The notes under the pieces are model-generated. The model was not told the origin of the DNA and did not search any database. It worked only from the letters and a program-made list of their open reading frames with translations. From a virus: a stretch of 61,011 nt of DNA. Numbering within the stretch: position 1 is the first letter of the stretch; every line of letters begins with the position of its first letter. Made by a program: the position numbers and the translations under genes. Location of the stretch: IMG/VR virus record IMGVR_UViG_3300007538_000027, positions 1-61,011 of that record. One strand, given 5' to 3'. This document shows positions 1-61,011 of the stretch, one piece after another.

Positions 1-543
1 AATGTATGTAACATAGAACTTCAAGTTAATGGCGATGATATAGCAGATGTAACTATGGTAGATATATTCTGTTGTGAAGGTGATATTAGTGCTGAAATAT
101 ATGAAGAATTTATGTATTTATTTGTGGACAAAGAAGGAGAAAGTATGGCAAAATTAAGTGAACGTAAGACATCGATAAATTGGGAATTATCACAAACAAT
201 CAGCGCCGCTGACATTCAAAACCTTAAAGGAGAAACAAACATGACTACAAACAATACAGGTACCCTGCGCACATTGAATCTTACCCTTGTAGATAACAAC
301 CCTAACCTAAAGGTTGCACAGAAAGTTGTATTCCAGAAGTTAGGCCATATGACTGAGCATAATGATGAACGTACTATCCAACAAATCCTTATGTCAGGTG
401 AAGTGGCAGAGGCTCTAGTAAAACATAATGATAATCGTGTGAAAGTAGTAGACAAAGCTATCCAACGTGCCACAGGTCGTGATGTTAAGCTAGAAGAAGT
501 AGAAATCTTCGACTTAGATTGGCAAGTGGTTCGTGTAGCGTAG
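1..543 (+). CDS. Hypothetical protein, 5' end outside the window or internal start
   Basis: The frame is open from the first base to the TAG at 541-543, so the gene may begin before the window. Two internal ATGs have good ribosome sites: 145 (AAGGAG, spacing 4) and 241 (AAAGGAG, spacing 8). The start at 241 gives a compact 100-residue basic/acidic protein beginning MTTNNTGTLRTLNLTL, and I think it is at least one of the products. No known family is recognised. A hairpin terminator follows at 558-590. Confidence 0.6.
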   Translation, partial: NVCNIELQVNGDDIADVTMVDIFCCEGDISAEIYEEFMYLFVDKEGESMAKLSERKTSINWELSQTISAADIQNLKGETNMTTNNTGTLRTLNLTLVDNNPNLKVAQKVVFQKLGHMTEHNDERTIQQILMSGEVAEALVKHNDNRVKVVDKAIQRATGRDVKLEEVEIFDLDWQVVRVA

Positions 544-557
544 TTACAACAGGCGGT

Positions 558-590
558 AAGCCTACTGGAAATCTCTGGTAGGTTTTATAA
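558..590 (+). terminator. Rho-independent terminator
   Basis: Inverted repeat AAGCCTAC/GTAGGTTT with a 12-base loop, followed by a T/A-rich tail, lies directly after the stop at 543. The tail is mixed, so termination may be partial and feed the membrane-protein genes downstream. Confidence 0.55.
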
Positions 591-604
591 TTTTAGGAGT
601 AAAT

Positions 605-1633
605 ATGTACATACAGTATCTAATAATTATGCTACCTGCATTACTAGTAACCTTATATGGTTATCATAAAACTAAAGATGTGGGTATGTACGGAAAAGTT
701 AATAGTAAAGAACTTGTAATATCCTTGGTAGCAAACGCACTACTAGGTGGACTAATGATTTTAATATTAAATATGTGGATACTAGAGCAAGTATCTGATA
801 GTTATATATTAAATGGAAAAGTAACTAATAAATATAAGGATACAGTTGGTTGCGAACACTCTTACCAAGTGTGTACTACATCAGGTAAAACAACTATATG
901 CACAACCCACTATGAACACTTTGAAGATTATGATTGGGTTGTTGAAACTTCTGTAGGTTCTTTGATTATAGATAGAGAAGATAGACAAGGGGAAACCACA
1001 CCACAAAGATTCATAAAGGTTATTGTAGGAGAACCTGCAAGTATGGAGTTTCATTTTAACAATTATTTATTGGCAGATAAAGAAAGTCTGTTCTTGCAAA
1101 ACTCTGAAACACCAAGTAATATACAACAACCTAGGGTTTATGACTATTATAGAACCAAGCATATAGTAGGTTCTGTGAGTTTACCTAATGTTGAAAAACA
1201 ATTAGATTTACTATTGCAAGGTAAAAGGTTTAATGTTAAAGTAGTTGCCTTGAATAACAGACCAGTGGAGGATTTCTACTCTGTAATGTCAGCTTGGATT
1301 GGAGGTAAGATTAACGATGTGATTCTTGTAGTTAGTTTAGACGAAAATGGAGTAGTATTATGGAGTAAAGTTAATACATATGCTAAAGGGTATAAGAACC
1401 AGATGTTGCTTAAAGACTTAGAATATTTAACAGAAGGAAAGGTGTTCAATGAAGATTTAGTGACAAAGCAAATATCCCTAATCACAAAGCAGTTTTTAAT
1501 TTTAGATGAACAAGAATTTGAAGAGAAATTAGAACTAGTAGAGATACCCATGTGGTTATTGATATTAGTGGTTCTAATTAACATTGGATTAAGTGTAGGA
1601 ATACACATTAAAATGACGAAAGAGGACTTATAA
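605..1633 (+). CDS. Membrane protein with central soluble domain
   Basis: 342 residues behind TTTTAGGAG at 7-base spacing. Hydrophobic segments lie at about residues 3-18 and 36-58 and again near the C-terminus (about 316-335), with a roughly 250-residue polar domain between them. That domain has cysteines near residues 83-103 (VGCEHSYQVC...TICTTHYEH), which could bind metal or form disulfides if exported. No family is recognised. It is followed with no gap by another membrane-anchored protein at 1634, so the two probably work together at the envelope. Confidence 0.75.
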   Translation: MYIQYLIIMLPALLVTLYGYHKTKDVGMYGKVNSKELVISLVANALLGGLMILILNMWILEQVSDSYILNGKVTNKYKDTVGCEHSYQVCTTSGKTTICTTHYEHFEDYDWVVETSVGSLIIDREDRQGETTPQRFIKVIVGEPASMEFHFNNYLLADKESLFLQNSETPSNIQQPRVYDYYRTKHIVGSVSLPNVEKQLDLLLQGKRFNVKVVALNNRPVEDFYSVMSAWIGGKINDVILVVSLDENGVVLWSKVNTYAKGYKNQMLLKDLEYLTEGKVFNEDLVTKQISLITKQFLILDEQEFEEKLELVEIPMWLLILVVLINIGLSVGIHIKMTKEDL

Positions 1634-2182
1634 ATGAAAGCATTCTTAATTGGTTTAGTTGTGGTAATGCTGTTAGTAGCTACGACTTTAGTAGGTAGTT
1701 ACATTACAGGGGTTAACTCTGGCGCTAAATTTGAAGCTAACGTAGAGAAGTTTGATAAAGCTAGTGCTAATACTTTATCAGCGTATACTATGAAGCTGAA
1801 GGAAGCTGCCAAGGTACCTGAGAAGTATGTAGAGGCATTACAAGGAATTATCAAACAAACCTTTGAAGGGCGTTATGGTGATGATGGGAGTAAAGCCGCA
1901 TTCCAGTGGATTAAAGAGAACAACATCCCACTAGATCCTAGTGTGTATACTAAACTTCAAAGTATTATTGATGCTGGTCGAGAAGAATTTAAATTGAGTC
2001 AAGACCGTAAACTAGAATATTGTTCTCAGTACGAGATTGCACGTAATCAATTCTGGAGTGGTATGTGGTTGAATATTGCAGGGTATCCTAAGAAAGATAT
2101 TACTAAGTTATGTCAAGTAGTGATTGATAAGAGTACCACAGATAAGTTTAACACTGGCGTAGATGCCGTAGTGGATTTTTAA
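1634..2182 (+). CDS. Membrane-anchored LemA-like protein
   Basis: 182 residues. An N-terminal transmembrane or signal-anchor segment (about 3-22) is followed by a helical region. Layout and C-terminal pattern (a long helix, an Arg/Asn-rich turn, then FWSGMWLNIAGYPKKDI) resemble the LemA family, whose members have one N-terminal membrane helix and a helical bundle facing the periplasm. The match is by eye and weak; function of LemA proteins is itself poorly known. It starts on the base after the stop of the upstream membrane gene, so the pair is co-translated. Confidence 0.7.
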   Translation: MKAFLIGLVVVMLLVATTLVGSYITGVNSGAKFEANVEKFDKASANTLSAYTMKLKEAAKVPEKYVEALQGIIKQTFEGRYGDDGSKAAFQWIKENNIPLDPSVYTKLQSIIDAGREEFKLSQDRKLEYCSQYEIARNQFWSGMWLNIAGYPKKDITKLCQVVIDKSTTDKFNTGVDAVVDF

Positions 2183-2191
2183 AGTAACTAT

Positions 2192-2461
2192 ATGAGAAAA
2201 CATTATATCTTTAATCACAAAGTTAAATTAGTTGATAACGGATTCGATTATTGTGATACTTGGGATGTTTATAATTGCACCTCTCACAGTTTAAATTGGG
2301 GCAGTTATAATGAAGATGATTGCTTATTACAAATAGTAGAAAGTCTAGACTCATGTTATTACTCTCAACTTACTGAAGGTTATGAAGGCATAAGTAGTAT
2401 TAAAGTATGCAAATGGTTAGCTGATAAAGGTATTACGTGGGAGTTTATTAGAATACCTTAG
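2192..2461 (+). CDS. Small hypothetical protein
   Basis: 89 residues, starting 9 bases after the preceding stop with only a poor ribosome site (TAAAG), so it is probably translationally coupled. It is rich in Cys, Trp and Asp. No recognised domain. A strong terminator follows at 2483. Confidence 0.6.
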   Translation: MRKHYIFNHKVKLVDNGFDYCDTWDVYNCTSHSLNWGSYNEDDCLLQIVESLDSCYYSQLTEGYEGISSIKVCKWLADKGITWEFIRIP

Positions 2462-2482
2462 TGACAATTTAAATAATAATAG

Positions 2483-2516
2483 AAGCCCTGACTTAAAGCT
2501 GTAGGGCTTTTCTTTT
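2483..2516 (+). terminator. Rho-independent terminator
   Basis: Perfect 7-bp stem AAGCCCT/AGGGCTT with a 13-base loop followed by TTCTTTT. It ends the membrane-protein unit and insulates the early region on its right. Confidence 0.8.
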
Positions 2517-2939
2517 AGTTGTAATACCATTTACTACCTAATCTAATATAACGTTGTATAGGGCGTTACAGGAGGTATCACTGACTAAGGTAAAAACTAC
2601 GCGGTACGAAATTCATATATTGAAAGATCAAAAGTAAAACTGACGAAGGTTAATTTAATAAGTAAAATCAAGAATTAACAAAGCATAATTTGAGATCCTC
2701 CAACCACTTTACAAAAACACCTAGTCACACTCAGTCGATTATTATAGAAATCCACTAATTTTACTCTGAATAATAATCATTATCATTTACCAAATTTAAA
2801 GTAGCATCCCGTATTATTAAGCCCCTCGGATAGTATCCTTTGGTAACCTGAAGTTTATAGACGTTCTCGTCTTTCGATATAAAACATTATACATAATTAA
2901 ATTAAGAATACAACACCATTACATAAATAAATTTACCTG
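2517..2939. other. Non-coding intergenic region
   Basis: No gene with a start and ribosome site is visible in these roughly 420 bases. The stretch holds a Fur-like palindrome (2771-2785), a small perfect hairpin GGATA-G-TATCC (2828-2838) and a GACG/CGTC hairpin near 2860-2872. It ends in the promoter of the denV-like gene. The length is unusual for this otherwise tight genome. Confidence 0.5.
2771..2785. promoter_or_regulatory. Fur-box-like palindrome
   Basis: TAATAATCATTATCA differs at one position from the 7-1-7 Fur consensus TGATAATNATTATCA. It lies about 160 bp upstream of the denV promoter, too far for simple repression of that promoter. Related sites occur at 11121, 11363 and 12656. 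Confidence 0.4.
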
Positions 2940-2968
2940 TTTACTTTTGTTTTATCCTTCTATATAGT
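2940..2968 (+). promoter_or_regulatory. Sigma70-type promoter for denV-like gene
   Basis: TTTACT, 17-bp spacer, TATAGT; the start codon lies 36 bp downstream of the -10. Confidence 0.6.
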
Positions 2969-3004
2969 GGACGTAATTAAACAACACTTAACAAGGTTTA
3001 CAGT

Positions 3005-3484
3005 ATGACACGTATTAACACGGTTCACCCGTCCGACTTAACAAACGAATGGCTGATCGCAGAATGGCGAGAATTGCCGCGCATTGTAAACGAGCTAGAA
3101 AAACACCCGCAAAGATTTAACATTAATAAAATACCTGATCAATATACTTTAAATACGGGTCATGTAATGTTTTTCAGGGATAAACTTCTATACCTTGCAA
3201 GACGTCACAGATTAATCAGAAAGGAATTAAGAAAACGCGGCACTACTTTTAATTCTAAAATTAAAGTTAATCTGTATTACTTGACACCACACTTAAAGAG
3301 TGTAGCTTGTAACGATTGGACGCCCTCACAAGCTGATCATGGCATTTTAATTGAGAGACTGCAAGAACGCTTTGACCTCAGAAAGAAAGCCTACCATGTG
3401 ACGTTTGAAGGTGTTAAACATGTTATTGATTGTGAGAGATCATTCAATTGGTATTGTGGGAAGTTTTTATCAAAGTATTTTTAA
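3005..3484 (+). CDS. denV: Pyrimidine-dimer DNA glycosylase/AP lyase (endonuclease V, DenV-like)
   Basis: 159 residues, close to T4 DenV (138) with a longer C-terminus. The N-terminus MTRIN...LIAEWRELPR matches the T4 enzyme almost residue for residue. Thr2, whose amino group is the nucleophile after Met removal, and the catalytic Glu23 next to Arg22 are both present; a later GHVMFFRDKL matches the T4 GHVTFFYDKL region. The enzyme cuts the glycosidic bond of UV-induced thymine dimers and then nicks the abasic site. It has its own sigma70-type promoter and is the first gene of the rightward small-gene region. Confidence 0.93.
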   Translation: MTRINTVHPSDLTNEWLIAEWRELPRIVNELEKHPQRFNINKIPDQYTLNTGHVMFFRDKLLYLARRHRLIRKELRKRGTTFNSKIKVNLYYLTPHLKSVACNDWTPSQADHGILIERLQERFDLRKKAYHVTFEGVKHVIDCERSFNWYCGKFLSKYF

Positions 3485-3491
3485 ATAAACC

Positions 3492-3519
3492 TTGCCATTA
3501 ATAACGGGGCTGATATACT
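3492..3519 (+). promoter_or_regulatory. Sigma70-type promoter
   Basis: TTGCCA, 16-bp spacer, TATACT preceded by TGA (extended -10 like). It drives the gene at 3563. Confidence 0.65.
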
Positions 3520-3562
3520 AGCACCAAGTTAAACAAACAATCAGCCAATTAAGGGTGCTACT

Positions 3563-3949
3563 ATGTCAAAGTATCAAGTTACATTCAATTTAATTTTTCG
3601 TGAACAAGACTACTATAACGAAGGCTGTGATTCTGACAGTGGGATCACTGAATGGTTAGATGAACCGATCATTATTGAATCTGACACGGTACCTGAGTTA
3701 TTAAAGTCGGTGCAAGATTACTTCAATGTCGAGGCTAACGGCCTCTTATTAAATAGCTGTGATGAGATCGGGCGGTTAGATGTACAAACGTACACTAAAG
3801 GAACAAAAGGTTTTAAATGTGCTTACAAGCGATATAAGGAAGTCTTTCAACTTGGTCAATGCGTGTTATGGTTAAACAACATCAGCGGAACAGTGATCAA
3901 GCTGCCTGAAGCCGTGGATCTTTCTATCTATGAGGGCCTATATATATAA
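3563..3949 (+). CDS. Hypothetical early protein
   Basis: 128 residues, acidic, with its own promoter 44 bp upstream and a weak ribosome site (AAGGGTG). Beta-rich pattern with no catalytic motif I can name. It is monocistronic: the next gene has its own promoter at 3978. Confidence 0.7.
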   Translation: MSKYQVTFNLIFREQDYYNEGCDSDSGITEWLDEPIIIESDTVPELLKSVQDYFNVEANGLLLNSCDEIGRLDVQTYTKGTKGFKCAYKRYKEVFQLGQCVLWLNNISGTVIKLPEAVDLSIYEGLYI

Positions 3950-3977
3950 CACCTTTGCTATCTTCATAAAATAACCC

Positions 3978-4005
3978 TTGCACTTTAATTTAAGCCGTGT
4001 ATCAT
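3978..4005 (+). promoter_or_regulatory. Sigma70-type promoter overlapped by a dyad
   Basis: TTGCAC, 16-bp spacer, TATCAT. The -10 lies inside the left arm of the perfect 10-bp inverted repeat at 3995-4024. Confidence 0.6.
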
Positions 4006-4024
4006 TACTAACATTGATACACGG
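3995..4024. repeat. Perfect 10-bp inverted repeat, candidate operator
   Basis: CCGTGTATCA, 10-base loop, TGATACACGG. The left arm covers the -10 hexamer and the right arm covers the expected transcription start, so the mRNA would contain only one arm; a protein-binding operator fits better than an RNA hairpin. Confidence 0.55.
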
Positions 4025-4054
4025 TAATTAATCCAGTAATAAAGAGGCTTTAAA

Positions 4055-4222
4055 ATGTTTATAATGAAATCAAATGGTCGTCACGCCGTACCTTTGGCAG
4101 ATTCAAGAGACATTGAATTATTGCATACTATAGGTGCAGGTCACATAGCACTATTAATTGATGGTAAGGCTGTATTAACTCGCTTAGTTGATAGCGGTTA
4201 CTTAACAGAAGGAAGTTATTAG
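4055..4222 (+). CDS. Small hypothetical protein
   Basis: 55 residues (begins MFIMKSNGRHAVPLADSRD, ends YLTEGSY) behind the ribosome site AAAGAGG. First gene of a three-gene unit (4055, 4224, 4403) driven by the dyad-overlapped promoter. No recognised family. Confidence 0.6.
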   Translation: MFIMKSNGRHAVPLADSRDIELLHTIGAGHIALLIDGKAVLTRLVDSGYLTEGSY

Positions 4223-4223
4223 A

Positions 4224-4388
4224 ATGAAAAACTTACACGCTAATTTAGAATCACTTTATCTTGATTATGTAAATAATTTTATATCAGTACTTGGGTTCGC
4301 TCATCATTACGGTTTAGAATATGATCACGCTAGACAGTTGATTGAACTATCCAAGGCAATAACAGAACGTGGACACACTGATAAATAA
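4224..4388 (+). CDS. Small hypothetical protein
   Basis: 54 residues, one base after the preceding stop, so translationally coupled. Helical, begins MKNLHANLESLYLDYV. No recognised family. Confidence 0.55.
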   Translation: MKNLHANLESLYLDYVNNFISVLGFAHHYGLEYDHARQLIELSKAITERGHTDK

Positions 4389-4402
4389 TAAGGATCTATA
4401 TC

Positions 4403-4606
4403 ATGACATTATCACAGATTAAAGAAGCCATTGCAGAAGGTAAACTTGTCCACTGGTCAAATGATAGTTATCGGGTAATCAAACATAGAGTATTTGAGGA
4501 TCATTATCTAATACGTTGCCTTGCAAATAACGCTTGCACTGGTTTAGAGTACAAAGGTACTTTACAAGGTGATGAAAAAGATTTTTATGTTAAGGATATA
4601 AAATAA
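4403..4606 (+). CDS. Small hypothetical protein
   Basis: 67 residues behind AAGGAT. Third gene of the unit; the next promoter begins 5 bp after its stop. No recognised family. Confidence 0.6.
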   Translation: MTLSQIKEAIAEGKLVHWSNDSYRVIKHRVFEDHYLIRCLANNACTGLEYKGTLQGDEKDFYVKDIK

Positions 4607-4610
4607 AAGT

Positions 4611-4638
4611 TTGACATTATAAATCATTACTGTATATT
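4611..4638 (+). promoter_or_regulatory. Sigma70-type promoter
   Basis: TTGACA, 16-bp spacer, TATATT. The -10 surroundings (ACTGTATATTGA) are identical to those of the promoter at 6575. Confidence 0.75.
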
Positions 4639-4673
4639 GAACCAATCGAAACAACAATAAGGTTTTACCCGTT

Positions 4674-4811
4674 ATGAATAATTACCAAGCAAGTTTTACT
4701 AATCAGCGCCAAATAACGTTCCCTTGTGCTAATTTACATGCTGCTAAATTGGAGGCTAAACAGTACGCCATTAAGCACAATTTGTATGTTAGTAATGTTA
4801 AGCAACGATGA
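4674..4811 (+). CDS. Small hypothetical protein
   Basis: 45 residues (begins MNNYQASFTNQRQITFP) with its own strong promoter and a modest AAGG ribosome site. Basic. No recognised family. Confidence 0.55.
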   Translation: MNNYQASFTNQRQITFPCANLHAAKLEAKQYAIKHNLYVSNVKQR

Positions 4812-4831
4812 TGAATAATCTAAAATAAACC

Positions 4832-4859
4832 TAGACAACGTTAAAACAATATGTATAAT
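4832..4859 (+). promoter_or_regulatory. Sigma70-type promoter with leader hairpin
   Basis: TAGACA, 16-bp spacer, TATAAT. A hairpin GGCA-ATGA-TGCC (4875-4886) starts about 9 bases into the predicted transcript, as in the leader at 7617. Confidence 0.65.
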
Positions 4860-4913
4860 GTAACACACTGAAGCGGCAATGATGCCAAATAGATTAAAGA
4901 GAATTAGATTATT

Positions 4914-5303
4914 ATGAAAACATTACAATACTTGCAAAATGATTTATCAGAATTAAAAAGAAGTTTAGCCGAACTTAATGGTAACCTAGTGCATATGGGT
5001 GACGACCCAATGGCCTATTTTGAGGATGAAATCACAGGTCAGTATAATGATTTACTGGATGAACAGTACGGTGAAATGGTGAACGCCTTACCATTCTACT
5101 GTGGTTCCGCCGCTGACCTATGTGGAGACAAAGACCCTACTTTCTACCGTTGTGGTTTAAACGATTATGCTGATAGTGTAGATGTGTCAAGCTTTCAAGA
5201 GTACCAAGATGTACAGGAAGAAATTGAGACATTAGAATCTGATATTGAAGATCTTGAGAGTGAGATCGAAGATTTGGAAAATGAAGAAAGTGAGGAAGAT
5301 TAA
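4914..5303 (+). CDS. Acidic coiled-coil protein
   Basis: 129 residues, strongly acidic. N-terminal 20 residues and the last 35 (a Glu/Asp/Leu heptad-like stretch) look like coiled coils; a middle part carries several Cys. Small acidic early phage proteins sometimes mimic DNA or bind host enzymes, but nothing here proves that. Own promoter and leader hairpin. Confidence 0.7.
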   Translation: MKTLQYLQNDLSELKRSLAELNGNLVHMGDDPMAYFEDEITGQYNDLLDEQYGEMVNALPFYCGSAADLCGDKDPTFYRCGLNDYADSVDVSSFQEYQDVQEEIETLESDIEDLESEIEDLENEESEED

Positions 5304-5312
5304 AATATTTAG

Positions 5313-5340
5313 TTGACATTTATCAATAAGCCTTTAAACT
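5313..5340 (+). promoter_or_regulatory. Sigma70-type promoter
   Basis: TTGACA, 16-bp spacer, TAAACT. Its position fixes the start of the next gene at 5376, since the upstream in-frame ATG at 5313 lies inside the promoter. Confidence 0.65.
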
Positions 5341-5375
5341 TAACATTAAACCCCACACTTAAACAGGTGAATACC

Positions 5376-5744
5376 ATGACACGTAAAAACTTTAAGCCAG
5401 TAATCAAATCTTATCTTTTAACTGTATTAGCTGATGCCGACCATAAGATAGTTAACCCTAACGATACTGATTTAATCAAGTACGCAAAAGATCGATTTTA
5501 TAGTGAATATAAATTCCGTGTTGATCAAGTTGGTTTGCAGAAAGCTATGATCGATTGGTTGCAGGGGTTGGCTATTAATATAGATTTTTATTACTGTGAT
5601 ATTGAAAAGCTTTTGTTATCTTGGGGTGTGATTAATGGCAGTGAATCTGAATTAGTAATAGACAAACAACTTGATTTGTATTGGTCAAGAATTGCGGTTA
5701 ATTTACTAGAAATGTTTAACACGGTTAGCGGGGATCTAAAATAA
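5376..5744 (+). CDS. Hypothetical protein
   Basis: 122 residues (begins MTRKNFKPVIKSYL). The start at 5376 is chosen because it lies downstream of the promoter at 5313-5340 and behind CAGGTG. Stop and next start overlap (TAATG). No recognised family. Confidence 0.65.
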   Translation: MTRKNFKPVIKSYLLTVLADADHKIVNPNDTDLIKYAKDRFYSEYKFRVDQVGLQKAMIDWLQGLAINIDFYYCDIEKLLLSWGVINGSESELVIDKQLDLYWSRIAVNLLEMFNTVSGDLK

Positions 5745-6025
5745 TGAGCTTTATATCAGACATCCTAGACAAGTTACAGCAAGAAAATATCGATAACCGC
5801 CAACAACAAGTTAGTGATTTATACACTGGCTGGGGTGTGTTAACTTCTCCTTGCACAGATACTAAAGAAGTTTTAAAAGTATTGAATGCTGCTTTATCGG
5901 TAAGTGAAGTTATAAAAGAGCATCACACATCACCAGCAACGTTTTACAATCAATTCGTTGTTAATAGTACTGATGTTGTTGCCGTGTATTATTGCAAACG
6001 CTCGAATACAATTAAAGCCGTATAA
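5744..6025 (+). CDS. Hypothetical protein
   Basis: 93 residues, start overlaps the previous stop in TAATG, so translation is coupled. Helical N-terminus rich in Gln. No recognised family. Confidence 0.65.
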   Translation: MSFISDILDKLQQENIDNRQQQVSDLYTGWGVLTSPCTDTKEVLKVLNAALSVSEVIKEHHTSPATFYNQFVVNSTDVVAVYYCKRSNTIKAV

Positions 6026-6076
6026 TTAACTAATTTATTACCAACTTGTTACACTCACTATAGGATACAAATTAAA

Positions 6077-6232
6077 ATGTCAAACTTTGAGAAAATGAAC
6101 AAACCTTCACGTCAGTATGATGAACTGAAAACAGAACGTCTAAACAAAGACCGTAATTTATCGAAACGCCGCCAGAATGGGCAACAGTGTAAACAATGGC
6201 AACAATTCGATGGTGATGCAATTCAACTGTAA
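6077..6232 (+). CDS. Small basic hypothetical protein
   Basis: 51 residues, Lys/Arg/Gln-rich (centre LNKDRNLSKRRQNGQQ) ending in an acidic/hydrophobic tail. Weak ribosome site. Could bind nucleic acid; no family recognised. Confidence 0.5.
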   Translation: MSNFEKMNKPSRQYDELKTERLNKDRNLSKRRQNGQQCKQWQQFDGDAIQL

Positions 6233-6321
6233 ACGATAGCTGTTAACTGATAAGGGTTAGATAATAGCCCTTATTGTTAAACGTTATTAATCGCACCATA
6301 ATAAACAAGGTATATACTATC

Positions 6322-6591
6322 ATGTCAAAACTCATCACAAAGTCCATAGAACGTGCTGGTAAAGGTTTAATTGTATCAGGTGACATACAGTGTCAAGTGG
6401 AAGTTTGCCGCCTTGCTGGACGTTCTAGCTTCACTGTATTAATTGATGGAGTAGACAAAGGAGTGAGCAGGGCAGCGGCTTCTTATATGTGGCATTGGGT
6501 GCAAGATTACTTTAATGTTTATGAAATTGAAGAACCACCAAAACCGATAAAGAAAAGTAAAAAGAAAATAGTTGTTGACACAGTAAAATAA
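6322..6591 (+). CDS. Hypothetical protein with Lys-rich tail
   Basis: 89 residues from the ATG at 6322 (an upstream in-frame ATG at 6274 lacks a ribosome site). Ends in a Pro/Lys-rich tail KPIKKSKKKIVV. The next promoter overlaps its last codons. Confidence 0.6.
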   Translation: MSKLITKSIERAGKGLIVSGDIQCQVEVCRLAGRSSFTVLIDGVDKGVSRAAASYMWHWVQDYFNVYEIEEPPKPIKKSKKKIVVDTVK

Positions 6592-6602
6592 TACTGTATA
6601 TT
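6575..6602 (+). promoter_or_regulatory. Sigma70-type promoter
   Basis: TTGACA, 16-bp spacer, TATATT, overlapping the end of the upstream gene. Confidence 0.75.
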
Positions 6603-6638
6603 GATAGGTATTGAAGGCAACAATTAAAGGGTTTACAA

Positions 6639-6896
6639 ATGAAAAAGGTTAAATGTGATAACTGTAACGGTCGTGGGTATATCCACAATTTTAATCATGT
6701 TGCAAATGGTCTTTGTTTCAAATGTAACGGTAAAGGTATTGTTGATAGTTGTCTAACTAAAGCTTTTGTCTTCCCAATACCTACAAAAGAACAAGCAACT
6801 CAAGCTTTTAACGGTAGTGAGTACCATTGGGACCTTTTCCAACAAAAGTTTAATATAAATCCAAGAGATGCACTAAGTAACCTATATAAGGATTGA
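6639..6896 (+). CDS. Small DnaJ-type zinc-finger protein
   Basis: 85 residues. Two CxxCxGxG motifs (CDNCNGRG at 6-13, CFKCNGKG at 27-34) match the DnaJ central zinc finger and should bind one zinc ion. No J domain is present, so it is not a co-chaperone of the DnaJ type. A similar stand-alone finger occurs at 57598. Confidence 0.75.
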   Translation: MKKVKCDNCNGRGYIHNFNHVANGLCFKCNGKGIVDSCLTKAFVFPIPTKEQATQAFNGSEYHWDLFQQKFNINPRDALSNLYKD

Positions 6897-6900
6897 TTAA

Positions 6901-7101
6901 ATGACACTTTATAAAGTATGGTCACAAGATAGGCTATCTAACTATGGGTATGATATTGATAGCTTAGAACAATTACAACTTTTAGAGTTTGAAACTGATT
7001 TAAGCTGGTCTAGTGTAGTATCTACTAATGATATACAGCAATTTATTGAGTCAGTACATAATGAGACTAATGTTAAATTATCATATGCTTTTGCATTCTG
7101 A
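6901..7101 (+). CDS. Small hypothetical protein
   Basis: 66 residues, acidic, 4 bases after the zinc-finger gene and probably translated from the same mRNA. No recognised family. Confidence 0.6.
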   Translation: MTLYKVWSQDRLSNYGYDIDSLEQLQLLEFETDLSWSSVVSTNDIQQFIESVHNETNVKLSYAFAF

Positions 7102-7121
7102 TAACAACTTAAAAAGAAAAG

Positions 7122-7150
7122 TTGACAGTTAAATTTAGTCGTGTTCTAAT
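7122..7150 (+). promoter_or_regulatory. Sigma70-type promoter
   Basis: TTGACA, 17-bp spacer, TCTAAT. Confidence 0.7.
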
Positions 7151-7193
7151 GACTCTATTGAAACACAACACACCACTTTAAAGAGACTTAATC

Positions 7194-7376
7194 ATGAAAA
7201 ACTCAGAATTTGACGCAAACAAAAACGGCTTCACTTCATACACTATTAAACCCACGTTTAAACGTCCTCAGACACGTTTTGAGCGACTAAAAGCAACAAA
7301 GGTTATCAGTGTATTTAAATTTGTTTTATACGTCACTGTGGGCTTAATATTGATTAATTACTTTAATGGTGTTTAA
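7194..7376 (+). CDS. Small membrane protein
   Basis: 60 residues with a basic soluble N-terminus and one transmembrane segment near residues 39-57. First of two adjacent small membrane proteins under one promoter. Confidence 0.65.
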   Translation: MKNSEFDANKNGFTSYTIKPTFKRPQTRFERLKATKVISVFKFVLYVTVGLILINYFNGV

Positions 7377-7377
7377 C

Positions 7378-7566
7378 ATGAATATATTACTTAAAATCAA
7401 AACTTACTCACTGTATACAATTATGTTTATGTTGATCCCTTTTATTGTTGGAATTGTGCAAGATAACTTTGCGATGGCTGAATGGTCTGCTATAGTGATT
7501 ATCATTGCAGCGTTATCAGCTAGTGTGTTGGATATAGTCCAGTATATTAAATTAGACAGAGTTTAA
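7378..7566 (+). CDS. Small membrane protein
   Basis: 62 residues from the ATG at 7378, just after the preceding stop. Two transmembrane segments (about 8-26 and 35-54) joined by a short loop; a holin-like size and layout, but it sits far from the endolysin and in an early-looking region, so I do not call it a holin. Confidence 0.65.
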   Translation: MNILLKIKTYSLYTIMFMLIPFIVGIVQDNFAMAEWSAIVIIIAALSASVLDIVQYIKLDRV

Positions 7567-7574
7567 AATAAAGC

Positions 7575-7603
7575 TTGCACATTAAATAAAACTATGTTCT
7601 AAT
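7575..7603 (+). promoter_or_regulatory. Sigma70-type promoter with leader hairpin
   Basis: TTGCAC, 17-bp spacer, TCTAAT. A leader hairpin GGCA-ATGG-TGCC (7617-7628) follows about 8 bases into the transcript. Confidence 0.7.
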
Positions 7604-7652
7604 GTCTGTGTTGATTGGCAATGGTGCCGAAGATTAAGAAGGGTTAAAGATT

Positions 7653-7931
7653 ATGTATGACTTATCAGTTCAATTTACCTTATCAGGGCACTCTGTTTTA
7701 ACTTTTCCAACGTTAAAACATTTAAAAGATTTCATTAAGCAGGGTATCAATGATAGTAGTTTTAAATCACTTGATAGTGTAATATCATGCCGTGAAGGTT
7801 CAAGTTGTAGTAATCTAGTAGATGTAACTAAATGGATTTTTGAGTCTTATTATTCAAGTCATGCTACTAAATCAGAAAAATCTTATATAGAAAAGCGTTT
7901 TAACTTTAACATAAACAAAGGTACTAAATAA
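7653..7931 (+). CDS. Hypothetical protein
   Basis: 92 residues behind AAGGGTTAAAG. First gene of a three-gene unit (7653, 7931, 8107). No recognised family. Confidence 0.65.
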   Translation: MYDLSVQFTLSGHSVLTFPTLKHLKDFIKQGINDSSFKSLDSVISCREGSSCSNLVDVTKWIFESYYSSHATKSEKSYIEKRFNFNINKGTK

Positions 7932-8104
7932 TGAAAACATCTAACATTATCACACTAACTTCAACACGAGAACTTGCACGTAAATTTATACGTGATGCAA
8001 AAGAAGCAGGGATCACAGGTTTTAATCAGCCAAGCAAAGCTTATGGTAAGTGGTTTGTTGAGAGTAAGCCAAAAGAAGTGTTGACACTTAAGAAAGGAGC
8101 ATGA
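7931..8104 (+). CDS. Small basic hypothetical protein
   Basis: 57 residues, start overlapping the previous stop (TAATG). Rich in Lys, Thr and Ala. No recognised family. Confidence 0.6.
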   Translation: MKTSNIITLTSTRELARKFIRDAKEAGITGFNQPSKAYGKWFVESKPKEVLTLKKGA

Positions 8105-8106
8105 TT

Positions 8107-8499
8107 ATGAAAACTAAAAACGTAAAAGTTAAAGTTAATGATGTAAAACAAGGTAGAATTATTTACACTGCGCACCCTGTTTACGGTATTGTTAAAAAAT
8201 TGATTACTAGCGCGCCTTATATGGTAGCGGGTATCGGTTTATTTGCTAAGTGTAAAACTTTTTACAATATTAAATCGTATGATGATCATTTTTCATTGTG
8301 CGATAGTGGTATTACTTTAGGTAATAGCTACAACGGACGCCGATCATTTTTCAAATTAAAACAAGCTGAAGAATGGGTGAATAAATGGAAAAATGATCAA
8401 GGTTTTATTGCACAACATAAACGCCACACTGACTTCATAGAGGATTATGATCAATATATGGATTATGAAGATGAATCAGATTATGGTTATGATGTTTAA
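8107..8499 (+). CDS. Hypothetical protein with acidic tail
   Basis: 131 codons from 8107. This start is preferred to the ATG at 8101 because AAAGGAG lies 8 bases before it but only 2 before the other. Basic N-terminus, very acidic Tyr/Asp-rich C-terminal 25 residues. No recognised family. Confidence 0.65.
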   Translation: MKTKNVKVKVNDVKQGRIIYTAHPVYGIVKKLITSAPYMVAGIGLFAKCKTFYNIKSYDDHFSLCDSGITLGNSYNGRRSFFKLKQAEEWVNKWKNDQGFIAQHKRHTDFIEDYDQYMDYEDESDYGYDV

Positions 8500-8510
8500 T
8501 AAATAACACA

Positions 8511-8539
8511 TTGACTTTTAAACCTTGAGGCTTTATATT
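8511..8539 (+). promoter_or_regulatory. Sigma70-type promoter
   Basis: TTGACT, 17-bp spacer, TATATT. Confidence 0.7.
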
Positions 8540-8587
8540 AAGGTCTCAATATTAAGAGCCAATACATAACACAAGGGTTAACACCAA

Positions 8588-8743
8588 ATGAATACACTAA
8601 TTGCTTTAGTTTTCACATACACAATATCAGGTCAAGTATATCAAGAGATCCCAGAGTCATTTTACTCAATGGAAGATTGCGTTAATGTAATAATTGAGAA
8701 TAACTTGGGTAACCAATTTCAATGTGTTGTAGTGAGTCAATAA
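8588..8743 (+). CDS. Small hypothetical protein, hydrophobic start
   Basis: 51 residues. The first 14 are hydrophobic (MNTLIALVFTYTIS) without a basic start, followed by a polar part with two Cys. Possibly exported or membrane-associated; weak. Confidence 0.5.
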   Translation: MNTLIALVFTYTISGQVYQEIPESFYSMEDCVNVIIENNLGNQFQCVVVSQ

Positions 8744-8755
8744 GGAAGTAGGATT

Positions 8756-9019
8756 ATGTTAAAATTAGAAATAAACAAAGAGTTAGTTGTCAGTACTTGC
8801 CATGTTACAGAAAACGAGATTAATAGTAATAGCCTAGTGAACTATTCAAGTGACGATTGCAACGTCAGATTGGTTGTAGAACACGCAGCAAAAGACCTTG
8901 GTGATGGTTATCCTAATTTAAAGAGACTAATCAGTTTAGCTCAAGATTTAGATTGCAAGTGGCTAGTATTAGACTGTGATGCTTATCAAGTGGAAGGGTT
9001 GCCAGTATTTGATTGGTAA
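8756..9019 (+). CDS. Hypothetical protein
   Basis: 87 residues behind AAGGAAGTAGG. Acidic, with Cys and Trp residues near the C-terminus. No recognised family. Confidence 0.65.
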   Translation: MLKLEINKELVVSTCHVTENEINSNSLVNYSSDDCNVRLVVEHAAKDLGDGYPNLKRLISLAQDLDCKWLVLDCDAYQVEGLPVFDW

Positions 9020-9044
9020 TTTAAAAATAAACTAAAAATAAGTA

Positions 9045-9072
9045 TTGTATTCTATAATCAGAGTGCTATACT
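9045..9072 (+). promoter_or_regulatory. Sigma70-type promoter with leader hairpin
   Basis: TTGTAT, 16-bp spacer, TATACT. A 7-bp hairpin AGGTAGC/GTTACCT (9082-9100) forms the start of the leader. Confidence 0.6.
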
Positions 9073-9120
9073 TGTTTCATCAGGTAGCAGCTCGTTACCT
9101 CACTTGAAGAGATTAAGATT

Positions 9121-9288
9121 ATGAAAACTAAAACTTTCCAATACAAAGGTAAAACTGTAACAGTTGAAAGAGTTTGCTTACAGACTGCTTGGAATGGCCT
9201 TATAGTAAGATACCATTATTTTATTCACTTAACTTCTGCAAAGCATATGGTAGATAAGTATTATCTTAGATTACTAAAACCAGTATAG
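9121..9288 (+). CDS. Small basic hypothetical protein
   Basis: 55 residues (begins MKTKTFQYKGKTVTVERV, ends LRLLKPV), basic and beta-like at the start. Last gene of the rightward early region; a terminator follows at 9299. Confidence 0.6.
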   Translation: MKTKTFQYKGKTVTVERVCLQTAWNGLIVRYHYFIHLTSAKHMVDKYYLRLLKPV

Positions 9289-9298
9289 TATAAACAAG

Positions 9299-9323
9299 AA
9301 AGCCGCCCAATAGAGGCGGCTTT
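9299..9323. terminator. Terminator between convergent units
   Basis: 9-bp GC-rich stem AAAGCCGCC/GGCGGCTTT with a 7-base loop. A/T on both sides allows use from either strand. It separates the early rightward genes from the leftward operon at 9446-10651. Confidence 0.75.
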
Positions 9324-9445
9324 ATCATATCCACAATTTAACACTATACAACGCCATAGGATGCGATTTAAGAGGGTTTATTGCTAAGGTGGTGTAATGG
9401 GGTGAATGTTAGTACAAAGTTGGTCTATGATGGTTTGAGCTAGTT

Positions 9446-9739
9446 TTAAGTGGGATACTCTAATTTGTTTCTAGCCTCAAATTCTAAGTTAAGTTTGTGT
9501 ATCACTCCACCATGATCATTGACACTATTAATTAAACTTTGTATTACCTTGTCTGGTATACCGTCATAACCTAATAACAGTCCATCATAAAACACCTTCA
9601 TAAACTCTTTATCATTGTCAAGTAATGCACTCATAAACCAACTAGATGCCATTTCGGCAGCATCATTTACACTAAATATAATACCGTTGTCATCTAAGCT
9701 AAAAGTTTTCAAGTTCCCTGTTGTATGCTTGTTTATCAT
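9446..9739 (-). CDS. Hypothetical protein
   Basis: 97 residues, acidic. Its start overlaps the end of the initiator-like gene by 41 bases and lies behind GAGGAA, so it is coupled to that gene. No recognised family. Confidence 0.6.
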   Translation of the reverse strand: MINKHTTGNLKTFSLDDNGIIFSVNDAAEMASSWFMSALLDNDKEFMKVFYDGLLLGYDGIPDKVIQSLINSVNDHGGVIHKLNLEFEARNKLEYPT

Positions 9740-10433
9740 TTAATTGTAGTTCCTCATCATTTTCAGTTATCAAACTATCTCTTTGTTCATTTCTCAAATC
9801 AAAGAGAATTTTAAAATCACCGTCTTTAAGTTCATCTTGCATTGAAAACTTAACACCAAAGATTTTCTTATCATAAAGTATGTTAGATGTCTTATCACCT
9901 TGAAGGTATAAACCTGTCATCAATTCATAATGTTTATTAAGTAAGAAATACTTGAGTTGTAAACTTGACCAACTAGGATCAGTTTTTTCATTGTTAAACA
10001 AGTCTAGTAGGTAATCGCGCTTACTTTCAGCATTGCGGAAAAACTTAGTTAGTTGGGAGGATTGTAATTTGTACCTATCATCATTAACAAGGTCCACAAC
10101 TTCCGAATACAAACACCTAGATAGATGTCCTGATTTACTTCTACTTGTTGAATAGGTGACTATCCCAAAAGCCTTAAAGTCTTCAATCTTCCTTTGTACG
10201 GTAGATATACTAGTACCACACTGTAAGGCTATATACTCTAAACTCATTGCTGTTTTAACTTTCTTTCTTGTATTGTAATTAAAACTAGAGAATAGATAAC
10301 AATATATAACCTTATGAGCTAACCCTAGTTTAAGTGTTAACTCTTTACCTTGAGAGGTATCTATTCGTAGTACCTTTTCAGCTTGTCTCAATATGGTAGG
10401 TATCTTGTCGAATGTATCTTTTAATGCAGTCAT
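9699..10433 (-). CDS. Winged-helix protein, replication-initiator-like
   Basis: 244 residues. A helix-turn-helix of the HTH_36 kind lies at about 62-100 (MSLEYIALQCGTSISTVQRKI...), preceded by a helical region (about 28-60) typical of phage and plasmid replication proteins of that class. The rest is helical and acidic at the C-terminus. It starts 5 bases after the upstream small gene with a weak ribosome site. Its place beside a 3-kb non-coding region with DnaA-box-like repeats suggests a role in origin recognition; a plain transcription regulator is the alternative. Confidence 0.7.
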   Translation of the reverse strand: MTALKDTFDKIPTILRQAEKVLRIDTSQGKELTLKLGLAHKVIYCYLFSSFNYNTRKKVKTAMSLEYIALQCGTSISTVQRKIEDFKAFGIVTYSTSRSKSGHLSRCLYSEVVDLVNDDRYKLQSSQLTKFFRNAESKRDYLLDLFNNEKTDPSWSSLQLKYFLLNKHYELMTGLYLQGDKTSNILYDKKIFGVKFSMQDELKDGDFKILFDLRNEQRDSLITENDEELQLNDKQAYNRELENF

Positions 10434-10438
10434 ACATA

Positions 10439-10651
10439 TTATAATGACTTTTTAAGGATAAGAAACAACTCATAAGCGATTGCCATATCAAAGAGTAATC
10501 CAATCTTTTTGGCTTTACGTGCCCGATACTTTCTACTGTTAAACTGTTCAGCAGTCACAGCACCTGTTAAAAGGTCGTCTATGAGTTCCCTAGTCTGATG
10601 AGATAAATTAAAACTCTTTGTATATGCTTCTAGTGTGTTGTCATTAATCAT
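10439..10651 (-). CDS. Small helical protein, first gene of leftward operon
   Basis: 70 residues behind AAAGGAG at 9-base spacing. Helical with a basic centre (SRKYRARKAKKIG). It precedes and is probably coupled to the initiator-like gene. Could be a small regulator; no family recognised. Confidence 0.6.
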   Translation of the reverse strand: MINDNTLEAYTKSFNLSHQTRELIDDLLTGAVTAEQFNSRKYRARKAKKIGLLFDMAIAYELFLILKKSL

Positions 10652-10685
10652 GTTTGTATTACTCCTTTTATGTACCTATGCAATA

Positions 10686-10714
10686 ATGATACCAGTTATA
10701 AAACACTCACTCAA
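10686..10714 (-). promoter_or_regulatory. Leftward sigma70-type promoter
   Basis: On the minus strand TTGAGT, 17-bp spacer, TATCAT, 35 bp upstream of the gene at 10651. Confidence 0.5.
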
Positions 10715-11007
10715 TAGTAATGAATCAATAATATTATCTTATCGACATAATAGTGTCGTTTACACCAAAGTTCATAATAAAGTATAAGGTAATATCTTGT
10801 TGGTATTAAGTACCTTTACTGATGGTTAAATAATGTACTTCACCTATATTCATTTTGACCTATGTAGTAGATCCTTAGCTATCGCGAATTTAATAATTTT
10901 CCCAACTTTTTAGAATTGACAACACTGACAAAGCTACAACTGACAAATTGAATAGTGAAAACCAATTTTATGAATAGTGTATAATGAGTTTGGTTTGTAT
11001 GATGGGG

Positions 11008-11026
11008 TTTATTGAGGTAGGGTACA
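11008..11026 (+). repeat. 19-mer shared with 49624-49642
   Basis: TTTATTGAGGTAGGGTACA occurs identically here and at 49624-49642, both times in the non-coding start region beside a leftward promoter. A phage regulatory element is likely. Confidence 0.6.
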
Positions 11027-11082
11027 TTTAAAATAGTACTTGAATTGTGATTGCTACAATACTAAAAAATAGCTTGACATAT

Positions 11083-11102
11083 AAACCTAGATGCATTATG
11101 CA
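11083..11102 (+). repeat. 20-mer direct repeat, copy 1
   Basis: AAACCTAGATGCATTATGCA; copy 2 at 11242-11261 differs at two positions. It contains the dyad TGCAT-T-ATGCA and overlaps a possible promoter (TTGACA at 11074-11079, TATGCA at 11097-11102). Confidence 0.5.
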
Positions 11103-11120
11103 AAACAAAATACTACTAAA

Positions 11121-11135
11121 TGATAATAATTATCA
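11121..11135. promoter_or_regulatory. Perfect Fur-box-like palindrome
   Basis: TGATAATAATTATCA matches the 7-1-7 Fur consensus TGATAATNATTATCA at all 14 fixed positions and lies 20-35 bp downstream of the promoter-like element at 11074-11102, where a repressor could block it. Confidence 0.55.
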
Positions 11136-11241
11136 TTAGCATTATTATTTGTAACAATGTCAGCTACTAAACAACTGGACACATTAAGCACAGGTTTATT
11201 GTTGAATGTCAACATATACCGTTATAACTAAATGTTATTAA

Positions 11242-11261
11242 AAACCTATATGCATTACGCA
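11242..11261 (+). repeat. 20-mer direct repeat, copy 2
   Basis: AAACCTATATGCATTACGCA, 18 of 20 bases identical to 11083-11102. Confidence 0.5.
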
Positions 11262-11326
11262 TGCCAAGATCTGAAGAATTGAGATCTATTTGTTTTGATA
11301 CCAGTATAAGGGTACAACATTATAAA

Positions 11327-11356
11327 GGCTTAAAACGCTTCCTATTGCGTTTAAGC
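11327..11356 (+). repeat. Inverted repeat containing a 19-mer shared with 13854
   Basis: GCTTAAAACGC and GCGTTTAAGC form a stem with one bulged A (11328-11356). The first 19 bases from 11327, GGCTTAAAACGCTTCCTAT, recur exactly at 13854-13872. Confidence 0.5.
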
Positions 11357-11362
11357 AGAGAA

Positions 11363-11377
11363 TGAGAATTATTATCG
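11363..11377. promoter_or_regulatory. Fur-box-like palindrome, degenerate
   Basis: TGAGAATTATTATCG differs at two fixed positions from TGATAATNATTATCA. It lies about 40 bp upstream of the promoter of the gene at 11486. Confidence 0.35.
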
Positions 11378-11415
11378 TTTAGATAAATTAATTTAGATTT
11401 ATTTTCAATTAGGGG

Positions 11416-11443
11416 TTGTTTTATTAATTCAAAGGAGTATACT
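11416..11443 (+). promoter_or_regulatory. Sigma70-type promoter
   Basis: TTGTTT, 16-bp spacer, TATACT, 42 bp before the start codon at 11486. The -10 lies in the small palindrome GAGTATACTC. Confidence 0.55.
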
Positions 11444-11485
11444 CTTTATATCGAAACAAAACCTAACAAGTAAACGGGATTCAAA

Positions 11486-11722
11486 ATGTTAAAATTCACA
11501 CGTAAATATAAAGGTTGTTACACAGCTACCATTCAAGGTGTTACTTTTAGAGTTGAAGCTTTAGATGAGCCTTGCGGCAAGGATAACTGGGCTGTCAGGA
11601 TCGATGGTGATAGAGATTGTGATTGGGTAGCTTACTTTGTAACTAAAAGAGAATGTGTGGAAAGTGCAAACAGAACAGCAACATATTGCCTTGCACGTTT
11701 GATTAGAGAATTTGGAGTATAA
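11486..11722 (+). CDS. Small hypothetical protein
   Basis: 78 residues (begins MLKFTRKYKGCYTATIQGV), beta-rich with five cysteines. Own promoter; the leader has no strong ribosome site. Product unknown. It is one of only two genes in the 10.7-13.9 kb region. Confidence 0.6.
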   Translation: MLKFTRKYKGCYTATIQGVTFRVEALDEPCGKDNWAVRIDGDRDCDWVAYFVTKRECVESANRTATYCLARLIREFGV

Positions 11723-11729
11723 TATTATC

Positions 11730-11939
11730 ATGTACACTAGAAATCACAGTAATCAGCTTATTGAAATTGAACTGAAAGGGAGATTATCTGTCAAGGTATT
11801 AAACCTAATCAGGACTGTTTATTTAAATCTAAATGATAATCATTACTATGTAAAATACAATAGTGATTATGTAAAGGTGTTAAAGGTAAGTAATGGTAAT
11901 GAAATATGGTGGAGGGGTAGTTTAGCACAATGCCAATGA
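11730..11939 (+). CDS. Small hypothetical protein
   Basis: 69 residues from the ATG at 11730, behind GGAG at 12-base spacing and 7 bases after the preceding stop. Contains a degenerate Fur-like palindrome inside the frame (11834-11848), probably chance. A strong terminator follows. Confidence 0.55.
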   Translation: MYTRNHSNQLIEIELKGRLSVKVLNLIRTVYLNLNDNHYYVKYNSDYVKVLKVSNGNEIWWRGSLAQCQ

Positions 11940-11960
11940 GAATAGTTATCGTTGAAATTT

Positions 11961-11983
11961 AGCCCACCTCTGGTGGGTTTTTT
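11961..11983 (+). terminator. Rho-independent terminator
   Basis: Stem CCCACC/GGTGGG with TCT loop and six T residues. Nearly the same terminator, including the downstream TTCATACCT, is at 60299. Confidence 0.85.
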
Positions 11984-12001
11984 CATACCTATAATTTACC
12001 C

Positions 12002-12055
12002 TGTTGATAACTTATCAACAACCATCATACTTAATGTGAATAACCCTGTGGATAA
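12002..12055. promoter_or_regulatory. Cluster of DnaA-box-like sites
   Basis: Four 9-mers in 54 bp: TGTTGATAA (12002-12010) and TTATCAACA (12012-12020) as a 9-1-9 dyad with one mismatch each, then TGTGAATAA (12035-12043) and TGTGGATAA (12047-12055), which on the minus strand read TTATTCACA and TTATCCACA, perfect fits to TTATNCACA. Next to AT-rich DNA and 1.5 kb from an initiator-like gene this is origin-like. Confidence 0.55.
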
Positions 12056-12503
12056 AACCTAATTTCAACGATCTATTTCTTTCTATACCAATGTAAAGGT
12101 AAACAAGATAATAGCTTAAATCGCTGTTTAAGAGGCTTATAATTAATATTGTAATTAGCTAATGTAATGTTGTGTTTAACACTATAATTTAATTGGCACA
12201 GGATGTGCATAGTTTATTATGTTGGCACCAATTAGGTGCAATAATGTAATGGCTGTCACTGTGTGACTAAGTGTTAGAAGTGTTGAGTATGTGATTAGAG
12301 GTAATGTAAGGCTTTACTTATAACCGCTAGGTTAACTAACATAATGGTAGAACCGTTGGTTCAATATATTAATGTGTGGAGGAGTGAAGGGGGAGAATTG
12401 TTAATGTATTACGAAGGAATGCTTAGGGTTATACCGTTAGGTATGAAATTGTATTAAGTACGAACCAACGGTTCAATAGTATAATGGTAGGTAACTTTTA
12501 AAT

Positions 12504-12603
12504 TGTGATGACGGATGAAGTTGGCGAGCTAACGAGTGAGTGAAACGAACGAGGTTATGCTTAACAATCTTTCATCCCTTCACCTTCGATGCATCGCATC
12601 ACA
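12504..12603. repeat. Nested 100-base dyad structure
   Basis: Outer 7-bp stem TGTGATG (12504-12510) with CATCACA (12597-12603); inner 7-bp stem GGATGAA (12513-12519) with TTCATCC (12571-12577); and the 10-bp palindrome CGATGCATCG (12587-12596) between the two right arms. It looks like a structured RNA or a site for a dimeric binder. Confidence 0.45.
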
Positions 12604-12655
12604 CTTTAATATAGTTGGTGGCTACACCCGCCACAATAGAGAACAATAACACTAA

Positions 12656-12670
12656 TGATAATCATTACCA
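12656..12670. promoter_or_regulatory. Fur-box-like palindrome
   Basis: TGATAATCATTACCA has one mismatch to TGATAATNATTATCA. No adjacent gene start, which is unusual for a Fur operator. Confidence 0.4.
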
Positions 12671-13470
12671 TTTACACTGTGAATACTAATACAAATGATA
12701 AGTGTTCTCGTTTACAAATGTAATTAATTGGAACCGTTGAGGTTCAACTATAATAGTGTGCTAATAAGAATCATTCGTATTTAACTCAGGTTATACATGT
12801 GTATTAAAACTGGGTAAAGGTTAACGAGGTTGAATAGAGTTAGTTTGTGAGGTGTGTTGGTCTAAGTTGGTGCCGATTGTAGGCACAGCAAGGGTTTGAG
12901 AGGCATACAAATATTTCATATGGACGAAGATGATAATAAGTCTCATTCGCACTGGGTTAAGCACCACTCTTGGTGAACTTAAGGTTTACCCACATTATAA
13001 CCCACCCAACACTATACTATTGTGCCCACGGCACCACCACATACACCTGTCAGTCACCATTAATCCTCACACCAAAGGTGTAACATATAGATATTTTCTG
13101 TCCCACACAGGGACAAACAGAGGTGCCATTTTATTACCCCAAAAATAGGGGGTGGGTGTTTAGTAAACTCAACATTATAAATTTATCATACCTACCATAA
13201 TCTCTGTAAGCATCACAGTTAAGTTATAATTCTATAATAGTACATTGGCCTTACTAATAGTGTTACAGCCTCTTAGATGGCTTCTATGGAAGCTACAATG
13301 ATATTCGGTGATGTGTATATTGGTGTAGGATATTTTATGTAGGGGTTTATACAGGAATGGGGTGCTATATTTAGATTGGTAAAATCGGGAGGGGTGTATA
13401 ATTTGTAATATAACAACAATAAGGTTGCACAGGGTTAGGATGTACTGATAATAACATTAGAATAAAACTA

Positions 13471-13649
13471 CTGTTGTTATATACAGTGTATTAGTCTATT
13501 AATACAGTATACAAAGTATTGATATCCTTATTTAATATACCTGTTTATATGTACAGTGCTGTATGAATATACAGTAGTTAACATAATAGAATATCACACT
13601 AAATAATGAACAGTGTACACAATAATATTATAGCTGTACATTTATACAG
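13471..13649. promoter_or_regulatory. Array of four LexA/SOS-box-like sites
   Basis: CTGTTGTTATATACAG (13471-13486), CTGTTTATATGTACAG (13541-13556), CTGTATGAATATACAG (13559-13574) and CTGTACATTTATACAG (13634-13649) all fit CTGT-N8-ACAG with an AT-rich core, two or three changes from the gammaproteobacterial LexA consensus. None precedes a gene. Alternative: operators for a phage repressor with similar specificity. Confidence 0.6.
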
Positions 13650-13853
13650 TATTAACCAACACATTCAGTTTAAAGTATTACAGTTGTAATCGTTAGCCAA
13701 CTAGATTAAAAACAATGTTTTCTATATTAATATTGGTATCTAATAGTAAATGGTGGATAAACTACTGTGTTATAATGTAATGAGGTGAGCTGAATGAAGC
13801 TGTGAGAGGAGATAATTAAGAAGTGTTATGGTTGTGAGGGTATTGTGTAAGAC

Positions 13854-13872
13854 GGCTTAAAACGCTTCCTAT
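13854..13872 (+). repeat. 19-mer shared with 11327-11345
   Basis: GGCTTAAAACGCTTCCTAT, identical to 11327-11345; the two copies bracket most of the 11.3-13.9 kb region in the same orientation. Confidence 0.6.
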
Positions 13873-13893
13873 AGAGTCATAGAATATACATAG

Positions 13894-13929
13894 AAAAACA
13901 CCACCTCAATTGTTATACTGAAGTGGTGT
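13894..13929 (-). terminator. Terminator of the long leftward block
   Basis: Minus-strand stem ACACCAC/GTGGTGT, extended by weaker pairs, followed by five T residues. It lies directly after the last leftward gene (13935). Confidence 0.8.
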
Positions 13930-13934
13930 GATGT

Positions 13935-14159
13935 TTACTCCTTGTAACTTTCTAGTAACTCTTTAAACTCTCTTAGTACCATTAACATATCTGTATTACA
14001 TTGTGGTGGTAAGTCTAGAGGTGGTGCATAATAAATATTTTCACACCGTTGTATGAACTGTTCAATCTTCTCAGCAGAACGAATAAACTCATCCATTATC
14101 CATTCATCTGGACGCTCTACTCTCCAGTATTTTAAATGGTCACTTAGTTTAATTGACAT
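13935..14159 (-). CDS. Small hypothetical protein
   Basis: 74 residues, helical and acidic, start overlapping the end of the upstream gene by 11 bases. Last gene of the leftward block. No recognised family. Confidence 0.65.
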   Translation of the reverse strand: MSIKLSDHLKYWRVERPDEWIMDEFIRSAEKIEQFIQRCENIYYAPPLDLPPQCNTDMLMVLREFKELLESYKE

Positions 14160-14355
14160 TATTCACCTCCTTACTTACTTTAATAATATGCTCCAGTAAA
14201 TAATCATTATCTTTGCAATATTCAATAAATTTGTCTAAAGTAACATACCCATCTGGACAACTACCATATAGTCTATTGTTAACTTCGAATTCATCTTTAA
14301 GGTACTTTAAATCCTCTGCTAGTTGCATTATTTTCTTAACCTTATCATCTACCAT
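14149..14355 (-). CDS. Small hypothetical protein
   Basis: 68 residues behind AGGAGAATCAAT. Helical with Lys/Asp-rich ends. Overlaps the next gene, so coupled. No recognised family. Confidence 0.65.
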   Translation of the reverse strand: MVDDKVKKIMQLAEDLKYLKDEFEVNNRLYGSCPDGYVTLDKFIEYCKDNDYLLEHIIKVSKEVNNVN

Positions 14356-14370
14356 ATTGATTCTCCTCAG

Positions 14371-14691
14371 CTACTTAGCCACCCATTTAATACTACGAAC
14401 CTCTTTAGGTTCCACTTCAACCATATCATCAAATGACTGCCATGTGAACCCTGCATCTTCCCAACTGTTATCACCTGAGTATGTGCATACATCAAACATA
14501 AAATATCGTGGTGTATTGTCATCAATAATCTCAACTACACGAGACTCTTCTACACGCCAACGATACTCTACTGAATCACCTTGCCACTTAGCTGGGAAAC
14601 ATTCTGATAATGTCTCACGTAAACCTTCAATAGAGACATCATAACCTCTTTCAATATTATATTCAATCAATAATTGTGCTAATGTTTTCAT
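14371..14691 (-). CDS. Hypothetical protein
   Basis: 106 residues; start overlaps the stop of the upstream gene (TAATG arrangement at 14691). Acidic, with several Trp. No recognised family. Confidence 0.7.
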   Translation of the reverse strand: MKTLAQLLIEYNIERGYDVSIEGLRETLSECFPAKWQGDSVEYRWRVEESRVVEIIDDNTPRYFMFDVCTYSGDNSWEDAGFTWQSFDDMVEVEPKEVRSIKWVAK

Positions 14692-15746
14692 TATTTATTA
14701 CCACTCCCTCTAATGTTAATGTAATCTACTTTGTCGTATGTACAACCTAATCCACCACAGGATTCACACTCATGTACTGGAGCGTTGATTGTATCCATTA
14801 AGGTGTATAAGTATAGCTTCATATTCTCAACTAAGTCTGCTAGGCCATCACCTTTGAAACCTTCAATTGGTGTGTAGTTACCATACTTTTTACTTGGACA
14901 CATTTCAAATATATCCACTTCTTTAGTGGAGATTGTTTGTGTTTTGAACTTAGGTTTAGCATAACTTCTACCATTACTCTTTTTAGTCTCTGTACTCTTC
15001 ACAAACGGTTTAATGTGAATTAGCTTCTTTACAGTCATACAGAACTCATAATCTGCTGTAATCCTAGCATACTTAGGGTTAATATTTTCCTTGATATAAT
15101 TACGTACAATGCTATAAGTAGTGTCTTGGTTGATATAACATGGACGATTGTGCAACACTAAGTCTGGTGTTAATAATTCCTCAAGTTCATAGTAATGTGC
15201 CACTGAAGTAATGTTATTCTCAACTACTTTGTCAGAGTAAGAGTTACGAGTAATAACACGAACCTTCATATCTTTGAAATTATTCTCAACTAAGGTGTGT
15301 TCAATAGTGCCTTTGTAATCTACTTCATATTCCACATCAACCATGACATCTGGTAATCTTTCCTTGACACGGTGATACAATCCTCTGTAAGCATAGTACT
15401 TACTTTCAGAACCAATATACCAATCACAATCTTCATCAATTTCATCAGCCTCAGCAGGAGTTAACACTTTAGGAATAACACCATCAATGTGTGTAGATTC
15501 ATCTCGTAATACCCAAGATACTCCTCCATAGCCACCAGATTGGTTCTTTTTAATAGAAGTGATTTCACTCTCACCTTCTAAGAAGTACCAATCACTTTTG
15601 TGTTCACTTTCAACTAAAGGTTTACCATTTAGTAAGGTTACATTGCAAATACTATCACGCTTCTTAAGATAGTTCCATTTAGAGTTTGCGTAGTACAACC
15701 CTTTCTCTGTATTGTATGCAACAAGACTCAATTTTTGTGTAGTCAT
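14691..15746 (-). CDS. Large hypothetical protein with C-terminal Cys cluster
   Basis: 351 residues from the ATG at 15746 (10 bases after GGAG; the earlier in-frame ATG at 15755 is too close to it). No catalytic motif is evident. Near the C-terminus HECESCGGLGC resembles a zinc-knuckle or DnaJ-like CxxCGGxGC element. It heads a run of small genes. Confidence 0.7.
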   Translation of the reverse strand: MTTQKLSLVAYNTEKGLYYANSKWNYLKKRDSICNVTLLNGKPLVESEHKSDWYFLEGESEITSIKKNQSGGYGGVSWVLRDESTHIDGVIPKVLTPAEADEIDEDCDWYIGSESKYYAYRGLYHRVKERLPDVMVDVEYEVDYKGTIEHTLVENNFKDMKVRVITRNSYSDKVVENNITSVAHYYELEELLTPDLVLHNRPCYINQDTTYSIVRNYIKENINPKYARITADYEFCMTVKKLIHIKPFVKSTETKKSNGRSYAKPKFKTQTISTKEVDIFEMCPSKKYGNYTPIEGFKGDGLADLVENMKLYLYTLMDTINAPVHECESCGGLGCTYDKVDYINIRGSGNK

Positions 15747-15760
15747 TTTAATCATTCTCC

Positions 15761-15994
15761 TTACTTAGTTTTAGTCAGCACTTCATTAATCATAATATTC
15801 AGATCAATAGGATGCATATTACCTTTACTTAGGCTTAATAGTGTATCACGTAATAACTTATTATCTTCTACTAATTTATCATGAGAGTCAGCCACATTTT
15901 TACATTTAATGGCTATATCTGCAGCCACACTAGAATCACACGCAAGGTAGACAACTTCTGCAACCTTTCTAATATTATTAACTACATCGCTCAT
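15761..15994 (-). CDS. Small hypothetical protein
   Basis: 77 residues, helical (centre SHDKLVEDNKLLRDTLLSL). The pattern of a coil followed by KLLRD/LLKDA is shared with the product at 16174, so the two may be distant duplicates. Confidence 0.6.
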   Translation of the reverse strand: MSDVVNNIRKVAEVVYLACDSSVAADIAIKCKNVADSHDKLVEDNKLLRDTLLSLSKGNMHPIDLNIMINEVLTKTK

Positions 15995-15995
15995 A

Positions 15996-16190
15996 TTAAT
16001 ACCCCTTATCTACATTAGCATTAACACACTCCAAGAGACTTACCAGTAGGTTACTCTTTACACTACCAACCCTACCTGTCATAGTTGTATTATATACTTG
16101 TGCAGCCAATAAGGTTTGCGATACTAATTCTTGTAGCTCATAAAACTCTTTCTGACTACGTAAGATAAAGTCTTCATTTGATTCTTTCAT
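15996..16190 (-). CDS. Small hypothetical protein
   Basis: 64 residues from the ATG at 16190, 8 bases after GGAGGG; a GTG at 16199 would touch the ribosome site. Helical. No recognised family. Confidence 0.6.
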   Translation of the reverse strand: MKESNEDFILRSQKEFYELQELVSQTLLAAQVYNTTMTGRVGSVKSNLLVSLLECVNANVDKGY

Positions 16191-16410
16191 ATAAACCACC
16201 CTCCAGAACTTTATTGATAGTTATACTAACAGGAGACCCGCAGTATAAAGGGTCAATCTTTAGCCACGAATCAGCAAGAATTAAAGCATCTTTCAGCAGC
16301 TTATTTTGCTCGGTTAGTTCGCTTGTCAAGCTTAGTAATTGTTCTGCCGAGTTACATATTTCACCAGTACGCTCAAACTCTTTCCATGCATTATCAAGGT
16401 GTTCATTCAT
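16174..16410 (-). CDS. Small helical protein
   Basis: 78 residues with ribosome site AAGGAGG. Contains SELTEQNKLLKDALILADSWL, similar in pattern to phage proteins of unknown role and to the product at 15761. Overlaps the next start. Confidence 0.6.
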   Translation of the reverse strand: MNEHLDNAWKEFERTGEICNSAEQLLSLTSELTEQNKLLKDALILADSWLKIDPLYCGSPVSITINKVLEGGLYERIK

Positions 16411-16420
16411 AACTACCTCC

Positions 16421-16690
16421 TTAAAATAAATCTTTGTTAATAAAATTGATTACCTTCTCGTATGGCTTAGATGATAACACCATTTTACCTAAGATTTCAA
16501 CACTTATTAACCCTAAAGTAAAAATAGTTGAGTGTGGTGCTAGGATAAACACAATAAGGTACTTGAGTTTGAATCCTTGTTTAGGGTATGTGTAGCAATG
16601 GACATTCCACCAATATGCTATTAAAGGTACCATTGCCATCGAGTATACTACAAAACTAAAGAATATAAATATTGGTATAGTGTTGTCCAT
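16421..16690 (-). CDS. Small membrane protein
   Basis: 89 residues with two transmembrane segments (about 5-28 and 43-68) and a basic C-terminal tail. Ribosome site AAAGGAG. Function unknown. Confidence 0.65.
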   Translation of the reverse strand: MDNTIPIFIFFSFVVYSMAMVPLIAYWWNVHCYTYPKQGFKLKYLIVFILAPHSTIFTLGLISVEILGKMVLSSKPYEKVINFINKDLF

Positions 16691-16695
16691 TTCTA

Positions 16696-16956
16696 TTACT
16701 CTCCTTTCAATTCTTTAAATTTAATAATGGCTTCGTCACCACGTATACAACTTCCATCCCATTTCTGTATGTAAGCTAAACTTGTAGCACCATGACCACA
16801 ACATGCATTCATGACATCACCACTAAGCTTACCTAGACAGCCATCATACACTTCATGTTCACTACCTTGTGTATTATCAAGTATAGGTGGTTTACCGCAG
16901 TGTGTACACTTTCCATATTGACCACTACCTGACATTTCTGGTGTGTAGGTATTCAT
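16696..16956 (-). CDS. Cys-rich small protein, probable zinc binder
   Basis: 86 residues from the ATG at 16956 behind GGGAGAG (upstream in-frame ATG at 17004 overlaps the promoter). Cysteines include CTHCG near 17-21 and ACCGHG near 53-58, a likely zinc site. First gene after the promoter at 16989. Confidence 0.65.
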   Translation of the reverse strand: MNTYTPEMSGSGQYGKCTHCGKPPILDNTQGSEHEVYDGCLGKLSGDVMNACCGHGATSLAYIQKWDGSCIRGDEAIIKFKELKGE

Positions 16957-16988
16957 CTTACTCTCCCTTAATTTATTCTTCAAACACA

Positions 16989-17017
16989 ACAATACCTTGT
17001 TCAATTGCCCACGTCAA
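16989..17017 (-). promoter_or_regulatory. Leftward sigma70-type promoter
   Basis: Minus strand TTGACG, 17-bp spacer, TATTGT, directly downstream of a terminator and upstream of the gene at 16956. Confidence 0.6.
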
Positions 17018-17041
17018 GGTTTTTATTTAATTTAAACAGAA

Positions 17042-17077
17042 AAGCACAAACATACAAGTTACTGTACATTTGTGCTT
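17042..17077 (-). terminator. Rho-independent terminator
   Basis: Perfect 9-bp stem AAGCACAAA/TTTGTGCTT with an 18-base loop and a T-rich tail on the minus strand, just after the gene at 17086. Confidence 0.75.
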
Positions 17078-17085
17078 GTTGTAAT

Positions 17086-17523
17086 TTATAATGTTTCTTG
17101 GTTAACTTTAAATTTATTAACAAATCTACATTGTGTTGGGTTAAGATAACAATCCTTACCTCCATTAAATAAATCCTTAACTTGATTATATTCAGTTTCC
17201 CACAAACTCATATAAAAATTTCCCCAGCCTTTTCTATCTACATCACAGAAAGAAGCTTCGTCTTCTTTAGAAAAAGTTATGTACTTGTTCTTATGTAACC
17301 AACCATGATAGGTATCCATAAAACTTCTTTCGCCAGTATACTTCTCAAATAAAGTTAATTCTCTCCACAATTTATACCACCAAGAAGGCTGGTACTCACT
17401 CTCAGCCAATGCAACTTTCTTACGTACAATACCTCTAGCAGTATTAACACGTAATCTGTAGTTGTCTAATGCCGAACCAATTTCTTCTTTTGTATAAAGT
17501 GCCATTCCAAGAAAATCTGCCAT
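17086..17523 (-). CDS. Hypothetical protein
   Basis: 145 residues behind GAAGGAGG. Rich in Trp and Tyr, with mixed charge. It is a monocistronic unit between the promoter at 17556 and the terminator at 17042. No recognised family. Confidence 0.7.
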   Translation of the reverse strand: MADFLGMALYTKEEIGSALDNYRLRVNTARGIVRKKVALAESEYQPSWWYKLWRELTLFEKYTGERSFMDTYHGWLHKNKYITFSKEDEASFCDVDRKGWGNFYMSLWETEYNQVKDLFNGGKDCYLNPTQCRFVNKFKVNQETL

Positions 17524-17555
17524 GTATGTTTTCCTCCTTCAAATAAGTTATACGT

Positions 17556-17583
17556 ATAGTATCAGGTTAGTTTTGTTTGTCAA
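17556..17583 (-). promoter_or_regulatory. Leftward sigma70-type promoter
   Basis: Minus strand TTGACA, 16-bp spacer, TACTAT, overlapping the end of the gene at 17567. Confidence 0.7.
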
Positions 17584-17725
17584 TATAATTATCAGAGTTT
17601 TCTTCGTCGTCGGTAATATCGGGACAAGGTTTATACCTAAATTTAATAAGATCCTCTATAAATTCTTCATCGCTCATATTGTTTATTTTGATAATTGCTT
17701 TCTTTAATCTGTTATCCATATTCAT
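17567..17725 (-). CDS. Small hypothetical protein
   Basis: 52 residues from the ATG at 17725, overlapping the preceding stop (TAATG) and 6-8 bases behind GAAGGA. Basic helix followed by an acidic tail. No recognised family. Confidence 0.6.
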   Translation of the reverse strand: MNMDNRLKKAIIKINNMSDEEFIEDLIKFRYKPCPDITDDEENSDNYIDKQN

Positions 17726-17898
17726 TATACGTCCTTCTTCAAGGTTTTGGTACCGTTTAGAGTACCACAGTTGTCGCACTTACAACCAGAATGTACTAGC
17801 TCCTTATCACAACTATCGCACCAATGTAATCTACCAGACTTTGGGGTTAATCTCTTCTCCCTGTTACTTTTAGTATATGGGTAGTCTTTATTATCCAC
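17725..17898 (-). CDS. Small zinc-ribbon protein, GTG start
   Basis: 57 residues from a GTG at 17898 behind GGAGGTG. Cysteines CDSC and CKCDNCG (about 27-44) form a zinc-ribbon pattern. Too short for many gene callers. No further family. Confidence 0.6.
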   Translation of the reverse strand: MDNKDYPYTKSNREKRLTPKSGRLHWCDSCDKELVHSGCKCDNCGTLNGTKTLKKDV

Positions 17899-17924
17899 AA
17901 TATCACCTCCATCTATATTTATAA

Positions 17925-18251
17925 CTACTCCATTACCTTTTCAATAATATTCTCTACGGCATAACAAGACACTTCTGCGTGATTATCCATGAAAACCTTA
18001 ATCATATTATATAGGGTTATCTTGTCATCACCTGATAGTTTTAGCGCTCCTTCAGAGGCAACATAACAACGTTCATAAAGTTCTTCGTCCATTCGCTCTA
18101 ATATAAAATCCACTACACTGTCATCAACTAACTCTGACGGTTTAATAACTACTATTTCACCTTCGTAGTAGCTATCACCAATATCAAAATCTGGAGTATC
18201 ATAGTTGAACAATTCACCACAAGTAGAGTAACACTTTTCACCATTTTTCAT
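17925..18251 (-). CDS. Hypothetical protein
   Basis: 108 residues from the ATG at 18251 behind AGGAGG; this start overlaps the upstream stop (ATGA). Acidic. Downstream partner of the SLOG-like gene. No recognised family. Confidence 0.65.
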   Translation of the reverse strand: MKNGEKCYSTCGELFNYDTPDFDIGDSYYEGEIVVIKPSELVDDSVVDFILERMDEELYERCYVASEGALKLSGDDKITLYNMIKVFMDNHAEVSCYAVENIIEKVME

Positions 18252-18790
18252 AAAACCTCCTGCAATTTTCCACACCAAAACTCCATCTGGAGTAATATAT
18301 TAAATTCTGTAGAGTTGACATCAACTCCATTTTCCCATCGTTGTTTGTAACCATTAGGCATAGTACCAACAAATGGAATACCCAACACTTTAGCTGCAAC
18401 TGCTCCAGCTAAGTCGATACCACTTTGCATACCAGAGACTACCTTATCCACCTTTAAGTGGTTAGTTACTAAAGCTAGTATCTCATACACATAATAGTTT
18501 ACATCTTCTTGTGTGAAGCCACACTTGCTTAGAGTGTGAATACTATTACCAGCAATATTGAGGGTAGTAATATTATACTTCTTCATAACTGAATATAACT
18601 TACGTGCATTCTCTATTGCAGGTGCACTGATATCTAAATGTAAGTAATTATCACCTGCAGCCTTCTTAGTTAACCTTTCACCAGCAGTGTTGAAGTCACT
18701 AGCAATTGCAACAGTAAGTTGAGCAGATGCTGCGTTCACGTAAGTCCTAGGTGCATAGCTACTAGATTTGTGTTCTATGATAGTAAACAT
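18248..18790 (-). CDS. SLOG-superfamily (YpsA/cpYpsA-like) nucleotide-binding protein
   Basis: 180 residues behind GGAGG. A Rossmann-like fold with the motif VVSGMQSGIDLAGAVAAKVLGIPFVGTMPNG (about 116-146) matches the SLOG family, where the GG/GMxxGID region binds a nucleotide or its derivative. Some SLOG proteins sense or make nucleotide signals; others are linked to DNA uptake (DprA) or carry cofactors, so the substrate here is open. It is translated together with the radical SAM gene upstream and overlaps the next gene, placing it in a four-gene operon with the RlmN-like enzyme and the recombinase. Confidence 0.65.
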   Translation of the reverse strand: MFTIIEHKSSSYAPRTYVNAASAQLTVAIASDFNTAGERLTKKAAGDNYLHLDISAPAIENARKLYSVMKKYNITTLNIAGNSIHTLSKCGFTQEDVNYYVYEILALVTNHLKVDKVVSGMQSGIDLAGAVAAKVLGIPFVGTMPNGYKQRWENGVDVNSTEFNILLQMEFWCGKLQEVL

Positions 18791-19752
18791 TAATTACCTC
18801 CAATAAATTGACCACAAGCTGATGAAATATCTTCACCAGATGAATACTGAATTTTAAGTTGTTTAACTTTCATATTTTCTTCTAAGTATTTAACGATCAA
18901 GTTCATCTTACATGACTCTGAATCTACAGTATTAAAGCTGTTATAACGAAGTACTCTAAACTGCGTATCGTAGTAATCATCATTACTATTGAACCAGTTA
19001 ACCAATCCAACCACATCTTCTTCAGAGTCATTCACCACTTCCATGAACATATAGTGTAGTACCACGTTAATTTTAGTAGTGTCACGGAAACATGTAAGAA
19101 TATTCAAAGTGCTGTCTATACTTCTAGTATTAGGAATAATATTACCTCGCTCAACCTGATTATAGTGATGCAAAGAATAAAATAATCTAAGTGGCGTTCT
19201 TTCACCAACCATGTTACTAGGATTTAGGTTATAACCGTATAAGCTTTCATTCAAGTTTGAAAACACATCTTTCCACTTACTGGTTGTCTTTGGCATCACT
19301 GTAGAGATATCCACTCCGTCCACACCAATAGCTAAACCTTCTTCTAGTACCGTGTTCAACACTAGAATACTTACAGTACGTACAGTCTCAGGTTGTAAGA
19401 TAGCTTCTCCCATACCCATCCAACATAGTTTAATATACTTGTTAGAGATGTCTGGACGACTCTTATACACTTCTCGAATAGATGACATTATATTATCAAA
19501 TATTTGTTTTTCAGCAAGAGGTTCAAACTTCATTTTAAGTTTAGTTAAGTGACAGAAATTACATGCCATCTGACAACCCTTAGAACAAGAAATAATAATA
19601 CTGTATTTGGCTTTATCTTCCACAATGGGTTTATTTCTGTCTAGATTACTACTATCAAAACTTCCTGATGGTGACAGCTTAATTGATGTTTCACTACCAT
19701 CTTCATGTGTAAATTTAAAAGCCTGTGTTTCCTGTGAATATAACTTTTTCAT
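18790..19752 (-). CDS. RlmN/Cfr-like radical SAM enzyme
   Basis: 320 residues from the ATG at 19752, 8 bases behind GGAGGA and one base after the upstream stop. The radical-SAM cluster motif CQMACNFC (CxxxCxxC, about 60-67) is followed by WMGMGEAIL, STVMPKT, LFYSLHHYN, and SSGEDISSACGQF near the C-terminus, each matching RlmN/Cfr landmarks; the ACGQ cysteine is the methyl-carrying one. These enzymes methylate C2 or C8 of A2503 in 23S rRNA (RlmN also tRNA). The N-terminal accessory domain of about 90 residues is largely missing, and the position of the second catalytic cysteine (seven before the cluster) is Ile, with a Cys four before it instead. Confidence 0.75.
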   Translation of the reverse strand: MKKLYSQETQAFKFTHEDGSETSIKLSPSGSFDSSNLDRNKPIVEDKAKYSIIISCSKGCQMACNFCHLTKLKMKFEPLAEKQIFDNIMSSIREVYKSRPDISNKYIKLCWMGMGEAILQPETVRTVSILVLNTVLEEGLAIGVDGVDISTVMPKTTSKWKDVFSNLNESLYGYNLNPSNMVGERTPLRLFYSLHHYNQVERGNIIPNTRSIDSTLNILTCFRDTTKINVVLHYMFMEVVNDSEEDVVGLVNWFNSNDDYYDTQFRVLRYNSFNTVDSESCKMNLIVKYLEENMKVKQLKIQYSSGEDISSACGQFIGGN

Positions 19753-19753
19753 A

Positions 19754-20461
19754 CTAACATCCTCCATAAATATTTATATTATGCTTATCTATAACTCGTT
19801 GTAAGCTACTTTGTGTCCACATCTTACCTTTGGGGTTATACACTTCCATATCATTCAGGAAGGCAACCACCTTAACCTGTGTTGGACGTTTACCTAGATA
19901 CTTGAGAGCCTTCTTAACTTCTGGTACCACATAAGATGTAGCCTCAATTGAAGATTGTCTACGTTTAGCTAACACCTCCTCAATATTCTTATCACCATTA
20001 CCAGAGTTCCTCCCGTAGTTAGGTGATGCTCTGCCACTACTAATGCCTTTAGCTTTAGCTGCAGCACAACCACGCTTAACACGGTCACGTATCATAAACC
20101 TTTCTTGTTCAGCCATAGCAGCATACAAATGCAATTGAAAGTTATCAGCATTAGGAATAGAAGCAACTTTAAATTTAACATTACTTTCCATGTACATAGC
20201 AATCTGTGATACCCTACGACTTAGTCGGTCTAATTTCTGGATCACCAATGTAGCCCCAGTACTCTTACAAGTTTCCATAGCTTTATCTAACTCAGGTTTA
20301 ATTTCTGCAGCACCAGATATAAACTCATGGAAGTCTCCTACAATTTCATAAGACTCTAGAGAATTTAAATAGTAATTGATATCTGCAAGTTGTGAGTCAA
20401 AACCATGTTGGTTCTTAGTTATATCCTCTTTACTCAAACGTCTATATAATACCACTTTCAT
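19754..20461 (-). CDS. Serine recombinase (resolvase/invertase family)
   Basis: 235 residues. The N-terminal catalytic domain shows VVLYRRLSKED with the nucleophile Ser near residue 10, GFDSQ, LDRLSRR (about 107-113) and AMAEQERFMIRDRVKRG (about 125-141), all standard for small serine recombinases. A C-terminal part with VKVVAFLNDMEVYNPKGKMW resembles the start of the DNA-binding recombinase domain, but the long domain of large integrases is absent. It could invert or resolve a phage segment, or be a relic of a mobile element. The RlmN-like gene follows at one base. Confidence 0.85.
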   Translation of the reverse strand: MKVVLYRRLSKEDITKNQHGFDSQLADINYYLNSLESYEIVGDFHEFISGAAEIKPELDKAMETCKSTGATLVIQKLDRLSRRVSQIAMYMESNVKFKVASIPNADNFQLHLYAAMAEQERFMIRDRVKRGCAAAKAKGISSGRASPNYGRNSGNGDKNIEEVLAKRRQSSIEATSYVVPEVKKALKYLGKRPTQVKVVAFLNDMEVYNPKGKMWTQSSLQRVIDKHNINIYGGC

Positions 20462-20511
20462 ATTTAAATCCTCTCTAATTATTAACTGCAGTCATAGTAA
20501 CGTACTGAATA

Positions 20512-20826
20512 TTATCCGTCAATACTTTTATTGATAATATCTAATATTTTATTTAAGTCATCTTCAGTGACATGCTTTGGGATACTCCCACAAAAGAATG
20601 ATTCATATATTTGCATACTCTTATCAGTGCATCGTTTGTGTACAATGTAATCTTCTTTACTATGGTATAACCTATTACCCCAAGGATATGTTTCAGATCC
20701 AACAGTAATACTAGTACCATCATCTGAAATATCATTGATAGTATTAAACTCATCTCTCTTAGGGTTGTATACTTCCATACCAACAAAGTAAGATTGCCAG
20801 TGGATATGTCTAGGAATTTTACTCAT
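20512..20826 (-). CDS. Hypothetical protein
   Basis: 104 residues, start overlapping the end of the upstream gene by 8 bases. It contains GMEVYNPKRDEF, similar to MEVYNPKGKMW in the recombinase just downstream, so the two share a short repeated piece. No recognised family. Confidence 0.65.
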   Translation of the reverse strand: MSKIPRHIHWQSYFVGMEVYNPKRDEFNTINDISDDGTSITVGSETYPWGNRLYHSKEDYIVHKRCTDKSMQIYESFFCGSIPKHVTEDDLNKILDIINKSIDG

Positions 20827-21130
20827 AATATCTCCGTGTTGTCATAGAAAAGTCAGGTTCAATTTGAACACTAAAAACCACTTCATTATTATAGGCAAGT
20901 TCAGTCTTGTTTGCAGATATATAGTTTAGTAATGTGTAGTCCTCTTTAAATAGCGTTTCTATTATAAGGTTATTGTGTTTTAAATACCTGAAGAACTCTT
21001 TATCAAGCAAAGCATTAAATTGATCACTAAGACTAAAAGATATATTATCATAAGGTCGTAACCACGAATTACTTATCAAATCTTTATTAGCAAAAGTAGT
21101 GTTTGGTATGTCAAAGTTTAATCTGCTCAT
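20819..21130 (-). CDS. Hypothetical protein
   Basis: 103 residues behind AGGAGTAGATTAGT. No recognised family; ends overlapping the next gene. Confidence 0.65.
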   Translation of the reverse strand: MSRLNFDIPNTTFANKDLISNSWLRPYDNISFSLSDQFNALLDKEFFRYLKHNNLIIETLFKEDYTLLNYISANKTELAYNNEVVFSVQIEPDFSMTTRRYYE

Positions 21131-21131
21131 A

Positions 21132-21338
21132 CTAATCTACTCCTTGCAGGATGTAAGTTCCAGTTGGTTTCAGTTCTTCTTCTGGAGTAAGGTCGCGTGT
21201 TTCCCACACTAAATAACCTAACGCACTATTAGTACGAGCCTTCTTTAACCATCCAAGTAAACCGTTTGCTGGGTATGGACCAGAAACTTTAGTTTCATCT
21301 AAAACTCTGTTGTAACTTGTAAGCATTAAACGTTTCAT
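21132..21338 (-). CDS. Small hypothetical protein
   Basis: 68 residues from the ATG at 21338, 9 bases behind AGGAGG (the in-frame upstream ATG at 21377 has no ribosome site). Beta-like with a YLVWETRDLTPEEE stretch. No recognised family. Confidence 0.65.
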   Translation of the reverse strand: MKRLMLTSYNRVLDETKVSGPYPANGLLGWLKKARTNSALGYLVWETRDLTPEEELKPTGTYILQGVD

Positions 21339-21362
21339 AAATATAAACCTCCTAAAATAATT

Positions 21363-21394
21363 AAACCACAGAAACATAATAGTCCCTGTGGTTT
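21363..21394 (-). terminator. Rho-independent terminator
   Basis: Perfect 9-bp stem AAACCACAG/CTGTGGTTT on the minus strand with a 14-base loop, followed by a T-rich tail, after the gene at 21413. Confidence 0.75.
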
Positions 21395-21412
21395 ATAATG
21401 TCAAACACTTTA

Positions 21413-21931
21413 TTACTTACATACACCTTTATATTTATCACCCAACATACGAGTATACTCATTAAAAGGTATCATACCCATGCCATCATATGGTGTAACA
21501 ATCATGTATGCAATCATCTCAAGCGCTACACGTTGCTCAATACCAGCATCATTAATAAGTGTGCCAGCAACAGCTTTAAGTACATCACGGACTTCTGATA
21601 AACTAGCAGCACCTTTCTCAGTTGATGGAGTATGTGCACCAATATCAGTACTGGGATACATACAAACATCATTGCTGAACAATACCATGTACGGTGCTGC
21701 AGAGTAAGCTTTCATAACCTTTAGTTTGATATTCTTATCTCTAAGACAGATACCAATGTTATAAGCTTCTCTTAGCAAACCACCATTACTGAGTACAACA
21801 ATAGTACTATTAGGTTTAACTTGGTCACTACAAATGTAAGTAGTGGTAGCTTCATCTACTTCCTGCAGAATATACTCAGCCTGTGAACCAAATGACATAA
21901 ATAGTAGTACAACACTTAACAAACTTTTCAT
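21413..21931 (-). CDS. Exported 172-residue ClpP/crotonase-like protein
   Basis: The ATG at 21931 lies behind TTGGAGGG; it starts a signal peptide MKSLLSVVLLFMSFGSQA with a likely cut after SQA. The mature part resembles periplasmic ClpP-like proteins (COG3904 type): an oxyanion-like SNGGLLREA, a helix, then KAYSAAPYM with the candidate nucleophile Ser, and IGAHTPS with the candidate His. It would act in the periplasm, perhaps on host envelope proteins. A membrane protein is encoded just upstream. Protease activity is inferred, not shown. Confidence 0.65.
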   Translation of the reverse strand: MKSLLSVVLLFMSFGSQAEYILQEVDEATTTYICSDQVKPNSTIVVLSNGGLLREAYNIGICLRDKNIKLKVMKAYSAAPYMVLFSNDVCMYPSTDIGAHTPSTEKGAASLSEVRDVLKAVAGTLINDAGIEQRVALEMIAYMIVTPYDGMGMIPFNEYTRMLGDKYKGVCK

Positions 21932-21948
21932 AACAGTACCCTCCAATA

Positions 21949-22443
21949 TTAATAGTTTCCAGCCAGATAAATTATCCAACCTATAATGTATACCATTGCG
22001 ACATTCTCAAATGCCCATTGCTTCTTGATGCTGAGTAACACTTCTTCGTTAAACCATAACGACAATAGTATCAACTCAAAACCAAGCATGTTCCACCAAA
22101 TATAATCAACTGGAGGCATAAACCAATTTGTTATAGTTTGAAATTGTAGTATATTAAGCCACAGGAAGCCCACTGCTTGGATAGTGACCACGTACTTAAC
22201 CAATGGATTATATTTAAGTAATCTACCTGCTATGAGTATTGTGATAAGTTCATGAATAGATTGCATCATAAACCAAGCACCACCAGTAAGGTAATACTCC
22301 TTAAAGAATCCTGTGATCATCCAACTAATAGAGAACCAAAGTGCAAATTTACGAAACATAATATTAGGGTGAAATACAATAGTCACAATTATTAGTATTT
22401 TATAAATTATAGCCCAGTTCTCTAATGGTAAGACAAAGAACAC
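21949..22443 (-). CDS. Multi-pass membrane protein, GTG start
   Basis: 164 residues with about five transmembrane segments, starting at a GTG that overlaps the previous TAG. Encoded between the DUF-like gene at 22443 and the exported ClpP-like gene. No recognised family; not like known phage holins in length. Confidence 0.65.
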   Translation of the reverse strand: MFFVLPLENWAIIYKILIIVTIVFHPNIMFRKFALWFSISWMITGFFKEYYLTGGAWFMMQSIHELITILIAGRLLKYNPLVKYVVTIQAVGFLWLNILQFQTITNWFMPPVDYIWWNMLGFELILLSLWFNEEVLLSIKKQWAFENVAMVYIIGWIIYLAGNY

Positions 22444-23129
22444 TATAGAGCCTTTTTAATTGGTGGGTTTCCTGATCCAGCACTAGGAGTCATGTTAGTA
22501 GCTTTTGCATCTTCCATTGCAGATAACATTGGTGCAAGCATGTCCTCATAGTACTCAGTACCGAATAATGTCACAGTTTTACGTTCTGGAAAGTGGGCAG
22601 TATAAGTAATTTGTTTTTCTATATTGACAAGTCTTGTGGTTGGTTCTAGACAATCACTTCCATATAATTTTAAGCCATTACCAATATCACAACACTCTAA
22701 GTGCTTATCCTCTGAAAAAGAGGCTCCATCAGTAAAAGCAGTAACATCACAACCACAATCGCTGCACATTTTAATATAAGCTTGGATAGTATCTTCGTCT
22801 AAACCATCTAATAGGACAGCAGTATTTTTCATATCGGTAATTTCATTTGTCATAATTGTTTCCTTTTGAGTTGGTTTAGTTAAACCTAAATGTTCGTCAA
22901 GTTGGTCTATGGTTAGTTCTGGCACATCTTCATCTTCTTCTGCATAATTACCAATAATATTCCAGAAATAAGTATCTAACTCAGAATCAAGTCCAAAGTA
23001 TATGTAGTCTCCTCTCCACTCTACACCTTCTGAAAGATTACCACCTGCAGCAAGATATTTATTTATAATTTCGTCAACTTGGTCAAATGACATACCTTCA
23101 ATATTAATACAAAACTGTTTAACACTCAT
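22443..23129 (-). CDS. Hypothetical acidic protein
   Basis: 228 residues, driven by a consensus promoter at 23162. An internal Met near residue 93 has GGAAACAATT before it and could give a second 136-residue product with several Cys (CSDCGCD, ECCD). No recognised family. Confidence 0.65.
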   Translation of the reverse strand: MSVKQFCINIEGMSFDQVDEIINKYLAAGGNLSEGVEWRGDYIYFGLDSELDTYFWNIIGNYAEEDEDVPELTIDQLDEHLGLTKPTQKETIMTNEITDMKNTAVLLDGLDEDTIQAYIKMCSDCGCDVTAFTDGASFSEDKHLECCDIGNGLKLYGSDCLEPTTRLVNIEKQITYTAHFPERKTVTLFGTEYYEDMLAPMLSAMEDAKATNMTPSAGSGNPPIKKAL

Positions 23130-23142
23130 ATTATTTCTCCTC

Positions 23143-23304
23143 TTAACTTAAATTATTAACTATTATAGCGAAGTCTATTTGTTCTGTCAAGCAGAAATCT
23201 TGTATAGTTTCATATTCATCGCATAGATCTTCTAACCCACAAGACAATGCACCTGTATATGGTGAGTTTGTATAACACATATCTTGGATACTGCTGAATT
23301 CCAT
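23143..23304 (-). CDS. Small hypothetical protein
   Basis: 53 residues (begins MEFSSIQDMCYTNSP, ends FAIIVNNLS) behind AAGGAA. Its last third overlaps the consensus promoter at 23162. Low Lys content, acidic. No recognised family. Confidence 0.5.
   Translation of the reverse strand: MEFSSIQDMCYTNSPYTGALSCGLEDLCDEYETIQDFCLTEQIDFAIIVNNLS
23162..23190 (-). promoter_or_regulatory. Consensus sigma70 promoter, leftward
   Basis: Minus strand TTGACA, 17-bp spacer, TATAAT: both hexamers and the spacing are perfect. Confidence 0.85.
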
Positions 23305-23315
23305 TTGATTATTCC

Positions 23316-24623
23316 TTATTTTAACTTCTGCTTACTTTCAATATCCTGTTTACTGTCAGCCACTACCTTATCATAACGTACTTGCTTAAAGATTGGTAAG
23401 AATAGGCTATGTTGTAATGTTTTCTTATCTTGGGTAATAGAATCATACTCTACTTCTACTACTTTGCCAACTAATATTTCTTCATTCCAAAAATTAACAC
23501 GTTGTTCATCAGAGAAACCGCTACCACAGTTAACCTTAATACCACCACAAGAGGATTCTAAAATTAACCCACCTAAAGACCCTTCAGCTTTTCCCTCACC
23601 TTCATAGATGCCAACAACCTCAAGGTCTGCAGGTTCCTTTCTCTTCATTTTAACACAGTCTGCTGGTTTACCATTATCACTCCAAGGAGCTTTAAGTTGT
23701 TTTAAAATAGCACCTTCAAAACCAGAACGTACATAACCTTCAAATACAGTATAAGCTTCTTCTAATGAGTTTACAATAGTACGTGGTATAAGTTTAACCT
23801 TTTCACAATTACTACTAGTGACTAGTTCTTCTAGGAGAAGTCTACGTTTATCATTATTTACATGATACTTACCTTTAGGGGTATAATGTACAGCATTAAT
23901 AATATCCCACACTTGGTAATACACACTATCACATTCCTCTTTTGTGGCAGTACCTTTAATGATTTTATTAATGATACCATTTCCTTGCTCACGAGTACCT
24001 TTAGTTAAGTCAAATACTAATTCCCCTTCAAGGACGTAACCTTCCAATAGTGGATTAGATAACTCACTCTCAAGACTATCCAATCCAGTAATAGGGTTAC
24101 CATTACGAGACATCATACTAACTCCGCACACTGTAGCACAATAGGAACCATCAGACTTTAGTTCTACTGCAGCAGGGTAAGTAATCTTCGATATAGCTTT
24201 GTCAGACATACTTACAGCTCCATGTCTTGGAGGAGTAACAATCAAACCTTTCCACACCTTATTGATAGTAGATTGTCCAACACCACAACGTAAGTCACCT
24301 TTAAGAATGTTAATAATAACTTCTGCGTCTTCACTGGATAAGGAAGTTAATAATGAGGATACGTACTCTTGTGCAGCATGGCCTCTTTTATTCTCAGACA
24401 ACATAACTATTAATTGGTTTAATCCAGCTTCAATACTAGACTCACCAGTACACTCTAAGTATGGTGGAATCTGTTTCATGTAAAAATTAATCGTAGGTGA
24501 ATACGCTAATTCAAAACACAATTTTAGTGTAGTGTTATTCTTATTATCTTGTAGAATTTGTTCTTTACCATTCTTACTTGATTCTTGTGCAACCAAAGAT
24601 AAAACCTCTGATACTTTACTCAT
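23316..24623 (-). CDS. lig: ATP-dependent DNA ligase
   Basis: 435 residues. The adenylation motif YPAAVELKSDGSY places the nucleophile Lys at residue 156; further nucleotidyltransferase motifs are LEGELVF (III), GFEGAILK (IV) and VKMKRK (V), followed by an OB-fold domain. An N-terminal helical DNA-binding-like domain precedes it. The enzyme seals nicks in DNA using ATP, joining Okazaki fragments during phage replication. It follows a small gene at 24624 with one base between. Confidence 0.95.
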   Translation of the reverse strand: MSKVSEVLSLVAQESSKNGKEQILQDNKNNTTLKLCFELAYSPTINFYMKQIPPYLECTGESSIEAGLNQLIVMLSENKRGHAAQEYVSSLLTSLSSEDAEVIINILKGDLRCGVGQSTINKVWKGLIVTPPRHGAVSMSDKAISKITYPAAVELKSDGSYCATVCGVSMMSRNGNPITGLDSLESELSNPLLEGYVLEGELVFDLTKGTREQGNGIINKIIKGTATKEECDSVYYQVWDIINAVHYTPKGKYHVNNDKRRLLLEELVTSSNCEKVKLIPRTIVNSLEEAYTVFEGYVRSGFEGAILKQLKAPWSDNGKPADCVKMKRKEPADLEVVGIYEGEGKAEGSLGGLILESSCGGIKVNCGSGFSDEQRVNFWNEEILVGKVVEVEYDSITQDKKTLQHSLFLPIFKQVRYDKVVADSKQDIESKQKLK

Positions 24624-24875
24624 TTAATCCTCCTCTATACCATATTTACATAAACATTCTTCATAACCATCTGATCTTCCTTCATGGTACCCATCATTTA
24701 ATCCACTATCATAAGCTGAATCTAACTCTGTATCACCTTCAGGAGTATCTTCATCTAAGTACTTCTCAATTAAATCCTCTAAGTATGACCAATCTTCTCC
24801 TGTAATAATCTCAACTTCACCAAGAGAACCGTAGTGTAACACTTCATCAATTGAATGTAAAGTTTCTATTTTCAT
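24624..24875 (-). CDS. Small acidic hypothetical protein
   Basis: 83 residues, one base before the ligase gene. Very acidic, ending in repeated Gly/Asp/Glu (DSGLNDGYHEGRSDGYEEC). No recognised family. Confidence 0.65.
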   Translation of the reverse strand: MKIETLHSIDEVLHYGSLGEVEIITGEDWSYLEDLIEKYLDEDTPEGDTELDSAYDSGLNDGYHEGRSDGYEECLCKYGIEED

Positions 24876-24884
24876 ATCACCACC

Positions 24885-25385
24885 TTAAAACTTAGTAGAA
24901 TTACGTTTCTGTTTATCACTAAGACCATACATGTGTAACCCAGTTAGGTAACCTTCTTCTGTGACATAAACTTTGGTCTTATAAAATACATTATTCATAC
25001 CAAAGAAGTAAACCTGACCTTTCCAGTATTCACCTTCAATACGTTGAGTAATACCTTTGAACACAATATAGCAACTCACAGTAATCCCTTCATTACAAGG
25101 TCGTCCAAACGGAGGTTTAGTGGTATACTTCTCAACAAACCTATTCCAGTTACAAGGTTGAGTTACTTTACCTTTAAGAGTCTGGCAACGATTACGGTAG
25201 TTTAGATGTACGCTATGGTGAACACACTTACTTAGTTCTATAGAGGGACTACCATTATTACACCAATAGTAACCTCTAGCTATATCAGCTTTACATAGTA
25301 TATGTTGAGAATTATAAAACTCTTCCCATGTAGTGTCGCTAGTCTTAGGTAACCCAACACAATTACCAACTTTAAATTCATTCAT
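24885..25385 (-). CDS. Hypothetical protein
   Basis: 166 residues from the ATG at 25385, 9 bases behind GAGGAG; the earlier ATG at 25394 abuts that site. Many Cys, His and aromatic residues. No recognised family. Confidence 0.65.
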   Translation of the reverse strand: MNEFKVGNCVGLPKTSDTTWEEFYNSQHILCKADIARGYYWCNNGSPSIELSKCVHHSVHLNYRNRCQTLKGKVTQPCNWNRFVEKYTTKPPFGRPCNEGITVSCYIVFKGITQRIEGEYWKGQVYFFGMNNVFYKTKVYVTEEGYLTGLHMYGLSDKQKRNSTKF

Positions 25386-25409
25386 ATTAAACATCTCCTC
25401 ATAAAATAA

Positions 25410-25437
25410 AATCCTACACCATTTCTGGAATAGGATT
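25410..25437 (-). terminator. Rho-independent terminator
   Basis: Minus-strand stem AATCCTA/TAGGATT with a 14-base loop and a T-rich tail (TTTATTTTAT), after the ClpP-like gene. Confidence 0.7.
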
Positions 25438-25469
25438 AGTGTATTACAAGTTAATTTAAATTACAACTA

Positions 25470-26297
25470 TTATTTATCAAGATAGTTAATAATTTTCTGG
25501 CGTAGGGTTTCCAACTTGATATTGTGCGGGTATTTAATATCAAGTGATACTGCAGCAGACTTTAGTACAGACAAATCTTGTGTTGTCATGATATCATCAA
25601 TACCTACGTCAACAGATGACTCCTCTAACTTTTCGTGTGTACACTCCCAGACTTCATCAGTATAATCTTCATCATAAATAAAACTTACTAAACGTTCATG
25701 AGGCCATGATTGAAGTTGTTCACGAGTAATTTCTGGTGCTTCATCTTCTGGTGACGTTGCTGCAGCACGAGCTTCTAGGCGAGTGCATACATCATCTGAG
25801 TCAAAATAATAATCAGTTCCAGACAATACACTTTCAATTTCATCTTCAGTAAGGAAGTGTTTATATACTCCACGTACTAATCTGCCAATAGATTTTTGTT
25901 GGTGGACTATATACTCAGCTAAGTTGTTAGTCTTGCCATAATTACCACTACTGCTGGTGTGAACCATGAATTCCAAATGATCATTAACTCTGAACTCATG
26001 TCCAGATAAGAATATCATAGTACCAGCAGAAGCTACTGTACCTACAGCCTCACAAATAATGTGAGCGTGACACTGGTTCATTGCGCTGATTATCGCATGG
26101 GCAGTATCTAACCTACCCCCATCACACGTTATTGAAATGTGTACTACATCTCCTTCTTTTGCTGAACGAATAGCTCCTATTTCTTCACGGAAATCCTCTG
26201 GGGCAGTAATGTCACGGTCAATTGAAATTTCAATATAAGATGACATTGGTGTAACCTGCACTGATGGTGCCGATAAAAGTAATTGATTATTTTTCAA
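25470..26297 (-). CDS. clpP: ClpP-like serine protease with C-terminal extension, TTG start
   Basis: 275 residues from a TTG behind AGGAGG at 7-base spacing. The N-terminal 190 residues are ClpP-like: DGGRLDTAHAI for the oxyanion strand, GTVASAGTM with the nucleophile Ser, and FMVHTSSSG with the His. The C-terminal 80 residues are extra and end in LSVLKSAAVSLDIKYPHNIK..., which resembles a SAP/HeH-type DNA-binding helix pair. Phage ClpP-like proteins may degrade or mature proteins; no Clp ATPase gene is in the window, so a host partner or capsid role is possible. Confidence 0.8.
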   Translation of the reverse strand: MKNNQLLLSAPSVQVTPMSSYIEISIDRDITAPEDFREEIGAIRSAKEGDVVHISITCDGGRLDTAHAIISAMNQCHAHIICEAVGTVASAGTMIFLSGHEFRVNDHLEFMVHTSSSGNYGKTNNLAEYIVHQQKSIGRLVRGVYKHFLTEDEIESVLSGTDYYFDSDDVCTRLEARAAATSPEDEAPEITREQLQSWPHERLVSFIYDEDYTDEVWECTHEKLEESSVDVGIDDIMTTQDLSVLKSAAVSLDIKYPHNIKLETLRQKIINYLDK

Positions 26298-26319
26298 ATT
26301 GTAACCTCCTTAGATTAAA

Positions 26320-26333
26320 ACACATCCATGTGT
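26320..26333 (-). terminator. Short intergenic hairpin
   Basis: ACACAT-GG-ATGTGT on the minus strand followed by TTTTAATC. Similar GGA-containing hairpins lie at 28568 and 29971. Confidence 0.5.
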
Positions 26334-26342
26334 AAAAACTAT

Positions 26343-27131
26343 CTACTCTTCGTATAACTCAACAATTCTACGAGATAAAGCAGAACGCATATTCTCATCT
26401 GCGTATAATCTTACAAAACCCATTGTTGGTTCAGTACTGATTAATTCACCCTCTTCGTCCTCTATTGTAATCTTATTAACAAAATCGCTGAAACCATCTT
26501 TGCGCTTCTTGGTAGAATATTGTTGGAACTTGTCACCTAGTAGACATACCCTACTTCCTTTACCGCAGCGCTCCAGTAATAGTTTTACAGTTTGTGGTGA
26601 TAAGAATTGACTTTCATCGATAATAATCAAACTATCATCTAAAGTCTGTCCTGCAATGAAGTTAGGTATTGTAAATACAATGCGCTCAGCCTTTTCTTCC
26701 ATCTCAAGTTTACCTTTAGACATGAATGTGTGAAAGATAGATTTCATCGCAACCCAGTGCATAAAAAGCTTCTCATCAGCGGTTCCTTTTAAGGCACCAA
26801 GGTCGTCATCACCTACCTGTGATGGAGTTTTAATAAACACAATACGTTTGTAGCAACCACGTTTAAGGTCATTCAACCCTTGCCAAATAGCGGTAGTACT
26901 TTTACCAGTACCAGAACTACCTTGAACTGCGGTAAGTTCATTGACACACATACTATGGATTATTTCCTTTTGACCCTCTGTTGGTTTGAACCAGTCTAAT
27001 TTATAATTCTCAGACGCTGCAGCACGTTCACTCATTACTAACTCTGTACCTTGCTTGGCACGAGATTCATGACGGTCAACTTTAGCTTTATTTCTCTTCC
27101 CTTTACGGTTAACATGGCGTTCCTGATTCAT
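26343..27131 (-). CDS. phoH: PhoH-family ATPase
   Basis: 262 residues. Walker A QGSSGTGKST (about 75-84), Walker B LIIIDESQFLS (about 168-178) and later LLGDKFQQ match the PhoH family of P-loop ATPases related to helicases. PhoH-like genes are common in T4-, T5- and marine phages; their cellular role is thought to involve RNA. The basic N-terminus (NRKGKRNKAKVDRHESRAK) may bind nucleic acid. Confidence 0.9.
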   Translation of the reverse strand: MNQERHVNRKGKRNKAKVDRHESRAKQGTELVMSERAAASENYKLDWFKPTEGQKEIIHSMCVNELTAVQGSSGTGKSTTAIWQGLNDLKRGCYKRIVFIKTPSQVGDDDLGALKGTADEKLFMHWVAMKSIFHTFMSKGKLEMEEKAERIVFTIPNFIAGQTLDDSLIIIDESQFLSPQTVKLLLERCGKGSRVCLLGDKFQQYSTKKRKDGFSDFVNKITIEDEEGELISTEPTMGFVRLYADENMRSALSRRIVELYEE

Positions 27132-27211
27132 AGTATTCTCCAGTGTTATTTAATTATAGGACTACTCTTACTTACGAAATTAAATCGTTGCCACTTATGC
27201 CATGTACCTCC

Positions 27212-27820
27212 TTATTTAAAACTCAAACGGTTAATGCACCACCCTACATAGAAATTTTCGTTCTTACCATTGGCACCTCCATTCAAAGCACACTCTCGGT
27301 AGTGGTGTTGTTGACAACAGTTAAGGTTGTTGTATAACATCTTCTCTCCAGAGACACCACGTTTAGCTAAGAAAGCCTTGAGTGCCTTAATAGTATTGTT
27401 ACCTATGTAACCATCAGGTTTAATATCATCATAGTCCAACTCTCTACGATTACATAAGTTTAGTTCCTCTTGCAACCACCGACTTGGGTGCGTAGGATGG
27501 ACATTTACACCTGAGTCGAACAACTCCGCCGCTATCATCTTAGACTCTTTAGCCACAAGGTTAAACTTTGGTACCATATAATATTCGTAAGCGTACAGGT
27601 CTTGTGCGAACGCTAAGGGCATCGTTTTAATATCACCATTCCAATTATACAAGTGGAAATATTCTTTATACTTCAAAGTGGCTTTCTTAGTCACACCCCA
27701 TTTTGTCTCCCCACCAGAGTCATCAGGGTCATTGGTATACTTATCACTACCTTCATGTTTTATGGTGGTATCGATATAAGTCTGCACAAAAGGTAAAGAG
27801 TCTTTGTAGCTATTTAACAT
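27212..27820 (-). CDS. Endolysin, GH108 N-acetylmuramidase-type
   Basis: 202 residues. HEGSDKYTNDPDDSGGETKWGVT near residues 23-45 is the GH108 signature, with the catalytic Glu in the HEG motif. The C-terminal half fits the peptidoglycan-binding domain usually fused to GH108. It cleaves the glycan backbone of peptidoglycan to free progeny. There is no signal peptide, so a holin should be needed; none is recognised next to it. Confidence 0.9.
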   Translation of the reverse strand: MLNSYKDSLPFVQTYIDTTIKHEGSDKYTNDPDDSGGETKWGVTKKATLKYKEYFHLYNWNGDIKTMPLAFAQDLYAYEYYMVPKFNLVAKESKMIAAELFDSGVNVHPTHPSRWLQEELNLCNRRELDYDDIKPDGYIGNNTIKALKAFLAKRGVSGEKMLYNNLNCCQQHHYRECALNGGANGKNENFYVGWCINRLSFK

Positions 27821-27824
27821 TAAG

Positions 27825-28523
27825 TTATTCTCCTTCTAAGTAGAATAGATCGTTGAAGTGGTACTCTTTACCTAGTAGTTCATCTGTTACGCTAGTGCCT
27901 ATAAACTGTTTCTTACCATAATATATACGTGTCCACATTGGATCTTCCAATAATCCGTCAACATTATAGAAACAATAAAATTTTGCAATGTGTCTGATTT
28001 GTTCTGGAGTATGTTTACTTAAATCAAACCAATCTCCTTTATTAAACTCAATATCACGACAAACCAACTCACTTTCATCTTCGTCATAAAGTTTAACTGG
28101 TGTGAACCATGAATGGTAGTATCCTGTCATCACCCCACTATCATTTAAGACTACGTGGCGGTGTTCACTATAGACACTCCCATTATAATCCTCTAATACT
28201 TCGTAAGTCTTGCCGTGTGTAAGATGTCCAGCTAAGCAACCAAGCATATCATCCTCTAAGTTTACCACCCATGATTCTGTGTAATGTGGTTCGCTATGTG
28301 GGATACCCAGTGTTGATGTGGTCATAGCATCGTACTGTTTCTTTGATATACAACCAACACCTAAACCTCTATTTGGTAAATATTTTAAAGTAGTACAAAA
28401 ATCATCAAACTCTTTATCATCAAGACCACTTACTATAAAGTTATTTTGGTGTTGTCCATCACACTTTCCCTCAGTACCTGCCATGAAATTGAAATGGTCT
28501 AGGAATTTATTAAAATTATTCAT
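27825..28523 (-). CDS. Hypothetical protein
   Basis: 232 residues with a strong ribosome site (AAAAAAGGAGG). Beta-rich, rich in Cys, Tyr and His. Sits between nrdB and the endolysin, with a hairpin terminator upstream. No recognised family. Confidence 0.7.
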   Translation of the reverse strand: MNNFNKFLDHFNFMAGTEGKCDGQHQNNFIVSGLDDKEFDDFCTTLKYLPNRGLGVGCISKKQYDAMTTSTLGIPHSEPHYTESWVVNLEDDMLGCLAGHLTHGKTYEVLEDYNGSVYSEHRHVVLNDSGVMTGYYHSWFTPVKLYDEDESELVCRDIEFNKGDWFDLSKHTPEQIRHIAKFYCFYNVDGLLEDPMWTRIYYGKKQFIGTSVTDELLGKEYHFNDLFYLEGE

Positions 28524-28567
28524 ATTGTACCTCCTTTTTTAATTGTCAGCTTACAGTGTAGAACAAA

Positions 28568-28581
28568 GCACATCCTTGTGC
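28568..28581 (-). terminator. Intergenic hairpin after nrdB
   Basis: Minus strand GCACA-AGGA-TGTGC followed by TTTGTT. The element CACAAGGATGTG is the same as at 29971-29984. Confidence 0.55.
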
Positions 28582-28590
28582 AAGTGTTAT

Positions 28591-29952
28591 TTAGAAAGAA
28601 TTATCATTTATAAATGACGTACAATCCCCTCTGTAGTTACCTGACGAACAGAATACTTGAGGTACTGTTTTATAACCCTCATTTAACAACCACTCACGTT
28701 TATCAGGATGTAAGATTACATCAACCTTATTATATTTGAGTCCTCTTTCATCTAGGAACTCCGTGAGTTTTTCACAATAAGGGCAATCTGGCTTAGAATA
28801 TACAGTTAAAATATCCTGCAGAGTAATAACTACATCCTCTTTGAACTCACTAAATATATCGTCAGAAAAATCTACATTAGACACATCCTTACTTACGGCA
28901 CTAACCATATAGTTTGTAGGGTCTGCTTCCATAGCTGCGTTCTGCTGACTGTTCAAATCCATCCAATCATTCTCGAACCAAGGTAAAGGGCAGGTAGTGG
29001 TCTTTCTGAATTTAGCTTGAAGTCCTAAAACATCAAATACTTCTTGAGCATTGTAACGCACCCAATCATTCAATATACCTTCATTCATACCTACAAGATT
29101 ACGACCAGAAGAGAATAAATATTTATTCCATGACAACTCTTGGTCTACAACCCCATGTATAATTGCACTAAGGTCTTCTTTGCAGCTATCAAAATATTTT
29201 TCCCAATAATTATCTTGCATCATAATATCTTGCAGTACGTACCTACCAGCTTCGTAGTGGATCATCTCATCCATTAAGATTTTCTGTACTAGTCTAGCAG
29301 CACCTACAAAATACTCTTGTTGTGCTAATGCGAAAGTGCAACTAAAACTAGCCATGAAGCTTATACGTTCCAATGCATAAATGGCAACTACACCTTTCAA
29401 TACATAAGGTCTGCACTCTTCTTCAGTTGCTAGTCCAAGTGTGTATTTAGCTCCATATTCTTTTAGTTCAGATAAAGCCTTTCCCACTACTGTACTTCTT
29501 TCCAGAACCTTGTTGTTCTCAAATACCATGTCAAATACTTCTTGCGGGTCTGAGATACATTGCCTAACAATATTGGAATAAGTATTAGAGTGAAGGTTTT
29601 CATTCTCCCCTATACGAGCCAGTAAGTGCCCATACTCACTGTTAGTTACAAATGGTGCTAGTAGTGTAGGTATGGAAGTAGCTATACTATCAAGACTCCA
29701 CTGGTACGCCAGATTCAATAACATCAAATCTCTTGTATTTTTGTCACAAGTAACTAAGTCCATTCTTGTATCGGTAAGGTCTACATCATTTTCTGACCAA
29801 TCTAGCTGTTTAAGCTTTTCCATTAATTCATACAAGTATGGGTATGGTTGATTAACACTATCATATAAACTTGGTTCTTCCCCAAAAAACAAAGGGTAGT
29901 TGCCAGATTTGTGAGATGTAGACTTTTCATTAAAAACTGTAATATTTGTCAA
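28591..29952 (-). CDS. nrdB: Ribonucleotide reductase small subunit fused to glutaredoxin, TTG start
   Basis: 453 residues from a TTG, 7 bases behind GGAG. The R2 part (about 1-370) has the metal ligands Asp88, Glu118, His121, Glu195, Glu229 and His232 and the radical Tyr125 in the order of E. coli NrdB. An acidic segment (VDFSDDIFSEF, about 360-370) looks like the R2 tail that docks R1. Residues about 380-453 are a glutaredoxin domain: active site CPYC at 390-393 and the cis-Pro motif TVPQVF at 429-434. The fusion would bring a reductant directly to NrdA. NrdA is encoded just upstream. Confidence 0.95.
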   Translation of the reverse strand: MTNITVFNEKSTSHKSGNYPLFFGEEPSLYDSVNQPYPYLYELMEKLKQLDWSENDVDLTDTRMDLVTCDKNTRDLMLLNLAYQWSLDSIATSIPTLLAPFVTNSEYGHLLARIGENENLHSNTYSNIVRQCISDPQEVFDMVFENNKVLERSTVVGKALSELKEYGAKYTLGLATEEECRPYVLKGVVAIYALERISFMASFSCTFALAQQEYFVGAARLVQKILMDEMIHYEAGRYVLQDIMMQDNYWEKYFDSCKEDLSAIIHGVVDQELSWNKYLFSSGRNLVGMNEGILNDWVRYNAQEVFDVLGLQAKFRKTTTCPLPWFENDWMDLNSQQNAAMEADPTNYMVSAVSKDVSNVDFSDDIFSEFKEDVVITLQDILTVYSKPDCPYCEKLTEFLDERGLKYNKVDVILHPDKREWLLNEGYKTVPQVFCSSGNYRGDCTSFINDNSF

Positions 29953-29970
29953 CTATTTTCTCCTATATAA

Positions 29971-29984
29971 CCACATCCTTGTGG
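29971..29984 (-). terminator. Intergenic hairpin between nrdA and nrdB
   Basis: Minus strand CCACA-AGGA-TGTGG followed by a TTATAT tail. The weak tail suggests an mRNA processing or regulatory hairpin rather than full termination. Confidence 0.5.
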
Positions 29985-29996
29985 AGTAAAATTTAA

Positions 29997-30979
29997 TTAC
30001 AAGGTACAACCACCCCCACCACATCCTACATCTTGCACTTCCTCTATTTTCTTAGAGTTGCCAGAGTTTGTTTTACTGTTAACGTAGTATCTAGTCTTCA
30101 TTCCCATAGTTATCATATACATCCAATTCTGCAATAGCATGTCTCCCGTGATAACTCCTTTGGTAAAATCTAAGTACTCATCGGCAGAAATAGTTTGGTC
30201 TGTAAAGCATTGAAAACATGCATACACATCAATCATATCTTTAGTTGGAATGTCATAAGCTAACTCATAGTACTCTGCATGTGTGTCTGCATTTGGGGCT
30301 AAGAACCGTGTTTTCTTCTTCCCATTAGTCTTAACCACCTTAATACTTCTAGCAGGTAAGATGCTGTTAGTGCCATTGGTTGCAATCGAGCTACTTTCGT
30401 TGGGCATAAAATTAGTGGTGACACTAAAGCGCACACCGTATTCCATAACTTCTTTTCGTAACCCTTCCCAGTCTTTGGTCAACCTTTGTTTTACTACTTT
30501 GAACACATTCTTGTTCATTGTATCTACAGGTAACCAACCTTCTCTCCACTTTGTCTTATGTACCCATTCACATTGTCCACGTTCTTTAGCTAGACGTACA
30601 GAAGCTTTAATCATAGAGTATGAATGTAACTCTGCCAAGCGGTGGATAAATTGTTTACCCTCAAGGGAAGAGTATTTAAGTTTCTTCTCTGCCATCAAAC
30701 CAGCCAAATCTGTAATACCTACACCGATATTTCGTCTAGCTTGTGCTGTATATTTCAATGAAGGGAAAGGATAGTCCATAATTTCCATGACATTATCAAT
30801 GCTTAGTGCTGCGTAATAAGCTACATCTTCCCACTCATCCTCTTTTACCCTACGTGCCACAATAGCGGATAAACTACATAATCCAATCTCTGGTATACTG
30901 CCATCTTTATTTACAGGCTGTTCTTCATTTAACTGGTATACATTATCAAACCCTACAGTAGGGAATGCTGTTTCCTGAC
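29997..30979 (-). CDS. nrdA: Ribonucleotide reductase large subunit, exon 2
   Basis: Continues NrdA after the intron: the exon begins with GT, completing the cysteine codon begun in exon 1, then reads QETAFPTVGF and GSIPEIGLCSL, matching the region after the active-site cysteine of class Ia enzymes. It ends VGCGGGGCTL, the flexible C-terminal Cys pair that passes electrons into the active site from thioredoxin or glutaredoxin. With exon 1 the protein is 752 residues, near E. coli NrdA (761). Confidence 0.92.
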
Positions 30980-31226
30980 CATTTTATCTTAATTTTCATT
31001 AAGGGTGGATCATATCATCTTCCGTTCTGGAAGTCGGACGCTTTTTCATTTAGTGACTAAACTAAACTACTTCCTGTTATTAAGCTTATTCGCATAAGCT
31101 CAGGTGATCTCTGAACCTTCCTACTCTGTAGGCTTGGCTGCTGATTGCCATCATCATTACATGTTAAGGTTTCCAGCAATTCATCCAATTTTCAACTTAC
31201 GTTCCCATAAGAGGCTGCATCAGTTT
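30980..31226 (-). ncRNA. Group I intron in nrdA, no internal ORF
   Basis: 247 bases between nrdA exons that break the reading frame. On the minus strand it shows the group I core: a P-like GAATTGCTGGAAAC, a Q-like AATCAGCAGCCAAGCC, an R-like GGTTCAGAGATCACC and an S-like GATGATATGATCC able to pair with R (GATCA/TGATC), plus an AGCTTAT/ATAAGCT hairpin. The 5' exon ends in T and the intron ends in G, as self-splicing requires; CTGT of the exon can pair with GCAG near the intron start. Removing it restores NLCQET. No homing endonuclease is inside. Confidence 0.88.
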
Positions 31227-32502
31227 ACAGGTTAGAACTATAAATCTTATCTTTGTGTGGAGTATGGCGGTTTAATTCATCTGTTCTATGCAGATAAACC
31301 TGACCAGACTCTTGTCCTTGTACTAAGGCTTCAATTGCCAGCTTACGTGCATTAATATACTTACGTGGTTTAATTGACTTCTCATACTCTTCATATAGGT
31401 TATCAAAATTAGTCTGGTCTCCTTCGTACATAGCTTCGTATAATTCAGGTGAGTCCGCATAACTAACTAACATCCAATCTCTATTCTGATACACTTTCTT
31501 AGCGAATAGTCTATTGCTACCAAAAGAGTAATGAATACCATCGACCCTTACTTTAGTTGCAGTCTTCTTGCTCTTCCAAGTAAGAATATCCATTACCTCT
31601 GGGTCAAGACAGTTAAGATGCATAGTGGCACTACCACCGCGGGAATTCTGTAGATTAGCTGCCACAGCACTCTCAGTCATCTTGTAGTAAGGTCTCTTTC
31701 CCTGATGTATTGTAGTACCACCACGAACACCATCTCCCTTACTGCGTGTCTTTAAGTGAGAACCAATACCAGCACTTGCGCAGGTTAACATATATGCTAT
31801 GTGGTCTCCCGCAGCCAATGAGTCAGCCGTATCATGTGTGGTGAACGTAGCACAACTGGCGAATGATCGGCTCGGTGTGCGAAGATTAGTCATAAATGGA
31901 GTTGGTGCACAAATCTTCTTATCGCTTAAGTAGTGGTAATACTTAATAACATCCGTCATTCGTCTATCTAATGGCATATTCTTCATGTTAGCCATTGCCA
32001 TCCCCATATACATAAACTGAGGGGACTCTAAGGCAATATTCTTAATACGATTACGCAAAACGTACTTATCACTAATTTGTTTTATTTCTGGGTAAGAAGA
32101 CTTCAAGTCTTTAGAATGATCTATTACTTCTTGTAGTTTCTCAAAATCTTCTTCGCTATAAGGTAACTTCTCCCAATAGCCTTGACCTTCCATATTATCA
32201 TGATGTTGTTTTAGTGTAGGAATCTTTTTGAAACCACCGAAAGCTTCTTTGTATAAATTACCTGCAAGCACTCTACCAGCTAACATGAAATGTTTTTCAT
32301 CGAACTCTTCCACACAAGCATCAATAATAGCTTTATCTATATCTCTGGTAGTACATTTATCGCTTAATAACTTCAATGCTTTAAAAGATATATCAGACCA
32401 ATTCACTTTACGGGCTGCTGCCCATCTCATCTTCTTATTAAATTTCTCTGCGTCAAAGGGAACACTAGTTCCATCACTTTTAATTACAGTGGTAATACTC
32501 AA
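31227..32502 (-). CDS. nrdA: Ribonucleotide reductase large subunit, exon 1
   Basis: 425 codons plus one base from a TTG, 7 bases behind GGAG. It starts with an ATP-cone-like N-terminus (VIKSDGTSVPFDAEKFNKKM) and has the SFASCATFTT region with the first active-site Cys and the GSATMHLNCLDPEV segment. It ends ...KIYSSNL plus the first T of the cysteine codon that, in E. coli, encodes thiyl-radical Cys439. It reduces ribonucleotides to deoxyribonucleotides with NrdB. Translation of unspliced RNA would stop immediately at TAA. Confidence 0.93.
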
Positions 32503-32522
32503 TTAATATCTCCTTTATTACT

Positions 32523-32765
32523 CTATACACTTTCCGTATCAAACTCTGACCAAGTATGCTCGAACCCACTCTGGTCCCACATAGCATCTCCAATATGTTC
32601 ATTCTGCATTTTAAGTCGCCACTCTGTGCCTTTGTACCCAAGTAGTTGGTAGATTTCCATGTCAGAAGTATCCTGCCACTTCTCTTCGGCAATACCTAAT
32701 TCTTGTGTGAAACTACCCTCATATTCAATTGGCACTGCTGGCTTTCTATTCTCTACATAAATCAA
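32523..32765 (-). CDS. Small acidic protein before nrdA, TTG start
   Basis: 80 residues from a TTG 6 bases behind GAGGT. Rich in Trp and Glu. First gene after the promoter at 32797 and upstream of nrdA. No recognised family. Confidence 0.6.
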   Translation of the reverse strand: MIYVENRKPAVPIEYEGSFTQELGIAEEKWQDTSDMEIYQLLGYKGTEWRLKMQNEHIGDAMWDQSGFEHTWSEFDTESV

Positions 32766-32796
32766 ATTACACCTCTTCTTTTACAGTTGAATAGTT

Positions 32797-32825
32797 ATTA
32801 TAGTAGATTACCTCTCCCTAAGCAA
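32797..32825 (-). promoter_or_regulatory. Leftward sigma70-type promoter for the nrd unit
   Basis: Minus strand TTGCTT, 17-bp spacer, TATAAT, 32 bp before the TTG start at 32765. Confidence 0.65.
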
Positions 32826-32852
32826 CCTACTATTCGCGCTAATTTGTGGAAT

Positions 32853-33437
32853 CTAAATCCAACAGATTGTTGGTTCTCCTTCATAGCCAGTTTGAAATTC
32901 TAGCCAGCAATAGGCTGTAGCATTAGGTGACTGTTCGTAGTCCTCTCCTTTTGGACAACTAACCCGTTTGCCAAACACATATACTTTCTTTAGAGGCCAT
33001 TCCTTACTCTTAAATTTATTTGCACGTTTAATACTCTCCAAGGTATTAAGCCTATTGAATATAAATAGATTGTCACACCATAACAAACTCTGATTAATAA
33101 ACTCATATGTAAGTGTGAAAGGTGGGTTAAATACCATCACATGATTTAAGTCAAATTTTCTCGGTTCCATCTCTAAGAAATTACCATAAGTAACGCCATC
33201 TAAGTGAATCGCGTAATCATCCCCGTAGTTTACCAAATCCATGCCGTACACTTGCTTACCTTTATCTTTGAAGAATCTAGTAATATCACCTAAGCCAAAG
33301 CTATTGTCAACCACTGTAGTTGCACGTTTAAGTACATGTGGTGCGTTATCCCATAACAACTGCAAAGACTCCTTAGAAGTGGTATACAGGTCGTTTCTAT
33401 GTGCATCTTTGTTACGTTTAGTATTTGCAGTTGCCAA
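32853..33437 (-). CDS. Putative DNA N6-adenine methyltransferase-like protein, TTG start
   Basis: 194 residues from a TTG behind GGAGG. NDLYTTSKESLQLL at the start, VVDNSFGLGDITRFF as a degenerate SAM-binding motif I and VFNPPFTLTYEFI as motif IV (NPPF) fit the phage Dam-like methyltransferases that protect DNA from restriction or mark it. The DPF/Y-G-x-G motif is weakened to DNSFGLG, so activity is uncertain. Confidence 0.7.
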   Translation of the reverse strand: MATANTKRNKDAHRNDLYTTSKESLQLLWDNAPHVLKRATTVVDNSFGLGDITRFFKDKGKQVYGMDLVNYGDDYAIHLDGVTYGNFLEMEPRKFDLNHVMVFNPPFTLTYEFINQSLLWCDNLFIFNRLNTLESIKRANKFKSKEWPLKKVYVFGKRVSCPKGEDYEQSPNATAYCWLEFQTGYEGEPTICWI

Positions 33438-33450
33438 GTATTACTCCTCC

Positions 33451-33945
33451 TTACGGTCTTACAATATTTCGAATTGGCTTATTTGGGTCAACACGTTTAT
33501 CTAGTGCAGCCATACCATCATCGTAGAATTTCTTATTACCGATAGTAGAGATATTCTCCATCAATGTCTTATCCATACCAGATAATGTCAATACTTCATT
33601 CTCAATATATACACGTTCCATGAAATGTGACTTTACCTTGCTGAATACAATACACCCATCTTCATCTACATGCAATACTTCTTTGCGAACCTTACCATTG
33701 TATATTATTGATGGGTAAGTTAAATATGGACGGTCTTTATCTCGAATACGTACACCTTCATAAACTGCATAACCCCCACCATTAATATCCACTTGGAAAC
33801 CTAACATGAATAACACCCTAGGTGTAATAGGTTTACCATTTGACATTAGTTGTTCTGGCATTAAAGTTGCAACGTAATTAACTACATCAATACTTACTGA
33901 ACATGGTAAAGCACATTTATCTTTCATATTTTTAAAATAACTCAA
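33451..33945 (-). CDS. Hypothetical protein, TTG start
   Basis: 164 residues from a TTG 8 bases behind AGGAG; the first ATG in frame is 26 bases away from that site. Beta-rich. Lies between the DHFR gene and the methyltransferase gene. No recognised family. Confidence 0.65.
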   Translation of the reverse strand: MSYFKNMKDKCALPCSVSIDVVNYVATLMPEQLMSNGKPITPRVLFMLGFQVDINGGGYAVYEGVRIRDKDRPYLTYPSIIYNGKVRKEVLHVDEDGCIVFSKVKSHFMERVYIENEVLTLSGMDKTLMENISTIGNKKFYDDGMAALDKRVDPNKPIRNIVRP

Positions 33946-33971
33946 TATTGTTTCTCCTGATTTTATTATAA

Positions 33972-34484
33972 TTATTTACGTTTCCAAACTGTCACACTTG
34001 TAGTGGTACCCAGTTTGGTTAAATTATCAAAGTACCAATCTTTTTCATTAGCCCACAAGAAACTCATATCAAAATAAGTATCAGCCTCTGGGAAATCTTC
34101 ATTTACCAATGTCCAGTGAATTTCATCTATATATGGAAGTAATTGTTGGTAGATAGAAGACCCTCCAATAACCCATGCATCTAAGTGGCTGAAAATACTC
34201 TTACCACTTAAAATAGACTTAACCAGACTATCCATACTTACTTTATATGAACCATCATCCTGTTCACCATTACCTTTAGAGGATACTACATAATTAATTC
34301 TATTAGGTAGTACTTTACGTTTATTAGGTAAGCTGTCTTGGGTCTTACGTCCCATCACAACAATGTGGTTAGAAGTCTGATCTTGAAAGTAAGTCATATC
34401 CTCTTTGATATAACCCCAAGGGAGTTTACCATCCTGCCCAATTTCAAAATTAGCACCAGTGGCGATAATCATCTTTATAGTCAT
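33972..34484 (-). CDS. folA: Dihydrofolate reductase
   Basis: 170 residues behind AAGGAG. MIIATGANFEIGQDGKLPW, MGRKTQDSL, NRINYVVSS and AWVIGGSSIYQQLLPYIDEIHWT are the DHFR landmarks. It regenerates tetrahydrofolate consumed by thymidylate synthase, whose gene is directly upstream. The active-site acid of the bacterial enzymes, normally in the LPWH...D stretch, is in the region KLPWGYIKEDM. Confidence 0.95.
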   Translation of the reverse strand: MTIKMIIATGANFEIGQDGKLPWGYIKEDMTYFQDQTSNHIVVMGRKTQDSLPNKRKVLPNRINYVVSSKGNGEQDDGSYKVSMDSLVKSILSGKSIFSHLDAWVIGGSSIYQQLLPYIDEIHWTLVNEDFPEADTYFDMSFLWANEKDWYFDNLTKLGTTTSVTVWKRK

Positions 34485-34493
34485 ACTAACTCC

Positions 34494-35333
34494 TTAGGCC
34501 ACTAAATCAAAGTCAATCTTACCTTGAGGTTTATACCCTGTCAAGGTGAAATAGTCTCTTGCATGAATATCTTCTACAACTAAGTCACTAAAACTACTAA
34601 CCCAATCTTCAACTTTAAACTCTACATCTAGTTTATCAGGGGTACGACTTAACTGTTCTTTAACCCCATCAATATGGGAATCATAAATATGTGCATTAAT
34701 AATATTATGTTTAATTCTCCCCATTTTTAAACCTGTTATGTGACATATCATCTTCAGTATAATCCAGCATTGTAATGAGTTAAAGTTACCACCAAGCCCA
34801 TAATCTAAACTTCTACTCTCTGAACACATATGTAATGTTCTGTCTAATATAGTGAATGAGTGTTTATACATGCATGGTGTGATACATCCATACTGGAACT
34901 TCTCAGGTCTCCAGAAGTTAATCATCATGCGCCTATCATCAATACCCGACATTAGCTTGGTGAATAAATCCCATAATTCCCAATCCTCAAGAGCTGCTCC
35001 ATAAACAAGACCTAAGTGGTTTTCTCCCTTACGGTGTGGGTTGTTAATCCAATCTTTGGTTTCGTTTGCGTTGCAATACCAACTTCGAGTACCAATCTTA
35101 TCAAACTGGTCAGCCCATTCATATCTACGAAGGTAACCCAACATCTCTGCCCAAGCTGATACGGGGAAACTCTTCTTAGTAGATAATAGAGGAATTTCTT
35201 CAGGTTCGTACCACAATGTGTGTTCTGGTATAGTCAAGCAACGTCTACCTGTTCGTACATTATCAACCCATACACCTTCAGTTAGGATACGTTGACCCAG
35301 CTCAAGGTATTGTTGCTCATAGTTTACTGACAA
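34494..35333 (-). CDS. thyA: Thymidylate synthase, TTG start
   Basis: 279 residues from a TTG behind AAAGGAGG. The catalytic Cys lies in GCITPCMYKHSF; the phosphate-binding ESRSLD and the DYGLGGNFN segment follow, keeping the Asn (E. coli Asn177) that selects dUMP. It methylates dUMP to dTMP with methylene-tetrahydrofolate. The usual His after the Cys is Met and the Gln before RS is Ser, so a related pyrimidine hydroxymethylase is a less likely alternative. Adjacent to DHFR. Confidence 0.9.
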   Translation of the reverse strand: MSVNYEQQYLELGQRILTEGVWVDNVRTGRRCLTIPEHTLWYEPEEIPLLSTKKSFPVSAWAEMLGYLRRYEWADQFDKIGTRSWYCNANETKDWINNPHRKGENHLGLVYGAALEDWELWDLFTKLMSGIDDRRMMINFWRPEKFQYGCITPCMYKHSFTILDRTLHMCSESRSLDYGLGGNFNSLQCWIILKMICHITGLKMGRIKHNIINAHIYDSHIDGVKEQLSRTPDKLDVEFKVEDWVSSFSDLVVEDIHARDYFTLTGYKPQGKIDFDLVA

Positions 35334-35345
35334 TACAACCTCCTT

Positions 35346-35828
35346 TTATAAACCTTGAGCTTTTGCCAATTCTTCTTGTGCTTCCTTTAACTTCTGCTGT
35401 GCTGCAGCCATTAGTTTGTCCTTTTCTGATACAGGAGGTTTTACTCGGTAGATGTCTCCACTGTACCATTTTGGATTTGGACATCCTTCATAGACCATAT
35501 TATATTGGTCAAGGTACTCAATACTATCACCATCTACCCAAGCACCTAGTAAATCCTTTTTAGTATGATTATCTAATTCTCCAAAGGTAAGTGTTAGTTT
35601 AGTAAGACTCTGACCATCTTCTACCAATTCAAAATACTGCGCCTCTTTATGTGTAATTGGACATAACTCTCCTAGCCAACCATTATTTGATGTATCTACT
35701 TTATCTAACTTAATAACGCCATTTTCAACACAGTCCTCATAGATTCCAGCATTTTGGTGGTGGCTAACAAAGTACCTCTCTTTATCAACCAATCTATAAC
35801 TTTTACCTTCTTCTAATTTAGTTACCAT
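35346..35828 (-). CDS. Hypothetical protein with YR-motif domain and coiled-coil tail
   Basis: 160 residues. A central domain (LGAWVDGDSIEYLDQ...NPKWYSGDIYRVKPP) is paralogous in pattern to the product at 45269 (W-x-G/D-IE-Y...W-YRV). The C-terminal 30 residues (DKLMAAAQQKLKEAQEELAK) form a coiled coil. No function known. Confidence 0.7.
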   Translation of the reverse strand: MVTKLEEGKSYRLVDKERYFVSHHQNAGIYEDCVENGVIKLDKVDTSNNGWLGELCPITHKEAQYFELVEDGQSLTKLTLTFGELDNHTKKDLLGAWVDGDSIEYLDQYNMVYEGCPNPKWYSGDIYRVKPPVSEKDKLMAAAQQKLKEAQEELAKAQGL

Positions 35829-35840
35829 ACCACTTCTCCT

Positions 35841-36017
35841 CTAGATATAAAACCCATTAACAATATTAATCAGCTTAAATATAGCCCAACCAATACCACT
35901 CATCATAACCATTAAAATTTGTGACTTGAATTCTTTAACCGACATCTCTTTGTTAGTTGCAACACAGATTATCATAAATATAAAGAATGTCAACATTACT
36001 TGGATATCAATCGACAT
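35841..36017 (-). CDS. Small membrane protein
   Basis: 58 residues (begins MSIDIQVMLTFFIFMIICV) behind AAGGAAT, with two hydrophobic segments (about 6-19 and 34-56). Overlaps the end of the upstream gene by 11 bases. Holin-like in size, but unproven. Confidence 0.6.
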   Translation of the reverse strand: MSIDIQVMLTFFIFMIICVATNKEMSVKEFKSQILMVMMSGIGWAIFKLINIVNGFYI

Positions 36018-36345
36018 TATTTATTCCTTGTGCAAGTTGTAGTCCACAGTAAACTTTTAAGTCTCCCTTCAAACGAAAATCTTCCATGTAGGATTTCAAT
36101 TCTGCCAGTAATTTAGGATCGGTATCTACTGGCATTGTTAAGACTTCATCGAATACGTTAAGTGCTTCGCACAATTCAAGTAGGATTAGTGTGATGTCTT
36201 TATCCTCAATTTCAATAATGTTACCGTTGATGTTCCCTAGTACAGAAGTATTATCTGTCAAGTTAGATTCAATGTCAACAACCTTTTGATATGAGTTGTA
36301 TTTATTTAATAGTGATGTAACGAAGTTACGTGTTTCTAAGTTCAT
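36007..36345 (-). CDS. Hypothetical protein
   Basis: 112 residues, mixed helical, behind AGGAGTAAGACTAT. No recognised family. Confidence 0.65.
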   Translation of the reverse strand: MNLETRNFVTSLLNKYNSYQKVVDIESNLTDNTSVLGNINGNIIEIEDKDITLILLELCEALNVFDEVLTMPVDTDPKLLAELKSYMEDFRLKGDLKVYCGLQLAQGINNVD

Positions 36346-36351
36346 ATAGTC

Positions 36352-36543
36352 TTACTCCTCTACAATGACTGCACCAATATCTAAAAATTCATTAGCCCAC
36401 TCATGTGCATACTCCTGAATGTCACGCTCAGTAAGAGCATCACAATCATCTTGTGAAAACCCCCAATCTTCAATTAAGTCAATAATCTCTTTGCGACAAG
36501 AGTGTATATTATTTCCGTTGTCACACCATACTTCAATTTTCAT
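36352..36543 (-). CDS. Small acidic hypothetical protein
   Basis: 63 residues, acidic (SQDDCDALTERDIQEYAHEWANE). Ribosome site GGAGGGGG. Four bases after the A1-like gene. No recognised family. Confidence 0.6.
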   Translation of the reverse strand: MKIEVWCDNGNNIHSCRKEIIDLIEDWGFSQDDCDALTERDIQEYAHEWANEFLDIGAVIVEE

Positions 36544-36547
36544 TTTA

Positions 36548-38149
36548 TCACCCCCTCCATTTTTTACATCTCTTTAAGGTAATCATAGTACGTTTACCAT
36601 TAGGGTATGTAACTACGTGACTGTGGCTCCAAGATGAACCACCAACAGCATTATATCCCATATTAAGTTTACCAGACACACCTGCTACCCACACGCCATC
36701 CAATATGTTTGCTGAGTGCTGATGTCCTATAGTCACCTTACAACCCCAAGCTCGGAATGTAGCAGTACTTGGTCTTGAGCCGTTATTTCCTTCTGAACCG
36801 TGACTCTCCTTACTAATACCAGCAACTTTGTATGGACTACTTCCATCTATAAACTCTACGTCATCCAAACCATCCACATACTTCTTCATTGCATACTCTA
36901 ACACACAAAAATCTTTATTCAAGCGTATATTTTGATAAGTTTTCAGTTGCATCTCTAAGAAGAATTCTGCATTAACAGGGTCATTACGATAATCCTCTTT
37001 ACGTAAGTATTGTTGCAATGCTAGGTCATGATTACTTTGTACCACAACAGTCTTTATATTGGGACGTAACATAGTCTTCATAAGGTTACCTGACGCAATT
37101 ACTTCATCCAACACACTCTCCGTCCCTTGCACATGCATCTTAAATTTGAAGTAAGGATCATTTATATTATGATGATTACGATTTTTCATGTCAAAGAAAT
37201 CATTCAAAAATTGAACGGAGGGTTTTAATACATCAATTATACCACCCTCCCCCCATGAAGTTTTTGCAACATCATCATCTATTTTAGCTGCATGTATATC
37301 CCCCCAGTTTATACCTGCAACGCAATGCCCCCCAGTAACACCATCTTTGGTGTAGTATTCCACTCCGTTTGCAACATCATAGAAATTACCAGTAATCTTT
37401 TCTCCGCTTAACTGCCTAACAAACCAATCACCTTCATCATCAATCTCAACTACCAACGCTGAGAAACTATGATGATGTTCTGCCAACTGCCCTGCTTTTT
37501 GTGGACGATATTGTCTTTGTGTTACAGTCCCTGTGGTGTACATAAACCTAGCTCCTGTATGTAACGGTGCTGGTAGGCTTAACATTTGTAACTTAGCATG
37601 TGGAATTATACAACTCTCTTGGTTTACGTAATTCTGCATACCACTCATAGGGTTTTTTGCAGTAGGTAAGATATTCAACTCACCACTCCACACTAAACCT
37701 TTAGCAATTTGACAACTCTGATCAACAATATAATCACGTATCTTTGGGTCAAACCAAGTATCGTCTGTAGTACCTGATTGGAAACCTTTCTTATTGTAGA
37801 TATAAGTACCTATCATTAATTCCGCATTATTGTGTTTGCAATAAACCTCTAATGCCTTAAGGAATCCATCGTGGACGTAGGTATTGTTCTGTGCTGATGT
37901 AAATACAAAACGTTTACCTTGTAATTTCCTACGTGATTCTTCTGGGCGTTTAATATAACCACCTGCAGTGGGTTTGTCCTCCTCCTTCTCCCAGAATTCA
38001 GTGTATGTTTCCTTTCTCAATAAGTCTCCAATAGTAGACTTACCAACTCCATAAATCTCAGCAATCTTACGACTTGATAAACCATCTTGTGATGTAAGTC
38101 GTTTGATTTCTATGATGTCATCATTACTAAATATACGTTTATTACTCAA
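36548..38149 (-). CDS. HTH-metallophosphoesterase, T5 A1-like, TTG start
   Basis: 533 residues from a TTG behind GGAG. Residues about 5-45 are a helix-turn-helix (IKRLTSQDGLSSRKIAEIYGVGKSTIGDLL). The rest holds calcineurin-like phosphoesterase motifs: GINWGDIHAAKI (GDxH), VVVQSNHDLAL (normally GNHD, here SNHD) and KVTIGHQHSANI (GHxH). Order and length resemble the T5 A1 protein, which is needed for breakdown of host DNA and for takeover. DNA binding plus metal-dependent nuclease activity is the likely role; the homology claim needs a profile search. Confidence 0.75.
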   Translation of the reverse strand: MSNKRIFSNDDIIEIKRLTSQDGLSSRKIAEIYGVGKSTIGDLLRKETYTEFWEKEEDKPTAGGYIKRPEESRRKLQGKRFVFTSAQNNTYVHDGFLKALEVYCKHNNAELMIGTYIYNKKGFQSGTTDDTWFDPKIRDYIVDQSCQIAKGLVWSGELNILPTAKNPMSGMQNYVNQESCIIPHAKLQMLSLPAPLHTGARFMYTTGTVTQRQYRPQKAGQLAEHHHSFSALVVEIDDEGDWFVRQLSGEKITGNFYDVANGVEYYTKDGVTGGHCVAGINWGDIHAAKIDDDVAKTSWGEGGIIDVLKPSVQFLNDFFDMKNRNHHNINDPYFKFKMHVQGTESVLDEVIASGNLMKTMLRPNIKTVVVQSNHDLALQQYLRKEDYRNDPVNAEFFLEMQLKTYQNIRLNKDFCVLEYAMKKYVDGLDDVEFIDGSSPYKVAGISKESHGSEGNNGSRPSTATFRAWGCKVTIGHQHSANILDGVWVAGVSGKLNMGYNAVGGSSWSHSHVVTYPNGKRTMITLKRCKKWRG

Positions 38150-38172
38150 GTATCTTCTCCTCTAGGTATTTA

Positions 38173-38316
38173 CTATGAATTCTTAGTATTCTTAACAATC
38201 CAATCACCTGCAGCGGTGACAGTCTTAGTAAATTTAACAATATTATTTGCCATATCCACAATAACAATCATTCCAAATTGGTTACGTTGTGGTAATACTC
38301 GATATTGTGTTAACAT
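38173..38316 (-). CDS. Small hypothetical protein
   Basis: 47 residues (begins MLTQYRVLPQRNQFGMIVI) with AAGGAG. Basic, beta-like start. Between the HNH gene and the A1-like gene. No recognised family. Confidence 0.55.
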   Translation of the reverse strand: MLTQYRVLPQRNQFGMIVIVDMANNIVKFTKTVTAAGDWIVKNTKNS

Positions 38317-38325
38317 ATTATCTCC

Positions 38326-38901
38326 TTACACTGTTAATAATTTCCTGTACGCTATCCTACGAAGATCAGTATTACTTAACTCTTTAGGAGGGAACCCTGC
38401 CTTCTTTAGTTCAGCTTTCTGTTTGGCTACTGGTTGTTTTAATTTAGCAATCACAGCCTTCTCTGCTTTAGCTTCCCCAAGAGATACCCCGTAACGTTGA
38501 GAGTATGTTAGTTGTGCGTGGCACTCTATACATAAGCATTCAAGTTCGGCGGCACTCACACCAAGAATACTTTTTGCGAATGGTACTACATCATCAAAAC
38601 TTAATAGTGGATTCTCTCCCTTTTTATGGTTGATTTCAATGTCAGATAATTTCTTAGGTAACCTACACATCTCGCAGTCAACAAGCCATTTAGTACGTGT
38701 ATTAGGATTAATGTCAGGGTATGTGTGTTCATAGAGGTATGCAAGCTTGACTGGGTGCTTCATCCAACTTAGACGCACAGCAGACCTAATCTGAGTACAT
38801 AACTTCTTCTCACTCAACCTACCATCTTCATCCAGTACTTTTAGAAACCCTTCTAACTTCTTCTTTCGTTTTAATATCTCAGCCTTAGTAGCAACAACCA
38901 T
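38326..38901 (-). CDS. HNH endonuclease-like protein
   Basis: 191 residues. CEMCRLPKKLSDIEINHKKGENPL followed by LECLCIECHAQLTYSQRYG is an HNH/zinc-ribbon arrangement (CxxC, then H, then CxxC and the second catalytic region). Free-standing HNH genes in phages are often homing endonucleases; the intron in nrdA is 7 kb away. The start overlaps nothing but follows the preceding stop directly. Confidence 0.75.
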   Translation of the reverse strand: MVVATKAEILKRKKKLEGFLKVLDEDGRLSEKKLCTQIRSAVRLSWMKHPVKLAYLYEHTYPDINPNTRTKWLVDCEMCRLPKKLSDIEINHKKGENPLLSFDDVVPFAKSILGVSAAELECLCIECHAQLTYSQRYGVSLGEAKAEKAVIAKLKQPVAKQKAELKKAGFPPKELSNTDLRRIAYRKLLTV

Positions 38902-39054
38902 CTAACCTCCAAAACTCACATGTATAAAACTGAATACCCACAAAATAAACTCAATCACACTCCAACCTACTACACCTAAAACTACAGCTAGAAATAGTAA
39001 CATACTTGTTGTGATTACAGGAGCATAACCTTTCTGCTTACTTCCAAAACTCAT
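38902..39054 (-). CDS. Small membrane protein
   Basis: 50 residues (begins MSFGSKQKGYAPVITTS) with GGAGGT and one long hydrophobic segment (about 16-46). Its stop is directly adjacent to the HNH gene start. Begins MSFGS like the broken gene at 39067 begins MSFGN. Confidence 0.6.
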   Translation of the reverse strand: MSFGSKQKGYAPVITTSMLLFLAVVLGVVGWSVIEFILWVFSFIHVSFGG

Positions 39055-39066
39055 ATTTTACCTCCA

Positions 39067-39221
39067 CTAGTCAGGACTTCTACCACAACCCTTGCATTGC
39101 CAATACCCACAAGAACACCCACCATCTGGGTATGGTTCACTTCCTTCAGGTATTCCCCAAAACCATCATCTAATTCATCGTCTTCCTGTGTAGTATACTC
39201 ATCCTCGTTTCCAAAACTCAT
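39067..39221 (-). pseudogene. Small Cys-rich gene broken by a one-base frameshift
   Basis: The ATG at 39221 opens MSFGNEDEYTTQEDDELDDGF, acidic; then the frame must slip by one base in the run TTTTGGGG to continue into GIPEGSEPYPDGGCSCGYW and QCKGCGRSPD, a zinc-ribbon-like tail ending at 39067. One missing T would join them to a 51-residue protein. In the unshifted frame translation runs on to a TGA overlapping the start at 39054. Causes could be a sequencing error, real decay or programmed frameshifting. Confidence 0.5.
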
Positions 39222-39522
39222 ACCATTTCTCCTCTAGTTTAGTATTCTTAATAGTAACCCAACCTTCCTCTTGACACTTCCAGCATGGTTCAAACATTCC
39301 ATTACAAAACACAGCGTGTTCTATCTTACATACGCTGCATGGCATATTATGTGTTGCCAGCATACCACTGTCATGCATATACACTTCTACTTGTGGCAAG
39401 TCCTTACATAAATCCTCTGCTTCTTCATAAGGAATAAAACCATCACCATTTGTATAGTATGCAGTGTAATTAGCTTTCTCGTAACAAACAGATTCTGGAT
39501 ATTTTAGTTTAGTAGTCATCAT
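39199..39522 (-). CDS. Cys-rich hypothetical protein
   Basis: 107 residues, start overlapping the end of the upstream gene. MPCSVCKIEHAVFCNGMFEPCWKCQEEGW is a likely zinc-binding region with five Cys. No family recognised. Confidence 0.65.
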   Translation of the reverse strand: MMTTKLKYPESVCYEKANYTAYYTNGDGFIPYEEAEDLCKDLPQVEVYMHDSGMLATHNMPCSVCKIEHAVFCNGMFEPCWKCQEEGWVTIKNTKLEEKWYEFWKRG

Positions 39523-39799
39523 CTACTGTTACTTCTTTGTCCAGAGGAAATAAGAATGTTGTCCAGTAACCCTGTTGAGTGTCTAAGTTAACCACTAAAT
39601 AACCTCCCCATTCAGTTTTATCTTCTGTTTGGTAACCACCGTAAGTATTACCATCTTCATTGTGCAAATCTTCAATTGAGTTATCTGTATTCCATTTGAA
39701 GTCTTTATCATCACGACACCACATACAATCTACAACTTCCATCATAGTTGCAATTTCAATTTCATCTAGAATTTGTTTTAACTGTGTAATTTTATCCAT
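39509..39799 (-). CDS. Acidic hypothetical protein
   Basis: 96 residues, acidic, Asp/Glu/Trp-rich. Its ribosome site GGAGGA sits in the loop of a small CACA/TGTG hairpin (39791-39804), which may affect translation. No recognised family. Confidence 0.6.
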   Translation of the reverse strand: MDKITQLKQILDEIEIATMMEVVDCMWCRDDKDFKWNTDNSIEDLHNEDGNTYGGYQTEDKTEWGGYLVVNLDTQQGYWTTFLFPLDKEVTVDDDY

Positions 39800-39866
39800 T
39801 CACATCCTCCTGTGTAACATACTACACTTTATCAATAATTAAGTTTAAATAACACACAATAGTGTA

Positions 39867-40151
39867 TCAAACTACACCTAACAACTCATCCTTTTTAGAT
39901 GTCCATATACGTAACCCTTCCTTGTCTCTCACAGATAATTGATCCATTTCCTCTAGCAACCTAACAAATTCAATGTTACGTTTAACTGCATCCGAGTTCA
40001 AAGCTTCTGTCACCAACTCCTTAATAGCAGCACTCTCATATGCCTCAGTAAGAGTTGGGTGTTGTTTAACATATTCTTTCAGTTGGAACACTGTATTTTT
40101 AGGTAGCCCAACTTTAAACCATTTATATATTTCTTTTCTAGGTGGTGCCAA
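39867..40151 (-). CDS. Hypothetical helical protein, TTG start
   Basis: 94 residues from a TTG behind GGAGGG. Basic N-terminus (APPRKEIYKWFKVGLPKNT) followed by helices; a DNA-binding ribbon-helix-helix protein is possible but unproven. Confidence 0.6.
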   Translation of the reverse strand: MAPPRKEIYKWFKVGLPKNTVFQLKEYVKQHPTLTEAYESAAIKELVTEALNSDAVKRNIEFVRLLEEMDQLSVRDKEGLRIWTSKKDELLGVV

Positions 40152-40168
40152 GTTAATACCCTCCTATA

Positions 40169-40594
40169 CTAAATTAACTTTGTAGTCCAAGTAGGCTTTA
40201 GATTGATTACTTCATAGTTAATACCAAAGTATATAAAACCATCTTCTTTCTCTACTAGGTAAAAACTTTCACTGGCAGTGTCTCCTAATGAGTATGAATA
40301 TACCTTCAACCACTCAAAACTCTTTAACTCTTTTAGTGCACTAATATCTGGATTAGTCTTAATAGACTCATGTAAATATCTCATAAAAAGATTCCCAACA
40401 AAGTGTTCAGTATGACTAGTTATATTATTACTACTACAGTAACTTTCCAGTTTACATTTAAACCTATCAGGTACCTTTACTTCAGCATTTGTTATCACCC
40501 CGTCTGATACTTCCCCATCAGAGTATATAACTCTCTCTGTCAACTCAAAATCTGCAAGTCCAAGTAATGCAGTGTAATCTTTAACCACCTTCAT
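40169..40594 (-). CDS. Hypothetical protein
   Basis: 141 residues, helical/beta mix, acidic. First gene after the dyad-containing promoter at 40642. No recognised family. Confidence 0.65.
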   Translation of the reverse strand: MKVVKDYTALLGLADFELTERVIYSDGEVSDGVITNAEVKVPDRFKCKLESYCSSNNITSHTEHFVGNLFMRYLHESIKTNPDISALKELKSFEWLKVYSYSLGDTASESFYLVEKEDGFIYFGINYEVINLKPTWTTKLI

Positions 40595-40611
40595 ATAGTA
40601 ATCCCCTATTT

Positions 40612-40659
40612 AATCAGCTATGTTTTAGTTATCCATACTAAATTTTAGCATAGCTGATT
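40612..40659. repeat. Perfect 11-bp inverted repeat overlapping a leftward promoter
   Basis: AATCAGCTATG (40612-40622) and CATAGCTGATT (40649-40659). The right arm lies in the promoter spacer, the left arm downstream of the transcription start; looping by a repressor would cover the promoter. Confidence 0.6.
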
Positions 40660-40669
40660 GTGGTGTCAA
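40642..40669 (-). promoter_or_regulatory. Leftward sigma70-type promoter
   Basis: Minus strand TTGACA, 16-bp spacer, TAAAAT, directly after the exonuclease-like gene at 40680. Confidence 0.7.
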
Positions 40670-40679
40670 GGTTTATTTC

Positions 40680-42092
40680 TTACTTGTGTAATAGGCTTAA
40701 GTTACCTTTAAGTTCATCTAGTGTCTTACTTACTTCATCCAACCGTTCTACTAGTAAAGGTTTTGTTAAACTTTTATATCCAATCATTAATTGTTGTAAG
40801 CTGTCTAATGTAACATTACATGTCTCTAACTTCCCAGCTAAATCTGAGGTATCAACCTCAACCTCACCATAGGAAATCTCACTATTATAATCAATACCAA
40901 TATTAGTTAGATATTCTCTAATCTGAGGTACTACGTCTGGGTAATCCTGCATCTTAACTAACGAATAGCACTGTTGTAAATAATCTAACCAAGTCCACTT
41001 TAGATCTTCCCCTTGTATACTTTTGAACTTATATACTTTGGTATAACCGTAATATTGTTGATAACAGAACACTACACGTTTCCACAATTCTTGATGTGTT
41101 GGAGAATCTTCTAATAATTTCTCTGCTGTCTGTTTACTGGCACCAGTACGTTTACTTAAACCAAATACCTCTTTCACAGAATCTGGTAGTGATGGTAGTC
41201 CTGTTATAAAATCTGTACTATCCCCAGAAATAGTCTGAGATGCTAGTGTTAATTCACACTCAAATTTGGTAGGATATCTCCACCCTCTATCATAATCGTC
41301 ATAACAGAAGCTCGGCGCATATACCATTGAAACGTCTTTATCAATATATGCTATGCAAATCTCCCACTTACTGAAATCATCCCCAACTCTGGCATACTCT
41401 TGATTAGCTTTATGTTGTAATAAATCTTCAGCCTCACAGTAAACAGATTGTAGTACCTTCTTACCATATTGAGCCATCATTGCATCACGAAGTTCTTCGA
41501 AGTAAATAGGCTTGCCATCTCGATTTCCTTTATACTTAACATCTTTAGATTCTTCATCACGGTAGTTTCCTTTACCAGCACCAATGCAGAGGACATAATC
41601 TTCAGCGTCCATAAACTTCTTTATTGCACCAATACTAAAACCCATAGTATCCATAGAGGACTTAAGGGCTGCTTCAAAACTATCATGCCTCTTAGCTAAC
41701 CTAGATTTAGCTTCTATTTCAAAATCTTCTAACATGAAAGGAGATAACCCTTTTTCCTGTCTATCAAAGTTAGTCCATGCCAACCACTTAATATATACGC
41801 CATCTTTATCTACTCTTAGTGTTTCACCTTCTTTAATTTCAATAATTTTATCCCCTCGTATACCAAAGGAAGTTTTATTCTTAAACTCTTTTACCCTACC
41901 AGATTGAATATGTTTTACCTCAATATAATCATCCTGCATGAACTTAGCACAACGGAAAAGAATTGTATCATGATCTACATAACACTTCTTAAATCGTTTA
42001 GGTTTATCATCAACTGTAGTCTTGTCAGCTTCGTTGTAATCAAAGTCGTCTTGCCCAGCATTACCTGTATCTACACTAAATTTAAATGTCAT
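40680..42092 (-). CDS. FEN-like 5'-3' exonuclease family protein
   Basis: 470 residues. CYVDHDTILFRCA near the start (acidic motif), YKGNRDGKPIYFEELRDAM, YCEAEDLL (acidic pair) and SGDSTDFITGLPSLPDSVKE resemble the acidic residues and helix-hairpin region of the FEN/T5 D15/T7 gp6-like nucleases. Such enzymes remove RNA primers and flaps during replication. It is longer than D15 (291), so the extra C-terminal 150 residues, ending in helices, are unexplained. Assignment by motif only. Confidence 0.7.
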   Translation of the reverse strand: MTFKFSVDTGNAGQDDFDYNEADKTTVDDKPKRFKKCYVDHDTILFRCAKFMQDDYIEVKHIQSGRVKEFKNKTSFGIRGDKIIEIKEGETLRVDKDGVYIKWLAWTNFDRQEKGLSPFMLEDFEIEAKSRLAKRHDSFEAALKSSMDTMGFSIGAIKKFMDAEDYVLCIGAGKGNYRDEESKDVKYKGNRDGKPIYFEELRDAMMAQYGKKVLQSVYCEAEDLLQHKANQEYARVGDDFSKWEICIAYIDKDVSMVYAPSFCYDDYDRGWRYPTKFECELTLASQTISGDSTDFITGLPSLPDSVKEVFGLSKRTGASKQTAEKLLEDSPTHQELWKRVVFCYQQYYGYTKVYKFKSIQGEDLKWTWLDYLQQCYSLVKMQDYPDVVPQIREYLTNIGIDYNSEISYGEVEVDTSDLAGKLETCNVTLDSLQQLMIGYKSLTKPLLVERLDEVSKTLDELKGNLSLLHK

Positions 42093-42094
42093 AC

Positions 42095-42469
42095 CTACTC
42101 CTCTACAAAATCAATAAAGTAATTCTGCCCTTGTTTTACTTGACAGAACTCTGCATAAAAGTACCCGTCTTTAATTTTCATAGCACCACTAGCTAATGCT
42201 TTCAGCAAAGTATCTACTGACTTGAGCGACAGTTTATACGTGAAACCATCTTCATCCTCGAATATAAGATTAGCAGCAGACCTACCTCTTACAGTACCCT
42301 TCGGTTTAACAGTTAACCACTTTGTAGTGTGCTGGTCTTGTACAACACCCTTGGTGCTATAATACGACAAGCTATTTACATCACCTTCATAACCTGTAAA
42401 CCACTTATTTTCTTTCTCTGTGAAGATTGCTTGGTATTTACGTTTAGTTATACTAATTCTACTGGTCAC
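42095..42469 (-). CDS. Hypothetical protein, GTG start
   Basis: 124 residues from a GTG that overlaps the preceding TGA (GTGA). Basic start (TSRISITKRKYQAIFTEKEN), beta-rich. Two bases before the FEN-like gene. No recognised family. Confidence 0.6.
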   Translation of the reverse strand: MTSRISITKRKYQAIFTEKENKWFTGYEGDVNSLSYYSTKGVVQDQHTTKWLTVKPKGTVRGRSAANLIFEDEDGFTYKLSLKSVDTLLKALASGAMKIKDGYFYAEFCQVKQGQNYFIDFVEE

Positions 42470-42600
42470 AGTTCTTCTCCCTTAAAATATTCTTGTAGTA
42501 ACAATGACAGTTCATCAGATGAACCACCTCTACCTTTGGTCTCAAAACATACCATATTAAGGAAGTTCTGAATTAATTGCTTATGTTCTTTGTTTGTCAT
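42466..42600 (-). CDS. Small hypothetical protein
   Basis: 44 residues (begins MTNKEHKQLIQNFLNMV) with TAGGT as a weak ribosome site; helical. Overlaps the next start. No recognised family. Confidence 0.55.
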   Translation of the reverse strand: MTNKEHKQLIQNFLNMVCFETKGRGGSSDELSLLLQEYFKGEEL

Positions 42601-42610
42601 GTATTACCTA

Positions 42611-42796
42611 CTATAAATAGTCCTCTAATATTGTGAGTAATTCTTCTTTATCTACGGCTAATTCCCCGTCATAACATCCTGCATCCAAGAACCCTTCTTC
42701 CCATAAAGCCTCAAATAAGCCTTCCCAGTATTCTGCTTTAGCTTTATACAGATCCTCTTTACTGCTATACATACTCATAGTAAATTGCTTACTCAT
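42611..42796 (-). CDS. Small acidic hypothetical protein
   Basis: 61 residues from the ATG at 42796, 7 bases behind GGAG; the earlier in-frame ATGs lack a site. Acidic. No recognised family. Confidence 0.6.
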   Translation of the reverse strand: MSKQFTMSMYSSKEDLYKAKAEYWEGLFEALWEEGFLDAGCYDGELAVDKEELLTILEDYL

Positions 42797-42959
42797 AATC
42801 ATCTCCAACAACATCTTTAATATTCTGCTTCAGCTCACCTCTATACTTCCACATAGCAGCGTTACCTAAACCTAATCCATATAACCATTCTACTAGTTCA
42901 TACTTCTTCTTAAGTTGGTTTAGTTCATCACAGTGATCTTCAATAATTTGTTTTGTCAT
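42789..42959 (-). CDS. Small hypothetical protein
   Basis: 56 residues from the ATG at 42959 behind GGAGG. Helical, overlapping the next gene by 8 bases. No recognised family. Confidence 0.6.
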   Translation of the reverse strand: MTKQIIEDHCDELNQLKKKYELVEWLYGLGLGNAAMWKYRGELKQNIKDVVGDDYE

Positions 42960-42977
42960 TATCCCTCCAAATAACAA

Positions 42978-43007
42978 GCACACATAACTCCTTCAAATCA
43001 TGTGTGC
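42978..43007 (-). terminator. Hairpin after the rdgC-like gene
   Basis: Perfect 8-bp stem GCACACAT/ATGTGTGC on the minus strand with a 14-base loop containing AAGGAG, then TTGTTATTT. Terminator or regulatory hairpin. Confidence 0.55.
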
Positions 43008-43020
43008 GTCTATATTATAA

Positions 43021-43878
43021 TTAATCTTCTTCTACAACTAAACCACCAAACTCTTCAATCAAGTCATCTACTAATTTAATAACTTCTTGTACTTGTAAGA
43101 TTACACTACCAACTTCATCCTCTTTCTCCAAGTTTGCCACTAAATCCTTGGAGAATTTAATACCTGAAATTGAGAAGTCATCCTTGAGTGTAAATAATGT
43201 GAATGAATTATATTCTAATTGTAAACTTGTCACTGTAGCACCATTAGCTACCAAGTCTACAGCTTCACTACCATAAACACTTCCACTAGTCTGAGCTACT
43301 TTCAACTCATCTGGTGTCACTAAGCTCACTTTGTCTGCTAATACAAACTTGTCAGTGTTTAACTCATCCTTAACCATAGTTGTAAGCTTACTGGTGACAT
43401 TCTCAGACACTTCTACAACTTGTACAGGTAATGAACCCAAGATTGCACGAAGATTCGCTAGAATGAGTTCTGCTTGATTATAGCTACCTTCTACATACAC
43501 TTTAGTCTTAGTAATAATAACTACAGCATGTTGTTCCTTACCTGCAGTGGTTGTAGGTAGTAAACTCTCAGTCACCTCGGCTTCCATAGTCTTTAATTCA
43601 GACTTGTTAGGTTTAGTGTCATATTCTTGCATATAATTATCTACAACCACTTTAAGTTGACGTTCAACTTCGGCTTTGTTTACTTTCTTACTTTGAGTGG
43701 TGAATCGTAATACATCTACACCACCAGATAATTCCATAATGTAGCCACCTTCAAGGGTTGGTGACCAACCTGAACGTGACGCATCAAATGTCCCACACTC
43801 AACAAACTTGTGATCCTCTAATTGTTGTGCTGTGAATACTAATGGTGTTGCTAATGTATATGTTACTAATGACTTCAT
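43021..43878 (-). CDS. rdgC: RdgC-like recombination-associated protein
   Basis: 285 residues, close to E. coli RdgC (303). The pattern FVECGTFDASRSGWSPTL, a long helix with TESLLP, then NLRAILGSLPV and the end LVDDLIEEFGG matches RdgC from end to end. RdgC forms a ring dimer on DNA and restrains RecA. In a phage it may protect ends or balance recombination during replication. Confidence 0.85.
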   Translation of the reverse strand: MKSLVTYTLATPLVFTAQQLEDHKFVECGTFDASRSGWSPTLEGGYIMELSGGVDVLRFTTQSKKVNKAEVERQLKVVVDNYMQEYDTKPNKSELKTMEAEVTESLLPTTTAGKEQHAVVIITKTKVYVEGSYNQAELILANLRAILGSLPVQVVEVSENVTSKLTTMVKDELNTDKFVLADKVSLVTPDELKVAQTSGSVYGSEAVDLVANGATVTSLQLEYNSFTLFTLKDDFSISGIKFSKDLVANLEKEDEVGSVILQVQEVIKLVDDLIEEFGGLVVEED

Positions 43879-43893
43879 ATTTGTATTTCTCCT

Positions 43894-44142
43894 TTATTTT
43901 AATTTAATTATGATACTAGCTTCTACTATAAGGTCGCTCACACCGTATTCATACTCACATTCCTCGCAGTAATCTTGTATTGCAACCTCTCCATATTCTA
44001 TGTACTGCTCCTCTAAATCCAGTTCATCTACATGGTGGCAGTTAGGACATTCAATACTAATAATACCATTGGCATACAACCTCTTGATTTCACTTACTTC
44101 AATACTGTAAGGTGTATCTAATCCTTTTATAATTGGCTTCAT
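43894..44142 (-). CDS. Small zinc-ribbon protein
   Basis: 82 residues with CPNCHHVDELDLEEQY...CEECEYEYG, a CxxC...CxxC zinc ribbon. Probably binds nucleic acid or protein; no named family. Confidence 0.65.
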   Translation of the reverse strand: MKPIIKGLDTPYSIEVSEIKRLYANGIISIECPNCHHVDELDLEEQYIEYGEVAIQDYCEECEYEYGVSDLIVEASIIIKLK

Positions 44143-44151
44143 TTTAAACCC

Positions 44152-44853
44152 CTAATAAACAAACTGTGATAATCCACCTAAATCTTCTACTGATAGGAAG
44201 AAGTTTGGTGCTTTAACAATCTTACCTTTTGGAAAGTAAGTACCTTCTTCTAAATCTTTGTGTGCACGAAGGATGATACACTCACCATTAACCTCGCTAA
44301 ACAAATCAGCATATCTACCTTTACTCTCAATAGCAATTAACTCTTTCTCAACCTTGTCAGAATGTGCAACTGGAATAGATTTACTATAATTTGACTTTAA
44401 CACTAAATCAAACCCGCCACGAATATCAAAGTTTAGTTGTTCACGAATGATTAAGTCAATTAGATTAACTTTATAACCATTTAGATATTCAATCTCTAGC
44501 GCTTCCACAATTTCCTCGATTGTAGTATTAATATTAGTTGTGACAAAATTACTAGTACCTTCTCTATCAATTAGCTGGTTAAGCCAAAGTTCTTCACCAG
44601 TAAAACCATCATCACCTAGAGCCATCCACATAAACCCAGTGAAGATGCTATCGACTAATCCGTCTAGACGTCCTTCCATATCACTTTTATTATAACTATC
44701 TAAGTATTCTCCTTCCCCATTAAATTCTTCCTTGGAGAGGTTGATATATGTATTGATTAAACTCTTATCACTTACTAGGTTATCAAAATTTTCATTCCAT
44801 TTAATTACTTCTTCTTGGAAGTATAACAGATCTTCTACAGTTAACTTTTTCAA
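44152..44853 (-). CDS. Hypothetical protein, TTG start
   Basis: 233 residues from a TTG behind AAGGAG. Acidic, helical N-terminal half. No recognised family. Confidence 0.65.
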   Translation of the reverse strand: MKKLTVEDLLYFQEEVIKWNENFDNLVSDKSLINTYINLSKEEFNGEGEYLDSYNKSDMEGRLDGLVDSIFTGFMWMALGDDGFTGEELWLNQLIDREGTSNFVTTNINTTIEEIVEALEIEYLNGYKVNLIDLIIREQLNFDIRGGFDLVLKSNYSKSIPVAHSDKVEKELIAIESKGRYADLFSEVNGECIILRAHKDLEEGTYFPKGKIVKAPNFFLSVEDLGGLSQFVY

Positions 44854-44856
44854 ATA

Positions 44857-45279
44857 TTACTCCTTAATTTTAATCTGATGATTTGTGCAAAGTAGTTTAT
44901 TCTGCTTCTTTGAGTATTGCAAGTGTGTTGTTATAACTAACTTAGAGTCAATTGCACTTTGTAATTCTTCAACATTAAATTTTAATTTCTCTGCAATTTT
45001 TGGTAGTACTGGTTCTCCATGCCAAGGAAAATCATCAACCTCTACTATGAAATTAGAATTGTACCAAAGTTGTATCTTACTCAAAGAAATATAACACATA
45101 CCTCTTGAAATACCATTATTTACATTGAAAGATGACCAGCCAGCAATATATTTACCGAAGGTATTGTTCCATTCATAACCTAATTGTTGTGCAAACAAAT
45201 CCAAACTTGTCTTCTGCAACTTAGTAGTATCTTTCAATTCAAGTTTTGTGTCGGTAGAACGGAAGTATTTAATTGGCAT
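44857..45279 (-). CDS. Hypothetical protein
   Basis: 140 residues from the ATG at 45279, behind AAGGAG; the upstream in-frame ATG at 45330 lies inside the preceding gene. Beta/helix mixture. Overlaps the upstream gene by 11 bases. No recognised family. Confidence 0.65.
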   Translation of the reverse strand: MPIKYFRSTDTKLELKDTTKLQKTSLDLFAQQLGYEWNNTFGKYIAGWSSFNVNNGISRGMCYISLSKIQLWYNSNFIVEVDDFPWHGEPVLPKIAEKLKFNVEELQSAIDSKLVITTHLQYSKKQNKLLCTNHQIKIKE

Positions 45280-45775
45280 TAGTTTTCTCCTTGTCACATG
45301 ATTCCAGTTTAGCATCAAACATTTCACCAACTAACTGACTAATGGATTCGTTTCTATAGGCAGCAGTTGCTATCTTACTAGACCATTCTTCAATGAATAA
45401 TTCACGCTCAGACTTTTGTCTAACTCGATAAATCACTGTAGAATCCCAAATCACATTCTTAGTGGGTTCAAAATCTTCCATTAGTCCATAATAAAACTCG
45501 ATACAATCTTTATCCTTAACCCAACTATTGAATAGTAAACCGCGCTGCTCATCAGACAAGTCTCGTAGTACTTTAGTGTTGTTGTACACCGACCAATCAA
45601 CCTCAATGATTAACTCAAAATTACCAACTGACCAATCAAAATTAGAGTCGGAGTTTACATTGATATATCGATCGTAAACAGATGTTACGACACCAAAATC
45701 TTTTCCATACCGATCAATAAAAGACTCTGGGTTAGAAACACGCCTAACCTTATCTCCCACTTTAAATTTACCCAT
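45269..45775 (-). CDS. Hypothetical protein with Tudor-like start and YR-motif domain
   Basis: 168 residues. KFKVGDKVRRV...GVVTSVYDRYINV is a typical small beta-barrel start. A second part (LFNSWVKDKDCIEFYYG...VIYRVRQKS) matches the domain seen at 35346, so the two genes share a module. Function unknown. Confidence 0.65.
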   Translation of the reverse strand: MGKFKVGDKVRRVSNPESFIDRYGKDFGVVTSVYDRYINVNSDSNFDWSVGNFELIIEVDWSVYNNTKVLRDLSDEQRGLLFNSWVKDKDCIEFYYGLMEDFEPTKNVIWDSTVIYRVRQKSERELFIEEWSSKIATAAYRNESISQLVGEMFDAKLESCDKEKTNAN

Positions 45776-45780
45776 ACAAA

Positions 45781-46446
45781 TTACTCCTTAATAAATAATT
45801 TAATCGCTTCGGTTGAATCATACCCTTTGTGCGCATTCTTGTAAATGTATTCTTCTAGGTTAAGTAAGTTACCCCAGTTATCCTTGCGGAAGTTTGGATT
45901 ATCCTCTACTTTACCATACATGTCAAATAATTTATCTGCTACACGTTTGAGTAGTCTACGAGTGATTGAACGAGAATGCCCGACACGTTTTTTGCGGGTC
46001 TTAAATTTATACTCGTACAACTTCTCATCTGGATCAATCACATTAACCCATGCTGCCACTAACTCAACACGCTTCTTACGAGGATATTCATAAGTGTTAG
46101 AGATGTATGCATGTAAGTAGTCACACTCGTATGCAATCTCCTTGTTCCATACAGTAGATAATTTACCATACTTTGTCAATAAGTAATTTGCAATTTCTAG
46201 TAATTCATCTCGATATCCTACATTGCAGCTAAGTATCAACTCACGATCACATACTCCCATCCATGCTGCAAGATTAGCGTCATTCTTACATTGTGATAAA
46301 TACCAACGCACAGATGAACGTGATAACATCCCACGGTGTAATGGTGGTTTATGCATCTCATGGCGACTTTTAACTTGGTATCTAACATCCTTGATTAAAT
46401 TTAAAAAGTCATGATCTTTCTTGGTAGGTAATTTACGAGGTGCCAT
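45781..46446 (-). CDS. Basic hypothetical protein
   Basis: 221 residues, strongly basic and helical (FKTRKKRVGHSRSITRRLLKRVADKLF). Probably binds nucleic acid; no family recognised. Follows the lipoprotein gene with one base between. Confidence 0.65.
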   Translation of the reverse strand: MAPRKLPTKKDHDFLNLIKDVRYQVKSRHEMHKPPLHRGMLSRSSVRWYLSQCKNDANLAAWMGVCDRELILSCNVGYRDELLEIANYLLTKYGKLSTVWNKEIAYECDYLHAYISNTYEYPRKKRVELVAAWVNVIDPDEKLYEYKFKTRKKRVGHSRSITRRLLKRVADKLFDMYGKVEDNPNFRKDNWGNLLNLEEYIYKNAHKGYDSTEAIKLFIKE

Positions 46447-46447
46447 A

Positions 46448-46693
46448 TTATTCTCCTATTTTAGTATAATTTGGTTGCAAAGTATTTATAACCTCGTAGA
46501 CTCCAGATTTATCTATAACCTCACCATTGTTACATTTAACAGTTATGTCATTATTAGACCATAAATCTATCTTCCTCACACCACCGTGAATACTACAAGC
46601 CTTCTGTGACGCCACAATTGACACTTCATCTATTGTTTGATACATACAGCCACTTAACGGTAGTACCAGTAATAACATCAATAATTTCTTCAT
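46448..46693 (-). CDS. Small lipoprotein
   Basis: 81 residues. Signal peptide MKKLLMLLLVLPLSGC with the lipobox LSGC; Cys16 would be lipidated. Mature part is small with two more Cys (CSIHGG, KCNNGE). Phage lipoproteins can act in superinfection exclusion or lysis; it lacks the proline-rich pattern of outer spanins. Confidence 0.75.
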   Translation of the reverse strand: MKKLLMLLLVLPLSGCMYQTIDEVSIVASQKACSIHGGVRKIDLWSNNDITVKCNNGEVIDKSGVYEVINTLQPNYTKIGE

Positions 46694-46725
46694 ACTTACT
46701 CCTTATTAATTATAATTTTTATACT

Positions 46726-47238
46726 TTACTCATCCAGTAATTGTTTGGCACGAGTAGACTGACCAATCATAGCATCCCATTCACGAGATAGCGAGTTTTT
46801 ATTATTTGGCATACGAGATAATGTCTTTAAACAATGAAAACCAGCCCCTGACTTCTCTACAGAATTAAGTCCCCACAGGGAGTTTACAAAGTAAGGGTCA
46901 ATTTTAAGTTTAACTACACCAGAATCAATCTCCTCTTGAGTCAGTTTATGTGTATAGTAGTGGTCGTAATGTTTATCAGTCCACTCAGATGATTTAATTG
47001 GTGCTTCAGCATATTCAGGTTTATCTTCTACTTTATTTGTGTATTTCTCAATTAAATATACACGATCTTCCTCCCACTGGGAAGATGCAAAGGTGTAATT
47101 TTCCGTGTCTATGTCAAAACCTGTGTCTTTTCCACAATATACCTTAACTATCACCCCTTCTAGATCTCCATCATAAGCCTCAACTCTTACCTTCATCCCC
47201 TCTTTAACCTGCCCAGCACTTAATAATTTTTGCACCAT
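46726..47238 (-). CDS. Hypothetical protein
   Basis: 170 residues, a beta-barrel-like start (AGQVKEGMKVRVEAYDGDLEGVIVKVYC) followed by a longer acidic part. Start overlaps the preceding stop. No recognised family. Confidence 0.65.
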   Translation of the reverse strand: MVQKLLSAGQVKEGMKVRVEAYDGDLEGVIVKVYCGKDTGFDIDTENYTFASSQWEEDRVYLIEKYTNKVEDKPEYAEAPIKSSEWTDKHYDHYYTHKLTQEEIDSGVVKLKIDPYFVNSLWGLNSVEKSGAGFHCLKTLSRMPNNKNSLSREWDAMIGQSTRAKQLLDE

Positions 47239-47492
47239 TATTTCTCTCCTCCTTCGAGTCTTTTCTTAATCTGAATCAATACCTGTGGTAAAACTTCTAA
47301 CTCTAGATAACTTACCATTGGCGCAGCTTGTAATTTCCACTGTAATGCTTGAGCCATAGAATACAAGGTTTCATCCTTTTCTGCAAGTACACGATCGATG
47401 TAAAGATTAAGCTTTTCAATTGGAATGTGCGCAGTAGATGAGTGTTGCATCTGGGCACCTTGCATCATGCGGATCATTTCTTCGTGTGTCAA
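47238..47492 (-). CDS. Small helical protein, TTG start
   Basis: 84 residues from a TTG overlapping the preceding stop (TTGA), 7 bases behind GGAG. Helical, Met/Gln-rich start. No recognised family. Confidence 0.6.
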   Translation of the reverse strand: MTHEEMIRMMQGAQMQHSSTAHIPIEKLNLYIDRVLAEKDETLYSMAQALQWKLQAAPMVSYLELEVLPQVLIQIKKRLEGGEK

Positions 47493-47812
47493 ATTATTTC
47501 TCCTCTTGCCGTAGCTAGTAATCTAAATATTTCATCAGTATTAACTCCATGTTCACACTCCATACTAATAGCTATTTCCTCTAGCATTTTATACATCTTT
47601 GGGGCGGCAGCAATTAAGTGAGCATTAGCCATAGACTCTTCTCTTTCCCACTTACACCAATAAGCTACTGTATTATGGTGATTCTTTGGGTCTGATACAT
47701 TACATATTTTAAACCTACGACCAAGGTTTTTTCCTCTAATACGTATATACTCTTTGTCATCCTCTACAGCCTTAACTTCCCAACTGCCTTTTGTGAATTT
47801 TTCTTCACTCAT
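47489..47812 (-). CDS. Phage protein of the W...AnAhLIAAAP type
   Basis: 107 residues with the recurrent phage signature: GSWEVKAVEDD, IRIRGKNLGRRFKICNV and MANAHLIAAAPKMYKMLEEI. This small family of unknown function is common next to Lar-like genes, as here (next gene upstream overlaps by 4 bases). Confidence 0.75.
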   Translation of the reverse strand: MSEEKFTKGSWEVKAVEDDKEYIRIRGKNLGRRFKICNVSDPKNHHNTVAYWCKWEREESMANAHLIAAAPKMYKMLEEIAISMECEHGVNTDEIFRLLATARGEII

Positions 47813-48237
47813 TCTTTATTTCCTTTAGGTGGAGTTGGGAGTGGTTGCCAAGCTATAACATTTCCAAGGCATAACCAATCATACCCAGTAACTGTATTAT
47901 CAGACCAAAAATAAAACTCTGCTACCCATGATGTTTCACCATCGGTAGCAATTACACTCTCTGTAAGGCTACCTATTACTGGTTTTCTAAATTCATGAAA
48001 ATCCTCAATACTTAAAGGCAGTTTATCATCTACCATGATCCACTCAGATTGTGGTGAGCGAGTGTTCCAAGACTCAATAGCATCCTCTATATGGTCATGT
48101 TCACCATTATAAACACCGCAGTTATCGCAAGAATACTGAAACGAATCTTTATATGCTGACCCGTTAAGATCTACTTCTGAAACTTCTAACTCTGGATCAC
48201 AACCACAAAACGGACACGGTTTTAATTCTTCCTTCAT
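47809..48237 (-). CDS. Lar-like restriction-alleviation protein fused to DUF551-like domain
   Basis: 142 residues. The N-terminal zinc finger LKPCPFCGCDPEL...YSCDNCGVYN...AIESWNTR (about 5-60) matches the Lar family, where phage members reduce type I restriction. The C-terminal half (WIMVDDKLPL...VIATDGETSWVAEF...VIAWQPLPTPP) matches DUF551. Usually these domains are separate genes, so the fusion is uncommon. Confidence 0.8.
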   Translation of the reverse strand: MKEELKPCPFCGCDPELEVSEVDLNGSAYKDSFQYSCDNCGVYNGEHDHIEDAIESWNTRSPQSEWIMVDDKLPLSIEDFHEFRKPVIGSLTESVIATDGETSWVAEFYFWSDNTVTGYDWLCLGNVIAWQPLPTPPKGNKE

Positions 48238-48558
48238 TTAATCTACTCCTTTTGGAATTGAATCTTCATATTTTCTTAGAAATGCTAAGTCGTATTCACA
48301 AAGTAGTTTCATATCCTCTTCTACAATATCTGACTGATTTAGAATTTCCAATGCCATATCAGGTTGGTCATACATTTCAATTAGTCGCGCTAAAGCCCAA
48401 ATTACACCTTCATTGAACTCTTTCTTATCATTTTGTAATGCCCACTTCACACCTGACCTAAAACAATCCGATAGTTGGCTAGGTGTTCCCACAGCTAATC
48501 CATGATTGATAAGTCCAAGTCTCTCAACTTCAGTCAACTCAATTTTATGCATACTCAT
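48238..48558 (-). CDS. Hypothetical helical protein
   Basis: 106 residues, helical, acidic. Directly precedes the Lar-like gene; ribosome site AGGAG. No recognised family. Confidence 0.65.
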   Translation of the reverse strand: MSMHKIELTEVERLGLINHGLAVGTPSQLSDCFRSGVKWALQNDKKEFNEGVIWALARLIEMYDQPDMALEILNQSDIVEEDMKLLCEYDLAFLRKYEDSIPKGVD

Positions 48559-48559
48559 A

Positions 48560-48946
48560 TTATACTCCTCCTAATTTAAATTCATTACATTTAGTGTTTA
48601 CCCACTCAAGATAATCATTATAATCTAAGTTATGTTTACTTGCAATACTTTTATACTTAGGTGATAACATATCTTCCAATGTTTCTTCATACACCTCAGA
48701 TGGTTTGGTACTTTGGTTAAGTTTAATATCTCTACCAAGTATATTGTGTAAATCTTCCTCTGTATCACATTTACAACTACACTCAGGACAAGGTAGGTAT
48801 CCTGTACCATAGGCTGCTCCAGAGTTATAATCTTCTGGTCTTTCTGTGTAATGTACACTACAGAACCAATCAATACAGCACTTAGGGTAATTGTGAAATT
48901 CACCCCATACTTTAAAACTTTTAATTTCATCTTCGGTGTATGTCAA
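48560..48946 (-). CDS. Cys-rich hypothetical protein, TTG start
   Basis: 128 residues from a TTG behind AAGGAGG. YPKCCIDWFCSVHY and CPECSCKCD (about 22-63) give eight Cys and a probable metal site. No recognised family. Confidence 0.65.
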   Translation of the reverse strand: MTYTEDEIKSFKVWGEFHNYPKCCIDWFCSVHYTERPEDYNSGAAYGTGYLPCPECSCKCDTEEDLHNILGRDIKLNQSTKPSEVYEETLEDMLSPKYKSIASKHNLDYNDYLEWVNTKCNEFKLGGV

Positions 48947-48948
48947 AG

Positions 48949-49554
48949 CTAAACCTCCTTACCAATATCTTCAATTTTAATGTGGTCTTCTTTGTAATAA
49001 GAGGCACCATACTTATCACATAGTCTACACCAATTATCCCAACTGTACATAATTAATTTACCAATGGTGTTTTGTTTATTCTTAGGGTAGTACTGACCTT
49101 GCAGATATTTACCAACTGGAGTCCTATTAGGCTTCCTATGATAACCACTTCCCATTACTAATAAATCTTCTGTGTGGACACAAATAACATACTTGTACTT
49201 CATCTTCTTAGCACCTTTACTAAGTCTCTGTCCATTACATCCAATTTCTTTAGCTAAAGTACTCCAAGTTTTATCGTGGTTAGTGTAACCTCTTGTACAG
49301 TAATCTACAGCGTGTGCAATTTCATGTAACATAGTATCAACCACTGCTGGTTTATCGCTGTGACGGTGCGTATACAAGTTCACAGACACCCATTTGTCTC
49401 TTACACTACACTGACCAAAGTATCGAGCTTTGTTGTTCTGCACAATAGGTCTAAATTTAGATTCTCTCAGCATATTAGAGTATTGTGGAAAGTTCACTTT
49501 GAATTCACCTATAACTTCTAACCACAGTAACTTTAATGACTTCTCATCCCACAT
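48949..49554 (-). CDS. SprT-like zinc metalloprotease domain protein
   Basis: 201 residues from the ATG at 49554 behind AAGGAGG. TMLHEIAHAVDYCTRGYTNHDKTW carries the HExxH zinc site and a third His in NHDKTW, matching SprT-like peptidases, which in eukaryotes cut DNA-protein crosslinks. First gene of the leftward block after the promoter at 49584. Confidence 0.8.
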   Translation of the reverse strand: MWDEKSLKLLWLEVIGEFKVNFPQYSNMLRESKFRPIVQNNKARYFGQCSVRDKWVSVNLYTHRHSDKPAVVDTMLHEIAHAVDYCTRGYTNHDKTWSTLAKEIGCNGQRLSKGAKKMKYKYVICVHTEDLLVMGSGYHRKPNRTPVGKYLQGQYYPKNKQNTIGKLIMYSWDNWCRLCDKYGASYYKEDHIKIEDIGKEV

Positions 49555-49583
49555 ACATTCCTCCTTTATCCTCAATACACATT

Positions 49584-49611
49584 ACTTTACCATACCAGAC
49601 TATAGTGTCAA
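49584..49611 (-). promoter_or_regulatory. Leftward sigma70-type promoter starting the long block
   Basis: Minus strand TTGACA, 16-bp spacer, TAAAGT. The 19-mer TTTATTGAGGTAGGGTACA lies just upstream (49624-49642). Confidence 0.65.
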
Positions 49612-49623
49612 CTAAATATTTAA

Positions 49624-49642
49624 TTTATTGAGGTAGGGTACA
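49624..49642 (+). repeat. 19-mer shared with 11008-11026
   Basis: Identical to 11008-11026; both copies sit about 12 bp or more upstream of a leftward promoter region. Confidence 0.6.
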
Positions 49643-49706
49643 CTATATAGAGTGTAAGTTGAAGTTTACCTGTTATAACGTGTTTATAATTATTTTAATT
49701 TAATTG

Positions 49707-49734
49707 TTGACATTAAAGTTTAGTGAGGTAATAT
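49707..49734 (+). promoter_or_regulatory. Rightward sigma70-type promoter
   Basis: TTGACA, 16-bp spacer, TAATAT, divergent from the leftward promoter at 49584. It starts the helicase unit. Confidence 0.65.
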
Positions 49735-49766
49735 AGTGGAAATTAGTTGGTTATGGAGTAATGGAT

Positions 49767-49944
49767 ATGAAGAAACAATCAGAGTGGATGAGAGGTTTGT
49801 TGGCAGCGGAAGATATGGTAATGTCACATGGGGTAGATTATACTTGGAATAATATTAGATGGTTTAGTTTTAAGGGAATTCTTTTATGAAGGTATGTGTG
49901 ATTACCTAGAGAATTATAAGGAGAGAAATAAATGTCTAAATTAA
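49767..49944 (+). pseudogene. Small gene with one-base frameshift
   Basis: From the ATG at 49767 the frame reads MKKQSEWMRGLLAAEDMVMS then HGVDYTWNNIRWFSFK and soon hits TGA. Reading one base out from the GGG at 49874-49876 continues as EFFYEGMCDYLENYKERNKC to a stop at 49942. A single extra G would explain the split; the joined product of about 59 residues looks like a typical small phage protein. Sequencing error, decay or +1 frameshifting are the options. Confidence 0.5.
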
Positions 49945-50006
49945 AGTTGACATCATACAATTATGACGTTACTATTTATGTTCTGAGTGAAGATGAAATT
50001 GTTTAG
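49932..50006 (+). CDS. Possible 24-residue peptide
   Basis: ATG at 49932 behind AAGGAG (9-base spacing), begins MSKLKLTSYNYDVTIYVLSE and stops at 50004-50006. An alternative frame continues downstream (KLFRDKYVP), so this may also be a broken gene. Confidence 0.3.
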   Translation: MSKLKLTSYNYDVTIYVLSEDEIV

Positions 50007-50106
50007 GGATAAGTATGTACCATAAATATAGTACGATAACAAGAGTTATGGTACCGTGTTAATTTAGTGGTATTTATTATAATTTTAGTAAATAAAGGAG
50101 TAAGTG

Positions 50107-50484
50107 ATGTATCCATATTATATTTTCATCACAGATAATTTGACTGGTATAAATTACCGCTGCTCAGTAGAATCCTATCGTCAAGGTATTAGCGAGGATT
50201 CTTTTAGACGAGTATTGAGTAGAACCCCGTTTAAATTGCAAAAGGAAATGGGGAGTTTGTTACCCTATAAAGTGTCACTAAGACATAGGTATGATTTTCA
50301 GTGGCAGGAAGATGAAGCTGTGCTTATGAGTACTCATAGTAACTACAACCCAAAACGTTATGCAGAAGTGGGTTCATTATATGATTTTTATGAGTTCATT
50401 GGTTATGATAAGAAAACTAAGAAGTTTAATGGTATTAGTTACCGTAAATTTTTATTAGGTAGGATAGAGGAGGGTAAAGTTTGA
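50107..50484 (+). CDS. Hypothetical protein
   Basis: 125 residues from the ATG at 50107, 6 bases behind AAAGGAG. Basic and aromatic-rich. Its stop overlaps the TTG start of the helicase, so the two are coupled. No recognised family. Confidence 0.7.
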   Translation: MYPYYIFITDNLTGINYRCSVESYRQGISEDSFRRVLSRTPFKLQKEMGSLLPYKVSLRHRYDFQWQEDEAVLMSTHSNYNPKRYAEVGSLYDFYEFIGYDKKTKKFNGISYRKFLLGRIEEGKV

Positions 50485-51833
50485 GTGAATTTATTTTAAA
50501 CAAAGGTCAGCAATTGGCATATGATAAAGTTGTTACAGGAAGAAATCTAATAGTTAGTGGGGTTGGTGGGACTGGGAAAAGTGTGTTAATTCATAAACTT
50601 AGGGAAGATTTCTCTAATGATACGATTTTCTTATCGACTACTGGCATTAGTGCTGTTGCTATCGGTGGTAATACATTACACAGTGGTATGTCTATACCTA
50701 TTGGACATATAACTAAAGAAAGTCTAAAAAAGGTGTCATCTGATGTGCAGAAACTATTTTCTACTGGAACGGTTAAACGTATTGTAATTGATGAGTGTAG
50801 TATGATTACTCCAAGTACATGGCATGGTTTTATTCAACGTCTTATTAGATTCTCTAAGAAAACTAAGAATCGTCCAGAGGGTGGGTTTCAAGTAATATTG
50901 GTTATGGATGTACTTCAACTAGGTTGTGTGATGCAACCTGTGGATATTAGGTTGGCGCGTGACGAGTATGGTGTTGATAAATTCTTCCTTATGGAATCCT
51001 TCAAAGGTATGGATTTTGATTTTGTTGAGTTATTAGAAGGTATGAGACAATCTGATGTTGAAATGAAGATGATGTTGGGTAGGATCAGAGAAGCCCTACC
51101 AACCTCCTATAACGGTAAAGTTCCTGTATTTGATAAGGAGGTTATGGAGGCTATTGACTACTTTAACAAGAGGGTAGTTTATCCATTACCAAAAAATACA
51201 CCTGTATTGGCAGCAACAAACAAATCAGTAGCTGCATATAACAAGATAGCTTTCGATAATAACTATAACCCTGCAGGTTGTTATGAGGCTGCTTTTACGG
51301 GTGACTTTAAGGCAGCAGATTTACCTTGTGATGAGAAGTTATATTTAAAGGAAGGGTTAGATGTGATTATCGTTAAGAACTCCCCTCGTGATTCAGAAGT
51401 TAAGTATGTGAATGGAGATCAGGCTACTGTGGTCAGTATGTCAGGTGAAGGGGTTTGGGTACGACTTAAATCATCTGGGGTGGATATTTTGATTGAACCT
51501 ACACGTTGGGAGAAACATGGGTATAGTACTGTAGTTCATGAAGACGGTACAAGTGAGTTGGTTCAATATGTATCTGGTTCAGCAACACAAGTGGCTATCA
51601 AAATGAGTGCATCAATATCTGTTCATCGTTCACAAGGATCTAGTTTATCTAAAGCAATCATAGATTTAGGTTGGGGTGCTGGTTGGTGTAATGGTTTAGT
51701 ATACGTTGCTCTAAGTAGACTTAGATCAATTGACGGATTATATCTTAAACGTAAAATACACCCAGAAGATATATCTGTTGACATGGATGCAGTTAATTGG
51801 TTAAACGAGATGAGAAATAAAAGTATTAATTAA
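50481..51833 (+). CDS. Pif1/Dda-like SF1 DNA helicase, TTG start
   Basis: 450 residues from a TTG behind GAGGAGGG. Walker A GVGGTGKSV (about 27-35), motif Ia-like STTGISAVAIGGNTLHSG, Walker B RIVIDECSMI (about 95-104), a motif-III-like VILVMDVLQLGCV (the usual GDFLQLPPV is altered) and the C-terminal SISVHRSQGSSLSKAIIDLG and VYVALSRLRS of UvrD-like/Pif1 helicases. It unwinds DNA 5'-3' and may load on replication or recombination intermediates. First large gene of the rightward block. Confidence 0.9.
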   Translation: MSEFILNKGQQLAYDKVVTGRNLIVSGVGGTGKSVLIHKLREDFSNDTIFLSTTGISAVAIGGNTLHSGMSIPIGHITKESLKKVSSDVQKLFSTGTVKRIVIDECSMITPSTWHGFIQRLIRFSKKTKNRPEGGFQVILVMDVLQLGCVMQPVDIRLARDEYGVDKFFLMESFKGMDFDFVELLEGMRQSDVEMKMMLGRIREALPTSYNGKVPVFDKEVMEAIDYFNKRVVYPLPKNTPVLAATNKSVAAYNKIAFDNNYNPAGCYEAAFTGDFKAADLPCDEKLYLKEGLDVIIVKNSPRDSEVKYVNGDQATVVSMSGEGVWVRLKSSGVDILIEPTRWEKHGYSTVVHEDGTSELVQYVSGSATQVAIKMSASISVHRSQGSSLSKAIIDLGWGAGWCNGLVYVALSRLRSIDGLYLKRKIHPEDISVDMDAVNWLNEMRNKSIN

Positions 51834-51847
51834 TAGGAGATTTTATT

Positions 51848-52741
51848 GTGAGTGAAATAGGTTGTAATGTACCAAAGAGTAAGTTAATTCCATCTGGTTC
51901 TAGGTCTATTAATAGTTCTGGAAACTACCTAACAGTGTTAGAACGGGCTGATGCCACTAAGTCCTTATATCGGGTTTTATTGGATTCTGGGATTACTCAA
52001 ATTATGGGTTCGAAAGAGATACGTAATGGTAAATGGAAAGATAATATGTCTCCAACTTTATATGGCATAGGTTTTATAGGTGACGGAGTGCATATGTCTA
52101 AAGTAGGTGGAACCAATACTTCAACTTATGATGTATGGAGAGGTATTATGAGGAGATGCTACGATGTCAACCTCAAAAGCCACTATCCTACCTACGGTGG
52201 TGCAGGTATCACTGTTGCAGAAGATTGGCATAACTTCCAAAACTTTGCCGAATGGTATCAGGTAGAATGTCTTAAATTACCAGATATAAAATTAAATATT
52301 GACAAAGACTTAAAGGGTGGTAAAATCTACTCACCTGACAATTGTGTGTTGTTGCCATACAAGTTGAACAATTTTATCACTAATAGTAAAACTGATGGAG
52401 GTTTGGTTGGTTACACTAAGCCACGTAGTACTAAATACACAATCACACTATCAATATTAGGAAAGCAACATTATATTGGTGAGTTTCCTAATCAAGAGGA
52501 AGGTGATTATATCTATCGTGTACTACGTGAATGGACTTACACCAGACTTGGGTATATGTACCATGCACGTGGCATGATTTCAGATGAGGTGTTAAATTTA
52601 TTATCAAATCAATATAGTAATTACGATGATAATCAGATACAGTGTGTAGTTGAAGGTTATAGTAGTTTTATAGAAAAGGTAAATTTATTCCTTAGTAATG
52701 AGGATGTACTTACATGTCGGGTTAAGAAGTTACCAAAATAG
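51848..52741 (+). CDS. HNH-type endonuclease-like protein, GTG start
   Basis: 297 residues from a GTG behind AGGAG. The core VWRGIMRRCYD...YPTYGGAGITVAEDWHNFQNFAEWY...LNIDKDLKGGKIYSPDNCVLLP (about 97-178) is a common phage module linked to HNH/AP2-type homing endonucleases. The rest is helical. It may be a free-standing homing gene; none of its neighbours is visibly interrupted. Confidence 0.7.
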   Translation: MSEIGCNVPKSKLIPSGSRSINSSGNYLTVLERADATKSLYRVLLDSGITQIMGSKEIRNGKWKDNMSPTLYGIGFIGDGVHMSKVGGTNTSTYDVWRGIMRRCYDVNLKSHYPTYGGAGITVAEDWHNFQNFAEWYQVECLKLPDIKLNIDKDLKGGKIYSPDNCVLLPYKLNNFITNSKTDGGLVGYTKPRSTKYTITLSILGKQHYIGEFPNQEEGDYIYRVLREWTYTRLGYMYHARGMISDEVLNLLSNQYSNYDDNQIQCVVEGYSSFIEKVNLFLSNEDVLTCRVKKLPK

Positions 52742-52776
52742 TAAGTTATATTTTATCGTCAACAGGAGAAATTAAA

Positions 52777-53019
52777 ATGTCTAAAGTAGAACAAAAATAC
52801 ACCCACCCATTACAGTCTTGTACTGCAGCAGATATACAAAATTTTCCAGATGACCAAGCACATGGTATGTCAAAACGTGAGGTTGTGTTCTTAGAGTTTA
52901 TGGGTAAATTAATTAGCACACCAGATCAATTTGATTGTACTATTAATAATAAAGTTACTAAGGCTAAAAGGTACACCAACCAATATTTTAAAACTCTAGA
53001 GGAATGGGATAATGAATGA
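52777..53019 (+). CDS. Small hypothetical protein
   Basis: 80 residues behind AGGAG. Overlaps the next gene by 8 bases. No recognised family. Confidence 0.65.
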   Translation: MSKVEQKYTHPLQSCTAADIQNFPDDQAHGMSKREVVFLEFMGKLISTPDQFDCTINNKVTKAKRYTNQYFKTLEEWDNE

Positions 53020-53248
53020 TATTCTAGGAATTATATATGGTGGTATAATGATTATTGGTGTATTATGCTACTTTGCAGCTTGGTACATGTTTTACTATGT
53101 ATTCAACTCTGTTAATAGTACTATTAACTCATGGGATCGACACTATAAATTATTTAGTGAGGCGTTAGATAGTAGTGATCAAGTAGCTGCAGATTACCAC
53201 AAGGTTGAAATGGATAAATGTAATAAACGATTGAGAGGAAGATTATGA
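53012..53248 (+). CDS. Small membrane protein
   Basis: 78 residues with one N-terminal transmembrane segment (about 5-28) and a polar C-terminal half. Overlaps both neighbours, so the cluster 52777-53881 is translated as a unit. Confidence 0.65.
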   Translation: MNDILGIIYGGIMIIGVLCYFAAWYMFYYVFNSVNSTINSWDRHYKLFSEALDSSDQVAADYHKVEMDKCNKRLRGRL

Positions 53249-53499
53249 TTAGTATATACGATATAACTGAAATTATAGACTCAGTTAGAATTGAAAAAGG
53301 TAATAACTTAATTAATAGTGTTTGCGATCTTACTCAAGATGGTATACGGTTTGGTTACTCCTATGATAACTATGTAAATACCAGTGTATTTGATTACATA
53401 ACATTAGGTACCCACGTTTTTGTAGTTAGAAATAGATGTGAAGATTTACTTGCAGAACTTAAAGAATTATTAATCAAGGAGGGACATTTTAGTGAATAA
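53245..53499 (+). CDS. Small hypothetical protein
   Basis: 84 residues, start overlapping the previous stop (ATGA). Behind GAGAGGAAG. No recognised family. Confidence 0.65.
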   Translation: MISIYDITEIIDSVRIEKGNNLINSVCDLTQDGIRFGYSYDNYVNTSVFDYITLGTHVFVVRNRCEDLLAELKELLIKEGHFSE

Positions 53500-53881
53500 C
53501 AGACCATCATACTCTTACATTGTATCTCTCACTTATCATAAAATTGGTGATGATACATATGAAGTCCTAGAGGAAAATACTATTGACCTTCGTTATAATA
53601 TGCCATTTGAAGATGTGAATGAGGATATATCATGTTACCAAAGTGAGTGGATTTCTTCTACAAGTGAAGATTGCAATCTTGAATATGATGTCATATACTA
53701 CTCTGTGTTTGCAGTTACCACTTCTTATCACAAAGATTATTGGGGTGAAGTCGATCAGGATATGGATTGGGAGGTATTATCTCACATTCAACTTGATTGT
53801 AGCGTGGATGACTTTATAGAGTTTAGAGGATTAATACCGCCTGTAGAAACATCCTCAGGTACTATCCCAATTATGCTTTAA
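53492..53881 (+). CDS. Acidic hypothetical protein
   Basis: 129 residues with AAGGAGG; start overlaps the end of the previous gene by 8 bases. Acidic with many Tyr and Ser. No recognised family. Confidence 0.65.
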   Translation: MNNRPSYSYIVSLTYHKIGDDTYEVLEENTIDLRYNMPFEDVNEDISCYQSEWISSTSEDCNLEYDVIYYSVFAVTTSYHKDYWGEVDQDMDWEVLSHIQLDCSVDDFIEFRGLIPPVETSSGTIPIML

Positions 53882-53978
53882 ACACACCAAACAAGCTCCT
53901 GTAGCTATTATTACAATTAAGTGATACAATGATGCCATGTAGTATTAAAGTGGCTTAGAATTGAATTGAGGAGGTTTA

Positions 53979-54296
53979 ATGAGTAACTTCACTGTAGAAG
54001 AAACTATAACTGATAGTGTAACAGGTAACGTACTATTCACACTAGTTACATGGCAAGGAAGAAACTTCCTATACCAAGGTAATTTCACAGAGGACAGTTG
54101 GCAGCAAAATAGGATCTCCGAGTGTGTAAATGGTGACTATGTTAAGATGTATAAGAATATCAATGGTTGGTTAAATAGTGTAAATAATAGAGAGAAGAAA
54201 AAGAACTTATCTCTACGTGATAGAATTATTAGTTTACAATTGGAATTAGAAACCTGTGATAAGTTAATAAATGATATAGATTATGCTAGGAATTAG
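53979..54296 (+). CDS. Hypothetical protein
   Basis: 105 residues behind GAGGAGG; beta-rich start and a helical, basic C-terminal third. Opens a three-gene group (53979, 54306, 54487). No recognised family. Confidence 0.65.
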   Translation: MSNFTVEETITDSVTGNVLFTLVTWQGRNFLYQGNFTEDSWQQNRISECVNGDYVKMYKNINGWLNSVNNREKKKNLSLRDRIISLQLELETCDKLINDIDYARN

Positions 54297-54305
54297 GAGG
54301 TTTTA

Positions 54306-54485
54306 ATGTTTGTAATTAAAGATATCAAAAATGGTGACTATTTAGCAGAGTATTTACTGGTAGCAGCTTTTACTCCTAATGTCGTAAATTGCTTTCAGTA
54401 TAAAACACATAAAGGTGCACTTAAAGATTTACACTATTACCAGTTAGGTAGCACATGTAAAATTGTTGAAGTTGATGAGGTTTAA
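54306..54485 (+). CDS. Small hypothetical protein
   Basis: 59 residues (begins MFVIKDIKNGDYLAEYLLV) with a strong AGGAGG at 7-base spacing. No recognised family. Confidence 0.6.
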   Translation: MFVIKDIKNGDYLAEYLLVAAFTPNVVNCFQYKTHKGALKDLHYYQLGSTCKIVEVDEV

Positions 54486-54486
54486 C

Positions 54487-54654
54487 ATGACAATAGATGA
54501 TCTACTTAGATATACAACAATACACCGTGAGGTTTATGGAAGTGATATCAACAATAAATCAAACAATCATTGTTACTGGGATGAAGATTTTAATTGTTGG
54601 ATTGAAAATGATCAACACCTTAGAGATAGACTTAGACAATTACTAGAAGTTTAG
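54487..54654 (+). CDS. Small acidic hypothetical protein
   Basis: 55 residues from the ATG at 54487, one base after the preceding stop. Contains NHCYWDEDFNCWI. No recognised family. Confidence 0.6.
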   Translation: MTIDDLLRYTTIHREVYGSDINNKSNNHCYWDEDFNCWIENDQHLRDRLRQLLEV

Positions 54655-54864
54655 TTAGACAAGGAGTGGATGCTTTAACCACGACTATGGATAACTTAAG
54701 TTAATACTATAATTCCATTAGGAATAAACTTTAAAGCTACATGGTTAAATACTTAAGATAACAGATAAGGTCAAGAGAGTTAGGGATTTTCTTTTTAAAG
54801 ACTATATTTATCTAAAAGCGTAAAGAAGTAACTAGTATGTTAACCAATTAATTTAACTTTTTAG

Positions 54865-54892
54865 TTTACATTTAATTTTAATAGTGTAAGAT
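54865..54892 (+). promoter_or_regulatory. Sigma70-type promoter
   Basis: TTTACA, 16-bp spacer, TAAGAT, just upstream of the hairpin-rich segment. Confidence 0.5.
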
Positions 54893-55240
54893 GATTAGAG
54901 GTTAACATAATAAATACTTGACCTTAACGGTCTAAAGGGTTATAGTCTATTCCTAACGGAATTAAGTGTATTAGTAAGATTCACTAGACCAACCTATTAT
55001 CACTACGTTCTATACGTATGGTGTTCATCTAGTGTTGGGTAAAATAAAATAACAATTTAAAAGGTATACAAGTGATACCTATTATGTTCATACAATTATA
55101 TTAATTACTATTGTTTTACAAACACTTATTTAAATTATAATATAGTGTTAATTTAGTATATTTAATTTTAACCATTAAGAGAATAGACATTATATAGAGG
55201 TATTATTTAAAGGTATCACAATTATACTTTAATACTTGTA

Positions 55241-55269
55241 TTGGTATCAAATATAAGCTACACTATAGT
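55241..55269 (+). promoter_or_regulatory. Sigma70-type promoter
   Basis: TTGGTA, 17-bp spacer, TATAGT, 29 bp before the ATG at 55299. Confidence 0.55.
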
Positions 55270-55298
55270 ATGGATAGCGTATAATAAAGGGTCATGAT

Positions 55299-55976
55299 AT
55301 GGGGGATTTTGTATTTAAAGTAGATAGTCAACCTGAAAGTTATACTTTCAAGGTGGATGAGGACAGAGTAGCAGATATAAAAGAACACTATATTGGTGTT
55401 GCTGAAAGAGCTATTAAGCAAGAGATAAACAAGCAGAAAGCTATTGACAAAAGACTTAAAAATGGTTTAAAGTTAAATAGGGTAACATCTTATGAACTAC
55501 GTATGGTATTAGATTATTGGTTCAAGAGTGGTATGGATGTGCTACAAAAAGCCTTTAATTACGTATATGAAAATACTGGTAAACGTCACAAGGAATACGA
55601 TTGGTGTAAGAATATACCTAAAGCTAAACATTATGGTAATGAACTTATTACCGCATTGAATACCAGCGACCACCACCTTGCAATTCTTATACGCAATAGT
55701 ATACTATTTGATAGTATAAACCTTAAAAGAAGTGCTGAACTAACTACGAGGATAAGAGAGATGGACGTTATTGTTAAATTTGAGAAGGTCTTAGAAAAGA
55801 AAGATAGTGATCTTAGTGTAGCTTTGGCTAGGATAGCAGAATTAGAAGGTACTCGTAGCTGGAAAGAGATTGCACTAGAAGCTTTAGCTCTAGGTAAGAA
55901 ACAAAAAGAAGTAGCTAAACTTGTTGGTAAGAGTGTTCCTACAATTAAGCGATTAGTTGCGGATAATAAGAAATAA
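55299..55976 (+). CDS. Coiled-coil protein with C-terminal helix-turn-helix
   Basis: 225 residues, basic and helical. A coiled coil lies near 145-185 and a short helix-turn-helix at the C-terminus (LGKKQKEVAKLVGKSVPTIKRLV). Probably a DNA-binding regulator. Ribosome site AAGGGT only. Product may regulate the following genes. Confidence 0.7.
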   Translation: MGDFVFKVDSQPESYTFKVDEDRVADIKEHYIGVAERAIKQEINKQKAIDKRLKNGLKLNRVTSYELRMVLDYWFKSGMDVLQKAFNYVYENTGKRHKEYDWCKNIPKAKHYGNELITALNTSDHHLAILIRNSILFDSINLKRSAELTTRIREMDVIVKFEKVLEKKDSDLSVALARIAELEGTRSWKEIALEALALGKKQKEVAKLVGKSVPTIKRLVADNKK

Positions 55977-55990
55977 GAGGAGTTGCATCG

Positions 55991-56698
55991 GTGGATAAAA
56001 AATATAGATATTATGATGATATTATTCTCAAAGAATTGTATAAAGAATTAAAACCTGTTCCTGAGATGTACACTAAAAATTATGAGGGTGAAGTGGTCTG
56101 TATGGACTTCCTCACGTTTAAAATGGTATTGAATTTGAAACCAAACAAAACAATAAAGGGATGTTCCAATGAACTGTGGAAAGTTTGTGAGGATTTAGGT
56201 TATAAACTTAATACCACCGTAACTACATCAATACATAATAAGTGGATTTGGTTTAATATCCTAGGTGAATTTAGGGGTTACCATGAAGATAATCAACTAG
56301 CTCTTGAACTACAGAGACAAGATTTGGCTAAAGAAAATCAGAAACTACTTGATGAAACAATTTTGAATGGGACCTATGGTATTAATAATCCAAAAGAAGG
56401 TGGTGGTGTATACCTATTAAGTTGTGGTGAGTATTTTAAGATAGGTCACAGTGTAAACATAAAATCAAGATTATCTTCTATAAAGACCAGTAACCCCTAT
56501 GAAGTAGAGTTGATTACAAAGTACACCCCATATAAAGTTAATAATAAATTATTAGAGCGGCAATTACATAAACATTTTAAGAATTTCCACCATATGAATG
56601 AGTGGTTTCATAAGGGGTTTACAGAAGATGAATTTATTACAGCTTGTATAAAATTTTACACTAGAACTGTAAAGAAACTTGCACAAGTAGGTGAATAA
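55991..56698 (+). CDS. T5orf172/MUG113-type GIY-YIG nuclease-like protein, GTG start
   Basis: 235 residues from a GTG behind GAGGAG. The C-terminal domain GVYLLSCGEYFKIGHSVNIKSRLSSIKTSNPYEVELI...LERQLHKHFKNFHHMNEWF (about 138-215) is the T5orf172 form of the GIY-YIG fold, with the Tyr/Gly pair, KIG and R landmarks and a catalytic-type Glu in LERQLH. Function in phages is unknown; some relatives are fused to regulators. Confidence 0.8.
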   Translation: MDKKYRYYDDIILKELYKELKPVPEMYTKNYEGEVVCMDFLTFKMVLNLKPNKTIKGCSNELWKVCEDLGYKLNTTVTTSIHNKWIWFNILGEFRGYHEDNQLALELQRQDLAKENQKLLDETILNGTYGINNPKEGGGVYLLSCGEYFKIGHSVNIKSRLSSIKTSNPYEVELITKYTPYKVNNKLLERQLHKHFKNFHHMNEWFHKGFTEDEFITACIKFYTRTVKKLAQVGE

Positions 56699-56699
56699 A

Positions 56700-56822
56700 A
56701 TGGATTATATTTTACAAAGTAAACTTGTTATACATAATGATTTTAATTTAACGGTAGTTGCTACAGGTACTAGAATATTTAGTGATATGAACAGGTATCT
56801 TTATTTAAGGTTGTTAAAATGA
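56700..56822 (+). CDS. Very small hypothetical protein
   Basis: 40 residues (begins MDYILQSKLVIHNDFNLTVV). Starts just after the preceding stop and overlaps the next start (ATGA). No recognised family. Confidence 0.5.
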   Translation: MDYILQSKLVIHNDFNLTVVATGTRIFSDMNRYLYLRLLK

Positions 56823-57013
56823 AAACACTTGAACGCGGAACCAGAGTAACACTACCAAATCACCCATTCCTGTCAGATGGTTATGTGATGAAGTATTTAG
56901 ATGGTTTTGGTTACTGGATTAAATTGGATAAAAAGGCACCTAATACTTATGCATTTAATACTGACGAAATTCTAATGTTCCCAGAAGATGTGGTGGCTAT
57001 AATTAAGGAGTAA
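56819..57013 (+). CDS. Small hypothetical protein
   Basis: 64 residues, beta-barrel-like (RGTRVTLPNHPFLSDGYVMKYLDG). Overlaps the previous gene. No recognised family. Confidence 0.6.
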   Translation: MKTLERGTRVTLPNHPFLSDGYVMKYLDGFGYWIKLDKKAPNTYAFNTDEILMFPEDVVAIIKE

Positions 57014-57016
57014 ATT

Positions 57017-57478
57017 ATGAAATCTAAATTAAAATCATGGTTCAACTATATCATGTGCCAGAATGATCAACCTGTACCTGAAGAAGAAGATAGTGTACTA
57101 GCTCCTGCTGTGGAAAGTAAAATAAAAGAGCCAATACTATCCTTTGTTAGCTTCTATAAGAAGAACCACAGAAAGTTTTCTATTGACGTAGGGTATAATA
57201 AATCAGAAGATGTTACAGAGTATGTGTTGGTTGACAATATAAACAATATAAAATATTTTATTAGTCGTAGGTTTGTACCTTGCTTCTCTTCACATTTTTA
57301 TGTTTTTGAAAATTTCAGAATAAATGAAGGTGAAATTGTTAACACTTTTACAAGAGAGGAGATCGAATACGCTTTTAATCAGGTATCTTCATTTATGAAT
57401 GAAAGAGTAGAAAAACTTACTACAATTAAGAGTGCCAGAATTCGTGCTAAACTCATAAAGGTATACGGTAATGAATAG
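57017..57478 (+). CDS. Hypothetical protein
   Basis: 153 residues behind AAGGAG. Basic N- and C-termini. Overlaps the next start by 8 bases. No recognised family. Confidence 0.65.
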   Translation: MKSKLKSWFNYIMCQNDQPVPEEEDSVLAPAVESKIKEPILSFVSFYKKNHRKFSIDVGYNKSEDVTEYVLVDNINNIKYFISRRFVPCFSSHFYVFENFRINEGEIVNTFTREEIEYAFNQVSSFMNERVEKLTTIKSARIRAKLIKVYGNE

Positions 57479-57593
57479 ACGTATAGAAAGCATACTGTGC
57501 ATAATTCTTGCAATTATATTAATATTTGGTTTGACATCTATGGCTGCATTAGGTACACTTGATAACTTAATATTGTGGTTGAAGGAGATATGA
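57471..57593 (+). CDS. Very small membrane protein
   Basis: 40 residues (begins MNRRIESILCIILAIILIF) with a single transmembrane segment after a basic start. No strong ribosome site; coupled by overlap to the preceding gene. Confidence 0.5.
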   Translation: MNRRIESILCIILAIILIFGLTSMAALGTLDNLILWLKEI

Positions 57594-57597
57594 AGGT

Positions 57598-57825
57598 ATG
57601 AAAGTTATTCCTAAAGTAGATCGTATGATTGAAACTTTGTGTGCATATAATGATGTCAACACTTCATCTTCTACGGTAAGAGTATTGTGCCCAACATGTG
57701 ATGGGTTGAAAGTAGTAACACAACGTGAAGGTGACCCTTACCATGTGCATATTGATAAGGATTGTCCTAATTGTAAAGGTACAGGTATTGTTGAATTTGA
57801 AGTTAAAATGTGGAGGGTTGTGTAA
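57598..57825 (+). CDS. Small DnaJ-type zinc-finger protein
   Basis: 75 residues with CPTCDGLKVV and CPNCKGTG (about 31-62), the same stand-alone zinc-finger design as at 6639. Ribosome site AAGGAG; the stop overlaps the next start (TAATG). Confidence 0.65.
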   Translation: MKVIPKVDRMIETLCAYNDVNTSSSTVRVLCPTCDGLKVVTQREGDPYHVHIDKDCPNCKGTGIVEFEVKMWRVV

Positions 57826-58289
57826 TGTACATTAAGAAAGGTAAGCCTTATTTCAATACCAAAGATACTTGGAGTATGAGTGGTACGTTATCACCTATTA
57901 TTTCCGCAGGTTTAACTAAGTTTCGCGAAGAGTGGCTTAAAAGTGGTAATGGTATGGCTGGCACAGTAATTAGTAATTGTTTAGACATTGGTGTAGTCAC
58001 TTCACTAGGTGAGAATGTATGGGAGTTTACTGACGCAGATTGGCTTAAATTAGACCAAGTATTTCTGTATTACTTAGATGAGATGATCTTCGCATTCGGA
58101 AGTGATGAGCCAGACTGTACTTTGTACGATATTAGATTCCTACCAAGAGACTTAGAGTTTAGCGATGAAGTACGACAGTTAAATAAAGTTGAGTCTGATA
58201 GGTACCGTAAAGACTTACAGGAATACCATGATCGTTGTGATAGAGGTCGTATGTTCTTTGCAGAGTATTTTAATGCGTTGTTTAATTGA
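57825..58289 (+). CDS. Hypothetical protein
   Basis: 154 residues from the ATG at 57825, 8 bases behind GGAGGG. Acidic, aromatic-rich, unlike any family I know. No signal peptide. Confidence 0.65.
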   Translation: MYIKKGKPYFNTKDTWSMSGTLSPIISAGLTKFREEWLKSGNGMAGTVISNCLDIGVVTSLGENVWEFTDADWLKLDQVFLYYLDEMIFAFGSDEPDCTLYDIRFLPRDLEFSDEVRQLNKVESDRYRKDLQEYHDRCDRGRMFFAEYFNALFN

Positions 58290-58300
58290 GGAGGTTTATT

Positions 58301-58615
58301 GTGGATAGTAAAAGGGTTACAAAAGAAGAAGTGGTAAATAAGTTTATCAATACATTAAAGTATGCAGGTGTAAACCAAACTAATTACAGAGAAGATTTGT
58401 GTGCTGCAATAAAATTACAATTGGATAAGACTGACCTTACTTACAAAGTAGAACTAACACAGGTACCAACTAATGGTTGGTATGAAGAATATACTCAAAT
58501 GCAATTTATCTTAGTGGAAGATTGTAATCATGAGTGGGAATACTCAGCCTCCTATATTTGTCATACGGATAGAGTTAATATTTATACTTGTAAACTATGT
58601 GGAAAGGTGAAATAA
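58301..58615 (+). CDS. Hypothetical protein with C-terminal zinc ribbon, GTG start
   Basis: 104 residues from a GTG 7 bases behind GAGGAGG. The tail CNHEWEYS...ICHTDRVNIYTCKLCG (about 80-102) is a Cys/His zinc site. No recognised family. Confidence 0.6.
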   Translation: MDSKRVTKEEVVNKFINTLKYAGVNQTNYREDLCAAIKLQLDKTDLTYKVELTQVPTNGWYEEYTQMQFILVEDCNHEWEYSASYICHTDRVNIYTCKLCGKVK

Positions 58616-58617
58616 TT

Positions 58618-58818
58618 ATGAAGATTGAATTAGAGAATGGAAAGTACACTTACATGTTTGATGAGAATACTGGTGTGCAGGAAGTATTACGTTATGGAGA
58701 ACCTTGGCGTGGTAAGGAACTAACTGGTGATAATTTTATCTTAGCTATGGCACATGAAATCCAACGTCTACGTAAGCAGCAAAGCTACAAGGAAGATTTC
58801 GAATCAGAGTGTGGTTAG
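58618..58818 (+). CDS. Small hypothetical protein
   Basis: 66 residues from the ATG at 58618 behind AAAGGTG. Acidic with a basic helix near the end. No recognised family. The next promoter begins 14 bases after its stop. Confidence 0.6.
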   Translation: MKIELENGKYTYMFDENTGVQEVLRYGEPWRGKELTGDNFILAMAHEIQRLRKQQSYKEDFESECG

Positions 58819-58831
58819 TAAATATTACTGG

Positions 58832-58860
58832 TTGAATAGTGTATAAATTGCTGGTATAAT
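58832..58860 (+). promoter_or_regulatory. Sigma70-type promoter for the tRNA/RNA unit
   Basis: TTGAAT, 17-bp spacer, TATAAT. It would transcribe three small genes, both tRNAs and the structured RNA up to the terminator at 60299. Confidence 0.65.
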
Positions 58861-58887
58861 TAGTATTCAATACAAGAGGTGTATAAA

Positions 58888-58965
58888 ATGAATAACGAAG
58901 AACTGTGGGATATAAGCACTGGTACTAACTTTAGTGACCTTGACATTAGTACTGAAACTATATAA
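58888..58965 (+). CDS. 25-residue acidic peptide
   Basis: ATG at 58888 behind AAGAGGT; product begins MNNEELWDISTGTNFSDLD and ends ISTETI. Very short; real if translated from the promoter 28 bp upstream. Confidence 0.35.
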   Translation: MNNEELWDISTGTNFSDLDISTETI

Positions 58966-58973
58966 GGGGTTAT

Positions 58974-59162
58974 ATGAGTAATATAAAAACTGGACCACTT
59001 AGGTACCATGTAGATGTGAACACTGATAAAGCAATGCAGTATATTGATGACTTGGTTACACAAGGTATAGATGTAGATTACAAAACTGCGGAGGATTATG
59101 CTATGAGTTTAATTGAATATAAATACAACATTGAAATATGTGGTGATTACACAGGACCATAA
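58974..59162 (+). CDS. Small hypothetical protein
   Basis: 62 residues (begins MSNIKTGPLRYHVDVNT) behind AAGGGG. Acidic; no recognised family. Confidence 0.6.
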   Translation: MSNIKTGPLRYHVDVNTDKAMQYIDDLVTQGIDVDYKTAEDYAMSLIEYKYNIEICGDYTGP

Positions 59163-59164
59163 AT

Positions 59165-59353
59165 ATGAAACATCCTCAATACATAGCATGTAAACGTGAT
59201 GGTACGTTTGAGTTTAGAAATGGTGAACCTGTACTTAAACAAGAAGGTGATGTGGCAATATTTAATTGCGCAGACTCCTTGGATTTAAAGTTAATCAGTT
59301 TAGCTGAAGATTATTTCAATTATAGTATTGACAATAATAAGAAAGAAGGTTAA
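59165..59353 (+). CDS. Small hypothetical protein
   Basis: 62 residues, three bases after the previous gene. Last protein-coding gene before the tRNAs. No recognised family. Confidence 0.6.
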   Translation: MKHPQYIACKRDGTFEFRNGEPVLKQEGDVAIFNCADSLDLKLISLAEDYFNYSIDNNKKEG

Positions 59354-59372
59354 TATACATTATAGAAACAAA

Positions 59373-59446
59373 GTTCCGTTAGCTCAGATGGATAGAGCAA
59401 CAGCCTTCTAAGCTGTGGGTCGAAAGTTCAAATCTTTCACGGGATA
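59373..59446 (+). tRNA. tRNA-Arg, anticodon TCT
   Basis: Cloverleaf with acceptor GTTCCGT/ACGGGAT (two G-U pairs), D arm GCTC/GAGC, anticodon stem ACAGC/GCTGT with loop CTTCTAA, and T arm GAAAG/CTTTC with TTCAAAT. Anticodon TCT reads AGA/AGG. The discriminator A is followed by CGCA, so CCA is not fully encoded. Confidence 0.9.
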
Positions 59447-59447
59447 C

Positions 59448-59523
59448 GCAGTATTAACTCAGTTGGTAGAGTGTCTGATTTCCAATCAGAATGTCGAGAG
59501 TTCGAACCTCTCATACTGCTCCA
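59448..59523 (+). tRNA. tRNA-Gly, anticodon TCC
   Basis: Acceptor GCAGTAT/ATACTGC, perfect 7 bp, D arm ACTC/GAGT, anticodon stem TCTGA/TCAGA with loop TTTCCAA, T arm GAGAG/CTCTC with TTCGAAC, encoded CCA end. Anticodon TCC reads GGA/GGG. Only one base (59447) separates it from tRNA-Arg, so both are likely cut from one precursor. Confidence 0.93.
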
Positions 59524-60298
59524 ATTTTAAAACACCGTCAGTACTAGACAACACCATTGAGATATAGTACAGTTTTACTCAGTGTAGTGTGAGAAGGTGT
59601 TTTATAAATAGTGAGGATACCCCACCCCCTATCTGTGATACCATAAGAAATTGCGACTATGGTTAGAAGTTTAAATGGCAAACAATGTAAGGTACGTTCC
59701 CTCTCACGATCACAGTGATGACAAATACCTTCTATACAACACTTCTGATGTGTATAAACTCAAGACGTATAGTAGATAGAAAGCGCCATACAACGTGAAG
59801 TTGGTCCCTCGTAGAGGTGGTTAGCGAAAACACTAGGACATAACCCTGCCTAGTATAAAACGGTTTTGGGTATGACGCTGTAGTTGAAATTGTCACCATT
59901 CTGAGAAGTTCTGCCATGCAGGTAATTTGGACTAGTCCTACAGATAATTTCTGTGGCTGAGATCGTACACTAGATGTGTGGTCGATAAACTCTATCTTAT
60001 TTAGTTCACCAATCTTAAGGGTGTTTAAGAATAAGACACGTAAGCGATCATGTGAACAAAGAACGCAACACCGATTTTCTCCCATTATTAGAGGTTGGTC
60101 GGTATATAAGTGGCAACCTTAGTAATGACTCAAAACTTTATAAATAACCTTGGAAACGTCCTCACTTGCGAGTTAGGTTCCTCTACTAAGCTCTATTATA
60201 AAGTCAGAAGTAAGACACTGAGAATGTCTAGGTAGACGTGCCGAACAATTGAGTTCCACTGAAGACAGGTTAGCTTCAGGTATTGTACTCATAATATT
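59524..60298 (+). ncRNA. Large structured RNA candidate downstream of tRNAs (GOLLD/ROOL-like)
   Basis: 775 bases without a credible gene, starting at the end of the tRNA-Gly and ending at a terminator. Pairings visible by eye: AAAACACC/GGTGTTTT (59529-59603) enclosing GTACTA/TAGTAC; CCATA/TATGG (59641); a long-range AGCGCCATAC/GTATGACGCT (59782-59879, 9 of 10 pairs) enclosing ACTAGG/CCTAGT; TCTTATT/AATAAGA (59995-60036) crossing GTTCAC/GTGAAC (60004-60057), a possible pseudoknot; CTTTATAA/TTATAAAG (60136-60203); AGACA/TGTCT and CTGAAG/CTTCAG (60259-60279). Size, phage setting and tRNA neighbour match GOLLD and ROOL ornate RNAs, but sequence identity to either is not checked. Confidence 0.7.
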
Positions 60299-60321
60299 AG
60301 CCCACCATAGGTGGGCTTTTT
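60299..60321 (+). terminator. Rho-independent terminator
   Basis: Stem AGCCCACC/GGTGGGCT with ATA loop and TTTTT. Close copy of the terminator at 11961, including the downstream TTCATACCT. It ends the tRNA/structured-RNA unit. Confidence 0.85.
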
Positions 60322-60354
60322 CATACCTGTAATTTATACTCACCTCTCATAAGT

Positions 60355-60383
60355 TTGACCAACATATTCATACGTGGTAACAT
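60355..60383 (+). promoter_or_regulatory. Sigma70-type promoter
   Basis: TTGACC, 17-bp spacer, TAACAT, upstream of the gene at 60432. Confidence 0.5.
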
Positions 60384-60431
60384 ACTATTATAAATTAAAC
60401 AACAGTGTTTATAACACAATAACAGTTGGAA

Positions 60432-60644
60432 ATGAAATCCAATAAGGAAATAAACGTGATCTGTCCATGTGGCGAGATAATTAAAAACCCCTCATACGTC
60501 TCAAACTCTAAGTACGATTACATGTGTAATTCATGTAAGGGTTATGAAGATGAGTATGAACTACCAATTACTGGTGAACAACTATTTAATGTTGCACTAG
60601 ATGAATATAATAAACAAGAATTATTAGGTGATGAAAATGGCTAG
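60432..60644 (+). CDS. Small zinc-ribbon protein
   Basis: 70 residues from the ATG at 60432; a GTG at 60456 has the better site (AAGGAA, 6 bases) and would give 62 residues beginning with the zinc ribbon. CPCGEIIKN and CNSCKG form a CxC...CxxC site. Its end overlaps the start of the next gene. Confidence 0.6.
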   Translation: MKSNKEINVICPCGEIIKNPSYVSNSKYDYMCNSCKGYEDEYELPITGEQLFNVALDEYNKQELLGDENG

Positions 60645-60975
60645 ACCTACAACAGAAAATGTGGCTGAGCGTAACTGGCGGGAAATTCCTGCTAAAATGA
60701 AGGCTAAGGTACCTACTCTAGTAGAACAAGCTATGAAGCGTATAGAGGCTATTCTTAATGACGATAAGGCTGCTGATAGTACTGTTCTTCGTGCTGCTGA
60801 TACTACTCTGAAATTATATAAAGAAATGAAGGAATCAGAGGCTGCTACCTTGGCTGCGGATGAGAAAGAAGATGCAGAAGCAGAAGGGTTAGCAGCAGCA
60901 TTAGCTTTACCAAAGTCGAATGCACCATCAATCAGCTTAGTAGCATTCACACCTCCAGAACAGAAACAAGGTTAA
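60637..60975 (+). CDS. Possible terminase small subunit or other phage helical protein
   Basis: 112 residues from the ATG at 60637 (AGGTGATG before it; ATG at 60631 and GTG at 60628 are alternatives). A basic N-terminal helix region (ARPTTENVAERNWREIPAKMK) is followed by helices and an Ala-rich, acidic C-terminus. The N-terminal pattern and its place at the end of this arm suggest a small terminase subunit, but nothing else nearby supports packaging. Confidence 0.5.
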   Translation: MARPTTENVAERNWREIPAKMKAKVPTLVEQAMKRIEAILNDDKAADSTVLRAADTTLKLYKEMKESEAATLAADEKEDAEAEGLAAALALPKSNAPSISLVAFTPPEQKQG

Positions 60976-61011
60976 CATTTGCTTACCCTATTAACCATCT
61001 GATATAATTAC

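Follow-up and report, generated by a model that had tools for sequence, protein, structure and literature searches.

An ORF-less group I intron at the catalytic cysteine codon of a phage nrdA gene, a codon recurrently occupied by unlike splicing elements

We analysed 61,011 nucleotides of viral DNA (IMG/VR record IMGVR_UViG_3300007538_000027, positions 1 to 61,011; hereafter the window), from a virus of bacteria related to Shewanella phage 1/4. On the minus strand the nrdA gene is interrupted within a single codon by an insert of 247 nt, which reading-frame analysis places at positions 31226 down to 30980. Exon 1 (31227..32502, minus strand, 1276 bases, TTG start as listed) ends in AAC CTG T and covers the ATP-cone, the all-alpha domain and the first part of the barrel domain (Pfam PF03477, PF00317 and PF02867). 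Exon 2 (29997..30979, minus strand, 983 bases, PF02867) starts with GT CAG GAA, that is, bases 2-3 of a cysteine codon followed by Gln and Glu. Approximately 45 bp after nrdA lies nrdB, fused to a C-terminal glutaredoxin (28591..29952, minus strand; Pfam), and the gap between the two genes holds no endonuclease gene in the window. The Shewanella 1/4 record calls its own nrdB 'RnR beta subunit+NrdH'. In a contig from another IMG/VR sample, both exon proteins and the intron are identical to those of the window. Elsewhere the window carries a free-standing HNH ORF assigned to PHROG 953 (51848..52741, plus strand, E 1.1e-46), two free-standing endonuclease-like genes, one of the HNH type (PHROG 1985; 38326-38901, minus strand) and one of the T5orf172 type (55991-56698, plus strand), a gene of the serine recombinase / DNA invertase family (19754-20461, PHROG 125), and adjacent genes for tRNA-Arg(tct) and tRNA-Gly(tcc) (59373-59523).

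Joining the 1276 and 983 exon bases in frame gives one NrdA of 752 amino acids with no internal stops. Compared with PDB sequences, the spliced peptide places the cysteine of the joined TGT codon, in the motif SNLC..E, opposite residue 439 of E. coli R1; Cys439 of E. coli NrdA is the thiyl-radical residue. The unspliced frame reads ...SSNL and then meets TAA immediately after Leu425, the stop codon lying across the 5’ splice site (31225..31227, minus strand). Because T and GT are not contiguous without splicing, the cysteine is absent from the 425-residue first part and from any product of the exon 2 frame. The insert has stops in all three frames, and its translation in these frames revealed no endonuclease ORF, so that the intron-encoded endonuclease of a mobile intron is absent. 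We also considered an intein, and rejected it because of the immediate TAA and the further in-frame stops. An earlier note on this DNA had described an ORF-less insertion of 247 bases at 30980-31226 that splits the catalytic codon as T|GT and leaves an immediate TAA if unspliced; the reading frame bears this out to the base, with the exon T at 31227 and GTCAGG from 30979.

The borders of the insert (30980..31226, minus strand) follow from the reading frame together with P1, P10 and the G at its end. RF00028, the Rfam model for group I introns, matches positions 30987-31238 on the minus strand with 66.1 bits (gathering threshold 50) over model positions 1-253, with an E value of 1.4e-14 over the whole window, and is the sole group I match there. 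Besides group I and the two tRNAs, neither a group II intron nor another Rfam RNA family reached gathering level in the window. The group I assignment made in the earlier note therefore agrees with the covariance model.

We drew a secondary structure comprising P2-P9, including the P3/P7 pseudoknot, and then counted its pairs on an alignment of 11 related introns. The alignment left out L004 (a near copy of L003), L010, L011, L130, L012 and L013, the introns L016, L044 and L064, which are inserted two bases further downstream (TGT|), and the first terL intron of L006; four rows from terL or polymerase genes had approximate borders taken from Rfam matches. Over 61 base pairs, 90.5% of 590 cells are paired, a count that leans toward the window intron since the structure was drawn on its sequence, and 36 of the 61 pairs show a change on both sides. 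None of 500 shuffles reached the observed pairing and double changes, and controls in which the partners were slid by 1-3 columns gave 28-40% pairing and 7-16 double-sided changes.

The internal guide GCAG (31215..31218, minus strand, as are all elements that follow) pairs with the exon sequence CUGU to form P1, with a U-G pair at the splice site. P1 is short, at 4 bp, a length found in 14/14 rows of same-codon introns. The adjoining CUGAU (31219..31223) pairs with GUCAG of exon 2 to form a P10 of 5 bp. In the hairpin that we name P2 (31196..31211) all six pairs changed on both sides. The 5’ strand of P3 (31182..31188) pairs with 31034-31040 in seven pairs, paired in 100% of cells and four of them double-changed, and the 5’ strand of P7, GAUCA (31105..31109), pairs with UGAUC at 31008-31012, forming the pseudoknot with P3. 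The five P7 pairs are paired in 100% of cells in the 11 introns, two with a change on both sides: GAUCA/UGAUC occurs in the window and Shewanella 1/4 and GACUA/UAGUC in the other 9 of 11 rows, two pairs having changed together. To the P, Q, R and S core elements claimed in the earlier note we add one refinement, that the S/R pairing (P7) is a compensated variant and not the usual one. The P8 hairpin (31019..31033) is paired in 100% of cells; support is moderate for the P9 hairpin (30988..31003; 71%) and weak for P5 and outer P6a (59-60%). The terminal (omega) G is position 30980, and a G ends all 14 same-codon intron rows. In minimum folding energy the window intron beats its shuffles by a moderate margin only (z -2.24), so it is the covariance model and the covariation, and not the energy, that carry the group I case. 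As criteria for a group I intron, the core model, P3/P7 covariation, the P1 U-G with the terminal G, and the restored frame are all found in the window.

From the borders, fold, covariation, intact exons and recurrence computed here, we infer that the insert is almost certainly a group I intron, and that its removal by splicing makes the catalytic cysteine codon. The comparison with Shewanella phage 1/4 bears on the alternatives. The exon proteins of the two phages are 85-86% identical with third codon positions at only ~52%, which indicates selection on the gene to either side of the insert. Their introns differ by 22 substitutions and one indel; 12 of the substitutions form six double compensations, one keeps its pair, two break one pair and seven are unpaired.

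The insert could instead remain unspliced and NrdA function in two pieces, like that of Aeromonas phage Aeh1, which is described in two papers (PMC2988022, PMC3653736); the records of relatives do annotate two separate nrdA CDS. We consider this extremely improbable, since T and GT lie 247 bases apart unless spliced, the first fragment stops before the cysteine and the frame of exon 2 is closed by a stop a short way upstream, within the intron, so that both pieces are without Cys439, and since the insert shows strong RNA covariation. That the insert is a decayed, non-splicing group I intron in a dying gene would fit the lack of an endonuclease ORF and the one pair broken relative to Shewanella 1/4, but the compensatory changes are recent, having arisen between the two Shewanella-type introns, and purifying selection acts on both exons; we regard decay as very unlikely.

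For splicing, we propose the following mechanism. Ribosomes on the pre-mRNA would be halted by the TAA that straddles the 5’ splice site; the RNA would fold into P3-P9, and guanosine would attack after CUGU, positioned by the GCAG guide; the exon U would then be joined to the GU of exon 2 past the terminal G, giving the UGU codon for the catalytic cysteine. Active ribonucleotide reductase would be made from the spliced mRNA only, and the stop codon may shield the fold from ribosomes. An in-frame TAA or TGA lies exactly at the 5’ splice site in all 14 rows of same-codon introns, which comprise two intron sorts, and this extends the earlier note’s observation of the TAA in the window. Such a stop is as would be expected if ribosomes must halt before the 5’ splice site, and a review notes that in-frame stops are regarded as a means whereby ribosome stalling may aid intron folding and splicing (PMC3984707). 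In other phages RT-PCR has proved splicing, for group I introns in terL and the DNA polymerase gene of Shewanella phage KASIA (PMC8541194) and for an nrdA intron of Pectobacterium phage CB7 (PMC7344957). The intron would persist because it sits in a codon that the phage can neither lose nor change, and it would spread by recombination, perhaps initiated by an endonuclease encoded elsewhere.

Introns at the same T|GT position are present in Shewanella 1/4, Vibrio phages (three records examined, out of 20 Vibrio rows with full cover among the matches listed), Pseudoalteromonas J2-1, the IMG contig L035, Aeromonas PAc and phiA047, the contig L123, where NrdA is only 31% identical, and the MAG contig L131. 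With L130 and L131 left out of the Rfam scoring, RF00028 scores above cut-off at the nrdA site of the window, Shewanella 1/4, Vibrio, J2-1, L035 and L123; the Aeromonas introns at this site fall below gathering, that of phiA047 at 40.8 bits and that of PAc with no match at E<=0.001. The phages themselves are intron-rich: counted over the records, group I matches at E<=0.001, not all of them above cut-off, number six in Shewanella 1/4, five in PH357 and six in J2-1. The second sort of intron, TGT|, occurs in L016, L044 and L064, with the guide GCAC for GUGU, and in L130, with GCAG for the CUGU of CTC TGT.

Among the closest known relatives are the introns of Vibrio phages 184E37.3a and 355E48.1 (MW824372, MW824376) and of Shewanella 1/4 (NC_025436), which share the codon and the T|GT phase, are ORF-less and 247-248 nt long, and are 78-91% identical to the window intron over the part aligned by blastn. 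An Intron_gpI feature is already annotated in both Vibrio records; the Shewanella 1/4 record splits nrdA into two CDS and marks no intron. The Vibrio carriers also differ from the window and Shewanella 1/4 in having an HNH-family gene between nrdA and nrdB. Similar cores are found in other genes, in the terL intron of Vibrio phage 1.193.O and in introns beside the DNA polymerase genes of Vibrio phage 424E50-1 and Pseudoalteromonas phage PH357, all with approximate borders. The terL and polymerase cores, which come from other marine phages, share 80-89% identity with the window intron, more than the 78% of the Vibrio nrdA intron, and a Cellulophaga phage (Crassvirales) has an intron in its polymerase gene that is 88.6% identical over 114 nt; these introns therefore change gene and host. 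Two neighbouring terL introns of the Vibrio phage L006 (3001-3099 and 3499-3656) are the closest to the 5’ and 3’ parts of the window intron, respectively (85% and 89%), hinting at exchange between introns.

Splicing elements are known in ribonucleotide reductase genes of other phages. The class Ia nrdA of CB7 has a LAGLIDADG intein exactly at SNL|C, and its group I intron, which has been shown to splice (PMC7344957), differs from the window intron in carrying an HNH gene and in its site, which is away from the cysteine, around residue 280 in the numbering of the window. The genes bnrdE of SPbeta and nrdE of Twort have group I introns in the large-subunit gene, but these genes are class Ib and the introns are located elsewhere; bnrdE of SPbeta has an intein at SNL|C, and SNLC is uninterrupted in Twort. 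The intein site is therefore known from isolates, SPbeta and CB7. The Aquifex intein, by contrast, lies in R2 and not in NrdA (PMC8772380).

To describe the use of the cysteine codon we surveyed 232 NrdA loci, of which 184 are empty at the codon and 45 are interrupted there; three (L101, L168 and L204) fell short of the codon and were dropped. The empty loci were assigned by program and the 45 interrupted ones labelled by hand from translations and junctions. Clustering on the final 120 exon 1 residues, with a threshold of 85% identity, gave 81 lineages. Of these, 24 had a splicing element at the codon, a proportion that is no estimate of natural frequency because the survey is biased to relatives of carriers, queries A1 and A2 coming largely from intron carriers and the loci being the best 80 of 480, 125 and 225 relatives. 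By lineage there are seven with T|GT introns, four with TGT| introns and 14 with inteins before the codon, one lineage being counted twice; the intein lineages comprise nine with LAGLIDADG inteins, two with mini-inteins and three with split inteins that have an ORF between the halves. The introns and inteins lie within three bases of each other. In six intein-bearing proteins searched with Pfam, the intein splicing domain was detected in all six, each time below cut-off, and LAGLIDADG_3 was above cut-off in all five contiguous ones; the remaining inteins were recognised visually, by how they end and by their frame. A search of genome contigs gave two nrdA loci, both interrupted, which is too few for a rate.

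In L079, L080, L232 and L234 nrdA is split at the cysteine codon into an N-intein with a stop, an ORF, and a C-intein ending in VHN|C, the ORF appearing HNH-like by eye in L232 and L234; the layout resembles the fractured-gene arrangement. Large insertions in nrdA away from the codon occur at four positions, in one lineage each. L038 (its first insert) and L040 have large in-frame intein-like inserts ~140 residues before the cysteine, and L044 has an 888-nt insert 84 residues before it.

Intron and intein also meet within one lineage, in which J2-1 and L035 have the intron and L022 an intein, the exons of J2-1 and L022 being 76-79% identical in nucleotides. The literature that we searched, through listings, openings of abstracts and passages, yielded no account of a group I intron at this nrdA codon, nor of an intron and an intein sharing the codon. 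The co-location of these elements is observed. We tentatively suggest, with less than even confidence, that the Cys439 codon is a shared landing pad, on which endonuclease families may have converged, intron and intein may exclude or replace each other, and ORF-less introns may be moved by HNH enzymes; convergence, replacement and movement in trans are conjectural parts of this reading.

How the window intron might move bears on the last of these points. The earlier note proposed looking for a homing nuclease in relatives, and the answer is a partial one: no ORF fills the introns at the same site, but some carriers have HNH genes in the gap from nrdA to nrdB. PHROGs profiles identified HNH-type ORFs there in Vibrio (two different ones), J2-1 and Aeromonas PAc, and one was assigned by eye in L044. 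We therefore considered, as somewhat less likely than not, that a free-standing HNH endonuclease cutting the intronless site CTGTGTCAGGA moves the intron in trans (collaborative homing), for which two papers provide precedent (PMC3984707, PMC10448857), rather than the intron being an immobile remnant inherited with the gene; homing is not exclusive of splicing as explained above. HNH-type ORFs between nrdA and nrdB occur in 4 of 10 intron lineages, compared with an ORF of any kind of at least 140 residues in 7 of 57 empty lineages, but the one-sided p is only 0.051 and the ORFs of empty lineages were counted by length, not profiled. The program had given 5 of 10; the ‘ORF’ of L131 is nrdA exon 2 itself, and L131 was counted as without an ORF. 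L123 and L011, where the contig or record ends, were left out.

In Vibrio and Aeromonas, PHROG 953 members occupy the nrdA-nrdB gap; the window has its member at another place, an ORF 29-33% identical to the nrdA-nrdB ORFs of these relatives, making it a possible candidate for a trans-acting partner of the intron. Movement would also fit the 91% identity of the intron to that of Shewanella 1/4 while exon third positions are at ~52%, although structural constraint can explain a high intron identity too, and it would fit the occurrence of the same intron type in the distant NrdA of L123. Against it, the window, Shewanella 1/4, L016, L035 and L064 have an intron but no adjacent gene, L009 and L035 both carry the intron in nrdA genes 94.5% identical with an HNH gene in only one, and empty Aeromonas relatives carry another ORF between nrdA and nrdB. 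The introns of collaborative homing systems in T3/T7-like phages, cyanophage psbA and ICP1 terL are likewise ORF-less (PMC10448857) and have a free-standing endonuclease nearby, as do some nrdA intron carriers; here the association is read from genes and is weak.

The flanks of the insertion site allow more than one interpretation. Among 89 distinct empty alleles, 5 contain the exact target CTGT|GTCAG, as do 8 of the 10 T|GT intron rows, a distribution that fits either constraint by P1/P10 or transfer together with flanks. L010 and L018 are 95-97% identical over 1.5 kb upstream, 88% just downstream and 97% in another downstream bin, and between the window and Shewanella 1/4 identity rises at most briefly in exon 2 (88, 82%) and does not rise in exon 1 (77, 70%); we claim no co-conversion tract around the insertion site from these two comparisons.

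The window intron is a further case of a known kind, with close annotated relatives, and is ordinary for tailed phages. What it adds is that one catalytic codon is recurrently used by unlike splicing elements: in related phages the site carries parasites that splice at the RNA level and at the protein level, beside many empty alleles. For annotation there is a warning, in that an intron-bearing nrdA is recorded as two CDS and appears broken. At this codon one could ask, in a natural setting, what decides where such elements settle, homing enzymes or persistence in a codon that cannot be lost, and whether intron and intein compete for one target. If the landing-pad reading is true, different endonuclease families would have converged on one short, essential target.

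What the first reader, a model, noticed from the sequence alone, without database searches (positions are those of the whole stretch)
59524..60321. Roughly 800-base structured RNA directly after two phage tRNAs
A gene-free stretch is filled with matched stems, including a 9-of-10 long-range helix, an 8-bp CTTTATAA/TTATAAAG pair and a possible pseudoknot, and ends at a strong terminator. Large ornate RNAs of the GOLLD and ROOL classes are known from phages and tend to lie beside tRNA genes; this could be one, or a new class. Such RNAs have no known biochemical role.
Basis: partly seen in the sequence, partly recalled or inferred. Interest (0 to 1): 0.85.

Follow-up and report, generated by a model that had tools for sequence, protein, structure and literature searches.

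The report
Modular phage RNA with antitoxin-mimic relatives
The gene-free stretch after two phage tRNA genes encodes a real, conserved, structured RNA built from interchangeable parts; it is a relative of the most abundant RNA made by cholera phage ICP1, and other members of the family carry copies of a bacterial RNA antitoxin, which suggests that these mysterious RNAs are strings of decoys against bacterial toxin-based defence.

Summary
In detail: 59524-60320 is gene-free and ends at an intrinsic terminator. Thermodynamics alone proves nothing (z -1.0), but homologues do. blastn found the region's blocks in Shewanella phages 1/4 and 1/40, in metagenomic phages, and in ICP1. In ICP1 the matching block lies in the ~1-kb orf-less gap whose RNA is that phage's most abundant transcript, published without a function. 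About 20 phages, mostly large phages of Vibrio and Shewanella, carry a 0.6-2 kb RNA here, in the ICP1 group between tRNA or small genes and the lysis genes. The RNAs are mosaics of ~40-200 nt modules, gained, lost and reordered. Several helices present in the window covary, including an H-type pseudoknot (0 of 20,000 permutations). Rfam finds no GOLLD, ROOL or other family. Three relatives (qdvp001, PWH3a-P1, R16F) contain genuine ToxI units, matching repeat arrays that sit directly upstream of toxN on E. coli and Shewanella plasmids. Solitary ToxI units also sit between tRNA genes in T4-like and other large phages, with no toxN in the DNA examined. The window RNA has no ToxI unit. Best explanation: a modular RNA of antitoxin-like decoys neutralising host RNA-regulated toxins. 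This is well supported for some relatives and inferred for this member. New class in architecture; function testable in ICP1.

The parts
59328..59356 (+). promoter-like TTGACA-17-TAATAT upstream of the tRNAs; probable start of the tRNA-tRNA-RNA transcription unit
   Evidence: 10 of 12 matches; number of sites in region not above shuffles, so weak
59373..59447 (+). tRNA-Arg (UCU)
   Evidence: same two tRNAs precede the RNA in Shewanella phages 1/4, 1/40 and Vibrio phage 1.193.O
59448..59523 (+). tRNA-Gly (UCC)
59524..60323 (+). body of the modular long noncoding RNA
59528..59604 (+). module A: closed by helix TAAAACACC (59528-59536) / GGTGTTTTA (59596-59604)
   Evidence: helices of 6-12 bp (8-12 bp in most) with different sequences in 9 phages; cognate arms 181 vs permuted 136+-11.7, 3/20000
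59634..59688 (+). module B: near-identical block CTGTGATACCATAAGAAATTGCGACTATGGTTAGAAGTTTAAATGGCAAACAATGT with hairpin ACCATA/TATGGT
   Evidence: conserved in 1/4, 1/40, L007
59738..59784 (+). module C: conserved block AACACTTCTGATGTGTATAAACTCAAGAC...
59831..59876 (+). module D: H-type pseudoknot; S1 ACTAGG 59832-59837 / CCTAGT 59849-59854, S2 ACCC 59843-59846 / GGGT 59868-59871
   Evidence: covariance model R1 finds it only in these RNAs; S1 1/20000 and S2 0/20000 by permutation; 46/46 nt identical to phage 1/40
60037..60068 (+). module E: hairpin CACGT 60037-60041 / ATGTG 60050-60054 with conserved loop AAGCGATC, then AAAGAACGCAA
   Evidence: 3 of 5 pairs with double changes among 5 phages
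60135..60204 (+). stem ACTTTATAA / TTATAAAGT directly 5' of module F
   Evidence: replaced by ACCTTG/CAAGGT in 1/4 and ACCTA/TAGGT in L007
60202..60249 (+). module F, 3' block shared with ICP1: hairpin AGACA 60213-60217 / TGTCT 60225-60229, hairpin GGTA 60231-60234 / TGCC 60239-60242
   Evidence: second hairpin paired in all 6 phages, pair types UA, UG, CG, GC at one position and GC/AU at another
60299..60323 (+). intrinsic terminator AGCCCACC-ATA-GGTGGGCT + T run

Best explanation
The stretch encodes a phage long noncoding RNA of about 800 nt, probably transcribed together with the two upstream tRNAs and ended by the terminator at 60299-60317. It belongs to an undescribed family of mosaic RNAs in large ICP1-like phages of Vibrio and Shewanella, whose ICP1 member is the most abundant phage transcript in the infected cell. 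Shown: homology, modularity, structure (covariation), and that some members contain ToxI antitoxin units. Inferred: the RNA works as a multivalent decoy. Each pseudoknot or hairpin module imitates the RNA ligand of a host RNA-binding defence toxin (type III toxin-antitoxin endoRNases of the ToxN kind, and others not yet identified). When the phage shuts off host transcription and the short-lived host antitoxin decays, the abundant phage RNA keeps the toxins bound and infection proceeds. Modules are swapped between phages according to the toxins met in their hosts. Which toxins the window's own modules address is unknown.
For: Homology and locus; ICP1 expression from PMC7567579 and PMC9040626. 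Covariation. Mosaic architecture with order changes. ToxI units inside the family's RNAs: R16F (L018 1122 and 3009), qdvp001 (L013 2459 and 2987), PWH3a-P1 (L015 3079) match model R2 at E 1e-12 to 1e-14. All 30 strong R2 hits in 246 kb (E <= 3e-10) are in toxN-linked arrays or phage RNA/tRNA islands; the only other hit is one weak match (E 0.21, L018 411). Their host counterparts are true antitoxin arrays: E. coli plasmid pNMEC-O75B, 36 nt x 5.6 directly before ToxN, and Shewanella baltica pSBP3, 38 nt x 5.9 directly before ToxN. Solitary ToxI units lie between tRNA genes in other large phages, with no toxN-like sequence in the DNA held. Precedent: pseudo-ToxI RNA of phage PhiTE suppresses ToxIN in vivo (PMC3475682). 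Module D is an H-type pseudoknot, the fold of all solved type III antitoxins (PMC5086642).
Against: The window RNA contains no ToxI unit (best local score 9 vs 10.6+-1.3 in shuffles; no R2 hit), and none of its modules matched any plasmid at E<=10. Only plasmids and E. coli genomes could be compared with bacteria, so the toxins for modules A-F are hypothetical. Known ToxI antitoxins need more than one repeat (about 2.5 for ToxI-Pa, PMC5086642) and PhiTE's wild-type 1.5 repeats did not protect (PMC3475682), whereas these RNAs carry single copies. H-type pseudoknots are common and do not by themselves imply an antitoxin.
Confidence: 0.47

Rival explanations
1. A new class of large ornate RNA that works like GOLLD and ROOL: copies assemble into an RNA-only cage or scaffold, and the variable part, including ToxI units in some phages, is cargo or tolerated insertion.
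For: Similar length, very high abundance in ICP1, tRNA adjacency, phage origin; like GOLLD, several members keep a 3' block (module F) while the 5' part varies.
Against: No GOLLD or ROOL match. No block is universal: qdvp001, 1.193.O, 1.063.O and R16F lack F. Modules change order, which is hard to reconcile with one rigid quaternary structure.
Confidence: 0.25
2. A regulatory RNA for the neighbouring lysis genes (lysis timing or lysis inhibition), as leader, antiterminator or antisense RNA.
For: Position directly upstream of the lysis cluster in ICP1 and its relatives (PMC9040626).
Against: A terminator separates it from downstream genes. In the window and Shewanella phages the next genes are small zinc-ribbon-like and unknown proteins. 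Modules also occur far from lysis genes, inside tRNA clusters of unrelated phages.
Confidence: 0.12
3. Debris of a tRNA and homing-endonuclease island: decaying tRNA genes, intron pieces and recombination scars with no function as an RNA.
For: HNH or T5orf172 endonuclease genes lie inside or beside the island in several phages; folding energy alone is unremarkable.
Against: Blocks are 95-100% identical between the window and Shewanella phages whose adjacent proteins are only 42-57% identical; compensatory changes; strong expression in ICP1.
Confidence: 0.06
4. A protein-coding region on the minus strand (117 aa, 59732-60085).
For: ORF longer than in 497 of 500 shuffles.
Against: Homologues are split by other modules at the junction after module C; conserved blocks continue beyond the ORF ends; the ICP1 transcript runs in the + sense of the module.
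Confidence: 0.02

Closest known systems
ICP1 long noncoding RNA between gp140 and gp139 (Barth et al. 2020, PMC7567579; PMC9040626)
   Same: Shares module F (87.5% over 48 nt) and module D pseudoknot (L005 3701-3747, E 2.5e-7); same type of locus; 0.8-0.9 kb; own promoter and terminator.
   Different: ICP1 has no tRNAs; modules A, B, C, E of the window are absent or too diverged; the ICP1 RNA has other modules instead. The passages read report neither sequence homologues outside vibriophages nor a structure or function.
ToxI antitoxin RNA of type III toxin-antitoxin systems (ToxIN/AbiQ)
   Same: Relatives of the window RNA contain complete ToxI units (R2 E<=1e-12); module D is an H-type pseudoknot like ToxI and CptI.
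   Different: No tandem repeats and no toxin gene here; the window itself has no ToxI unit; module D has longer stems and a longer loop 2 than ToxI.
pseudo-ToxI of Pectobacterium phage PhiTE (PMC3475682)
   Same: Phage-encoded noncoding imitation of ToxI in an intergenic locus; the compensated U9C/A25G change in the pseudoknot is also found in the Vibrio, Acinetobacter and Yersinia phage units (CGC:GCG against UGC:GCA).
   Different: PhiTE has a short repeat of one unit; here single units of different kinds are strung together with many other modules in one long RNA.
GOLLD and ROOL (large ornate phage RNAs, PMC12286853)
   Same: Size, phage origin, tRNA neighbourhood, structural richness, abundance, unknown function.
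   Different: No match to either covariance model; modular with gain, loss and reordering; no universal core found.
RNA anti-CRISPRs (Racr, PMC10651486)
   Same: Principle: solitary phage copies of a host defence RNA repeat acting as decoy.
   Different: The imitated RNA (where identified) is a toxin's antitoxin, not a CRISPR repeat; several kinds in one transcript.

Membership tests
GOLLD (Rfam) | match to the Rfam covariance model | tested here: not met
   (E<=10, permissive filters)
GOLLD (Rfam) | universally conserved 3' domain | tested here: not met
   3' block F present in window, 1/4, L007, ICP1, L010, 1.084.O but absent from 1.193.O, 1.063.O, qdvp001, R16F
ROOL (Rfam) | match to the Rfam covariance model | tested here: not met
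GOLLD / ROOL as RNA-only cages | homo-oligomeric cage | not testable with these tools
   needs native gel or cryo-EM
ICP1-type phage lncRNA family | shared sequence modules with the ICP1 transcript | tested here: met
   modules F and D
ICP1-type phage lncRNA family | locus between tRNA/small genes and lysis or late genes, gene-free, terminator at 3' end | tested here: met
   the window ends 0.7 kb downstream, so its lysis genes are not in view
ICP1-type phage lncRNA family | abundant transcript during infection | not testable with these tools
   shown for ICP1 only (PMC7567579); no RNA-seq for the window phage
Type III antitoxin (ToxI) | tandem array of ~34-38 nt repeats upstream of toxN | tested here: not met
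   no array and no ToxN-like sequence in the window
Type III antitoxin (ToxI) | ToxI core sequence and pseudoknot | tested here: not met
   window; met in relatives L013, L015, L018, L028-L030, L042, L046-L049
Type III antitoxin-like decoy | H-type pseudoknot module | tested here: met
   module D S1 and S2 covary
Type III antitoxin-like decoy | binds and inhibits a host toxin | not testable with these tools
   experiment needed

The most novel reading that the evidence does not exclude
Large phages carry, beside or inside their tRNA islands, a multivalent RNA counter-defence organ: one abundant transcript made of exchangeable antitoxin-mimic modules that neutralises many different host RNA-regulated toxins at once. 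The ICP1 most abundant transcript and the window RNA would be examples, and solitary ToxI units in phage tRNA arrays the minimal form.
Probability: 0.4. Interest if true: 0.93.

Novelty: new variant of a known kind. Interest (0 to 1): 0.85.

Why it matters
The most abundant transcript of ICP1, the main phage of epidemic Vibrio cholerae, has had no function since 2020, and large phage RNAs next to tRNA islands (GOLLD, ROOL) have been a puzzle for over a decade. Finding that relatives of that transcript are mosaics containing genuine type III antitoxin units gives a specific, testable function for such an RNA and suggests that phage tRNA islands also house RNA antitoxins. It would extend RNA-based counter-defence from single cases (pseudo-ToxI, RNA anti-CRISPRs) to a modular family.

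Tried and rejected
Folding energy as evidence: z only -1.0, not used. Rfam at relaxed thresholds: only chance hits. Bacterial genomes: two genome-contig scans (module F pattern, E. coli ToxN) found nothing, and the genome search cannot be centred from a virus record, so host counterparts of the window's modules were sought only on plasmids and, for a T4-like coliphage module, in E. coli genomes (none). An IMG/VR scan for module D by a gapped pattern gave three chance hits with no other module. A scan for another 3' module gave chance hits in unrelated viruses. The idea that the window itself holds a ToxI unit was tested and rejected. The formal test for the 9-bp stem beside module F was not significant with six phages. 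T4 rnaC shows no relation to the modules.

Full report
WHAT IS THERE. The window is a 61-kb fragment of a phage (an IMG/VR record). After tRNA-Arg(UCU) and tRNA-Gly(UCC), 59524-60320 holds no conserved gene and ends in an intrinsic terminator at 60299-60317. A promoter-like TTGACA-17-TAATAT lies at 59328-59356, upstream of the tRNAs. One transcription unit tRNA-tRNA-RNA of about 960 nt is therefore plausible (inference). Folding energy alone does not distinguish the stretch from shuffled sequence (z -1.0), and the minus strand scores slightly better (z -2.0).

HOMOLOGUES. blastn against phage records finds 35% of the stretch, in five pieces, in Shewanella phage 1/4 and 28% in 1/40, at 92-93% identity. 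In both phages the region directly follows tRNA-Gly and tRNA-Arg. The proteins encoded next door are only 57% and 42% identical to the window's, whereas a 46-nt block of the RNA is 46/46 identical to 1/40, so the blocks are under unusual constraint or are exchanged by recombination. A 3' block (60202-60249) matches about 70 ICP1 records. It falls in the gene-free gap between ORF140 and ORF139, downstream of TTGACA-18-TAAGAT and followed by a terminator, giving an RNA of about 0.9 kb. Barth et al. (PMC7567579) report that this gap makes ICP1's most abundant transcript, about 800 nt, liken its length to GOLLD and ROOL, and give no function. A review notes that a lncRNA near the lysis genes recurs, with very divergent sequence, in related vibriophages (PMC9040626).

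A FAMILY OF MOSAICS. Further searches and fetched regions give about 20 phages. The ICP1-like phages have 0.6-2 kb of gene-free DNA in the same kind of place: after small genes, often tRNA-Arg(UCU)/tRNA-Gly(UCC), sometimes an HNH or T5orf172 endonuclease, and before lysis or membrane-protein genes. All-against-all comparison shows that the RNAs share some blocks and lack others. The window shares most of its modules with L007, 1/4 and 1/40, but only F (by blastn) with ICP1, L010 and 1.084.O. Modules are gained, lost and reordered: order differs between qdvp001 and CoeS_P1, between 1.187.O and S4-7, between 1.161.O and S4-7, and between L007 and 1/4.

STRUCTURE BY COVARIATION. Module D (59831-59876) is an H-type pseudoknot. 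A covariance model with stem 1 only (R1) finds it in the RNA region of nearly all loci and nowhere else better than E 0.5. In 13 distinct sequences the loop-to-tail helix, not part of the model, changes in concert: ACCC:GGGU (window), ACCAC:GUGGU, ACCUC:GAGGU (ICP1), AUUGC:GCAAU (1.193.O), GUCAC:GUGAC (CoeS_P1). Cognate pairing exceeds all 20,000 permutations, and all but 14 of 20,000 with one representative per arm type; stem 1 gives 1/20000. Phage 11895-B1 is an exception without stem 2. The second hairpin of module F is paired in all six phages, with two pairs changed on both sides. The hairpin of module E has three pairs changed on both sides. The long helix closing module A has different 6-12-bp versions in nine phages, 3/20000 by permutation; alignment of arms there was by hand. 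The numbers of distinct sequences are modest and the phages are related, so these counts are strong but not independent probabilities.

NOT A KNOWN RNA FAMILY. Rfam 15 gives only the tRNAs and a group I intron. With permissive filters nothing credible appears in the window stretch or in 11 relatives. GOLLD and ROOL are therefore not met by their defining models.

THE ANTITOXIN CLUE. One module of the family, AGGTGATACGCTACCTTAAGTGCGAAGTTAAA, also occurs in T4-like Acinetobacter and Yersinia phages. It matches 36-nt repeats on plasmids. On E. coli plasmid pNMEC-O75B these are a 5.6-fold array directly before a ToxN/AbiQ-family toxin, which is the textbook layout of ToxI. A second, different unit at the start of the qdvp001 RNA matches a 5.9-fold, 38-nt array directly before a ToxN toxin on Shewanella baltica plasmid pSBP3. 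A model of these units (R2) finds 30 strong hits (E <= 3e-10) in 246 kb, all in toxN-linked arrays or in phage RNA/tRNA islands; the only other hit is one weak match (E 0.21, L018 411). qdvp001 and R16F have two units each, PWH3a-P1 one. The pseudoknot pairs change together: UGC:GCA in E. coli ToxI, CGC:GCG and CAC:GUG in phages, the first of these being the same compensated change described in PhiTE pseudo-ToxI (PMC3475682). IMG/VR scans found solitary units between tRNA genes of large phages (247, 149 and 147 kb), with no ToxN-like match in the 6-12 kb held around them, and complete toxI-toxN operons in two other contigs. In PhiTE, expanded pseudo-ToxI RNA suppresses ToxIN in infected cells. 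All solved type III antitoxins are pseudoknots.

HOW IT MOST LIKELY WORKS. Shown: the RNA is conserved, structured and modular, its ICP1 relative is strongly expressed, and some members contain antitoxin units. Following from established work: a phage RNA carrying enough ToxI can keep ToxN inhibited when host transcription stops. Inferred: the other modules, including the window's pseudoknot D, do the same for other toxins, and the module set reflects the toxins met by each phage. For the window this last step has no direct support: it has no ToxI unit and no plasmid match. The chief rival is a GOLLD/ROOL-like assembly in which ToxI units are passengers. Reordering of modules and absence of any universal block speak against it but do not exclude it.

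VERDICT. The link to ICP1's unexplained transcript and to ToxI makes the function testable with existing strains.

Noticed in passing
L046 (11216-11253 -), L048 3592-3629, L049 (6558-6595 -), L028 1501-1537, L029 1506-1542, L042 63-99: Solitary ToxI antitoxin units, with no toxN-like match in the DNA held (L042, L046, L048, L049), between or beside tRNA genes of large phages, including T4-like Acinetobacter phages; phage tRNA islands seem to be a regular home of RNA antitoxin mimics.
   Followed up: partly
L038 1554-1672 (-), phage T4 rnaD (species 2 RNA): The 5' part of T4's stable RNA D, of unknown function, contains GTCGCTACCGGTAAGT, 15 of 16 identical to the Shewanella baltica ToxI repeat; local score 14 against 7.8+-1.4 in shuffles (1/200), but the second pseudoknot stem is not evident and model R2 does not report it.
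   Followed up: partly
L040 2501-2588 (V. alginolyticus plasmid NZ_CP082321, gene-free 1.7 kb beside the replication gene): A module of the qdvp001 RNA (L013 2638-2724) recurs at 84% identity in a gene-free stretch of several V. alginolyticus plasmids, far from any annotated toxin.
   Followed up: no
L031 about 1500-1545, L034 1501-1531, L022 2628-2667: Another module (AACCTGTAACAAGGTCGAGTCCGTGACGG) is shared by Vibrio phages, T4-like coliphage HX01 and 60-kb Vibrio phages beside tRNA-Gly; its GGTCGAGTCC resembles a tRNA T arm. No match in E. coli genomes.
   Followed up: no
window 30987-31238 (-): Group I intron (Rfam RF00028, 66 bits); two more in relative L007.
   Followed up: no
window 11959-11990 and 60297-60328: The terminator region of the RNA has a second, 88% identical copy elsewhere in the window, and a similar one follows another gene in L007; a related tail (TTTTCTTTTACCTG) follows the RNA's terminator in ICP1 and Shewanella phages.
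   Followed up: no
window 59732-60085 (-): 117-aa open reading frame antisense to the RNA, longer than in 497 of 500 shuffles, but not conserved as a frame in L007.
   Followed up: partly
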